Virus record (IMG/VR): IMGVR_UViG_3300046499_000366
Span: 1-32,751 of that record
Direction: 5' to 3' (one strand)
DNA from: a virus
Length of the DNA stretch: 32,751 nucleotides
The notes beneath the pieces are model-generated. The model did no database searches. It was given only the letters and a program-made list of their open reading frames with translations, and was not told the DNA's origin. How positions within the stretch are numbered: the first letter of the stretch is position 1; each line of letters opens with the position of its first letter. This document shows positions 1-32,751 of the stretch, one piece after another. The position numbers were made by a program, and so were the translations under genes.

Positions 1-2
1 AT

Positions 3-197
3 TTCTTTATATTCCCTAAAGAAAATACTTCTATGGATGAAGAATCCATTATTATACGTCAAATAAGAAAAGAAAATCAGGAAAGAGCTAATTTTTTAAA
101 TAAAAGAGCAAAAGAAAAGTTTGAAAAAGAAAGATATGAACATCATAAAAAAACTATTGAAGAATTTGAGAAAAAAGCCATTACAAGTAAATTATAA
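3..197 (+). CDS. 3' end of a charged, coiled-coil-like protein (partial)
   Basis: The frame is open from the first bases of the window to a TAA at 195-197, so the gene starts outside the window, or at the ATG at 33 (54 aa). The visible protein is almost entirely Lys, Glu, Arg and Asn (for example KRAKEKFEKERYEHHKK) with heptad-like spacing, so a helical coiled coil is likely. Its last six bases overlap the end of the convergent minus-strand gene that ends at 192. No family is recognised. It is the only plus-strand gene at the left edge and may belong with the plus-strand early genes if the genome is circular; that is inference. Confidence 0.55.
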   Translation, partial: FFIFPKENTSMDEESIIIRQIRKENQERANFLNKRAKEKFEKERYEHHKKTIEEFEKKAITSKL

Positions 198-2267
198 TTG
201 ACCTTCATTCATTCCCATTGCTTGGGTAATATAAGGTCTTAACATTTCTACCGCATTGATAAGTTCTTGTTTAGATTCTTTGCTAGCAGCCAATATAACA
301 TTTTCGGTTAACCTAAGAAATTCTGGATCTGCTAATAATTTACTCAAACTTTTTGCTCCAAATATCCCTGCGCTTGTCTTTAATAATGGCCAGGGATTAC
401 CCACTAGCAAGTTTGCTATTCCGTTAAGAGCTTGCACCATAATTGTTGCATCAATAGCAGCAACACCCGATTGTGAAGCATTATAAAATTTTTGTGCTGC
501 TTCTGCTAATTTTCCTGCATTTTTTTGCAATCTTTCAAGTCTTTTAAATGCTTGAGGAGCTAATATTTCTTTTGCTATATCCTTATTGTTACCTTTTTCC
601 AATAATTTTGAAAACGTACCTAATTTTGCTTGTTGAGATGTGCTGTCAATTAAATTATCTCCAATCATTTTATCTAATTTAAAACGGCGTAAATCATCAA
701 ATATTTTTTTACCTTCAGGGGTTTTAGATAAAATATTTTCCATATTTCTTATCCCTTGAACGCTGTTCATTCTATTCATTAATTGCACAGGATCTTCAGC
801 ATTAAGCATTTGACTGGTTATTTTATTCCTAAATGTCTTTGCGTGCTTAGAAAATCTTTTATTAGCGTTTACATAGTTTTTAACAAAAGGGATATTATCT
901 TTTCCGTGAGAAATTATCGCTCTATCCAATTCCCCCACAATTCCTTTCAGAAGTTGCTTAGCACCACCTTGAACCTCATAATTAATGATGTCATTCAAAG
1001 CTATCTTATTGTTCATTAAATCTTTAACACTAGCTAGTTTTAGATTACCATCTGGAGTGTACAAGTCCTTTTTAACTTTGTCTAAAGTGTTTATGACTGC
1101 TTGTTGTTCAGCTGATTTTATAGATCCAGGCTTTAACTCTTGTTCTATATGTTGAATGGCATTTGCTAATTTCCTTGAGTCAACAAATGAATTTTCTTTT
1201 AAAGCCTTGTTAGCATTCGCATAAAGTTCTCTTGTTGCTGCAAGATCTGCTTCTCGAATAGACTTCATACCCTCTCTAGCTATCTCACCCGCTTCATGCA
1301 TGCTAGCTATGCGAGATTCTCCTAGCGAATCAGCTAAAGCTTTATATTCTTCTTTTATCTGAGTTGTTATACTTTTTCTAAGTTCATCTAATGGTTTACC
1401 AGTTAATCCAGACTGTGCCAACCTAGATTGTAATGTTTTTATCAAATTGCTATCGGTAATAGTTCCAATATCTGCTTGTATTCCAGAATTTCTAAAATCT
1501 CTAATAAGATCTTTTTGTAAGTCTATCTTTTCTTTTTTTGGTAATATTGTTTCACTTTGTTGTTTTATTTTTTCCTTTGGCACAAATTTAGCTGCTGTTT
1601 CTGCTAAAAATTGCTTAGGCTCAGTAATTAATCGTTTTGCACCTTTTGCAACTCCTGCTACTCCACCACCTGCCACATCTCCAATAATAGCCGATGCCAT
1701 TGTGCCAATAGGGCCATAATTACCCTCTTCCGCATTCTGGAGCGCACCTCCTGCACCTATTCCTCTCAAGACTTCCGTTCCTGTTGGTGCTATAGCTTTA
1801 GCTACGTCTTTAGCTGTTGTCCCAGACTTGGCCAAATTAAATAATTTTGCAGGGTTCTTTAGAAAACCAGCCCAAGTCGCCGCTTTTTCAAGCATCCCTT
1901 CAGGGTGTAAATCAGCCCCTGTAGCTTTTTCTACTAGAGATCTCACGCCTAAATTGAGAGGTTCTTTTAGATCTTTTTTATCAGTAAATAGATTTTTTGC
2001 TCTTTCCGGATAAACATCATTTAAAAGTTCGCTAGTAAATAGTTCTCCTGCTGCTTCTTGACCTCCAGGAATCGATAGTGGTGCTACTGCCACCTCATAT
2101 GGTAACGCTGCCGATTCTGCTGCACCCAAGGCAAATTGAGTAGCGCCTCTAGCCAATCTCTCCATGAAAGATTTTTTAGGCTTATTCTGTTTAAGGAAGG
2201 AAGTTATTTCCTCATCTGAATAACCTGCATTTTTAGCTCCTTCATAATCAAAATTTGGTGAGCTCAT
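192..2267 (-). CDS. Large ejection / DNA-transfer-type virion protein
   Basis: This 691 aa protein is the last gene of the leftward virion operon. It opens with a short motif (YEGAKNAGYSDEEITSFL, about residues 8-25) often seen at the N-terminus of podovirus internal proteins. A Gly/Ala-rich, partly hydrophobic stretch follows at about 165-210, then a long Lys/Glu-rich helical region from about 230 to 600 and an amphipathic C-terminus. This layout, and the position at the end of a P22-like head/tail block, fit an injected protein such as P22 gp16 or gp20, which passes through the tail and helps DNA cross the envelope. I see no lysozyme motif. The family role is inferred from architecture and context, not from a diagnostic motif. 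Confidence 0.55.
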   Translation of the reverse strand: MSSPNFDYEGAKNAGYSDEEITSFLKQNKPKKSFMERLARGATQFALGAAESAALPYEVAVAPLSIPGGQEAAGELFTSELLNDVYPERAKNLFTDKKDLKEPLNLGVRSLVEKATGADLHPEGMLEKAATWAGFLKNPAKLFNLAKSGTTAKDVAKAIAPTGTEVLRGIGAGGALQNAEEGNYGPIGTMASAIIGDVAGGGVAGVAKGAKRLITEPKQFLAETAAKFVPKEKIKQQSETILPKKEKIDLQKDLIRDFRNSGIQADIGTITDSNLIKTLQSRLAQSGLTGKPLDELRKSITTQIKEEYKALADSLGESRIASMHEAGEIAREGMKSIREADLAATRELYANANKALKENSFVDSRKLANAIQHIEQELKPGSIKSAEQQAVINTLDKVKKDLYTPDGNLKLASVKDLMNNKIALNDIINYEVQGGAKQLLKGIVGELDRAIISHGKDNIPFVKNYVNANKRFSKHAKTFRNKITSQMLNAEDPVQLMNRMNSVQGIRNMENILSKTPEGKKIFDDLRRFKLDKMIGDNLIDSTSQQAKLGTFSKLLEKGNNKDIAKEILAPQAFKRLERLQKNAGKLAEAAQKFYNASQSGVAAIDATIMVQALNGIANLLVGNPWPLLKTSAGIFGAKSLSKLLADPEFLRLTENVILAASKESKQELINAVEMLRPYITQAMGMNEGQL

Positions 2268-2271
2268 AAAT

Positions 2272-2889
2272 TCATCTCATGAATGTGGTTAATGAAGGCC
2301 TTTCATTTTTACTGGATTTACTACCTTTCGGTTGATCCGAAACAACATTTTGAGAATTTTGAATAATTCTTTCCATTGCAGATAGAATGCCCTCAGCTTC
2401 ATCATCACTAATAGCTGGATCGTAAAGTCTTTCAGCTAATGTTTCAAATTCTTGTTTATTCCTAATAGGTATGTTGGAAGCTAAACTAATTAATGATTTT
2501 CCCAGTTGTTCATATTCTCCAGCATCTTTCCTTGCTTTAGGTGAAAATAGTCTGGTAATTTGACTTCCCCAACCCAAATTATCCTGTTTTCTTAAATCTC
2601 TCATACGCTGAATGGTTTCTAAAGCCCCCTCAAGTTCTTTTCCTTTTTGCATGGACTTAGTATCAACTTTTTCACCTTTTAATGCGGATGCGGACATTAA
2701 TTCCCGTATTTTAGGGTTTTGTATGCCTGTAACATGGACACCCTGACTTTCTAAAGCTTCATTCTCACCTTTCAATGCTTCCGCTGCTGCTTGTTTTTCG
2801 AAATAATTTCTGATTCCTTCGGCAAGTTGATCTCCGATCAACTTAGCATGATTTTGTCTAGGCTGATGAGCCTGTATGATTTGAACCAT
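2272..2889 (-). CDS. Small helical virion-associated protein, possibly ejection
   Basis: The gene encodes 205 aa, mostly helical and charged, with no signal peptide or membrane segment. It begins MVQIIQAHQPRQNHAKLIGD and has a Ser-rich tail. It lies 4 bp upstream of the large ejection-type gene and 10 bp downstream of the Gln-rich 204 aa gene, so the three are probably co-translated. P22-like phages make three ejected proteins of different sizes from adjacent genes, and this could be one of them. I do not recognise a named family. Confidence 0.5.
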   Translation of the reverse strand: MVQIIQAHQPRQNHAKLIGDQLAEGIRNYFEKQAAAEALKGENEALESQGVHVTGIQNPKIRELMSASALKGEKVDTKSMQKGKELEGALETIQRMRDLRKQDNLGWGSQITRLFSPKARKDAGEYEQLGKSLISLASNIPIRNKQEFETLAERLYDPAISDDEAEGILSAMERIIQNSQNVVSDQPKGSKSSKNERPSLTTFMR

Positions 2890-2899
2890 CTCTTCCCCC

Positions 2900-3514
2900 T
2901 TAAAATCCGCCTAATGCATTCATAGTCATATTTGCTCCTTGAGCAGCTCCCTGACCTCCACCTGTGAGAAATCCTGGGATCATTCCACCAAAAGAGCCTA
3001 ATGATTCTAGAAAGCTGTTCTGTTTAGGTCTTTTTTCTGCCAATCCGCTTTCAAATGGTCTCTGTTGCATTAAAGCTTGGCTATACGACATTAAATCTTG
3101 TAGAGCTTGCCTTGTTAATCCTTGTCTTTGGGATTGCAATTGACTTGCAAAGTCCTGTGCTGCTGAAGTAGCTGCATGTTGAAATCCACTTCCCTTTCTT
3201 CCACCTAATCCCATCCCACTAAATTTTGAAGATATACCGCCCATTAATTCATTAAATTGACGTAAGGCAGGCGCTTCTATTTCACCAAATTGTGACTGAT
3301 CACCCATTGCCAACTTTGATAAATAACTATTTGGATCTAGATGTGAAAACATCTGCGAATACAAATCCATTTGCTCAGGTGTGAATTGCTGTACATTGAA
3401 TTTTCTATATCCAGAAGGTATTTTTTCTTGCATTCCTTGCACTCCAGATGGGTTTCCTGATGATGAAAATGCACCTTGTGGAAGTCCTTGCATTAGTTGT
3501 GACATAAAGCTCAT
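2900..3514 (-). CDS. Gln/Gly/Ser-rich small structural or ejection protein
   Basis: The 204 aa product is rich in Gln, Gly, Ser and Met. It starts MSFMSQLMQGLPQGAF and ends with a Gly/Ala-rich segment (GMIPGFLTGGGQGAAQGANM) that resembles the flexible hydrophobic tails of injected podovirus proteins. The middle (about 70-150) has helical Gln-rich repeats such as SQLQSQRQGLTRQALQDL. It is the first of three adjacent genes placed between the tail hub region and the operon end. P22 gp7-like proteins are of comparable size, but no motif proves the link. Confidence 0.5.
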   Translation of the reverse strand: MSFMSQLMQGLPQGAFSSSGNPSGVQGMQEKIPSGYRKFNVQQFTPEQMDLYSQMFSHLDPNSYLSKLAMGDQSQFGEIEAPALRQFNELMGGISSKFSGMGLGGRKGSGFQHAATSAAQDFASQLQSQRQGLTRQALQDLMSYSQALMQQRPFESGLAEKRPKQNSFLESLGSFGGMIPGFLTGGGQGAAQGANMTMNALGGF

Positions 3515-3533
3515 ATATACCTCTTTTTTTTAT

Positions 3534-3992
3534 TTATACATCAGATAACCATTCTAAAACAAGAATACCATTTTGGACCATTGGGGGTGCACCTGATTGT
3601 ATAATAACAATATTTAATGGATCTAAATAGAACGAAACTTGATTCACAATAGGTAAATTTGATCCCGGTATTAAACCATACCAATTAATTCCATCTGTAT
3701 ACATGCCATACATCCGAGTAAAAGTAGGCATAAGATCAAAATTAATCCCATGCAGAATAGTAGTAGGTGATGTAGTAAATGTGTATACCTGTCTTGATCC
3801 TTGCTGTTTTCTATTCCTATCAAAATACCATGCTTCACCCGTAACAATTGGTTTATTTGTAGGGAATAAGCCTGAAACCCTTGAATTTACTGCATTTGCT
3901 ATGTCTATATAAGCTTTATTAATCTCGACAGACATCTTGGTTAAATCAGGAGGAAAGCTTCTTGATGTGCGTAAAAATGGCGATTGAAGCAT
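3534..3992 (-). CDS. Small conserved tail-region protein of unknown function
   Basis: This 152 aa protein begins MLQSPFLRTSRSFPPDLTKM. Its N-terminal half contains INKAYIDIANAVNSRVSG, followed by a beta-rich C-terminal half with many aromatics (WYFDRNRKQQ, YGMYTDGINWYGL). It sits 7 bp downstream of the tail hub gene. Its beta-rich C-terminus and position suggest a tail-associated or fibre-adaptor role. It has no signal peptide or membrane segment. The product is not recognised by name and the assignment is contextual. Confidence 0.5.
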   Translation of the reverse strand: MLQSPFLRTSRSFPPDLTKMSVEINKAYIDIANAVNSRVSGLFPTNKPIVTGEAWYFDRNRKQQGSRQVYTFTTSPTTILHGINFDLMPTFTRMYGMYTDGINWYGLIPGSNLPIVNQVSFYLDPLNIVIIQSGAPPMVQNGILVLEWLSDV

Positions 3993-3999
3993 AAATACC

Positions 4000-6771
4000 T
4001 TAGCAAAGTAGTTCTGACGGATAAACTTCTAAGATAAAACTATGAAGTTCTATCTCAGCAAACTGATTAGAAAAAGTCACATCTCTCATTTGCGCATCAC
4101 TTAAAGTTATCCCTATTTGAACAGTGTCTCCTTTAAGGGATGTATTCATTCTATGCCACATTTGAGCTTGTGTACTCTGATTATTACCTGAATTTATAGA
4201 CATCAAGGTGTTATTAAATAAACTAGAACCACTTTCATAACAAGTTTGTAAAGTTGTAGTATAAACTAATGGTGTGTTGTTTCCGAACTTTTCAGGTGGT
4301 ATATTAAAAGGATTGCTATTCACTTGGCTTAGGAATATTAATATCTGAACTTGACCTCTTGCTGTTTTTGAAAAAAGATATCTTTGCACTCCTAGCCTTG
4401 TCTTTCTTCCAATGGCCCATGCTGTAGGAAATTGCCTTGTCTTGATCATTGGGACATACATTCTTTTGATCAACCCACTTCCAATATAAGTTCCTGTTGT
4501 CGTAGGTATAGGGTTCAAAGTTATTGTGTTTTGTGTAGGATTGGCAACAGAAAATATATTTCCATTCAATCCCGTAATTCCGAAAGTGCCTTCAATTACA
4601 ATATAATCATTTTCATTTAAACAATGATCTGGACATGTTACTACTCCACCACCGGCTATACTCTGAATATATAAAGATGGTGATTCGTCCGTTCCATCAT
4701 CTCTAAAGAAAACAAACCCTTGTTGGTTTCCTGCTATAACTTCAGGCGCTAATAGGGTTGACGCTCCGGCATTCCAAGGGTTATCCCACTCTCCCCATGT
4801 TGGGTATACTGTGCCTACCGTAGCCCATGTGAAGCCTGTCTGTCTTCTAAATTGTCCATATGTCGTATACGACTCATTAAAAATTCCCCATGTATTATCT
4901 CTATAATTATATTGTAAAGTTTGTGTAGGATATACCCACCTATTTTGATTTGATTTATATGTTAAATAAATCCATTCATTAATAAAATCCCTTTCCGCAG
5001 TTATCCTTTCCGCCCCTCTATCAAGTAAATTTATTTCCATGTTTTGGTCTAATATAGGTGTGTCTATACGGTCAGAAACTCTTTGAGTGGTTAAAGTAAT
5101 CCCTCTATCTCCTCTTTCAAATACTCCTATCCCTAAATTAACTGCTGAAAAAGTACTAGATGTATTTAATTCTGTACTTATGAAATAAAACTCAAATGCG
5201 TTCAAGTCATTTCCTGTATATATACATCTAACTTTACCTGCTGGAGATCCTAAAATTAGTACATCATCATTATTAGTACATGTTAATAACGGCTTATCTA
5301 ATCCCAGTTGCTTCCATCCTCCAAAACCTGTTTGATCTAACCACCAAGCAGTAGGTGTAGCGGTTTGATTTAGAGGAACTAATAACTCATTAAAATCTGT
5401 ATTGGCAAGAGATGGATCACCTGTAAACGAAGCTGTATAAAAAGGAGTGCCATTTTGCGACCATATTACTGTATCTTGCAAATAAACAGGCGCTAAGGAT
5501 GATGATTGAACTACCGGTCCGAAAAATAATAATCTGTCTTTAAATGGGAAAATTAATCTAGCCCCGGCTAAGTAATATTGTGCAGGCGGTAAATCTGCAA
5601 TGCTATAAATATTTTTAGAAAGAGGTGGACAGAAATTTACCCATCCTTTTCCAGGAGGAAATGTTGGATTTATTAATGTGCCATCTGTTGGATCTCCATC
5701 ATACCATTTAATGCAATCTGTGGTTGGATCTGATATGTTGGTTAAATATTGAACCATTCCACTTGTATAAGTTCCCGCTGTAATATTTGCATTTGGAAAA
5801 GTAACAGTAAAAGTATCACCTGCCGTGGTCACATATCCCGTTTGAAAATTTAATGTGTCCTCATCTCCTCCGGCAGATCCAATAAATTCATTTACAAAAA
5901 CAAAATCACCTACTACAAGCGGATTGACGACAATTGTAAAATCCATTGTTGTTGAGGATGTCCTTGTAGATAATGAGGGTAAGTCAAATTGCATGCTTAT
6001 GCTTGAAGCTACAAAAGGAACCTGAACTCCATTTGTTGCCCAAAATGCATTCTGATAATTTACAGTCCAGAACTGCTGATAATTTTGACCATTCCAACTA
6101 AAAGGCGTGGGCGCTATATCCGGCGACATCTTTTGAACGTAAGTTCCAGAAGATGGAGGATTTTTATAGTAGGTAACATTGTAATTGTTATAAGGAAAAG
6201 TCCTTAAAATATTATAAGATTTTCTAGTGTCAAAACCTATTGTTCCTTCTGTTTGTGTAGGTGCAAGGAATAATTCCTCTAATCCCATTACCGGAAGTTG
6301 CGGATAATAAAGAAAAGATGCTTGAGAATCGTCATTATTCCATGATCCGGACATGGTTACTTGTCCGGTTGCATAGTTTACCGTTCCGCTTCCGCTACCT
6401 TGTATATTTACTAGGATTCCGTTTGCATTTGTATCTTGAACTATAAAATTAGGAGCGTGGTCTATATTTGTTAAAGTTACAGACCCCGGAACTATCGAAT
6501 ATCCGGAAGATAACCCAAAATCAGTAAATAAATTAATAGTAAATGGATTTCCACCATTTGCAGTTACTATACTTCCATATATAGGATTTGCACTATCAAA
6601 GAATAAATTCAACCGAGTCAAAAGAGAAGTACCCCTCTTCCTTTTAACTTTAGCCCTATGTTGATAGGCATTAATCAGAACAGGGAAAGAATCATTATCA
6701 ACGTTAAAAGGCAGAACATTTGTTTGCAAAGTTCCATCTATAGGGCCAACAATTATTCTTTGTGGTTGCAT
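4000..6771 (-). CDS. P22 gp10-like tail hub / stabilisation protein
   Basis: At 923 aa this is the largest protein in the window. The N-terminus (GTLQTNVLPFNVDNDSFPVL, then KRKRGTSLLTRL at about 40-55) matches the pattern of phage tail hub proteins, in which a short 'polar residue, N, LPF' segment precedes a basic R-x-G-x-x motif. The middle is almost wholly beta-strand with repeated Trp/Tyr/Gly turns (GIFNESYTTYGQF, WGEWDNPWN), as expected for a propeller or barrel. The gene overlaps the fibre-like gene by one base and lies just after the adaptor gene. In P22 the corresponding protein closes the portal channel and carries receptor-binding proteins. Length and order fit; atomic homology was not tested. 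Confidence 0.6.
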   Translation of the reverse strand: MQPQRIIVGPIDGTLQTNVLPFNVDNDSFPVLINAYQHRAKVKRKRGTSLLTRLNLFFDSANPIYGSIVTANGGNPFTINLFTDFGLSSGYSIVPGSVTLTNIDHAPNFIVQDTNANGILVNIQGSGSGTVNYATGQVTMSGSWNNDDSQASFLYYPQLPVMGLEELFLAPTQTEGTIGFDTRKSYNILRTFPYNNYNVTYYKNPPSSGTYVQKMSPDIAPTPFSWNGQNYQQFWTVNYQNAFWATNGVQVPFVASSISMQFDLPSLSTRTSSTTMDFTIVVNPLVVGDFVFVNEFIGSAGGDEDTLNFQTGYVTTAGDTFTVTFPNANITAGTYTSGMVQYLTNISDPTTDCIKWYDGDPTDGTLINPTFPPGKGWVNFCPPLSKNIYSIADLPPAQYYLAGARLIFPFKDRLLFFGPVVQSSSLAPVYLQDTVIWSQNGTPFYTASFTGDPSLANTDFNELLVPLNQTATPTAWWLDQTGFGGWKQLGLDKPLLTCTNNDDVLILGSPAGKVRCIYTGNDLNAFEFYFISTELNTSSTFSAVNLGIGVFERGDRGITLTTQRVSDRIDTPILDQNMEINLLDRGAERITAERDFINEWIYLTYKSNQNRWVYPTQTLQYNYRDNTWGIFNESYTTYGQFRRQTGFTWATVGTVYPTWGEWDNPWNAGASTLLAPEVIAGNQQGFVFFRDDGTDESPSLYIQSIAGGGVVTCPDHCLNENDYIVIEGTFGITGLNGNIFSVANPTQNTITLNPIPTTTGTYIGSGLIKRMYVPMIKTRQFPTAWAIGRKTRLGVQRYLFSKTARGQVQILIFLSQVNSNPFNIPPEKFGNNTPLVYTTTLQTCYESGSSLFNNTLMSINSGNNQSTQAQMWHRMNTSLKGDTVQIGITLSDAQMRDVTFSNQFAEIELHSFILEVYPSELLC

Positions 6772-7403
6772 CAGTCACCTATCGCTATCCAATTAAATCC
6801 TGTGTAACTCCCACTGGAAGAAGTTTTACCCCAAGTAAATTGAGTATTTGATTTTACACGGATATATATTGTGTTATCTGTTGTCGTGGTCCCATCAATA
6901 AGCGTACACACTACGGTAAAACAGGAGTTTGGAAAATTTATGCAATTAGCTCTGGCAGAAAAAGTAATAGCTGCTGGAGTAGTATAAGCTAACCCTGTAA
7001 CAGTCCCCCACTGTACAAGTATTCCTGAAACCCAGAAGTACCCTTCAGTTGTTGCAAAATTACCTGTTAATTGAGATAAACCATTATTACCAGTTAAAGA
7101 GAACAACTGCGTATCTGTTCCAGATGGTGTTGTAACTAGAGCTGCAAATATTTGATTTATTCCTGCAATTGCAGCAGGGAATCCTATAGGAGCAGCTCCA
7201 GTAGTTCTATTAATCGTTCTAGCTAAAGGAGTAGTTGTATCTTGATGTATTATGGAATGATATCCACCTATAGTATCACCAAATCCATGATGGTCAATTT
7301 GAACCCATGCGTTAATAGAATCGGTGTTAGTCTGCATATTAGGTTGATCAACACTTGGATCATTATTCGTTGCCGGTATGCCCGTAGTATATGTTAAATT
7401 CAC
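6771..7403 (-). CDS. Tail fibre-like protein with gp53-like C-terminal fold
   Basis: The product is 210 aa. An N-terminal part (VDQPNMQTNTDSINAWVQIDHH, in two pieces at about 18-40) mentions the attachment region seen in short fibre proteins, followed by a beta-rich C-terminal domain. The last 60 residues, with ITFSARANCINFPNSCF and a terminal FNWIAIGD, match the C-terminal receptor-tip fold found in many phage tail fibres (gp53-like). It overlaps the adaptor gene by 4 bp (ATGA) and the tail hub gene by one base, so translation is coupled. It probably contacts the host surface. At 210 aa it is short for a full fibre, so it may be a tip mounted on the hub. Confidence 0.6.
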   Translation of the reverse strand: MNLTYTTGIPATNNDPSVDQPNMQTNTDSINAWVQIDHHGFGDTIGGYHSIIHQDTTTPLARTINRTTGAAPIGFPAAIAGINQIFAALVTTPSGTDTQLFSLTGNNGLSQLTGNFATTEGYFWVSGILVQWGTVTGLAYTTPAAITFSARANCINFPNSCFTVVCTLIDGTTTTDNTIYIRVKSNTQFTWGKTSSSGSYTGFNWIAIGD

Positions 7404-8614
7404 ACTCCTCCCCCAATATTTGAATTATTACCTTGAAAGCCATTATTCATACCCATACTATATAATGTATGCGTCCTTGTTGCCGTCCATTGCCTTTGAC
7501 TTCTTTTCCAAACGAGAGTTTCTTGCTCTTTGAATAAAGGTTCATAAAAGTTAAACTGTTCTTCATCTCCTGTATCAGCTAGTAATTTCCTAGCTGCTCC
7601 TCTAGCTATATATTCGCACATGTAACCAAAAGCAAAAGCACTAGATGTATTTAAAAAGGCTGCTGGTGTTAAATATCCGGTTAATTCAACCAAATATTGC
7701 ATAGCAGGAACATTTCTTAATGTAATTACATTATTATAGAAAAGAATCGCCCTTGGAAGTCCTGTTTGAAAAAAATAGCATTGCACATTTATATTATTGC
7801 CAGACGGTACATTTTGAGGAAAAGTTACATTTATAGTCCCTGTTTGATAGTTTATTGTATTTTTTGTAGTTGAATATCCTCCCACAAGTGCAGAATTTCC
7901 AAAAGGTGCAGATCCTGGAGCCATCAATAAACCATAATTTGTATTACCATCTAAAAATTGACCTGAATCTGTAACCAATATGTTCTGACCGTCAGATGCA
8001 ATTGAGGTAATAAATACCTTTGGATCTACGCTTGTTACGGGAATATTATTAGAAAAAGTAGTAACAATTGGGGGATCTAATGGAACGGCGGCAGTTGTTG
8101 CAGTTGCAAGTGAAACTACCCCATTTAAATCTACATGCCCTCTTAATATAGGGTTAAATGGTGGATTTTGAGGTGCCACAGTAGGTAACAAAGGAATTTG
8201 TAACGTATATGCAGCACCTCCATCACCTACATCAACCACTTGATTATTTTGAATAATATTTGGGAAAGCATTAAAGAAGTGATTTTTTTGTGTGTAGAAT
8301 GATGCATTAATTCCATTGATGTAACATGGTGATTCAAACCCCTGATATACCGGATAATAATTAACCGTTGTTGGTCCGTCATTACTTTCAATGGGATTCT
8401 GTATTGAATACAGAGGCATATTGTATTGGTCTACACCTGGAGATGTCATAAACTGATATGTAGTTTTTAAATCAAATATCTGCATCCTTAGATCAACTTC
8501 ATTGATCCAAAATCTATTTATGTAATCTATAATAAGGGAGGTTGGAATTGTAGATTCATTCGCTTCCTTTATTATTCTTCTTACATATGTTATAATGTCT
8601 GAAAGTAAGTACAT
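7400..8614 (-). CDS. Head-to-tail adaptor (P22 gp4-like)
   Basis: The 404 aa protein starts with a helical domain (IITYVRRIIKEANESTIPTS, then LIIDYINRFWINEVDLRM; residues about 7-45) typical of adaptor or tail-completion proteins that dock below the portal. A large beta-rich insert (about 90-290) separates it from a helical C-terminal part (FGYMCEYIARGAARKLLADT at about 330-350). This N- and C-terminal helix pattern with a beta insert fits gp4-like adaptors, although at 404 aa it is longer than P22 gp4 (166 aa). The gene is directly upstream of the fibre-like gene and downstream of two capsid-proximal genes. The role is inferred from helix pattern and gene order. Confidence 0.5.
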   Translation of the reverse strand: MYLLSDIITYVRRIIKEANESTIPTSLIIDYINRFWINEVDLRMQIFDLKTTYQFMTSPGVDQYNMPLYSIQNPIESNDGPTTVNYYPVYQGFESPCYINGINASFYTQKNHFFNAFPNIIQNNQVVDVGDGGAAYTLQIPLLPTVAPQNPPFNPILRGHVDLNGVVSLATATTAAVPLDPPIVTTFSNNIPVTSVDPKVFITSIASDGQNILVTDSGQFLDGNTNYGLLMAPGSAPFGNSALVGGYSTTKNTINYQTGTINVTFPQNVPSGNNINVQCYFFQTGLPRAILFYNNVITLRNVPAMQYLVELTGYLTPAAFLNTSSAFAFGYMCEYIARGAARKLLADTGDEEQFNFYEPLFKEQETLVWKRSQRQWTATRTHTLYSMGMNNGFQGNNSNIGGGV

Positions 8615-8620
8615 ATCACC

Positions 8621-9202
8621 TTAAAATGTTCTAGATCCCATAAATACAGATCTTCTTGAATTAACAGGCAATGCATCTAACCGTTGTATAGTTGTATCAA
8701 CAACTAAATTTCCATGATATGTCCCCATTCCATCTGCACTTGTCATTGTATTTTGCTGCATTGTAAATCTATGATAATTACATCGTTTGATTTGTTCGGC
8801 AAGATAACGAGGTCCCCAAACAGGCTTATTCACTGGAACTTTCCAGAACTCACATGGTATGCCAGCATATGGTTTAGTCCACATTTCAATAACTTCACCA
8901 ATAATCTCTCTATTCTCTGCTGTAAACTGAACATATTCTTTGTCAAAATCATAATCTTTTCTATAATTTTCATTAAACTTTTCTCTTGATCCAATTGTTC
9001 TAGCAGGTTTTAGGTATATTTCTTTTGATTTATCAATATCTGATTGAGACATCTTAGTTTGAGGCTCTACATCTATCTTCGGTGATAAATTCATCCGATC
9101 TAAAGTCATTTGGTCTAAATTTTCTTTATAATCATCAAATTGCTTTTCAACTTTAACTAATTCTTTTGCTGAATCTGAGTTCATATTTGGTTTATTTGCC
9201 AT
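8621..9202 (-). CDS. Conserved hypothetical virion-operon protein
   Basis: A 193 aa protein with a charged, helical N-terminal half (MANKPNMNSDSAKELVKVEK onward) and a more compact C-terminal half with several aromatic and Cys residues (WTKPYAGIPCEFWKVPVNK, then QIKRCNYHRFTMQQN). It ends in an exposed Arg/Ser-rich tail. The gene is 6 bp upstream of the adaptor and 3 bp downstream of the 144 aa structural gene, so it is part of the late operon. I do not recognise the family. A head-completion or minor capsid role is possible from location only. Confidence 0.5.
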   Translation of the reverse strand: MANKPNMNSDSAKELVKVEKQFDDYKENLDQMTLDRMNLSPKIDVEPQTKMSQSDIDKSKEIYLKPARTIGSREKFNENYRKDYDFDKEYVQFTAENREIIGEVIEMWTKPYAGIPCEFWKVPVNKPVWGPRYLAEQIKRCNYHRFTMQQNTMTSADGMGTYHGNLVVDTTIQRLDALPVNSRRSVFMGSRTF

Positions 9203-9205
9203 TTT

Positions 9206-9640
9206 TTACCTTGGTGAAATGTTTCTAAATGCGCCTGGAATAGTAGTATCGTTATTTACCCTTCCTTCGCTGTTTGTAGCTCCTAAATTAATATCACCTA
9301 TCGCCAATATTTGTGGCAATGTCGTACTACTAGATGTAGTAAAGTTATCTACATCTTGTGATGAATTTATATCTAGAGTGACCGAATTACTTGTTGGCAA
9401 ATCCACCACAAAACCAGTCCTGCCGTTAAGCTGGTAACTACCAAAACTATTAGGCACAAGTAATCTAACTTCTTGACCCACCACATAATCCATATCCGTT
9501 GTTGTTGTTACTGTTGTTAATAATCCTAACACTATATCTTCAATAACAAATCTACGCGGAAGATAGAATTCGGCTTGAATTGGCAAGTTCTGATAGGGTG
9601 GTATTGGGTAGGATATCACGGTACCGCTTGACATAGACAT
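9206..9640 (-). CDS. Structural protein sharing a domain with its neighbour
   Basis: This 144 aa, beta-rich protein resembles the C-terminal third of the 382 aa protein encoded just upstream. Shared pieces are VVGQEV (followed by a hydrophobic/Pro segment), a downstream LNG or ELN turn, PQI(L/V)A(I/V)GD(I/V)N, and a final GAF motif. The two genes therefore probably arose by duplication of one domain. A good ribosome site (AGGAG about 10 bp before the ATG) supports the start. It is probably a capsid decoration or minor structural protein, a guess from position next to the capsid gene. Confidence 0.55.
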   Translation of the reverse strand: MSMSSGTVISYPIPPYQNLPIQAEFYLPRRFVIEDIVLGLLTTVTTTTDMDYVVGQEVRLLVPNSFGSYQLNGRTGFVVDLPTSNSVTLDINSSQDVDNFTTSSSTTLPQILAIGDINLGATNSEGRVNNDTTIPGAFRNISPR

Positions 9641-9714
9641 ACTAATAAGCTCCTATTTGAGAGCAGATTTTAAGCTGCCCCCAAGATGCAATACAAATTT
9701 TTAAATTACAACAG

Positions 9715-10863
9715 TTATCCTACAACGTTCATATCATGAAGAAATGCTCTCCAGTATACGACGTTTTCAGCTGCCCCCACAAGATGACTAGAAGTGTCAG
9801 CTGCTGCCGCCCCTACCTTTGCATTACCCGTGCCAATAATGAAACCTTGAGATGTATTATTGACAAATGCTCCTTGTATAGCAGGGCCATTTATCGTATT
9901 CACTCTAGTAGTTCCAATTGGCGAATAATATGGAGATGGATAAAGTTGAGATCCTACAGAGATTTGTACTCCTCCGGTATTTACGTCTCCTACAGCAACA
10001 ATTTGAGGGTATGAAAGACCAGGAATAGAGTCCACAGTTTGGTTTACATTGAACGCCGTATAAGAGGAGGATGAATCAATATTAACAACAACTGTATCAA
10101 AATCTGTCACAGCAATTACATATCCATACGCTGGTGCACCTGGCGTCAGATTATTTGGCAAAGAATTTAACTCTACTGTTCCCCATGCTGGTGGAATCCT
10201 AAAAGCAACTTCTTGACCAACCACAAAGTTATGTGCGTCTGTAGTTTCAATTATTGTTGTAGTCCCCAAAGTAATTGCCCTGATAAATGAAACGCCAGGG
10301 AAATAAATATAAGGATACAAAATCTTCTTAACTTTAGCCGATGCCGGAGAACCTGCAAGATCTGTGTAATAAGTAGCATTGCTACTATTCCATTCTACAA
10401 TGAAATTGTTAGCGTCTGTCACTGTAATCACAGTAAAAGGTAATCCATTCATCTGAGGCATCCCGGTAGTTGAAGACTGGAAAAGACCTTCAAACATTAC
10501 TACATCCCCTACAGCATAACCATGTGCTGTAACTTGGAACGAAGTTGTTGTTCCTTTAGTGGAAGATACAACTTGTTTAGTAGGCCCAAATTGCAGCATT
10601 TGGCCGGCTGAAAAGGTTGTAATACCATCTGTTAGAACTCGACCCGTTGTATATACAGGGCCAGCAGTAAATACATTAACTGACGCAGTACCTTGCCCCA
10701 TGTCAGCATCCCACCAAGCTTGAGGAATTCCACTAGCTGTTGGTGTATCCATAGCTGTCTTATTCAAAATCTCTACAAAGTCCGGCTTAAAAGGAAGATT
10801 AATAATCTTTGAAGCACCTGTCGATGTAAAATGCCCTTTTACCATTCGTGAATATTCAGTCAT
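9715..10863 (-). CDS. Structural protein next to the capsid gene, possible decoration protein
   Basis: The gene encodes 382 aa and begins one base after the capsid stop codon (stop at 10865), so both are translated from one message. The protein is beta-rich and contains two similar modules with the pattern 'H-(G/N)-(Y/F)-x-V-G-(D/Q)-x-V': HGYAVGDVVMFEGL in the middle and HNFVVGQEVAFRIP in the C-terminal third. The second module and the following PQIVAVGDVNTGG and GAF segments recur in the 144 aa downstream protein. There is no signal peptide. Virion genes directly after the capsid are often decoration or head-fibre proteins, but I cannot assign this one from motif alone. Confidence 0.55.
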   Translation of the reverse strand: MTEYSRMVKGHFTSTGASKIINLPFKPDFVEILNKTAMDTPTASGIPQAWWDADMGQGTASVNVFTAGPVYTTGRVLTDGITTFSAGQMLQFGPTKQVVSSTKGTTTSFQVTAHGYAVGDVVMFEGLFQSSTTGMPQMNGLPFTVITVTDANNFIVEWNSSNATYYTDLAGSPASAKVKKILYPYIYFPGVSFIRAITLGTTTIIETTDAHNFVVGQEVAFRIPPAWGTVELNSLPNNLTPGAPAYGYVIAVTDFDTVVVNIDSSSSYTAFNVNQTVDSIPGLSYPQIVAVGDVNTGGVQISVGSQLYPSPYYSPIGTTRVNTINGPAIQGAFVNNTSQGFIIGTGNAKVGAAAADTSSHLVGAAENVVYWRAFLHDMNVVG

Positions 10864-10864
10864 G

Positions 10865-11501
10865 TTACACCCCCAAACTTATAAAGCGTGTTGACATTAG
10901 ATTCCGAATAGCTGTGTCCTGCGTCAATGCTTGCGCTTGAGCAAACTTAACTGCAAGTGTGGCATTCTGCGCTAACATACCGGAATAATAAGGATCACGA
11001 TAAATCAAGTTCATGGAATAACCATCTTGATTAATATGCGTAATCGCCTGTTTACCTAATATTGTATTGTAATATACATCGGCAACATCACCCAGGTTAT
11101 TAATAGCAGCATTTCTTGCAACTGGAGCCTCTGAGCTGGTCAAAATTCTAATGTTAAATATAGAACCGTACTCACTTGGCAAAGCGGATGTATTGTTCGG
11201 ATAATTCCAAACAGAGAAAAATCCCCCTGGACCACCTGCTAAATTGTCATAATCCGTCTGCAATTCTGTCGATGAAAGACAGAAATAAGCTGAACGAATA
11301 GGGCCTGTACCAAACTTGTCTTCACCTTCAATACCTGACATAAACTTGTAGGCATTGTTAGTGTCCAAAGTAGTAGCAACTAAACTAAAATCTAACAGGC
11401 CTAAGTTTGTTGGGTTAAACCCATTCGAACCTTGGCTAGCGTTGATTTGTGACGCTGCTGATACGATGTAATCACGTAAAATTAAATCTTCTGCTTGACG
11501 C
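10865..11501 (-). CDS. Major capsid protein, N4-gp56 family (last exon, bulk of the protein)
   Basis: This exon encodes the C-terminal two thirds of the major head protein. It begins RQAEDLILRDYIVSAASQIN and continues through GIEGEDKFGTGPIRSAYFCL and HINQDGYSMNLIYRDPYY. These segments match, from memory of the family, the N4-gp56/P22-like group of capsid proteins (the order 'T/AED, RD, GENKFGTAPVRDAYF, EQDGYS'). The coding frame runs open past the first possible internal start (TTG at 11368) up to about 11501, so this is an exon and not a complete gene. The 5' part lies at 12707-13517 in three more exons separated by group I introns. Predicted spliced length is about 320 aa. The 3' splice site is inferred from frame and from a shared intron-end motif and may be wrong by several bases. 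Confidence 0.75.
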
Positions 11502-12706
11502 CATTTTTGTTACTCCACATTGTGGGGACAAGTCATTTCTGCTTATCTCTGCAATTTTATTTATAGTTGCAGATCGGACTATCGCATCACCTTTCGGTGC
11601 CTCTGGACTTAGTCTCTCAGGCTGTATTTAAACTTGCCCCTTGTTACCCTGTCGGGCCTCCAAGTCAATCACCAAAGGTTTAATGGCCACTTGTCAAGAT
11701 GGCCACGGCTAGACGCTCGGATACCCAAGCTAACACCAATTATTATCTAGCCTAAGAGGGCGTGTTATTCAGCATAATCATTTGTTTGTAGCAATCCTCA
11801 CGGTATTGTTTTTCATCTTCAGGAACAAATGCTAACTTATTTGCAGGGATATAATTCCTACAGAATTTAAGCAAAAGCATTGCCTGTTTAGATTTTATAT
11901 GAAGAAATGGAATGATTTTTTTAAGGAATTCGATAACTTGAAATCTTACAGAGACAGAAAATCTAAAAGCTTTTCCTCTTAATGACGTTTTTGCTACCAC
12001 AATAGAAAATCTTCCATATTGACAATTTGATAAAATATATTTTATAGAACCTTCAGTTACCATTGAAATCTGTATTTGAGGGCTAAACTTTATCAAACTG
12101 TTTTTTTGCCTATTCCCTTCTTGAGGCAATCTTGTCTGTCTCTGTATTGAAAAAGATCCATCCGTATCCATAATCCCAGCCAAATATGCCCAGAATTCAG
12201 GATCAGTAGAGTTGTTTCTTTCAATATTTTCAAAATTAACATCGTTTATCTTTCTTTTTAGATTTAAATCCTTACATGACTGATAATAATCTTTACCGTC
12301 GATGGGAGAATTTATAAATTCTAAAACTTCTAAGGCAGAATCCTTCTTGATTACAAGATAACTTAATAATTTACTTAAAAATTCATCGCAACCTACATAA
12401 CCTTGAAGCATCCATTTCCAGATAATTCGATTTCCTTCTTTTTTTGGCTTATCAAATGCTAGAGTTCCCCCAAACAACTTGTTTAGGTATAAAGGCATGT
12501 CCTTCACAGAATTATGAAGCTGAACTAAAGGACATAACTTTCCTCTAGGACCAACTCTAATCCCAATATTTCCATCGCCATCTATTAACCCTGCTATATA
12601 TGCCATCATTTCCTTTTCTTCAGGATCTTTCATTAATATTCCTCCTTTTTAAGGAGTATTATACCGCATGATAGATCATCCTACAACTTCTATTTTCTAT
12701 GCTGCA
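11502..12706 (-). mobile_element. Group I intron C in the capsid gene, with LAGLIDADG gene
   Basis: The sequence between capsid exons 3 and 4 contains a group I catalytic core at about 11520-11720. Read on the minus strand, a CCTGAGAGACTAAGT segment is followed by GATGCGATAGTCCGATC, and the ACTA/TAGT pair forms P7. A P1-like hairpin at the 5' end pairs CTTGCAGC with GTTGTAGG by Watson-Crick and G-U pairs, placing the 5' splice site after a U opposite G near 12707. The homing endonuclease gene occupies the part 5' of the core. The 3' end is placed after AGTAACAAAAATG by analogy with the other introns here. The core is closely similar to the one in the portal gene, so both belong to one lineage. 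Confidence 0.75.
11752..12633 (-). CDS. LAGLIDADG homing endonuclease in capsid intron C
   Basis: The 293 aa product has the two catalytic motifs of a double-motif LAGLIDADG enzyme: AYIAGLIDGDG at about residues 11-21 and AYLAGIMDTDG at about 150-160, each followed by a beta segment with G-x-(I/F)-x-I. Such enzymes act as monomers, cutting intron-less alleles of the host gene so that the intron is copied in. The acidic residues (D in GDG and TDG) are present, so it may be active. It starts at ATG 12633 behind a very strong ribosome site (AAGGAGG). It sits inside the intron, upstream of the core, and does not overlap an exon. The target is expected to be the exon 3/exon 4 junction. Confidence 0.88.
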   Translation of the reverse strand: MKDPEEKEMMAYIAGLIDGDGNIGIRVGPRGKLCPLVQLHNSVKDMPLYLNKLFGGTLAFDKPKKEGNRIIWKWMLQGYVGCDEFLSKLLSYLVIKKDSALEVLEFINSPIDGKDYYQSCKDLNLKRKINDVNFENIERNNSTDPEFWAYLAGIMDTDGSFSIQRQTRLPQEGNRQKNSLIKFSPQIQISMVTEGSIKYILSNCQYGRFSIVVAKTSLRGKAFRFSVSVRFQVIEFLKKIIPFLHIKSKQAMLLLKFCRNYIPANKLAFVPEDEKQYREDCYKQMIMLNNTPS

Positions 12707-12821
12707 AGTCTGTAACCCTCTTGATCTTGTAAGATCACCTGCTCATTTATGATACATCCTGTACCAAAAAAAGCCATTTGCGCCTATCGATGATATCACG
12801 CTGGGGCACTTGTGCCGGCGG
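12707..12821 (-). CDS. Major capsid protein, exon 3 (reading frame broken)
   Basis: Two pieces of capsid protein are visible in different frames. Directly after the proposed splice site the frame reads PPAQVPQRDIID, which continues the family's 'GNSG..PPAQ' segment. From 12783 another frame reads AQMAFFGTGCIINEQVILQDQEGYRL, matching the family's 'FYGTYV..NEQV.LQ.QD' region. The first frame ends in a stop if read on. Joining them requires two bases fewer or one base more between about 12740 and 12795. Candidates are the AG just after CATCGAT, or the T7 run at about 12764-12770. The region is capsid-coding, but this copy as written would not give one open frame. Confidence 0.55.
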
Positions 12822-13053
12822 CACTCTGTTACTTCTATTGACCCCTTGCAGCCACAAGGCGGGGAAACCTCTTCGGATCTCCCTCTCATAGTTACCTATG
12901 AGATCAGACTATCGCATACGTTATTACTAACGTCCCTTGAATTTAGTCGTTCAGGCTGCACATCTTTCAATTGCTTGCCCCTTGTTGTCCTCATGCTGCG
13001 AGGAGATCCAAGTCAATTATCAAAGGTTTTACATCGACACGCCGAGATTCCAA
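12822..13053 (-). mobile_element. Group I intron B in the capsid gene (no ORF)
   Basis: About 232 bp. P1 is clear: exon bases CATCGAT pair with GTCGATG downstream, with a U-G pair at the exon end, which fixes the 5' splice site after GGCATCGAT. The core reads, on the minus strand, CAGCCTGAACGACTAAATTC followed by ATGCGATAGTCTGATCTC, and the ACTA/TAGT pair gives P7. A P9 hairpin (GGGAGATCCGAAGAGGTTTC plus CC) is almost the same as in intron A. The 3' site is placed after AGTAACAGAGTG, where exon bases CGCCG can form a five-pair P10 with CGGCG in the guide. A second in-frame 3' site exists at 12783/12784. No protein gene lies inside. Confidence 0.72.
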
Positions 13054-13174
13054 ATCGATGCCACTATTCCCCAACTGTACAGTTGGCGGTTGCAAGGCTC
13101 TAGGCCTCATAAATCTACATGTGGTACCACCATTTGCGGGCATACTAACCTTGTCGCAAACGGTAATGTAGTTC
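13054..13174 (-). CDS. Major capsid protein, exon 2
   Basis: This exon reads NYITVCDKVSMPANGGTTCR then FMRPRALQPPTVQLGNSGID. The MPANGG...R-R-P/Y-(N/A)-L and VPLGN(S/T)G patterns are hallmarks of the N4-gp56 capsid group near the N-terminus. With the chosen boundaries, exon 1 (28 codons plus two bases) joins in frame, and the spacing between 'VPTP' and 'MPANGG' is 12 residues, the same as I recall for family members. The exon is only 121 bp, between introns A and B. Gene finders may report a spurious 68 aa ORF here that runs into both introns. Confidence 0.65.
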
Positions 13175-13431
13175 CATTCTGTTACTTTTATGACCATTTA
13201 GTTAACTAAAACCTAATGGCGGGGAAACTTCTTCGAATCTCCCTCATGAGTTTTATATATAGCTCATGTTCTGACTGTCGCATCACCTTTCGGCGTTCTC
13301 TCGCTCAGTCGATTACGCTGCACACTAAAAAGTTGCTTGCGCAGTGTTGACTTTAAATGCGTGGGTACGTATAATAAAGCTTTCCACCTCAATCAGAGAG
13401 AATTTAACGACCACATAACTTCTAAGTGGGT
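13175..13431 (-). mobile_element. Group I intron A in the capsid gene (no ORF)
   Basis: About 257 bp. P1 pairs exon bases CGACCAT with GTGGTCG, with the splice-site U opposite G. The core has GTAATCGACTGAGC followed by GGTGATGCGACAGTCAG, giving P7 by GACTG/CAGTC. Its P9 hairpin (GGGAGATTCGAAGAAGTTTC plus CC) is shared with intron B, so these two are sisters. The 3' boundary is set after AGTAACAGAATG, which keeps the frame. The intron contains a 20-base near-copy of the end of exon 1 at 13361-13380 (see findings). No gene lies inside. Confidence 0.72.
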
Positions 13432-13517
13432 ATGGTCGGAGTAGGTACGTATAACATAGCTGGCGCGAGTGATTGCAGGATCATCGGGCCGAGAGCACCT
13501 GTAGTAGTAATACTCAT
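13432..13517 (-). CDS. Major capsid protein, exon 1 (true start)
   Basis: The capsid start is the ATG at 13517. The exon reads MSITTTGALGPMILQSLAPA then MLYVPTPT, which resembles the usual N-terminus of this capsid group (a 'TTTT' stretch then 'M-L-x-V-P-T-P'). It stops in frame soon after the 5' splice site of intron A, which is expected for unspliced sequence. The start has GAGG nine bases upstream, but those bases lie in a perfect hairpin. The exon is 86 bp. Confidence 0.65.
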
Positions 13518-13523
13518 TCTTTG

Positions 13524-13543
13524 AAACCTCATAATTGAGGTTT
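13524..13543 (-). promoter_or_regulatory. Hairpin sequestering the capsid ribosome binding site
   Basis: A perfect inverted repeat (AAACCTCA, four-base loop, TGAGGTTT on the minus strand) ends seven bases before the capsid ATG. The only Shine-Dalgarno-like bases (GAGG) are inside the 3' arm, so the folded RNA would hide them. This could tune capsid translation. It is an observation of complementarity; function is inferred. Confidence 0.45.
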
Positions 13544-13598
13544 ATATTTGATATGTGATTGGTTGATGACACCTAACTTACATCAGTCTTCAATCATA

Positions 13599-13652
13599 TC
13601 GATGAGGAATGCGAACACCTCTTACGCGAAGCCCATAACGAAGGGCTGTCGA
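13599..13652 (+). other. Structured element E1 before the HNH-like gene
   Basis: On the plus strand, TCGAT and GTCGA can close two internal hairpins: GAGG/CCTC with a ten-base loop, and AGCCC/GGGCT with loop ATAACGAA. Between them is TTACGCGA. The same order (hairpin, CTAACGCGA, hairpin with a TAACG loop) is found after the gene in element E2. It lies in the 5' leader of the HNH-like gene, 28 bases before its start, and at the same time in the antisense of the capsid leader. Confidence 0.4.
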
Positions 13653-13680
13653 AAATTTATCTATACCATATGGGGATATT

Positions 13681-14340
13681 ATGGCGACACACAAAAAGAC
13701 ATACTCTAAAGTTTATCGAACATGGATTGCAATGCTAAGCCGTTGCAGAAATGCAAACGAACCCAACTATGTAAACTATGGTGGTCGAGGTATATTTGTT
13801 TGCGAAAGATGGGAGAAGTTTGAAAACTTTCTTGAGGATATGGGGGATCTTCCTTTTTATGAAGCTCAAATTGATAGGATTAATAATGATGATGGTTATT
13901 ACAAAGAAAACTGTAGGTGGGTTTCGGCTAAGGAAAATTCAATAAATCGAAGATCTACAAAAAGGCATAGCACTCATGCAGGCAACCTTGTTCAGCAAGA
14001 ATTAATGGAGCAAATCGGGTGGACCAAGAATCAATTCCGATGGTTTAGGGATAAGTATGGAATTGCATGGATACTTGAAAACTTCAAGAATGGGACTTTG
14101 CCTTTAAAGACCAATGAAGAAATTGATAGGGAAGATTTAGAAGGAAAGCAATTTGGGTTTTGGAATGTGATTAATTTTGAATCTTACATTAGAAAAACAG
14201 GACATTTATACAAATGCAAATGTAAATGTGGAGTTGAAAGACTAATACCCAGAAATAACCTTGTTAAAGGAAAGACAAAATCTTGTCGATCCTGTTCAAC
14301 AAAATACCGATGGGAACAGAATCAGTTTATAAGAAATTAA
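13681..14340 (+). CDS. HNH-like homing endonuclease with zinc-ribbon tail
   Basis: The 219 aa protein has the phage HNH-like pattern W-x-x-M-L-x-R-C-x-N (residues about 15-24), then YGGRGIFVCERW and FLEDMGDLPFYEAQIDRINN (about 57-76) and a following NCRW. A C-terminal zinc-ribbon module (about 154-208) has CKCKCG and SCRSC. This same module occurs twice in the 147 aa protein at 25760-26203. The start is ATG 13681 behind GGGG. The gene is on the plus strand between two minus-strand virion genes and is not inside a recognisable intron, so it looks like a free-standing mobile gene. Cutting activity is inferred from the family. Confidence 0.65.
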   Translation: MATHKKTYSKVYRTWIAMLSRCRNANEPNYVNYGGRGIFVCERWEKFENFLEDMGDLPFYEAQIDRINNDDGYYKENCRWVSAKENSINRRSTKRHSTHAGNLVQQELMEQIGWTKNQFRWFRDKYGIAWILENFKNGTLPLKTNEEIDREDLEGKQFGFWNVINFESYIRKTGHLYKCKCKCGVERLIPRNNLVKGKTKSCRSCSTKYRWEQNQFIRN

Positions 14341-14346
14341 CCCCAC

Positions 14347-14405
14347 GGCTTCGCAATCACACAAAAGGTTGCGAAGCCTCTAACGCGATGTTCGTAACGC
14401 TGAAC
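14347..14405 (+). other. Structured element E2 after the HNH-like gene
   Basis: A perfect 10-bp stem (GGCTTCGCAA with TTGCGAAGCC, 12-base loop) is followed by TCTAACGCGA and a second small hairpin GTTC/GAAC with loop GTAACGCT. The order and the CT(A/T)ACGCGA and TAACG motifs repeat those of element E1 before the gene. There is no T-run after the stem on either strand, so it is not a standard intrinsic terminator. Confidence 0.4.
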
Positions 14406-14438
14406 TAGCGAAACTTTAGTTTACAATCATTTTATTTA

Positions 14439-15104
14439 TTATGAAAGTCTTAATCTAGATTTAAGCTCCTTCATTTTATCATATGCTTGTTTTTGTCCAG
14501 ATGGGCTAAAGTCACTTGCTGAATGGTAGGGGGAAGCACCAACCCCCGAAGGTTGATAGTAGGGTGCTTTTCTGTTTGCGTCTATTTTTTGCTGTATGGA
14601 AGGCTCTGGGGCTTTTGGCTTATCAATTCCAAGCTCTTTAATTGTATGATAAACAAGCTTTTGTCGTTCGAAGCCTGGCGGCATACGAAGAATATTCTCT
14701 GCTAGTTTAGGATGTCTCTCAGCAAATTGCTCTGCTTTTTCTAAAACTTGATGAAAGTCAGAATGATTTTCAAGGAATAATTCTTGCTTAAGTTCTTCTT
14801 TAGCTAGTTCTTTTGCCTGTTGCATTGCATTTTTTATTTCTGATTGTGTATTCTGTCCAAACTTATTTAGTTTTTTATTCAATTTTTTATGATCTACATA
14901 AGGTTCATTAGTATCCTCATCATCATCTTCATGTTCTGTTCTATGAGATTGAGATAATAATTGAGCTTGTCTTTGAGCTTCTTCCCTTAGAGCTCTTTCG
15001 TGTGCTAATTCCTGCTGATATTTTGCTTCTAATTTTCTAAAATTTAGTTCCTTGTCGCTTTGCTGTTGAACTTGTGCTTGATTTTGCTCTTGATTATCTG
15101 TCAT
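14439..15104 (-). CDS. Putative scaffolding protein
   Basis: The gene is immediately before the capsid gene in the late operon (apart from the inserted HNH-like gene), the standard place for a scaffold. The 221 aa product is very rich in Gln, Glu, Lys and Ala and predicted to be helical throughout. It has an acidic patch DDDEDTNEPYVDH (about 60-73), long coiled-coil-prone stretches (NAMQQAKELAKEELKQELF) and a basic C-terminus (DKMKELKSRLRLS). A basic helical tail binding the capsid is characteristic of P22-type scaffolds. No protease motif is seen. The ribosome site AAGGA lies before the ATG. Confidence 0.6.
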   Translation of the reverse strand: MTDNQEQNQAQVQQQSDKELNFRKLEAKYQQELAHERALREEAQRQAQLLSQSHRTEHEDDDEDTNEPYVDHKKLNKKLNKFGQNTQSEIKNAMQQAKELAKEELKQELFLENHSDFHQVLEKAEQFAERHPKLAENILRMPPGFERQKLVYHTIKELGIDKPKAPEPSIQQKIDANRKAPYYQPSGVGASPYHSASDFSPSGQKQAYDKMKELKSRLRLS

Positions 15105-15169
15105 ATTAAAAATATCCTTGGATAGAGTTTAAACAATATTTAACAAAAAAGTTTAATTTTAGGCAATAG

Positions 15170-15658
15170 ATGATAAAAATTGATCGTTTGGAAGCTCATG
15201 ATAGACTTCAATATTTTAAAAAACAGAACTTCAGTATTGAAGAATGTTGCCAGGATTTAATCAATCAAAGACCTTTTGGAAATTATCCATTTTACATTTT
15301 TTCACATGCTCGTACTGATGATGACGGTGTTACAAAAAGATTAATTTGGGACCCCAGGCTTACTAAACCTAGAGCTCAAACTAATTCTATGCTATTTAAA
15401 GCTTACCCAGGCACAGATTTAATTAAAACCATATGGATAATTCCAGCAAGAGAGCTATGGGGACAATATAAAAAAGGTTTGCTAACTGCAAATGAAACAA
15501 TATGTCAAAGTATTTGGGATTTTCAGCATAATAGACATCTGTTAGAAGTGAAAGAAAATGATGATTTAAGCGATGAAGTTATACATAGTATTTATGTTAG
15601 TATATCTCAAGAGGCTAAACGAAAGAAAATGATGACTAAATTATATTTAGGCAAGTGA
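15170..15658 (+). CDS. Hypothetical protein, plus strand within the late block
   Basis: A 162 aa protein that begins MIKIDRLEAHDRLQYFKKQN. It has a central FYIFSHARTDDDGVTKRL and LIWDPRLTKPRAQTNSML, and a Lys-rich C-terminus. It is transcribed against the surrounding virion genes, starts 65 bp from the divergent scaffold start and overlaps the tail of the 54 aa minus-strand gene. It has no transmembrane segment. I do not recognise the family. Similar phages often carry a small gene of this type near the portal, perhaps virion-associated. Confidence 0.55.
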   Translation: MIKIDRLEAHDRLQYFKKQNFSIEECCQDLINQRPFGNYPFYIFSHARTDDDGVTKRLIWDPRLTKPRAQTNSMLFKAYPGTDLIKTIWIIPARELWGQYKKGLLTANETICQSIWDFQHNRHLLEVKENDDLSDEVIHSIYVSISQEAKRKKMMTKLYLGK

Positions 15659-15811
15659 TCTAGGTGCTTTTTTAAGCGTTTTAGGTTTAATCAACTGATC
15701 GTTCATATAATTATCTCGCATCTTTCCAGTTGGGTTTTTTACACCCGTTCCGTAATAATCACCCATACCAAACTTTTTATTTGCTGAGTGGGCTTCTTTG
15801 AATTTTTTCAT
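15647..15811 (-). CDS. Small Gly/Pro-motif protein (54 aa)
   Basis: The ORF runs from ATG 15811 to TAA 15647-15649 and encodes MKKFKEAHSANKKFGMGDYY and a segment GTGVKNPTGKMRDNYM. Its start overlaps the TGA of the preceding gene (ATGA), which is good evidence for coupled translation. The 'Y-G-x-G-x-(K/R)-x-P-x-G' segment is like HYGVGIRQPVGHSG in the 108 aa protein just upstream, so the two are probably related. Function unknown; likely a small virion or assembly protein. Confidence 0.6.
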   Translation of the reverse strand: MKKFKEAHSANKKFGMGDYYGTGVKNPTGKMRDNYMNDQLIKPKTLKKAPRSLA

Positions 15812-16134
15812 CCTAAATCATCATCTTGAAGAGTATTTACACGTCTATTTGGTAGTACATCCACTTCTACTTTTGGATTACCTGAATGACCAACAGGCTG
15901 ACGAATGCCTACACCATAATGTGTACCGGCATTAATAAAGTTAGATGACCTTTGATCGTAGTGTGGACAACTAAAATCCCACGGGCTACCAACACTATCT
16001 TTAGGCTGCTCTTTTTTATTTTGTTCTTTAATACGTGCAGGGTCTGCAAAGCCTGAGTTCTTATTCTTAAGAGATGCTCTATTTTTTTCTGCTGCTGTAT
16101 TTTTATAACTTTGAACAATTTTTGTACTTTTCAT
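15808..16134 (-). CDS. Small protein with Gly-x-Gly/Pro motif (108 aa)
   Basis: I start the gene at ATG 16134, because AAAGG lies seven bases upstream; the frame remains open further upstream, to about 16259, without a good start. The protein reads MKSTKIVQSYKNTAAEKNRA and ends with NAGTHYGVGIRQPVGHSGNP. It shares the Y-G-x-G...P-x-G piece with the 54 aa gene next to it. There is one Cys/His pair (FSCPHYD), too little for a zinc site. It is probably a small virion-associated protein. The 191 bp between this gene and 16326 hold no convincing gene; an upstream in-frame segment with repeated Gly/Trp may be a decayed N-terminus. Confidence 0.6.
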   Translation of the reverse strand: MKSTKIVQSYKNTAAEKNRASLKNKNSGFADPARIKEQNKKEQPKDSVGSPWDFSCPHYDQRSSNFINAGTHYGVGIRQPVGHSGNPKVEVDVLPNRRVNTLQDDDLG

Positions 16135-16325
16135 AATTACCTTTTTAAAAACACCTGTGTTGAACCCTCCCCAACTCGACGGTTTTCGTTCTCGATATAT
16201 GCCGCCCAACCCCCAACCCGGGTATGCCTCGTTTTCTTCGGCTGCTACAGGTAAACTTTTGTAAAAATGGGGAAATGAGGGTTTTCACCTGCATTCAATT
16301 GGCTTTTAACCTATTCCCCATAAAT

Positions 16326-16544
16326 TTAATAACGAAATCCAGGTTTCATTGGATGCCCATGAATCTTCTTCACTCCAGCAACTTGTTGAGACTTAATTGT
16401 TTCGGTAGTGTCCTCATAGTTTGCCAAATGACCTGCACCTTCTGCGCTAGATTCGTTTTTAGTCTTATGTGGGCCATCAGGGAATCTTGGAGATCCAGAT
16501 CCTCCGAAGAACTTGTGGTCTGTAATTAATTTTCCGTCTGCCAT
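16326..16544 (-). CDS. Small basic Gly/Pro-rich protein (72 aa)
   Basis: Begins MADGKLITDHKFFGGSGSPR and ends VKKIHGHPMKPGFRY. There is AGGTGA before the ATG. Gly, Pro, His and Lys are frequent and no hydrophobic core is evident. The FFGGSGSPRFPDGPH segment recalls the Gly-x-Gly/Pro pieces of the two genes downstream, so the three may form a small family beside the portal gene. Function unknown. Confidence 0.6.
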   Translation of the reverse strand: MADGKLITDHKFFGGSGSPRFPDGPHKTKNESSAEGAGHLANYEDTTETIKSQQVAGVKKIHGHPMKPGFRY

Positions 16545-16551
16545 ATATCAC

Positions 16552-16737
16552 CTATATTTTAGTTTCTTTGTCTAAATTTACTTTATCACAAGTATTAAAT
16601 CCAAACAGCATAAAATCTATAGCCATTCTTTGAATTTCATTCCACAAACATTTTTCCATTCCTTCATCATCTGAAGGATGATCCTTAAAACAATATTTGC
16701 ATTTTTCGTCAATTTTAAACATATTCTTGCAATTCAT
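16552..16737 (-). CDS. Small Cys-rich protein (61 aa)
   Basis: The protein has MNCKNMFKIDEKCKYCFKDH and two further Cys residues (EKCLWNE, FNTCDKV), which could bind zinc. It overlaps the preceding gene by 23 bp and ends eight bases before the next start. The frame is consistent with co-translation. No family recognised. Confidence 0.5.
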   Translation of the reverse strand: MNCKNMFKIDEKCKYCFKDHPSDDEGMEKCLWNEIQRMAIDFMLFGFNTCDKVNLDKETKI

Positions 16738-16984
16738 GTTCGAATTCTTTGCAGTACTTTAAAAGTACTCTTAAAGTCTGTGAATATGAAAAGGCTTTTC
16801 TTTTCTTAGCTGAGAAAAAAATTGTCATATCTTTCAGGAACTGAAGAGTTCTTTCATCTAATGTACAAGAAAGTTGAGGAGAAATCCTATTAGGTGTTTT
16901 CTTTTTATGTTTTTTAATTTTTCCCTCTTTTGTTAAAAGAGGGTTATCTATTTGTTTGGCGTGTTCTATTTCATTTATGTTCAT
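16715..16984 (-). CDS. Possible ribbon-helix-helix protein (89 aa)
   Basis: The first 30 residues are basic and probably disordered (KEGKIKKHKKKTPNR). From about residue 35 a short strand (QLSCTLDERTLQFLKDM) is followed by two helices (KAFSYSQTLRVLLKYCKEFE), the pattern of ribbon-helix-helix DNA-binding proteins. It starts two bases after the portal stop and is in the same operon. A regulator or a small packaging accessory is possible. Confidence in the fold is moderate. Confidence 0.5.
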   Translation of the reverse strand: MNINEIEHAKQIDNPLLTKEGKIKKHKKKTPNRISPQLSCTLDERTLQFLKDMTIFFSAKKRKAFSYSQTLRVLLKYCKEFEHELQEYV

Positions 16985-16986
16985 GT

Positions 16987-18981
16987 TTACATAGCCTGTT
17001 GTTCTTTTTGACCTTGCTCAGGTATTTGCTTTGGTTGCAAAGCCATAATCTGCTGATAAAACTTTCTAGCTTCTTGCTGTTTTTCTACACCCATTCGCGC
17101 ATTCTTTTCAAGCTCTTCATCATCCATTTTAATTGATTCAAGATTATTAGCCTGTAAGAATGTCTCAAGCTCGCCAAACTTTTGAACTGCCTCTAAAAGC
17201 TTTGTGAGAGCTTCCATTTTCTCTTTCGTTGCAAGCGCATGATTCTTACTGATTTCAGACATTCTTTCCTCAAAGAGGCCCACATTGCTTTCTGAGCGTG
17301 CATCTCGTTCTCTAGCCATAGATAATTGATTATGAATTTTAGACATAAGTTCTTTCATCTTCATCTCTTCAAACGCATGCTGAATGTTCTGAGCTTCCGC
17401 TTGAACTGCTTGAGACTGTTTCTCTTGCTGTTCAAGGAATGGTATAATCTCACCTTTACCAGTAATATTAAGCTTTGGAATAATCATAGATGGCGGGAAT
17501 ACTTCACGGCCAAAACGCTCATTAATTTCCATCATCTGTTGAGCTTGAAGATTATTTTGTGTAGGGGTTAAATCTGCTTCTTCTACTGCTGTATGGAATT
17601 TACTGAATATCCTACTAAAGAAGAATGGTGACGGCTCCTCATTTATCATCAATTGAACTTTCTCAGCATTCCAATTATTTTGAATGATCTGAAGCATTCT
17701 TTCGCCAATAATCTTTAGGCTGTAATCCCACTGATCGAAGTATTTCTGGAATACCATCAGATTGGCTGCCATCTTCATTAACTGCGTTAGTGTGCTTATC
17801 TGCTTGTCATTCTGTCCAGCCCAATTTTCTAAGTTTATTCCTGCTGTTTTCCAGATTAAATCATCCATTTGTTGGGCTAATTCTAAGTCTGATTGCGGTA
17901 CTGCCGAAGGAATAAGCTTATCACAATCCGTCATCTCATAGCCTTCATTAATGATCACATCCCATCCCTGACCGCTTTTCTTAAGGTTGTCTTCATTTGC
18001 TACAGCTCCGACTTTTCGTTTCCATCCGGCGTTAATAGTAGCAGAAACAATATCGTTATTAGTGATAACTTTGTAGTTAAACAAGAATTGGGGATCACGC
18101 ATTGTTCTAATAAGGCTGCGCACGCGCAAATCGTAATAATTAATGTGTGGTTCATAATTCCAGAACACGGGCACCATTGGCGGCCCAATGTCTCCTAGTG
18201 GGTTATCTCCTTGAAACATTAGTTGTTCATTTAATACAACTGCTAATTTCCAACACGGTACTTCAACGGTAACCACTTGCATATCCGGTATATTCTGCAA
18301 GATCTCTTCCATGTTCTCATCGCCTCCGGCGAAGTCAAAAAACTGGTTTCTACTTTCGCTGTAAAGCCTTTTCTTTTTCTTTTTCCATTTGTACCATACG
18401 TAAGATAAAACCATGAGATCATTTCGAGCCATATTATAATTTTCAGGCAAGAAATAAAAGGACCCATATCGTTGAGGTGTCCCTGCCATAGGCGCAATGT
18501 TTTCAAGTTTTTCCGGAAATCTTTCTTCAGCTTCCTTCTTACTGATATACTCTTGGCACCAGATAAACTGCGCGTCAGACATGTCAGGTTCTCGAAAGTA
18601 TGGATCGACCAAAAATGCATTGTATTCCCATATCTTTAGTTTGAGTTCTCCCTGAGCATGATCATCACCCATAAAATCAAGATAAGGCTGTACCATAACC
18701 ATTCCAGATACAGCGGCAAGCTCACAGGCCTTGGAGAATTGCTCGTGAATCGCACCACGCATAGCAACAGAAGTAATAAGTTTGGTGTATTGATCAGTTG
18801 TTTGCGGGTCACTTCCATCAATTCCTTGATACATGATTGATTTACGATGCTGCCGTTGATACCCTGTGATCATGTTTACAGGTTGTTGACAAAGGTTAAA
18901 GTAATAATTTTGATAACTCGTTGTCGGCGCGAAATTGAAGTATCTATTAACGAATGTTTGGCTTCCGGCGTAAAATAATGT
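16987..18981 (-). CDS. Portal protein, P22 type (exon 2)
   Basis: This is the main part of the portal gene. The combined protein is 708 aa, close to P22-type portals (about 725). Read from the inferred splice site the exon begins TLFYAGSQTFVNRYFNF and goes on to NLCQQPVNMITGYQRQHRKS, which is the conserved 'IVNMI-G-(Y/Q)-QR' segment near the portal wing. Later there are MVQPYLDFMGDD, WEYNAFLVDPYFREPDMSD and DAQFIWCQEYISKKEAEERF, all typical of this group. The C-terminal 150 residues are coiled-coil with many Gln, as in the P22 barrel. The gene can also be read from ATG 19086, but the first 35 residues of that reading are intron sequence. Confidence 0.85.
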   Translation of the reverse strand, partial: TLFYAGSQTFVNRYFNFAPTTSYQNYYFNLCQQPVNMITGYQRQHRKSIMYQGIDGSDPQTTDQYTKLITSVAMRGAIHEQFSKACELAAVSGMVMVQPYLDFMGDDHAQGELKLKIWEYNAFLVDPYFREPDMSDAQFIWCQEYISKKEAEERFPEKLENIAPMAGTPQRYGSFYFLPENYNMARNDLMVLSYVWYKWKKKKKRLYSESRNQFFDFAGGDENMEEILQNIPDMQVVTVEVPCWKLAVVLNEQLMFQGDNPLGDIGPPMVPVFWNYEPHINYYDLRVRSLIRTMRDPQFLFNYKVITNNDIVSATINAGWKRKVGAVANEDNLKKSGQGWDVIINEGYEMTDCDKLIPSAVPQSDLELAQQMDDLIWKTAGINLENWAGQNDKQISTLTQLMKMAANLMVFQKYFDQWDYSLKIIGERMLQIIQNNWNAEKVQLMINEEPSPFFFSRIFSKFHTAVEEADLTPTQNNLQAQQMMEINERFGREVFPPSMIIPKLNITGKGEIIPFLEQQEKQSQAVQAEAQNIQHAFEEMKMKELMSKIHNQLSMARERDARSESNVGLFEERMSEISKNHALATKEKMEALTKLLEAVQKFGELETFLQANNLESIKMDDEELEKNARMGVEKQQEARKFYQQIMALQPKQIPEQGQKEQQAM

Positions 18982-19184
18982 CTTTACATTGTTACTCTTC
19001 TTTCGAAGGGATAGGTCATTTCTGCCTATCTCTGCAATTTCATGTATAGTTGCAGAACGGACTGTTGCATACCCTTTCGGGTCCATCGCGCTCAGTCTCT
19101 CAGGCTGTATTTAAACTTGCCCCTCGTCACCCCATCGGGCTTCCGAGTCAATCAGCGACGGTTTATCATCGACTCATTAAGTTA
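18982..19184 (-). mobile_element. Group I intron in the portal gene (no ORF)
   Basis: About 203 bp, the smallest intron here. P1 pairs exon CATCGAT with GTCGATG, the same sequence as capsid intron B. The core reads CAGCCTGAGAGACTGAGCG followed by GGGTATGCAACAGTCCG, giving P7 by GACTG/CAGTC, and the 3' part (AAATTGCAGAGATAGGCAG) is nearly the same as in capsid intron C. Splicing after GAT and before ACATTA gives RWNQSNID-TLFYAGSQ, matching portal spacing, and CATTA can pair with TAATG in the guide as P10. The intron ends with G. The two boundaries are the best supported in this window. Confidence 0.8.
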
Positions 19185-19316
19185 ATCGATGTTGGACTGA
19201 TTCCATCTTGCGCTTTCTATAGGTTGGAATTTAGAAAATAAATTATCCAACCAGGAGCGGACGTTCCCCTGATTAGGTTCTAAGGAATTATTCCATGGAG
19301 GCAGTGTGTAACTCAT
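19185..19316 (-). CDS. Portal protein, exon 1 (true start)
   Basis: The exon encodes 44 residues: MSYTLPPWNNSLEPNQGNVR, then SWLDNLFSKFQPIESARWNQ and SNID. The 'RW-x-x-x-x-ID' ending is typical of the region just before the first conserved helix of P22-type portals. The ATG at 19316 has AAAGGA six to seven bases upstream and overlaps the end of the HNH gene (19288). Standard gene callers will miss this exon because the intron interrupts it after 132 bp. Confidence 0.75.
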
Positions 19317-19908
19317 GTGCATCCTTTATCTTTCTTAATTTAGCCGAGTATTTTCCACTACATGAACAAGAACAAAATTTATGTTTAGCCCATTTTCCAG
19401 TGATAAATTCTATATTACATATTAGACAATTTTTTGTAACCAAATCACATTTTAACTTTCTTCTATTTCTCATATAACATTTAGGTGTACAAAATTTAGT
19501 CCATGGCTGTTTAGATTTAAACGCTACACAACAATAATCACACTTCAAATCAAATAATTTTCTTGTCTTGTGAGATTCCTTAGCCATCTCACTTTGCTTT
19601 TTCCTTCCCTCTTCTGTCTTCATCCATTTTCTAGCTTCTTTCAGCTGTTCTCTTCTTTGATCTAAATCAAATCTTCCTTCCTGCCTGTGTCTTTTCAAAT
19701 GATCAGACCTGCTAAGCATTTCCAGGTTTTCTATTTCATTGTTTCCCTTATCTCCATCTTTATGATGAATGTCCATTCCTTGGGGTATAGCTCCAAAATG
19801 ATTTATCCATACCCATCTATGCGCATGAATTGGCATCATATTGGCCCAATATCCATCTTTTTGCTGGTAAAATTTTTTACCGAAATATTTGCGATGTTCT
19901 TCTGACAT
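19288..19908 (-). CDS. HNH homing endonuclease with C-terminal zinc fingers
   Basis: The 206 aa protein carries an HNH motif: HRWVWINHFGAIPQGMDIHH at about 30-49 and then KDG..GNNEIENLEMLSRSDH. The DIHHKDGD core, the Asn in the middle and the final His are present. Four Cys pairs in the C-terminal half (CDYCC, FCTPKC, NCLICN, FCSCSC) suggest zinc-finger DNA-binding modules. It is free-standing, not inside an intron, and its last 29 bp overlap the first codons of the portal gene. It is preceded by leader element A and a ribosome site (GAGAGG). A family-based role is cleavage of the same locus in relatives. Confidence 0.8.
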   Translation of the reverse strand: MSEEHRKYFGKKFYQQKDGYWANMMPIHAHRWVWINHFGAIPQGMDIHHKDGDKGNNEIENLEMLSRSDHLKRHRQEGRFDLDQRREQLKEARKWMKTEEGRKKQSEMAKESHKTRKLFDLKCDYCCVAFKSKQPWTKFCTPKCYMRNRRKLKCDLVTKNCLICNIEFITGKWAKHKFCSCSCSGKYSAKLRKIKDAHELHTASME

Positions 19909-19939
19909 TATAACCTCTCTTCGTTACTCTCATTTGAAA

Positions 19940-19991
19940 AACCCACCACACGCTGAGATAACGTTATTCGCCCCGTCGGGCTAGGTGGGTT
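19940..19991 (-). promoter_or_regulatory. Three-way-junction leader element A
   Basis: Read on the minus strand, AACCCACC pairs with GGTGGGTT (P1). Inside are UA, the hairpin GCCC-GACG-GGGC (P2), GAAUA, and a small stem ACGU/GCGU (P3). It is followed by TTTCAAATGAG, AAC and a GAGAGG ribosome site for the HNH gene. Element B 360 bp away is the same except in P3, where the pair type changes but pairing remains. Probably a cis-acting RNA; function unknown. Confidence 0.5.
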
Positions 19992-20005
19992 AAGTTTTTA
20001 TTTAT

Positions 20006-20164
20006 TCATATAACTTTATCATTTTCCATTATTCCCTTTATCCATTTCCATACATATTTTTCTATTGTCATTCCTTCTTCTTTTGCTAATTTTTCTATGT
20101 ATTCATAAATATCTTTTTCAATATCTAATTCAATCCTTTCCATTTCTTCCCTCTCTTCTTCCAT
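20006..20164 (-). CDS. Small ribbon-helix-helix-like protein (52 aa)
   Basis: From ATG 20164 to TGA 20006-20008. The sequence is MEEEREEMERIELDIEKDIY and EYIEKLAKEEGMTIEKYVW, then a short basic end. The order strand (RIELDI), helix, helix is that of CopG/Arc-type repressors. It overlaps the 49 aa gene upstream by 40 bp in another frame. Its small size and position among early-type genes fit a regulator, but this was judged by eye only. Confidence 0.5.
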   Translation of the reverse strand: MEEEREEMERIELDIEKDIYEYIEKLAKEEGMTIEKYVWKWIKGIMENDKVI

Positions 20165-20274
20165 CTGATACATCCTTCTTTTCCAATTCCATATAAAGCC
20201 AAAGTGAGAATACGTTCCGTATCTAACTTAATCTTTCTTATTCTTTTTTTAATTTTAATTGACCCTTTAGACAT
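20125..20274 (-). CDS. Small very basic protein (49 aa)
   Basis: From ATG 20274 to TAG 20125-20127, behind GGAGGGG. The sequence MSKGSIKIKKRIRKIKLDTE and a Lys/Arg-rich end (WKKRGKKWKGLN) make it strongly positive. It directly follows leader element B. It could be nucleic acid-binding; no family is recognised. The overlap with the 52 aa gene means one of the two may not be expressed. Confidence 0.4.
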   Translation of the reverse strand: MSKGSIKIKKRIRKIKLDTERILTLALYGIGKEGCIRWKKRGKKWKGLN

Positions 20275-20305
20275 AATAACCCCTCCAGTTAACCTCATTT
20301 GAAAG

Positions 20306-20354
20306 ACCCACCAACGTCTAGGTAACGCTATTCGCCCCGTCGGGCTAGGTGGGT
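20306..20354 (-). promoter_or_regulatory. Three-way-junction leader element B
   Basis: The minus-strand sequence has P1 ACCCACC/GGTGGGT, UA, hairpin GCCC-GACG-GGGC, GAAUA, a stem GCGU/ACGU and then CTTTCAAATGAGG, AAC and GGAGGGG before the 49 aa gene. It is nearly identical to element A over about 60 bp. In P3 the first pair is G-U here and A-U in A, and the last is U-A here and U-G in A, so pairing is kept while bases change. Confidence 0.5.
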
Positions 20355-20363
20355 TAAGTTAAT

Positions 20364-20741
20364 TTAAAGATAGCAAGGATTGTGATATCTCAAATATCCT
20401 TCTATCTTTTTTGCGTATTCTTCAATATTTGCCAATCTCTTAAAGAATTTAATTTGTGTTTCATGACTATCCCACTTTGATTGGAATCCAAATTTATGAA
20501 AGATATCGACCAAATCCCATTCATCCCAGTTATGTAAACAATTTCCAACATCATAAAAAGATTTTTTACCTAAACGAAATCTTAGATATTCATATACTTT
20601 TCCAGGTTGATCAGGGAATGTCTCATAGATTTCTATATCACATATCTCTCCCTTCTCATTTTCAAGCCAACATATCCAACAATTTTCCTTTTTGTATGGT
20701 GGCTCTGTTAAAGGTGGTGGCATTCTCATCTTTTCTTCCAT
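20364..20741 (-). CDS. Hypothetical protein (125 aa)
   Basis: The protein has a Pro-rich start (MRMPPPLTEPPYKKE), then CWICWLENEKGEICDIEIYE, and a helical C-terminal half with several Trp and Tyr. It overlaps the neighbouring gene by 16 bp. Three Cys in CWICW...C could bind a metal but the spacing is not a known finger. No family recognised. It belongs to a set of small early-type genes between portal and terminase. Confidence 0.5.
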   Translation of the reverse strand: MEEKMRMPPPLTEPPYKKENCWICWLENEKGEICDIEIYETFPDQPGKVYEYLRFRLGKKSFYDVGNCLHNWDEWDLVDIFHKFGFQSKWDSHETQIKFFKRLANIEEYAKKIEGYLRYHNPCYL

Positions 20742-21082
20742 AGTTCTACTCCCAACTCATGTGTCATTTCTGCCATATATTCGATCTTATCGGTTAACTT
20801 CTCTATAACTGAAACCAAATGAAACAATTCATGGGCTATTCTTTCTAATACTGGATCATCTTGTATTTCATTCTCTTTTCCAACAGCCTTTTTAATACAA
20901 TCTATTATCCCTTTATCTTGTACTGAATCATATATTGCCTTCTCTACAGACTTCAAGAACGGCTCCCTTATAATTGGACCTGAGTAACCATCTCCAGCCT
21001 CTAACATTGTTAAAAAAGCATCTTTAATGCCATCTTTTACAGATTCTAAAAATTCTCGTTTGCTAATATCTGGTATTTTCAT
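20726..21082 (-). CDS. Hypothetical helical protein (118 aa)
   Basis: I start it at ATG 21082 (MKIPDISKREFLESVKDGIK), one base after the TAA of the preceding gene and eight bases behind AAGG; an upstream in-frame ATG exists at 21154 but lies inside that gene. The product is helical and acidic, with LERIAHELFHLVSVIEKLTD and a terminal ELWKKR. It has no signal peptide. Function unknown. Confidence 0.5.
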   Translation of the reverse strand: MKIPDISKREFLESVKDGIKDAFLTMLEAGDGYSGPIIREPFLKSVEKAIYDSVQDKGIIDCIKKAVGKENEIQDDPVLERIAHELFHLVSVIEKLTDKIEYMAEMTHELGVELWKKR

Positions 21083-21083
21083 G

Positions 21084-21368
21084 TTAATGTGCCTTTTTTC
21101 CTTTTCCATAATAAGGGCATGAATGTCCTGTATATTTTGGATCTGTTTGATCATTTACTTCAATTTTATACCATCTTTCATCGAGAGAGCAGCATATTTT
21201 TGAACTCAATAAATTTAAAATCTGATGAAGTTGAGCTGCTTCTTTGCATTTAACTCCATAAGCCTTCCAGAGTTTTTCAAGCCAAGGCTCTAGAATTTCT
21301 TGTGAAATTCGTAGATCTTTCGCTCACTGTTCATGTTGTTCAAATGTAAGTGGAATGCATTTTTTCAA
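21084..21368 (-). pseudogene. Small gene with an in-frame TGA
   Basis: A frame from TTG 21368 (GGAGG seven bases upstream) to TAA 21084 reads KKCIPLTFEQHEQ, then TGA at 21324-21326, then AKDLRISQEILEPWLEKLWK and KAYGVKCKEAAQLHQILNLL, ending CPYYGKGKKAH. Protein-like sequence lies on both sides of the TGA and a Trp (TGG) there would suit an amphipathic helix. TGA serves as a normal stop elsewhere in the window (for example at 2272 and 20006). It is either a nonsense mutation, a sequencing error, or read-through. Leader element C precedes it. Confidence 0.45.
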
Positions 21369-21399
21369 GGTATAACCTCCGTAGTTATCCGATTGAAGA

Positions 21400-21447
21400 A
21401 CACATCAGGCGATCGGAAATCGCTTTTCGCATGCCTGCTAGATGTGT
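21400..21447 (-). promoter_or_regulatory. Three-way-junction leader element C (divergent copy)
   Basis: On the minus strand ACACATC pairs with GATGTGT (P1). Inside are UA, a hairpin GCA-GGCA-UGC (P2), GAAAA, and a strong stem GCGAU/AUCGC (P3). It is followed by TCTTCAATCGG, AAC and GGAGG. The stems differ in sequence from A and B but the joints (UA, GAA(A/U)A) and the trailing TTCAA...AAC...GGAGG are kept. This is the most telling support for a conserved RNA fold. Confidence 0.5.
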
Positions 21448-21500
21448 CTAGTTTGATCTTAGTAAGATTGTATCAGGTTTTGGGTATATTGTAAATGGGA

Positions 21501-21634
21501 TTATTCACCAAATATCTCTTTTCTTAATTCTACATGCGTTATCTTTTCTGCTATTGAATGCCAATATTGGCCTAAGTTATTAATTATTCTTTCAAGATGT
21601 TTAATTTTTTTGTTTCAATGTCGTCTTCTGTCAT
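21501..21634 (-). CDS. Small gene broken by a -1 shift at an A7 run
   Basis: ATG 21634 directly follows the terminase stop (TAAATG) and has AGGAAA upstream. Read plainly it stops after 17 codons. Shifting back one base within the seven A at 21605-21611 gives a continuous 44 aa protein: MTEDDIETKKIKHLERIINN, then LGQYWHSIAEKITHVELRKE and IFGE. The zero frame reads A-AAA-AAA, the classical -1 slippery heptamer, but a missing A in the assembly would look the same. Confidence 0.4.
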
Positions 21635-23305
21635 TTATTTCCTGTAGTGGTCATACTTGTTTTTTCTCCATTCCTCCGCCCTTTCTTGGTCTTTATATGG
21701 ATTGTATTCACTTACCCTATGGGTTGCGATGGCATAGCGTAACGCATCACAATTCTTTACAACAATTCCATTTGCTATAAAATTTCCTGTAATTGGATTA
21801 GATAGGCAATAAACATCTTCAACTCCATCATCTTCAATTAATTTTACTCTTGAAAACATTGGATCAGTACACAAAACCTCATGCGTTGGTAATAAATTTC
21901 GTATCTCAATGTATCCATCCTTCGTATGCACTTTATGATCTTCCGTTGCTCTAAGAGCTTTGCCGTTTTCTAAAGTTAATTTTAATATTTTCTGCGCATT
22001 TTTAGTCATTTGTATGTTTTCAATATATGACTCTACAAATTCTTCATCTTGGATATTGTATGCATTCACTATTGACCTTTTGCCAACCAAATCTTTTATA
22101 CAAAATTCTCCTGCGTGTGTCGTTATTATAGTTTCTCCTGTCACACATGCATGATCAGAAGACTTAACCGGCTTATCATCGCCTTTCTCTGATGCTTTTT
22201 TGTCCCATACATAGCTTTCAATTTCTCGTATAAGATTCTTACAGTTTGGTCGAATTGTAAGATTTCCTTTCCGCATCTCGCTGGTAACCATCGTAATACC
22301 ATCTAATACCTCGTTATTTGCATCTATAGTCGTAAGGCCTAATCTTTGCATCTCACGCTTAAAAGAAGCTGCGGATGGATCAATATAAATCTGCCTAACA
22401 TTATAATCTTCTAGAAATTTGTGTACATCATGAGCAAATTCACTATTAGTCTTACCAAGTTGAGTAGCTTTTGGATCCCAGTAATATTCTTGATCTACCC
22501 AAAGATGCTTTCCTGTTTGAGTATATTTGCCTGTGCTTACTCCAATCAACAAACAAGCGAAAGGATTGCTAGCACCGTAATCAATACCAGCAATGTAATA
22601 TTCTGCACCCGGAGGCTTCTCAATAATGTGCAATTTTCTGTCGAAGAAGTCAAAAATGGCGCCTTCCGCCAAGCACCATAACCCAAGATAATTGCGCTTG
22701 TAGAATACACCACTAAGTGAATTACGAATGCGATCTTTATAATGTTGAGGCACATAAGGGTTATCATCCAATGTTATTTGTATTTCGTAGTAATTCTCAT
22801 CTCCGTCTTTAGCTTTATCAATCCATTGCTTAACTTTATGCGTGGGAAATGAAGGGTTGCATGTAGCATGGGCTTTGCTATGATCACATGATAAACGAGT
22901 GTCAATCATGTCTATAATACTGTCTGGGTAGAGTGTAATTTCGTCACAATAAGTTAAAGAATGCGTATCGCCTTGAAAGTTGCCTATTGCCCCTTCGTCT
23001 TTTGCACCTAAGATTCCAATCACTTTATCTCTGAAGTATAGCTTCTTACCGCTCCAATTACAGAAGGGGCGAAACATTTCAAACTCTGTAGACTCCATGA
23101 TCTTCCTTACTACATTTCTATATGCAGTATCGAAGGTATGGCCCACAATATAAATTGCTGAGTCAGGACAGGCAATTGCATCAGTGAGAAAACGGAATAT
23201 AGAGCCAACAGTTTTACCCGATCGAACAGGTCCATGGGCAATATTCCACTTGGCGTTAGCATTTTTTATGTATTCTACTTGTTTTTTACTGAATAAATCT
23301 GTCAT
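21635..23305 (-). CDS. terL: Terminase large subunit with a mini-intein
   Basis: This is the DNA-packaging motor. The ATPase domain has a Walker A motif GPVRSGKT at about residues 25-32 and a Walker B with LTYCDEIT at about 117-124. The nuclease domain has AGIDYG (about 239-244), IYIDPSA (about 316-322) and the final metal-binding DALRYA. I start at ATG 23305; a TTG at 23314 would add three residues. An in-frame mini-intein splits the protein between DHA and CDALRYA, next to the last nuclease Asp. After its removal the mature protein would be about 424 aa, a normal TerL length. TerS lies upstream on the same strand, across a small plus-strand island. Confidence 0.9.
   Translation of the reverse strand: MTDLFSKKQVEYIKNANAKWNIAHGPVRSGKTVGSIFRFLTDAIACPDSAIYIVGHTFDTAYRNVVRKIMESTEFEMFRPFCNWSGKKLYFRDKVIGILGAKDEGAIGNFQGDTHSLTYCDEITLYPDSIIDMIDTRLSCDHSKAHATCNPSFPTHKVKQWIDKAKDGDENYYEIQITLDDNPYVPQHYKDRIRNSLSGVFYKRNYLGLWCLAEGAIFDFFDRKLHIIEKPPGAEYYIAGIDYGASNPFACLLIGVSTGKYTQTGKHLWVDQEYYWDPKATQLGKTNSEFAHDVHKFLEDYNVRQIYIDPSAASFKREMQRLGLTTIDANNEVLDGITMVTSEMRKGNLTIRPNCKNLIREIESYVWDKKASEKGDDKPVKSSDHACVTGETIITTHAGEFCIKDLVGKRSIVNAYNIQDEEFVESYIENIQMTKNAQKILKLTLENGKALRATEDHKVHTKDGYIEIRNLLPTHEVLCTDPMFSRVKLIEDDGVEDVYCLSNPITGNFIANGIVVKNCDALRYAIATHRVSEYNPYKDQERAEEWRKNKYDHYRK
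21752..22147 (-). mobile_element. Mini-intein in TerL
   Basis: The 132-residue insert starts with Cys (CVTGETIITTHAGEF, block A), has ALRATEDHKVHTKDG (block B, T-x-x-H) and ends with VYCLSNPITGNFIANGIVVK and N before Cys of the C-extein (blocks F and G). The splice residues Cys1, Asn and Cys+1 are present. The usual penultimate His is Lys here (VVKN). No LAGLIDADG or HNH endonuclease domain is present, so it cannot home on its own. It sits in the nuclease active-site motif, a common insertion site for inteins. Confidence 0.9.
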
Positions 23306-23333
23306 TATATGCAAGATACATCACAGGAGTATT

Positions 23334-23387
23334 ATGAGCAACAATGAAGATAAAGAATTTGATCGGGGCTATATATACTTGAGGTAA
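23334..23387 (+). CDS. Possible 17-residue peptide gene
   Basis: An AGGAG sequence five bases before ATG 23334 precedes a short frame, MSNNEDKEFDRGYIYLR. It is the first plus-strand frame between the two terminase genes and is followed 30 bp later by a larger gene. The ribosome site is good but the product is tiny, so it could be a leader peptide or chance. Confidence 0.25.
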   Translation: MSNNEDKEFDRGYIYLR

Positions 23388-23417
23388 CACATTCAATACC
23401 CTTAACTAAGGGATTTA

Positions 23418-23588
23418 ATGCAATGGCAACAATGCAAAGGGTGTGGAAAATATATCAGTGAATACGGCTCTGAGCAAATCTACTACTCACGTTGTGAAGT
23501 TTGTTACCGTAATTTACATAAATATCACCCCATTATGATGAAAAAGATTTATCGAATATTTAAAAATTGGATGAAGTATGCGAAATAG
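23418..23588 (+). CDS. Small zinc-ribbon protein (56 aa)
   Basis: Starts MQWQQCKGCGKYISEYGSEQ and continues with SRCEVCYRNLHKYHP. The pair CKGC and CEVC can bind one zinc. AAGGG lies seven bases upstream. Its end overlaps the next gene by 11 bp in another frame. It lies on the plus strand between the two terminase genes and is followed by a second Cys-rich gene. Confidence 0.55.
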   Translation: MQWQQCKGCGKYISEYGSEQIYYSRCEVCYRNLHKYHPIMMKKIYRIFKNWMKYAK

Positions 23589-23949
23589 AGCTAAATGTAA
23601 AGCCTGTGAATCAATCATTGAAAGCTTAAGCTCACGTGATGAGTGCTCGTGTAAGTGCGGTAAGATCAGCGTTAGTGGAGGAGATCGGATGGGCTGCGCT
23701 GCTGTAGATTGGTCGCTATTCCTACGCGTAGATGATGAAGGCAATGTTATCACTCCTCAAGTATTAAATAAACCAATTCCGTCTAAACTTGAATTGCTGG
23801 ATGCTTTAGATGAAATGATAAAACGAATAGAAGATATGCCACAGCAAGCTATGGTAGTTTCAATTAATCATTATGACTTTGTTTCATTATTAATATTGCT
23901 TTCTTCTATATTTAGATCTGAGGGTGAGGATAATAAAGCTAAAACTTGA
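23578..23949 (+). CDS. Zinc-ribbon phage protein (DUF7695-like N-terminus)
   Basis: The 123 aa protein begins MRNRAKCKACESIIESLSSR then ECSCKCGKISVSGG, a pattern (C-x-x-C, then C-x-C-x-CG-x-I-x-V-x-GG) I associate with the DUF7695 group of small phage proteins. The second half is helical (LDALDEMIKRIEDMPQQAMV) and probably hydrophobic at the end. The 3' end overlaps the convergent small terminase gene by 79 bp. Function unknown; zinc binding is likely. Confidence 0.6.
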   Translation: MRNRAKCKACESIIESLSSRDECSCKCGKISVSGGDRMGCAAVDWSLFLRVDDEGNVITPQVLNKPIPSKLELLDALDEMIKRIEDMPQQAMVVSINHYDFVSLLILLSSIFRSEGEDNKAKT

Positions 23950-24281
23950 TCCATTTTTTGATCAAATTTCTTTTCTTTTTCAATATCACCAGGTTCTATG
24001 TGCTCTTTTTGTTCTAATCTTACTTTACCTAGCCATATTAGTAAACTATTTTCACCCTTATCAGTTAATCCCATCGCTTTAGCATATTGATGTGCTCTTA
24101 ATAAAGAATCACCTTTCGATCTCTTTTCTTGCAAGTAGACGCCAAAACCCACTTTTTTTTCTTCTTCAACCCTTCTATACAATGTTTCGGGGTGCATTCC
24201 TAAATAACCAGCTATTTCTGTGCCTTTACATCCCGCTATAAGCAATTGATCAACTTTTTCCCAATCAATTTCATAAGTCAT
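23871..24281 (-). CDS. terS: Terminase small subunit
   Basis: The 136 aa protein has a helix-turn-helix pattern IDWEKVDQLLIAGCKGTEIA then GYLGMHPETLYRRVEEEKKV, followed by an oligomerisation-like helix (SKGDSLLRAHQYAKAMG) and a Lys/Glu-rich tail. This combination, the size and the position just upstream of TerL fit a small terminase that recognises viral DNA and hands it to TerL. The gene overlaps the next upstream gene by 4 bp. Its end overlaps the plus-strand gene by 79 bp. Confidence 0.75.
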   Translation of the reverse strand: MTYEIDWEKVDQLLIAGCKGTEIAGYLGMHPETLYRRVEEEKKVGFGVYLQEKRSKGDSLLRAHQYAKAMGLTDKGENSLLIWLGKVRLEQKEHIEPGDIEKEKKFDQKMDQVLALLSSPSDLNIEESNINNETKS

Positions 24282-24541
24282 TTTTCATACCCACATGATG
24301 TACATTTATATTTACCACACCAATTTTTATTTGATGAGTCTTGCCATTGATAAATTCTACAGTTTTCACATTTCCATGCTTTGCCGGCAGTATTGTATTC
24401 TATAGTGTTCGCATTTAATGATATGCTGTAGATTAAGAATGGCAACAATAGAGCAAGCATAGACCAGAATGTTGCGTTGTCATATTCTTGTATTCTTTTT
24501 TTTTCATTTTTCTTGAAGATAGTTTCGTTATGTTGTTCCAT
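24278..24541 (-). CDS. Small membrane protein with zinc ribbon (87 aa)
   Basis: After a charged N-terminus (KKNEKKRIQEYDN) there is a hydrophobic segment FWSMLALLLPFLIYSISLNA (about 25-44), followed by two C-x-x-C pairs (CENC, CTSC) and a Cys/Trp-rich linker. The fold is likely a single-span membrane anchor with a zinc ribbon. It overlaps TerS by 4 bp. Such proteins are common in phage early or lysis regions, but the function is not known. Confidence 0.55.
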   Translation of the reverse strand: MEQHNETIFKKNEKKRIQEYDNATFWSMLALLLPFLIYSISLNANTIEYNTAGKAWKCENCRIYQWQDSSNKNWCGKYKCTSCGYEK

Positions 24542-24569
24542 GATTTTCTTATATAATTTATTTTGATTT

Positions 24570-24782
24570 TTAGTCTAGTTTTTCTTTACAGTTTGAGCAG
24601 TCAGAAAGTTGAACCCATTTAATGTAATCCCATATTGATGCATTCACAGCTAAATGAATAGCTATAGAAGCGGGATTTAATTCAAATGTTTTTTTACATT
24701 CTTCACAATATATTTGCAACGTGAGAGGTCCCCATTTAAGGTTTTCCTCTTTATCTTCAATCATTTTCATTAGTTGTTTCAT
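24570..24782 (-). CDS. Small Cys-pair protein (70 aa)
   Basis: Begins MKQLMKMIEDKEENLKWGPL. It contains YCEECKKTF and CSNCKEKLD, one zinc-ribbon pair. The intervening segment is hydrophobic (ASIAIHLAVNASIWDYI). It is one of several small zinc-binding proteins encoded in this strip. Function unknown. Confidence 0.5.
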   Translation of the reverse strand: MKQLMKMIEDKEENLKWGPLTLQIYCEECKKTFELNPASIAIHLAVNASIWDYIKWVQLSDCSNCKEKLD

Positions 24783-24817
24783 ATTCTGATTATATCATGA
24801 GAGTGATTTTAAGTCAA

Positions 24818-25288
24818 CTATGAAGATTTCTTTATTTTACTTCCGCATTTATCGCATACTCCTTTTTCTTCTTTCTTTCTGTCTGTATCCATATCATTTA
24901 TATCCGATCCGATCAATTCTTCGGGTTTAAATCCACTGGATAACAGCACATCAATATCCCATTCATTGGCTAATATATTAAAATCAAACTCACCGTAGGT
25001 TTTGTTGTCTTTGATGCATCGCGAATCTTGTATGTGGGATGGAAGGTCATGATCGATGACACATGGAATCTCTTTCATTTTAAGCTTTTTAGCAGCTCTA
25101 ACGCGTTGATTTCCTGCATAAACGTACATTCTAGCATTACACATGTTGACTAATACAGGCCTACAATTTAAGAATTCCGGATCTTCTTTAATGCTATGAC
25201 ATAGCTTATGCATTTGATCTTTTGTGATTTTGCGAGGGTTATTTTCTAATAGCACAAGATCTTTTATAGGAATGAGTTCAATTTTCAT
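24818..25288 (-). CDS. ParB N-terminal-domain protein
   Basis: The 156 aa protein has the ParB/sulfiredoxin-like domain pattern: LVLLENNPRKITKDQMHKL (about 12-30), LNCRPVLVNMCNARMYVYAG (about 39-58) and then NQRVRAAKKLKMKEIPCVI. The NNPR, the 'Y-V-Y-A-G-N-Q-R' and the helix R-A-A-K-K-L correspond to the nucleotide-binding part of the domain. A C-terminal CDKCGSKIKK pair looks like a small zinc site. Phages use such proteins as nucleases, methylation partners or regulators. The exact job is unknown. Confidence 0.75.
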   Translation of the reverse strand: MKIELIPIKDLVLLENNPRKITKDQMHKLCHSIKEDPEFLNCRPVLVNMCNARMYVYAGNQRVRAAKKLKMKEIPCVIDHDLPSHIQDSRCIKDNKTYGEFDFNILANEWDIDVLLSSGFKPEELIGSDINDMDTDRKKEEKGVCDKCGSKIKKSS

Positions 25289-25290
25289 GA

Positions 25291-25632
25291 TTAAAATGGG
25301 GGTTGCTCAAATTTTAAGTCGAATTGAGGTGGAATCTCCGGCATTATTAAAGGCCTAATATCATCTATTGTATTTTTTTGTAAAATTTTCTTTACATGTG
25401 ATAATATAAATTTTTTTGCTTCATCGGCTTCATAGCTGCTATCGAATTGAAAAGAAGGATAATAATTATCATCAATTTTTATTGAAGGAGCGTTAGAGAA
25501 GAATCCTTCCCCTTTTGGATTTTGAGCTATTTTGAATCTAAATATAAACCTTTTATCGGCTCTTATTGTTGCAATTCCTAAGTGTTTTTCATTCGGTGTT
25601 TCTGAGAAAGATAGAAATTCTAAGTTGTTCAT
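25291..25632 (-). CDS. Hypothetical protein with SpoVG-like pattern
   Basis: The 113 aa protein starts MNNLEFLSFSETPNEKHLGI. A central part IRADKRFIFRFKIAQNPKGE and FFSNAPSIKIDDNYYPSFQF resembles small nucleic-acid-binding folds (beta strands with a conserved APS-K segment, as in SpoVG-like proteins). A helix EADEAKKFILSHVKKIL follows. The gene is two bases from the ParB-domain gene, so they are co-translated. The fold assignment is tentative. Confidence 0.45.
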   Translation of the reverse strand: MNNLEFLSFSETPNEKHLGIATIRADKRFIFRFKIAQNPKGEGFFSNAPSIKIDDNYYPSFQFDSSYEADEAKKFILSHVKKILQKNTIDDIRPLIMPEIPPQFDLKFEQPPF

Positions 25633-25653
25633 GTTTTTCCTGTTTTTAAGTTG

Positions 25654-25770
25654 TTAACAATATGAGATTATAAAATATAATATAGATAATAAAAAAGCAA
25701 TAGTCATAATGATCATACTCCAAATTGCAATTGAAGTGCTTGGTTCAGGTAATTCATCTTTAAACGGCAT
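25654..25770 (-). CDS. Tiny membrane protein (38 aa)
   Basis: ATG 25770 to TAA 25654. The sequence MPFKDELPEPSTSIAIWSMI, then IMTIAFLLSILYFIISYC, has an acidic N-terminus and one hydrophobic segment of about 22 residues. Its start overlaps the end of the 147 aa gene by 11 bp. It is too short to class; an inner-membrane micropeptide is plausible. Confidence 0.45.
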   Translation of the reverse strand: MPFKDELPEPSTSIAIWSMIIMTIAFLLSILYFIISYC

Positions 25771-26203
25771 ATTTTTTCCTGTTTTTTTCTTTAAATTTTT
25801 CTTTGCATTCTTTGTGTTTGCATCCACAGCTTTTTACTAAATTATGATTTAATTTACGAGCTTCTATTACCTTTTTATTTCCACATATACATTTACATAA
25901 TAAATGCGCTCCATTCCCATGTCCTAGATGATCATAATCATATTCAATTACAGTAAGTCTATCAAATCTTTTTCCGATATATTTTTTATAGGGATATCCG
26001 GCATGAGCTTGACCGATAATTGACCTTAAGCATCCGCAAGACTTTGTTTTTCCGGAGGCTATAGAACGAGCTTCAATTATTTTATACTTACCACATGTGC
26101 ATTTACAAAGATATGTAGGTCTATTTTTTATGCTTCCATTGTAGTCAATAATAGTTAATAAGCTATACTTTTCACCTATCTCTAATACTGTTTTTTTACT
26201 CAT
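25760..26203 (-). CDS. Double zinc-ribbon DNA-binding-like protein (147 aa)
   Basis: Two copies of the same module occur at about 9-60 and 75-130: G-x-(R/K)-(F/Y)-x-(R/L)-LT(V/I)I followed by L-C-K-C-x-CG-x-x-K and KSCGC. Each copy should bind zinc and contact DNA. The same module is at the C-terminus of the HNH-like enzyme at 13681-14340. This protein has no nuclease part. It may be a stand-alone DNA-binding domain derived from a homing enzyme. It overlaps RusA by four bases. Confidence 0.65.
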   Translation of the reverse strand: MSKKTVLEIGEKYSLLTIIDYNGSIKNRPTYLCKCTCGKYKIIEARSIASGKTKSCGCLRSIIGQAHAGYPYKKYIGKRFDRLTVIEYDYDHLGHGNGAHLLCKCICGNKKVIEARKLNHNLVKSCGCKHKECKEKFKEKNRKKYAV

Positions 26204-26646
26204 TTTATAGATATTATTGTTTTTGGTTCTTCAACGTATACTTTTCTAGCTGCAAGTTTATTTATTTTTTTATCATCCATCCATAATATACCATTTCCAC
26301 AATCAAGAACAAATTTTATCAAATTATCAATATCAGGTTTTACAACGTGTGGTATATCGCATAGGTCAGGCATATTTTTTTTACGTTTTGATTGAGGGTA
26401 TGGCATTCCAAAAATAATAACAACATCATAACTTTCTTTTGAAAGAAGGTAGTCTATTGAATTCAAACAGGTAAGCTGACTCATTATTTTTTTCTTAAAT
26501 GTTTTCTTTTCTACTGTTTGAGAATCAAATGAAACTATCCTGTCAAACTTCATCATTGAACGATGTCTAGCTAAAGGCGTAGGGTTCCCATTAACAGTAA
26601 TTACCATAGAAAAATCTTCTTTGCTTGATTCCCAATGTATAGACAT
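26200..26646 (-). CDS. rusA: RusA-like Holliday junction resolvase
   Basis: The signature KPDIDNLIKFVLDCGNGILW and then MDDKKI is the conserved RusA core with the catalytic Asp residues. It lies near the C-terminus as usual. The N-terminal NGNPTPLARHRSM is also typical. I start at ATG 26646 (MSIHWESS...), which avoids the overlap with the upstream gene; a longer reading from 26694 is open, and an internal ATG 39 bases downstream is also possible. RusA resolves branched DNA formed by phage replication and recombination. Products at the same locus include a replication-initiator-like gene. Confidence 0.8.
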   Translation of the reverse strand: MSIHWESSKEDFSMVITVNGNPTPLARHRSMMKFDRIVSFDSQTVEKKTFKKKIMSQLTCLNSIDYLLSKESYDVVIIFGMPYPQSKRKKNMPDLCDIPHVVKPDIDNLIKFVLDCGNGILWMDDKKINKLAARKVYVEEPKTIISIK

Positions 26647-26653
26647 TAATGGC

Positions 26654-26824
26654 CTAATTTTTCGTTTTAAAGCTATTTGGCGATGTTTTATCAAATTCTG
26701 GCATAAAGTTACGATCTAGCAAAAATAACGGATTCCCAGCATATTTATGAGTTTTTTCGTATTTAACTTTCTTCCGTATCCAATTCTCATTAACTTTTTT
26801 AAAGCGCTTATCCATTTTGACCAT
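26654..26824 (-). CDS. Small hypothetical protein (56 aa)
   Basis: ATG 26824 to TAG 26654-26656. The product MVKMDKRFKKVNENWIRKKV, then YEKTHKYAGNPLFLLDRNF and MPEFDKTSPNS, has normal phage codon use. Another frame in the same DNA (73 aa from ATG 26934) is open too; a one-base shift at the A8 run at 26829-26836 would join its first half to this protein. I judge this 56 aa frame the more likely gene. Confidence 0.4.
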   Translation of the reverse strand: MVKMDKRFKKVNENWIRKKVKYEKTHKYAGNPLFLLDRNFMPEFDKTSPNSFKTKN

Positions 26825-26900
26825 AAGAAAACTTTTTTTTCATATCTAAAACATTGAAGAAAATATTGCAATGTTATATTTTGACCGAGGCGGCAATAGT

Positions 26901-26930
26901 CCCCATAGCACATTGCTATGGGGTTTTTTT
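26901..26930 (+). terminator. Plus-strand intrinsic terminator hairpin
   Basis: A perfect 10-bp stem CCCCATAGCA / TGCTATGGGG with a three-base loop is followed at once by seven T. This is a textbook intrinsic terminator in the plus direction. All genes around it are on the minus strand, so it would stop antisense transcription. On the minus strand no T-run follows the stem. Confidence 0.7.
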
Positions 26931-26941
26931 CTTCCATTTTG

Positions 26942-27886
26942 TTACTCCTTAATATAGTAAAATTTTTGTTTGTGTAGAGCATGGTTAAGTTGCTCTTTAA
27001 AAGATTTTTCATCGTAATTGATGCATTCAGGCAATGACATGCCTGATAATGGATAGACTTCAATATATTGAGGTCCGCAATGATAGCCGGCAAATTTGCT
27101 GGCTATCTTTCCTGCTAAAGACAATGCGTATTTTCTGTTTTCCTCCTCCGTAGCTTGTTTATTTAATGGAATTTTAGGCTTTTCTTTGATTGCCCACGTT
27201 AAAGCTTGAGCTAAAGTAGTTTTAATTTCCGTATCCGGATGCGTAGCCCATAAAACAGCTTGTTCAACCTCTTCTTCGGAAGACTTGCAAAGTCTTTCCT
27301 TCACATCATTCGTTAGATCTAAACCTTCTAAACATTTAAAAAAAACAACAGCAGGCGCCGCAGGCTGTTGTTGTTCTTCTTTTGTGTTATCTTCTTGGTT
27401 ATTATCTTGTGTTATACAAGGTGACATTTTGTCATTTTGGATGGGTACATTAGGTAAACCTGCATGAGTACCTTTTGTACTCATCGAAAAGATTTTTTTA
27501 ATTCCAAATATTTCTTCATTAACTAAGCAATACCAAGTTGTTCTGTCAAATTTATTTTTACTGTGATATCCTTCAATTAATAAATTGGCATCTACTAAAG
27601 ATTTTATAGATGATTTAATTTGTTTTTCAGACAAATAACCAAAATATTGAGACATTGAAGAAATTGTTTCATACATCCAGGTTTTTCCATCTATAAAATT
27701 ATGACCTTTATGGAAGTTTGTTTTTATCCAATAAATAATATGATTATAAACTATTGCTGCGTTTACACCTAATTGTCGAGCTATTCCAACATCAAATGAA
27801 TTAGAATATCCTGATGGTATTATTGATTTTTCTTGCGGAGAAATGGGCTGTGTAGTAGCATTGGAATTAGAAAAAGCCGAGGGCAT
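26942..27886 (-). CDS. Replication initiator-like winged-helix protein
   Basis: The 314 aa protein has a winged-helix pattern in the first 130 residues (IARQLGVNAAIVYNHIIYW, TWMYETISSMSQYFGYLSEK, IKSSIKSLVDANLLIEGYHS, then TTWYCLVNEE), typical of phage replisome organisers and plasmid Rep-like proteins. A Gln/Pro-rich linker (about 160-180) leads to a helical C-terminal domain (ALTWAIKEKPKIPLNK, AGKIASKFAGYH). The linker and C-terminal domain suggest helicase-loading interactions, as in DnaD-like phage proteins. It sits upstream of RusA and next to a structured stretch that could be an origin. Direct origin binding is inferred. Confidence 0.65.
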   Translation of the reverse strand: MPSAFSNSNATTQPISPQEKSIIPSGYSNSFDVGIARQLGVNAAIVYNHIIYWIKTNFHKGHNFIDGKTWMYETISSMSQYFGYLSEKQIKSSIKSLVDANLLIEGYHSKNKFDRTTWYCLVNEEIFGIKKIFSMSTKGTHAGLPNVPIQNDKMSPCITQDNNQEDNTKEEQQQPAAPAVVFFKCLEGLDLTNDVKERLCKSSEEEVEQAVLWATHPDTEIKTTLAQALTWAIKEKPKIPLNKQATEEENRKYALSLAGKIASKFAGYHCGPQYIEVYPLSGMSLPECINYDEKSFKEQLNHALHKQKFYYIKE

Positions 27887-27976
27887 AAAGAAACATCCTT
27901 TTCCCCTGGTTTTTTTGTTTGTACTACTTGAAGTTTTATGGCCGACATGGTATATTGACCTTAAGACTTAGCAGTA

Positions 27977-28077
27977 TTTTAGAGCGGGTTCGGGGAAGTT
28001 CCTCGCTCTAAAACCAAAAGAGTAGCTTAATCTATGATTAAGCATCAACTCAAAAGTGAGGGACTCGTAAGAGTCCC
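27977..28077. repeat. Cluster of three inverted repeats upstream of the replication gene
   Basis: In the 198 bp gap between two genes there are three perfect inverted repeats: TTTTAGAGCG/CGCTCTAAAA (27977-28013), GCTTAATC/GATTAAGC with loop TAT (28025-28043) and GGGACTC/GAGTCCC with loop GTAA (28060-28077). The last is followed by AAACTTTTT on the plus strand. The cluster may be a structured leader of the replication gene or part of an origin. No iterons or DnaA-like boxes were noticed. Confidence 0.45.
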
Positions 28078-28084
28078 AAACTTT

Positions 28085-28225
28085 TTATTCTTCAATGATC
28101 GTCATATCTTGCGAATACTCATCAATAAAATCTTCAATTTCTTCTTCACTAAGCTTTTGCTTTTTTCTTAAAAAGATATACGACTGAAATTCTTGCATGA
28201 GATCGATTAATATATCCTTGTCCAT
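28085..28225 (-). CDS. Small acidic protein (46 aa)
   Basis: I start at ATG 28225, eight bases behind AGAGG, not at the longer ATG 28267. The sequence is MDKDILIDLMQEFQSYIFLR and KKQKLSEEEIEDFIDEYSQD. Two helices and many Glu/Asp are expected. No family is recognised. It lies in the early operon between the Cro-like and replication genes. Confidence 0.5.
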   Translation of the reverse strand: MDKDILIDLMQEFQSYIFLRKKQKLSEEEIEDFIDEYSQDMTIIEE

Positions 28226-28323
28226 TTTTTCCTCTTGCTTTAATGTGTGTGTGATGCTAAACTCCATGCAGACTATCCCAAGTAGTTTAAGATTTCATTT
28301 TCATGAAATCTCCTCGTTGTTAT

Positions 28324-28347
28324 CCCCGGTTTAATCCGGGGTTTTTT
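28324..28347 (+). terminator. Plus-strand intrinsic terminator hairpin
   Basis: CCCCGG-TTTAAT-CCGGGG followed by six T gives a strong intrinsic terminator on the plus strand. It lies at the 3' end of the minus-strand Cro-like gene, overlapping the last two bases of its stop. Like the one at 26901, it faces against the genes around it. Confidence 0.65.
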
Positions 28348-28576
28348 ATTTTATTCTACCGCAAGTAGGACACCGACATTTTACTTTTTCTAGATAGCCT
28401 AATTCTTCCGGCGTTACCTCGCCTCTAGTGTAATTGCTAACTAACCTTGCTAGCTTCTTGCCAGGACTTATGCGCCCACTAAAGATAGCACACAGATAAT
28501 TTTTTTTATAATTTAGGACTTCTTCCATTTCATTTAAACCAATTTTATTCTTTTGCATCCATTCCTTTATTCTCAT
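28346..28576 (-). CDS. Cro-like helix-turn-helix regulator
   Basis: The 76 aa protein MRIKEWMQKNKIGLNEMEEV, NYKKNYLCAIFSGRISPGKK and LARLVSNYTRGEVTPEELGY has the helix-turn-helix arrangement of Cro/C2-type repressors: helix, helix, 'Y-L-x-x-I-x-S-G-R-x-x-P', then recognition. A C-terminal CRCPTCGRIK is an extra zinc-like tail. A very strong AGGAGG precedes the ATG at 28576. It is the first gene of the leftward early operon and faces the rightward early operon, a switch-like arrangement. Confidence 0.7.
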   Translation of the reverse strand: MRIKEWMQKNKIGLNEMEEVLNYKKNYLCAIFSGRISPGKKLARLVSNYTRGEVTPEELGYLEKVKCRCPTCGRIK

Positions 28577-28603
28577 GTATTACCTCCTTTTATTGTTCTA
28601 GCC

Positions 28604-28671
28604 TAGCACTTTACATTTTTTACGTAAATAGAGAAAAAGCTATTGTGCTAAATTTGATTGTGTGCTATATT
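28604..28671 (+). promoter_or_regulatory. Divergent early promoter with GTGCTA repeats
   Basis: On the plus strand TTGTGC (28643-28648) and TATATT (28666-28671) are separated by 17 bp, a good sigma70-type promoter for the genes from 28774. The six bases GTGCTA occur at 28645-28650 and 28662-28667, overlapping the -35 and -10, and inverted (TAGCAC) at 28604-28609, close to the leftward start of the Cro-like gene. The repeats are likely operators of that regulator. The sites were found by eye. Confidence 0.5.
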
Positions 28672-28773
28672 TAAGTTATCGAAAGCAACAGTCTCCCTGA
28701 TACCTAGATGAAAAAGACTAGCAGGTTGTAGCGTAGCCAAGATACAAAAACAACATAAACTTGGGAGTTTACA

Positions 28774-29217
28774 ATGTTTGATTATTATGAATTTGATCCT
28801 GTAGCAGAAGAAGGGCTTTTAAGACCTAGTCAAGTTAATAGAGTAAGAAAATCTTTAGAAGATCTTATAGATATTATTTATGATCCATCTTCATCAGTTG
28901 ATGAGGAGATAGATTTACAAATAAGAAAAATTGCTTCCGAATTAGGTGTATATGTGCCTTCCAATTCAAAATTTGAAAGATTTGGAGGATACTACATTGA
29001 GAGTCAAATTAAACTCTTATATAAATTAGAAGATCTATATTTTATTTTCAGAGATAAAGAAAAAGCAAAAGAACACTTGTCAATAAGAATTGACGACTTT
29101 GAAAAACTAGGATTAACTGAACTTGACATATCTAATTTTTGTGATAGTGATTTTTATAGTGATAGATGTAAAAAAGTTTTGGATAATATCCATAATGGAG
29201 TAGAAAGTGTGCTCTAA
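28774..29217 (+). CDS. First gene of the rightward early operon, unknown (147 aa)
   Basis: The protein MFDYYEFDPVAEEGLLRPSQ is acidic and helical, with VNRVRKSLEDLIDIIYDPSS and later YIESQIKLLYKLEDLYFIFR. GGGAG lies before the ATG. It has no Cys pairs or signal peptide. It is the first gene after the divergent promoter. No family recognised; early phage regulators or host-takeover proteins are common in this place. Confidence 0.5.
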   Translation: MFDYYEFDPVAEEGLLRPSQVNRVRKSLEDLIDIIYDPSSSVDEEIDLQIRKIASELGVYVPSNSKFERFGGYYIESQIKLLYKLEDLYFIFRDKEKAKEHLSIRIDDFEKLGLTELDISNFCDSDFYSDRCKKVLDNIHNGVESVL

Positions 29218-29383
29218 GAATTGTTTGATAAACTCAATTGAAATGTTACAAATTAGCGCATGGGAACATGCGTTAAAATATAGATACGACCCTGTAATTG
29301 GAAAGATCTACGAAAGACAACTTGAAAATTTAAACATTTTATTAGAACACGCTAAAGGAATTAATTATGAATCAATCAGATAA
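29207..29383 (+). CDS. Small helical protein (58 aa, GTG start)
   Basis: From GTG 29207 (GGAG eight bases upstream) to TAA 29381-29383. The sequence is MCSKNCLINSIEMLQISAWE, HALKYRYDPVIGKIYERQLE and NLNILLEHAKGINYESIR. It overlaps the previous gene by 11 bp and the ERF gene by 17 bp, so it is translated with them. Function unknown. Confidence 0.5.
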   Translation: MCSKNCLINSIEMLQISAWEHALKYRYDPVIGKIYERQLENLNILLEHAKGINYESIR

Positions 29384-29999
29384 CATATCAGAGCTAGCAA
29401 CTGCTTTATCAAAAGCTCAAAGCGAAATACAAGGAGCAAAAAAAGATTGTGCTAACCCCTTCTTCAAAAGTAAATATGCTGATTTGTCTAGTATTTGGGA
29501 TGCTTGTCGGGAACCTCTCACAAAAAACGGACTTTCTGTCATACAAACAACTAGTGAGCGTGACGGTAGTATTTATCTTTATACTACTTTGGCACATAGT
29601 TCGGGGCAGTGGATCAGATCTGAGTTAAAAGTTATAGTTGGAAAGCCTGATATACAAGCTTTGGGCTCTAGCTTGACTTACTGCCGTAGATATTCATTGG
29701 CAATGATTGCAGGTGTTTGCCCTGAAGATGACGACGGTAACGCAGGTTCGCAACCACACAAGATTGTAAATACTGAACAAAAAATTAGTCAAACAGAAAT
29801 AGATAACATCAGACATTTATTATCATTATGTCCCAAAGGTTTTGAACCCTGGTTACTGAATGTAATTCAAGTAAAGTCAGTTGAAGAAATACCAATTTCT
29901 AAATATGAAGAATGCATTAAAAGAATAGACTCATATTTTGAAGATCAAAGACTTAAACAACAAATACAACTTGGGATAGAAAATGAACGAAAAAACTGA
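29367..29999 (+). CDS. erf: ERF-type single-strand annealing protein
   Basis: The 210 aa protein has the ERF signature: SEIQGAKKDCANPFFKSKYA, DLSSIWDACREPLTKNGLSV and the downstream GSSLTYCRRYSLAMIAGVCP then EDDDGNA. These are the conserved core of ERF-family recombinases, which anneal single-stranded DNA. AAAGGA lies before ATG 29367. It overlaps the YqaJ-type exonuclease by 17 bp, so the pair forms a phage recombination module (exonuclease plus annealing protein). It is likely needed for replication or genome repair. Confidence 0.9.
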   Translation: MNQSDNISELATALSKAQSEIQGAKKDCANPFFKSKYADLSSIWDACREPLTKNGLSVIQTTSERDGSIYLYTTLAHSSGQWIRSELKVIVGKPDIQALGSSLTYCRRYSLAMIAGVCPEDDDGNAGSQPHKIVNTEQKISQTEIDNIRHLLSLCPKGFEPWLLNVIQVKSVEEIPISKYEECIKRIDSYFEDQRLKQQIQLGIENERKN

Positions 30000-30882
30000 A
30001 TGTGAATTTAATTCAAAATTAATTTTAGAATCACTAGCTTGTGGAGATCCGTACTTGAGAAGAAACTTTATAGGCGCTAGCGATGCCCCCATTATAATGG
30101 GGGTTTCTCCCTGGAAAACACCTGTCCAGTTGTATAATGAAAAAATTGGAGCAGCTATTCCACAACAAGAAAATGAATATATGGCCAGAGGAACACATCT
30201 TGAAAGTGAAGCCAGAAATAAATTTGAAGAAATTATGGAATCATCATTCCCTGCTAAAAGATTTTTCAGTAAAAAATATGATTGGATGATGGCTAGTTTA
30301 GATGGATTTAATGAGTTGGAAGAAGCAGCAGTAGAAATAAAATGCCCTGGAAAAAAGAGTCATTCAATTGCTAAATCAGGTGTAATACCGGATGTTTATA
30401 TTCCACAATTACAACATCAGATGTTTGTTTGTGATATTAAGAAAATTTATTATTTTAGTTATGTGTCAGCAGATGATTACTTTCTTTTGGTGTGTAAAAG
30501 GGATGATGATTACATTGAAAAGTTAATAGAAAAAGAATTGGAATTTTGGAATTGTTTGTGCAACATGAGTTCTCCGGAAATGACAAATAGAGATTTTGAA
30601 GTAAAAGATGACTTTGGATGGGAAACTCTTTGTTCTGAATGGAAGCAAATACAAAAAGATAAAAAAAAACTATTGGAAAGTGAAGAGATAATAAAGAAAT
30701 ATTTGATCATTACATGTGAAAATAAAAACTGTGTAGGATCTAATGTTAGAGTTCAAAAGATAAAGAGACAAGGTGCTATAGATTATTCTAAAATATTTGA
30801 ACTATCAAATGTTGACTTAGAAAAGTATAGAAAAGAAGAAAGCGAATATTGGAAAATTACATTAATTGATGATGAGGATTGA
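29983..30882 (+). CDS. YqaJ-type exonuclease
   Basis: The 299 aa protein has the YqaJ/lambda-exonuclease-like nuclease pattern: RRNFIGASDAPIIMGVSPWK (about 22-41), YMARGTHLESEARNKFEE (about 60-77), WMMASLDGFNELEEAAVEIK (about 96-115) and QLQHQMFVCDIKKIYYFSYV. The DG..(E)...VEIKCP segment has the catalytic Asp, Glu and Lys, and 'Q-(L/M)-Q-H-Q' is the usual bridge. It degrades one DNA strand to give substrate for the ERF protein. The overlap with ERF means tight co-expression. Confidence 0.9.
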   Translation: MNEKTECEFNSKLILESLACGDPYLRRNFIGASDAPIIMGVSPWKTPVQLYNEKIGAAIPQQENEYMARGTHLESEARNKFEEIMESSFPAKRFFSKKYDWMMASLDGFNELEEAAVEIKCPGKKSHSIAKSGVIPDVYIPQLQHQMFVCDIKKIYYFSYVSADDYFLLVCKRDDDYIEKLIEKELEFWNCLCNMSSPEMTNRDFEVKDDFGWETLCSEWKQIQKDKKKLLESEEIIKKYLIITCENKNCVGSNVRVQKIKRQGAIDYSKIFELSNVDLEKYRKEESEYWKITLIDDED

Positions 30883-30883
30883 G

Positions 30884-31111
30884 ATGAAAAGTATATTTTG
30901 TATATGCATGTTAATTCCGTTTATTTTAAGCGCAAATATGGGTTCTCTAAAAAGAGAACTTAAATTAAAATCTAAAGAAACTCTCCTTAACATGAGTGAA
31001 AATCATTTGATGAATTATCATTTTTATCTGTGCGGTAGAAATGAAGCTCTTTTTGAAATTTTGTTACTAATTGAAAAAATGGAAATGGAAAGTGGCGCGA
31101 AAGAAAAATGA
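30884..31111 (+). CDS. Small exported or membrane protein (75 aa)
   Basis: I start at ATG 30884, directly after the exonuclease stop, with GAGG seven bases upstream. The first 18 residues (MKSIFCICMLIPFILSAN) look like a signal peptide or single anchor with a Cys. The remainder is helical and charged (SLKRELKLKSKETLLNMSEN). The function is unknown; a small accessory protein of the host envelope is possible. Confidence 0.5.
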   Translation: MKSIFCICMLIPFILSANMGSLKRELKLKSKETLLNMSENHLMNYHFYLCGRNEALFEILLLIEKMEMESGAKEK

Positions 31112-31478
31112 GATTAAAGATAATTATATACAGCTGGACTTAATACCTCCAACTGAAGTAGAGAAACTATACAAAGAATTTACTGATGTAAAAGAAAGTT
31201 CAGATAAAGTTAGACGTGGTGTATTTGCTAAAACAACAGGACTAGCAAAAAAAGTTCAGGAGTTAGAATGCCAAATAGAAAGCCTCCAGCAACAATTATT
31301 TACTCTGAACAGTTTGTTAATTATCCAACTTGGACTTGTTACGAATGTGCAATCAAACACGGTGGAAAGCCAAGAAACCACATCTCTACATACCACCTCG
31401 GTGAATGTGATGTTTGCGGAAAAGTTGCATCCGTCACACGTCCAAGAAGTTATGGATATCCTGATTTTAAGTGCTTAA
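31092..31478 (+). CDS. Coiled-coil protein (about 128 aa, overlapping)
   Basis: I read it from GTG 31092 (MARKKNEIKDNYIQLDLIPP). The middle (VEKLYKEFTDVKESSDKVRR, KKVQELECQIESLQQQLFTL) is a heptad-rich coiled coil, a type common in phage early operons. The last 70 residues overlap the 71 aa zinc-ribbon gene in another frame, which is unusual. A frameshift near 31250 could shorten it. Function unknown. Confidence 0.45.
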   Translation: MARKKNEIKDNYIQLDLIPPTEVEKLYKEFTDVKESSDKVRRGVFAKTTGLAKKVQELECQIESLQQQLFTLNSLLIIQLGLVTNVQSNTVESQETTSLHTTSVNVMFAEKLHPSHVQEVMDILILSA

Positions 31479-31483
31479 AATAA
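31268..31483 (+). CDS. Small zinc-ribbon protein (71 aa)
   Basis: AGGAG six bases before ATG 31268 supports this frame. The product MPNRKPPATIIYSEQFVNYP has a zinc-ribbon CYEC-x-IKHGG and GECDVCGK, and a Y/P-rich end. It starts inside the frame of the coiled-coil gene. It is typical of small phage proteins of unknown function that sit near recombination genes. Confidence 0.6.
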   Translation: MPNRKPPATIIYSEQFVNYPTWTCYECAIKHGGKPRNHISTYHLGECDVCGKVASVTRPRSYGYPDFKCLK

Positions 31484-31495
31484 GAAATAAATTTT

Positions 31496-31550
31496 ACCCC
31501 CTGAGAAAAGTAACCATAAAATGGCTTCTGTTTAGGAAAACTCAGGGGGT
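31496..31550 (+). terminator. Large hairpin after the zinc-ribbon gene
   Basis: ACCCCCTGAG and CTCAGGGGGT form a perfect 10-bp stem with a 35-base loop; ATTTTAAA follows. It ends the run of overlapping early genes. The T-run is weak and the loop is long, so it may be an RNA-stabilising or regulatory hairpin instead of a terminator. Confidence 0.4.
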
Positions 31551-31570
31551 ATTTTAAACTAAGTGATGAA

Positions 31571-31780
31571 ATGAAAATAGATCATAAAAAAACAGAAACA
31601 CTAAGAAAAATTTTACTTCACCTCAATGAATATGAAGATCTTGAAAAAATGGATATTCTTTGTCAGATGTCAATTAAATTATATATAATACAATTTAACG
31701 ATAAAGACTTATTTATAGAAACTTTGTCTACTATCTATGATGATTTAGAAGAGAATGCCAATCAAATGGGAATAATTTAG
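31571..31780 (+). CDS. Small hypothetical protein (69 aa)
   Basis: The protein MKIDHKKTETLRKILLHLNE is helical and acidic, with EDLEKMDILCQMSIKLYIIQ. There is a good ATG at 31571 but the ribosome site is weak. No motif recognised. It lies between the hairpin and the HNH gene, in a region of small early genes. Confidence 0.4.
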   Translation: MKIDHKKTETLRKILLHLNEYEDLEKMDILCQMSIKLYIIQFNDKDLFIETLSTIYDDLEENANQMGII

Positions 31781-31875
31781 AAGCACGTCTGATAATAGAT
31801 GATATGTTAAGTGTACTAAATTAAAAATTACATTGTTTGTAATCTAAATTAAATTATATAAAATTGGGAAAATAA

Positions 31876-32301
31876 ATGCAAGAAGATCGTGAAAATGAAC
31901 TAGAAGATTTTATTTCTAGATGTAGGGTACAACTCAAAGATGCTTTGAGAGAAAAAAATGAATTAGATCTTGAAAAATATAAAAAACATAACTCTAAACC
32001 TAAGATACAGGAGTCTAGGAAAAAATATCAAAAATCTGAAAAAGGTTTATACTCTGCTAGCCAATCAAGTTATAATAGAAGAACACGTTTTGAAAAATCA
32101 TGCGAAGATTTACTTTGGCATGAAAAAAAAGAAATAGGAAGATTCTATAAACATTGTCCTGAGGGGTATGAAGTAGATCACATCATACCAATAGCTAGAG
32201 GAGGGAAGCATACGCTTTCTAATCTCCAATATTTAACTAAAGAAGAAAATAGACGAAAAGGTGCTAAGTTAAACTATATATATGACAAAGAAATTAATTA
32301 G
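31876..32301 (+). CDS. HNH endonuclease (141 aa)
   Basis: The C-terminal half has the HNH motif: YKHCPEGYEVDHIIPIARGG, KHTLSNLQYLTKEENRRKG. The DH, N and final basic residues are in place. The N-terminal half is a charged helical region (ENELEDFISRCRVQLKDALR). GGGAAAA precedes ATG 31876. It could be a free-standing homing or packaging-type endonuclease. It overlaps the next gene by 20 bp in another frame. Confidence 0.75.
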   Translation: MQEDRENELEDFISRCRVQLKDALREKNELDLEKYKKHNSKPKIQESRKKYQKSEKGLYSASQSSYNRRTRFEKSCEDLLWHEKKEIGRFYKHCPEGYEVDHIIPIARGGKHTLSNLQYLTKEENRRKGAKLNYIYDKEIN

Positions 32302-32521
32302 CAGAATAGCATTTACCCCTACTGAGAAATTCATAAAAATTCAAGATATAGCAACAAGCAATAAATATAATTTAACTTTAGAAGAAGTCCAAAATATTAT
32401 TGCAGAAAGAAATAAAAACGGTCTTAAAGATGCTGTAAAACAAATTGGTAACAGATGTTTCATAAGAGAGCATCTATTTGATGAATGGTACACGTCTGAA
32501 ATGAACACAAAAAAGATCTGA
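32282..32521 (+). CDS. Small DNA-binding-like protein (79 aa)
   Basis: The product MTKKLISRIAFTPTEKFIKI, QDIATSNKYNLTLEEVQNII and QIGNRCFIREHLFDEWYTSE has a helical core and a C-terminal FIREHLFDEWY, a layout that resembles excisionase-like or MerR-like small phage regulators. It starts within the HNH gene's end. No strong family match by eye. Confidence 0.45.
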   Translation: MTKKLISRIAFTPTEKFIKIQDIATSNKYNLTLEEVQNIIAERNKNGLKDAVKQIGNRCFIREHLFDEWYTSEMNTKKI

Positions 32522-32574
32522 ATTTTCTAGAGATAAAAACAAGAAAAAGATCTGAATTAGGCGTAAAAAACAAT

Positions 32575-32679
32575 TGAACACGGCAGGACTTGAACCTGCG
32601 ACACATCATGAGAATCTGGAAGACGCACGTATCTTTTTCATCTCACTACACTTACTCTTACCAACTGAGTTACGTGTTC
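32575..32679 (-). tRNA. tRNA-like gene with an oversized middle region
   Basis: The minus strand gives GAACACG as 5' acceptor strand and CGTGTTC, then A, as 3' strand (7 perfect pairs), a D-arm ACTC/GAGT with loop AGTTGGTAA, and a T-arm GCAGG/CCTGC with loop TTCAAGT. These three parts are excellent. Between the D-arm and the T-arm there are about 54 bases, roughly 30 more than in a normal class I tRNA, and no standard five-pair anticodon stem fits; I could not call an anticodon. It may be a damaged tRNA, one with an insertion, or an attachment-site remnant. There is no encoded CCA. Confidence 0.55.
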
Positions 32680-32682
32680 ATT

Positions 32683-32715
32683 AAAAAAACGAAGAGTATC
32701 CTAAAATACTCTTCG
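32683..32715 (-). terminator. Minus-strand intrinsic terminator
   Basis: On the minus strand CGAAGAGTAT and ATACTCTTCG pair perfectly around a six-base loop and are followed by seven T. This is a strong terminator for a gene beyond the right edge of the window. It lies 4 bp before the 5' end of the tRNA-like gene, so that gene probably has its own promoter or is read separately. Confidence 0.75.
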
Positions 32716-32751
32716 CTAACATCAGGAATGTGACGAATGCAAATTTTCTCT

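Follow-up and report, generated by a model that had tools for sequence, protein, structure and literature searches.

For repZ of the IncI-alpha plasmid, Asano & Mizobuchi (1998; a title cited in PMC10724649) reportedly described a pseudoknot switch, in which a loop binds a sequence ahead of the Shine-Dalgarno sequence (SD) and thereby sets the translation of the next gene; the switch reportedly requires translation of a leader peptide and is opposed by an antisense RNA. Phage P1 depends on the C4 antisense RNA to repress its antirepressor operon c4-icd-ant fully (PMC8198154), and in T4-type phages the ribosome-binding sites (RBSs) of homing endonucleases are hidden in simple hairpins (PMC2988022, PMC3014915), by which the need for control of this kind is established. 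The RNA family int-alpA (RF02996) is typed by Rfam as a small RNA (sRNA); it is named, without further study, among the putative small RNAs of STEC genomes (PMC12370729), and no published function was found for it in the literature searched.

Here we describe three copies of an RNA element, A, B and C, in a virus record of 32,751 bases (hereafter the window, i.e., the whole stretch of DNA analysed), the genes of which include a P22-like portal, a terminase, Erf and YqaJ, and for which a nucleotide search for cultured phage relatives gave no real match. The first-pass annotation took these elements for a new-looking leader that resembled no known RNA. The copies do lie where it had placed them, all on the minus strand (A at 19927-19991, B at 20292-20355 and C at 21386-21448) and each before the ribosome site of a different gene, and the order P1-UA-P2-GAA(A/U)A-P3 that it had read is seen in every one, but they belong to int-alpA, a match that rules out a new RNA class. 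Against RF02996, cmscan gave 43.0 bits for B, 42.4 for A and 35.0 for C (per-genome E-values 1.8e-9, 2.6e-9 and 2.0e-7), which places A and B above the gathering cut-off of 35.8 bits and C 0.8 bit below it, the scores being filter-dependent, as in a whole-window scan in ‘evalue’ mode A scored no more than 32.2 bits and C was missing from the output. No Rfam ribozyme family, hammerhead included, was matched in the scans of the window. With the observation confirmed and the family known, the interest of these elements is in a pseudoknot, a hairpin around the SD, a second partner for the loop of P3, and an exchangeable endonuclease or antirepressor cargo.

In all three copies the core is a three-way junction, P1-UA-P2-GAAAA-P3-CU, with one nucleotide fewer between P3 and P1 in B, and the tail that had been written as TTCAA...AAC...GG consists of a linker, a pseudoknot site (site1) and the 5′ arm of the SD hairpin. 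RF02996, our structure parse and RNAfold place the core of A at 19940-19991, with P1 at 19984-19991/19940-19947, P2 at 19978-19981/19970-19973 and P3 at 19960-19964/19950-19954; the minimum free energy (MFE) fold holds the same stems together with the SD hairpin (z -2.58). The P3 loop (L3) of A carries UCUCA (19954-19958), the partner of which is either UGAGA at site1 (19928-19932), recognized from the sequence and from covariation in the family, or the SD, at predicted energies of -5.0 kcal/mol for site1 and -4.8 for the SD. This SD (19914-19920) sits in the hairpin GUAAC-GAAGAGAG-GUUAU (19910-19927), to which arm covariation in the family, RNAfold and the parse all point. In B (core at 20305-20355, within the matched 20292-20355) the sequence gives UACCUAG for L3 (20318-20324), of which ACCU pairs with AGGU at site1 (20292-20295); these 4 bp are the weakest such match among the three copies, and in the relative L010, where L3 reads UACCUCG, the match is 5 bp (ACCUC/GAGGU). 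The SD of B (20280-20286) lies in a hairpin with a UAAC/GUUA core (20276-20292) that is read from the sequence and that, unlike those of A and C, is absent from the MFE fold. C (core at 21399-21448, within the matched 21386-21448) differs from A and B in the bases of P1, P2 (GCA/UGC) and P3 alike; its L3 has UCCGA (21413-21417) and its site1 UCGGA (21388-21392), with predicted energies of -6.5 (site1) and -6.3 (SD) kcal/mol, and its SD (CGGAGG, 21376-21381) stands in the hairpin AUAAC-UACGGAG-GUUAU (21372-21388), again from family covariation of the arms, RNAfold and the parse. A and B form a near-duplicate pair, their sequences sharing 84-86% identity along some 92 bp and in the leader only, and C is diverged.

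The genes behind the leaders are likewise on the minus strand. A is followed by an HNH endonuclease gene of 206 aa (19288-19908, start at 19908; Pfam HNH_3, 1.9e-17; PHROG HNH), B by a basic open reading frame (ORF) of 49 codons (20125-20274, start at 20274), and C by an ORF with a TTG start at 21368 (21084-21368) which meets a premature stop after 14 codons (21324-21368), the L010 version being intact at 94 aa. A further small ORF at 20007-20171 overlaps the one behind B and resembles, by eye, a CopG-like ribbon-helix-helix protein. The window copies share the nested structure and junction letters of the Rfam family and differ from it in several respects: in the 71-nt model, the structure line given by cmscan is without the pairing of L3 with site1, the model stops short of the SD hairpin, the family is typed as sRNA whereas the present data indicate a cis leader, and what follows the copies is neither int nor alpA but one HNH gene and two unknown ORFs. 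The integrase/alpA neighbourhood of the family name, absent from the window, is found in E. coli relatives, and this location is no part of the model.

The annotation had named a search without homologues as a result that would speak against it; relatives were found, about 180 in all, by RF02996 searches and by scanning genomes and viral contigs for patterns; they come from contigs of viruses, from genomes of Proteobacteria and from E. coli. Set 1 comprises the 124 loci usable by the structure parser, and a held-out set of 59 was collected later and separately. The carriers are phages, prophages and satellites. Of 369 genomes sampled from the class that holds Aquitalea in the GTDB grouping, 40 have a match, as do 54 of 247 from a class containing Desulfovibrio; among complete genomes of E. 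coli the figure is 198 of 5,426, with every match on a chromosome. The covariation first noticed by eye is real, since 18 of the 22 pairs change on both sides in 14 aligned relatives and 96.8% of the cells are paired. Conservation of the P1-P3 core is partly built in, and is not independent evidence, because the search patterns and the parser demanded it; the pairing tests that follow (L3 with site1, L3 with the SD, and the SD hairpin) concern features that neither demanded.

L3 pairs with site1, about 5-15 nt 3′ of P1, in a pseudoknot. Own partners compared with swapped ones gave z=21 in set 1, z=13 in the held-out set and z=12.6 among 22 loci whose L3s have no 5-mer in common, and the pairing exceeded that of same-composition shuffles by -4.58 kcal/mol (t -28). 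In the 14 aligned relatives, which were picked for one common pairing register, a choice that favours the pseudoknot, each of its six pairs has changes in both bases, with 96.4% of the cells paired; shifting the structure by one column lowers whole-structure pairing to 44-46%. One E. coli copy has a compensated change, from GCCUUA/UAAGGC to ACCUUA/UAAGGU.

The same loop is complementary to the SD. Here the comparison of own and swapped partners gave z=10 in set 1 and z=8.6 in the held-out set, and z=12.9 (n=126) when overlap between site1 and the SD region was disallowed. The SD itself lies in a small hairpin of its own, the flanking arms of which covary (z=10.8 in set 1 and 6.3 in the held-out set; control arms -0.3 and 0.6). 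Among the 22 loci with no shared L3 5-mer, z was 5.8 for L3 with the SD and 6.5 for the hairpin arms, and both signals drop to p about 0.02-0.03 in the ten loci where no L3 4-mer is shared. Relative to same-composition shuffles the pairing of L3 with the SD reached -2.88 kcal/mol (t -17.5), against 0.00 for a control region within the gene. When partners were swapped in the held-out set, this planned control, the pairing of L3 with the start of the gene, had reached z=3.6, probably on account of mixed base composition, and the signal was gone in the own-composition test. The SD word matched by L3 is without any canonical-SD 5-mer in 70 non-redundant loci, L005, L126, L132 and L134 being the clear non-canonical cases by eye. 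Both L3 pairings reach at least 4 bp in 140 of 160 loci and overlap on L3 by half or more in 96% of these, so that the two are mutually exclusive, and their median energies, computed for isolated duplexes, are -7.9 kcal/mol with site1 and -7.7 with the SD.

We therefore favour, with a probability of roughly 0.6, the reading of A, B and C as int-alpA cis leaders that would act as a two-state translational switch for the next gene. The use of the same L3 bases by two partners of nearly equal predicted energy suggests two states, and we infer from these computed values that the balance is what would be expected of such a switch. The three-way junction would present L3, which would pair either with site1, as a pseudoknot, or with the SD shown in the loop of its own hairpin; the closed state would consist of L3 bound to the SD plus the SD hairpin, the open state would be favoured once site1 captures L3, and a signal, be it a factor binding the junction or the state of upstream translation, would shift the balance between them. 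The likely purpose would be to keep a risky accessory gene (an endonuclease, an antirepressor or a satellite gene) unexpressed until the time is right. Copy B, with its 4-bp match to site1 and an SD hairpin outside the MFE fold, speaks against the switch. As far as sequence comparison goes, the three helices, the L3:site1 pseudoknot, the SD hairpin, the complementarity of L3 to the SD, the near-fixed place and the exchange of cargo are all supported, and the idea of a translation-control motif, already put forward in the annotation, appears well supported by the near-constant distance to the start codon, the covarying SD hairpin and the covariation of L3 with the SD; its other suggestion, a phage-specific sensor, would be no more than a candidate. 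In having a loop whose partner lies ahead of the SD, as a proposed control on translation, these leaders resemble the repZ switch, the sequence of which is unrelated to int-alpA.

In both sets the distance from P1 to the start codon is 22-46 nt, and in most loci 28-39; a start codon was located in 123 of the 124 set-1 loci and is ATG in 114. The genes behind it vary. In set 1, 11 of 122 match HNH_3 and 4 of 122 Endonuclease_7, others match HNH, NUMOD3 and GIY-YIG families, and about 25 cargo genes are such endonucleases by motif and by eye; the held-out cargo includes 19 antirepressors among 59 (Rha 10, P22_AR_N 6, AntA 3) and about 10 endonucleases. The idea that the cargo consists mainly of anti-phage defence genes was considered and rejected, since PADLOC mostly flags homing or restriction-like endonucleases. 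The same leader precedes different genes in L010 and the window, in E. coli satellites and in Acinetobacter phages. L010 is 98-99% identical to the window over 19900-25471 and shares all three leaders, yet the two sequences part within a few bases of the start codon that follows A, with a different HNH gene beyond (breakpoint regions 19900-20000 in the window and 5025-5119 in L010), i.e., leader A was retained and the HNH gene swapped. In the Acinetobacter phages TRS1 and qsb1, a leader and an antirepressor gene are placed between tail genes. In E. coli, the order in the annotated regions examined is yicC, integrase, leader, a variable gene and a helix-turn-helix regulator in the position of AlpA, which acts as the activator when the E. 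coli island EcCICFT073 is induced (PMC6092414).

This orphan RNA family shows gene exchange behind a conserved, putative control leader. A broader proposal, which we regard as tentative and on balance do not adopt, is that int-alpA is a widespread mobile switch module, its anti-SD loop pairing with either the real SD or a decoy that resembles it, through which a shared infection-state signal times varied risky accessory genes of phages and satellites. If the leaders are cis translational switches, they would offer an easily mutated handle on the timing of endonucleases and antirepressors in phages and satellites, and the E. coli copies would permit testing in a standard laboratory strain.

The main rival to a cis switch is a C4-like antisense immunity RNA acting in trans, in which the core would be cut out or made separately and its L3 would pair with site1 and the SD of same-gene mRNAs, including those of an incoming relative. 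Such a role would leave the same L3:SD signal; C4 RNA is complementary to the translation start region, as is L3 of int-alpA. The sRNA type given by Rfam and the 19 antirepressors among the 59 held-out genes agree with it, and C4 of phage P1 is also an RNA ahead of antirepressor genes (PMC8198154). C4 is another RNA family, however, no match to it appeared in the Rfam scans of the window, and int-alpA has one loop facing two sites in cis. Core and targets are always linked within a few nucleotides, which favours pairing in cis, and the L3s of A, B and C differ, by which little cross-talk is expected, so that we hold action in trans to be unlikely, if worth serious attention.

Somewhat less credit goes to a metabolite riboswitch, with the conserved junction as aptamer and the L3 pairings as expression platform. 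A pseudoknot combined with an SD platform is common in translational riboswitches, and the junction letters are invariant in the aligned set, though partly forced by the search patterns; the downstream genes (nucleases, antirepressors, satellite genes), on the other hand, have no common metabolic theme.

Nor do we expect a static attenuator, a single fixed fold including the L3:SD pairing that dampens translation of the following gene to a constant degree, to account for these leaders, although the SD hairpin does covary and RBS-sequestering hairpins are known from T4 I-TevI and Aeh1 mobE (PMC2988022, PMC3014915). The leaders are akin to those of I-TevI, segB and Aeh1 mobE in that HNH or GIY-YIG genes are controlled translationally by RNA around the RBS, but the T4-type structures are simple stems, whereas int-alpA has a three-way junction, a pseudoknot and a second partner for L3, and also stands before unrelated genes; a fixed fold needs no two balanced, mutually exclusive partners. 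An independent sRNA without relation to the downstream gene, for which only the Rfam annotation speaks, is highly improbable, given that the start codon lies at a near-constant distance and that the RNA covaries with the next gene's SD.

Returning to the two-state switch, the upstream side of the leader offers a lead on its signal. A stop codon lies 6-9 nt before P1 in 39 of 89 set-1 loci, with 13 unrelated upstream protein families; the peak comes from the satellite and prophage loci, and in satellite loci the upstream gene usually ends at this distance. B of the window also fits, its P1 starting 8 nt past the stop codon of an ORF that ends at 20364. The distance is about that of the leading edge of a ribosome halted at a stop codon, so upstream translation could be the signal. 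Fixed spacing as a universal feature was rejected, as the held-out set has only 7 of about 30 and no clear peak, and so was any readthrough of the upstream gene's stop codon or fusion of frames with that gene, the reading frames being spread 15/14/10.

A sigma-70 promoter proper to every copy was rejected too, upstream information being weak overall. By eye, TGnTATAAT is present at many endonuclease loci and not at satellite loci, which suggests that the loci with it are self-contained expression cassettes; in L107, L126, L132, L134 and L052 this extended -10-like sequence stands a few nucleotides before P1.

The terminase large subunit of the window (21635-23314) carries a mini-intein (insert at about 21753-22150; Pfam Intein_splicing, 2.2e-10), which is missing from L010, where the ORF is continuous. 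In the phage contig L104 (1-2600) two int-alpA leaders, with a zinc-finger-like ORF between them, precede a fragment like the middle of the window terminase and an HNH gene, respectively, and the terminase may be split there. Finally, P2 loops other than GACG often contain palindromes by eye (GGCC, AGCU and GAUC, e.g., in L056, L189 and L094), and could allow loop-loop dimers.
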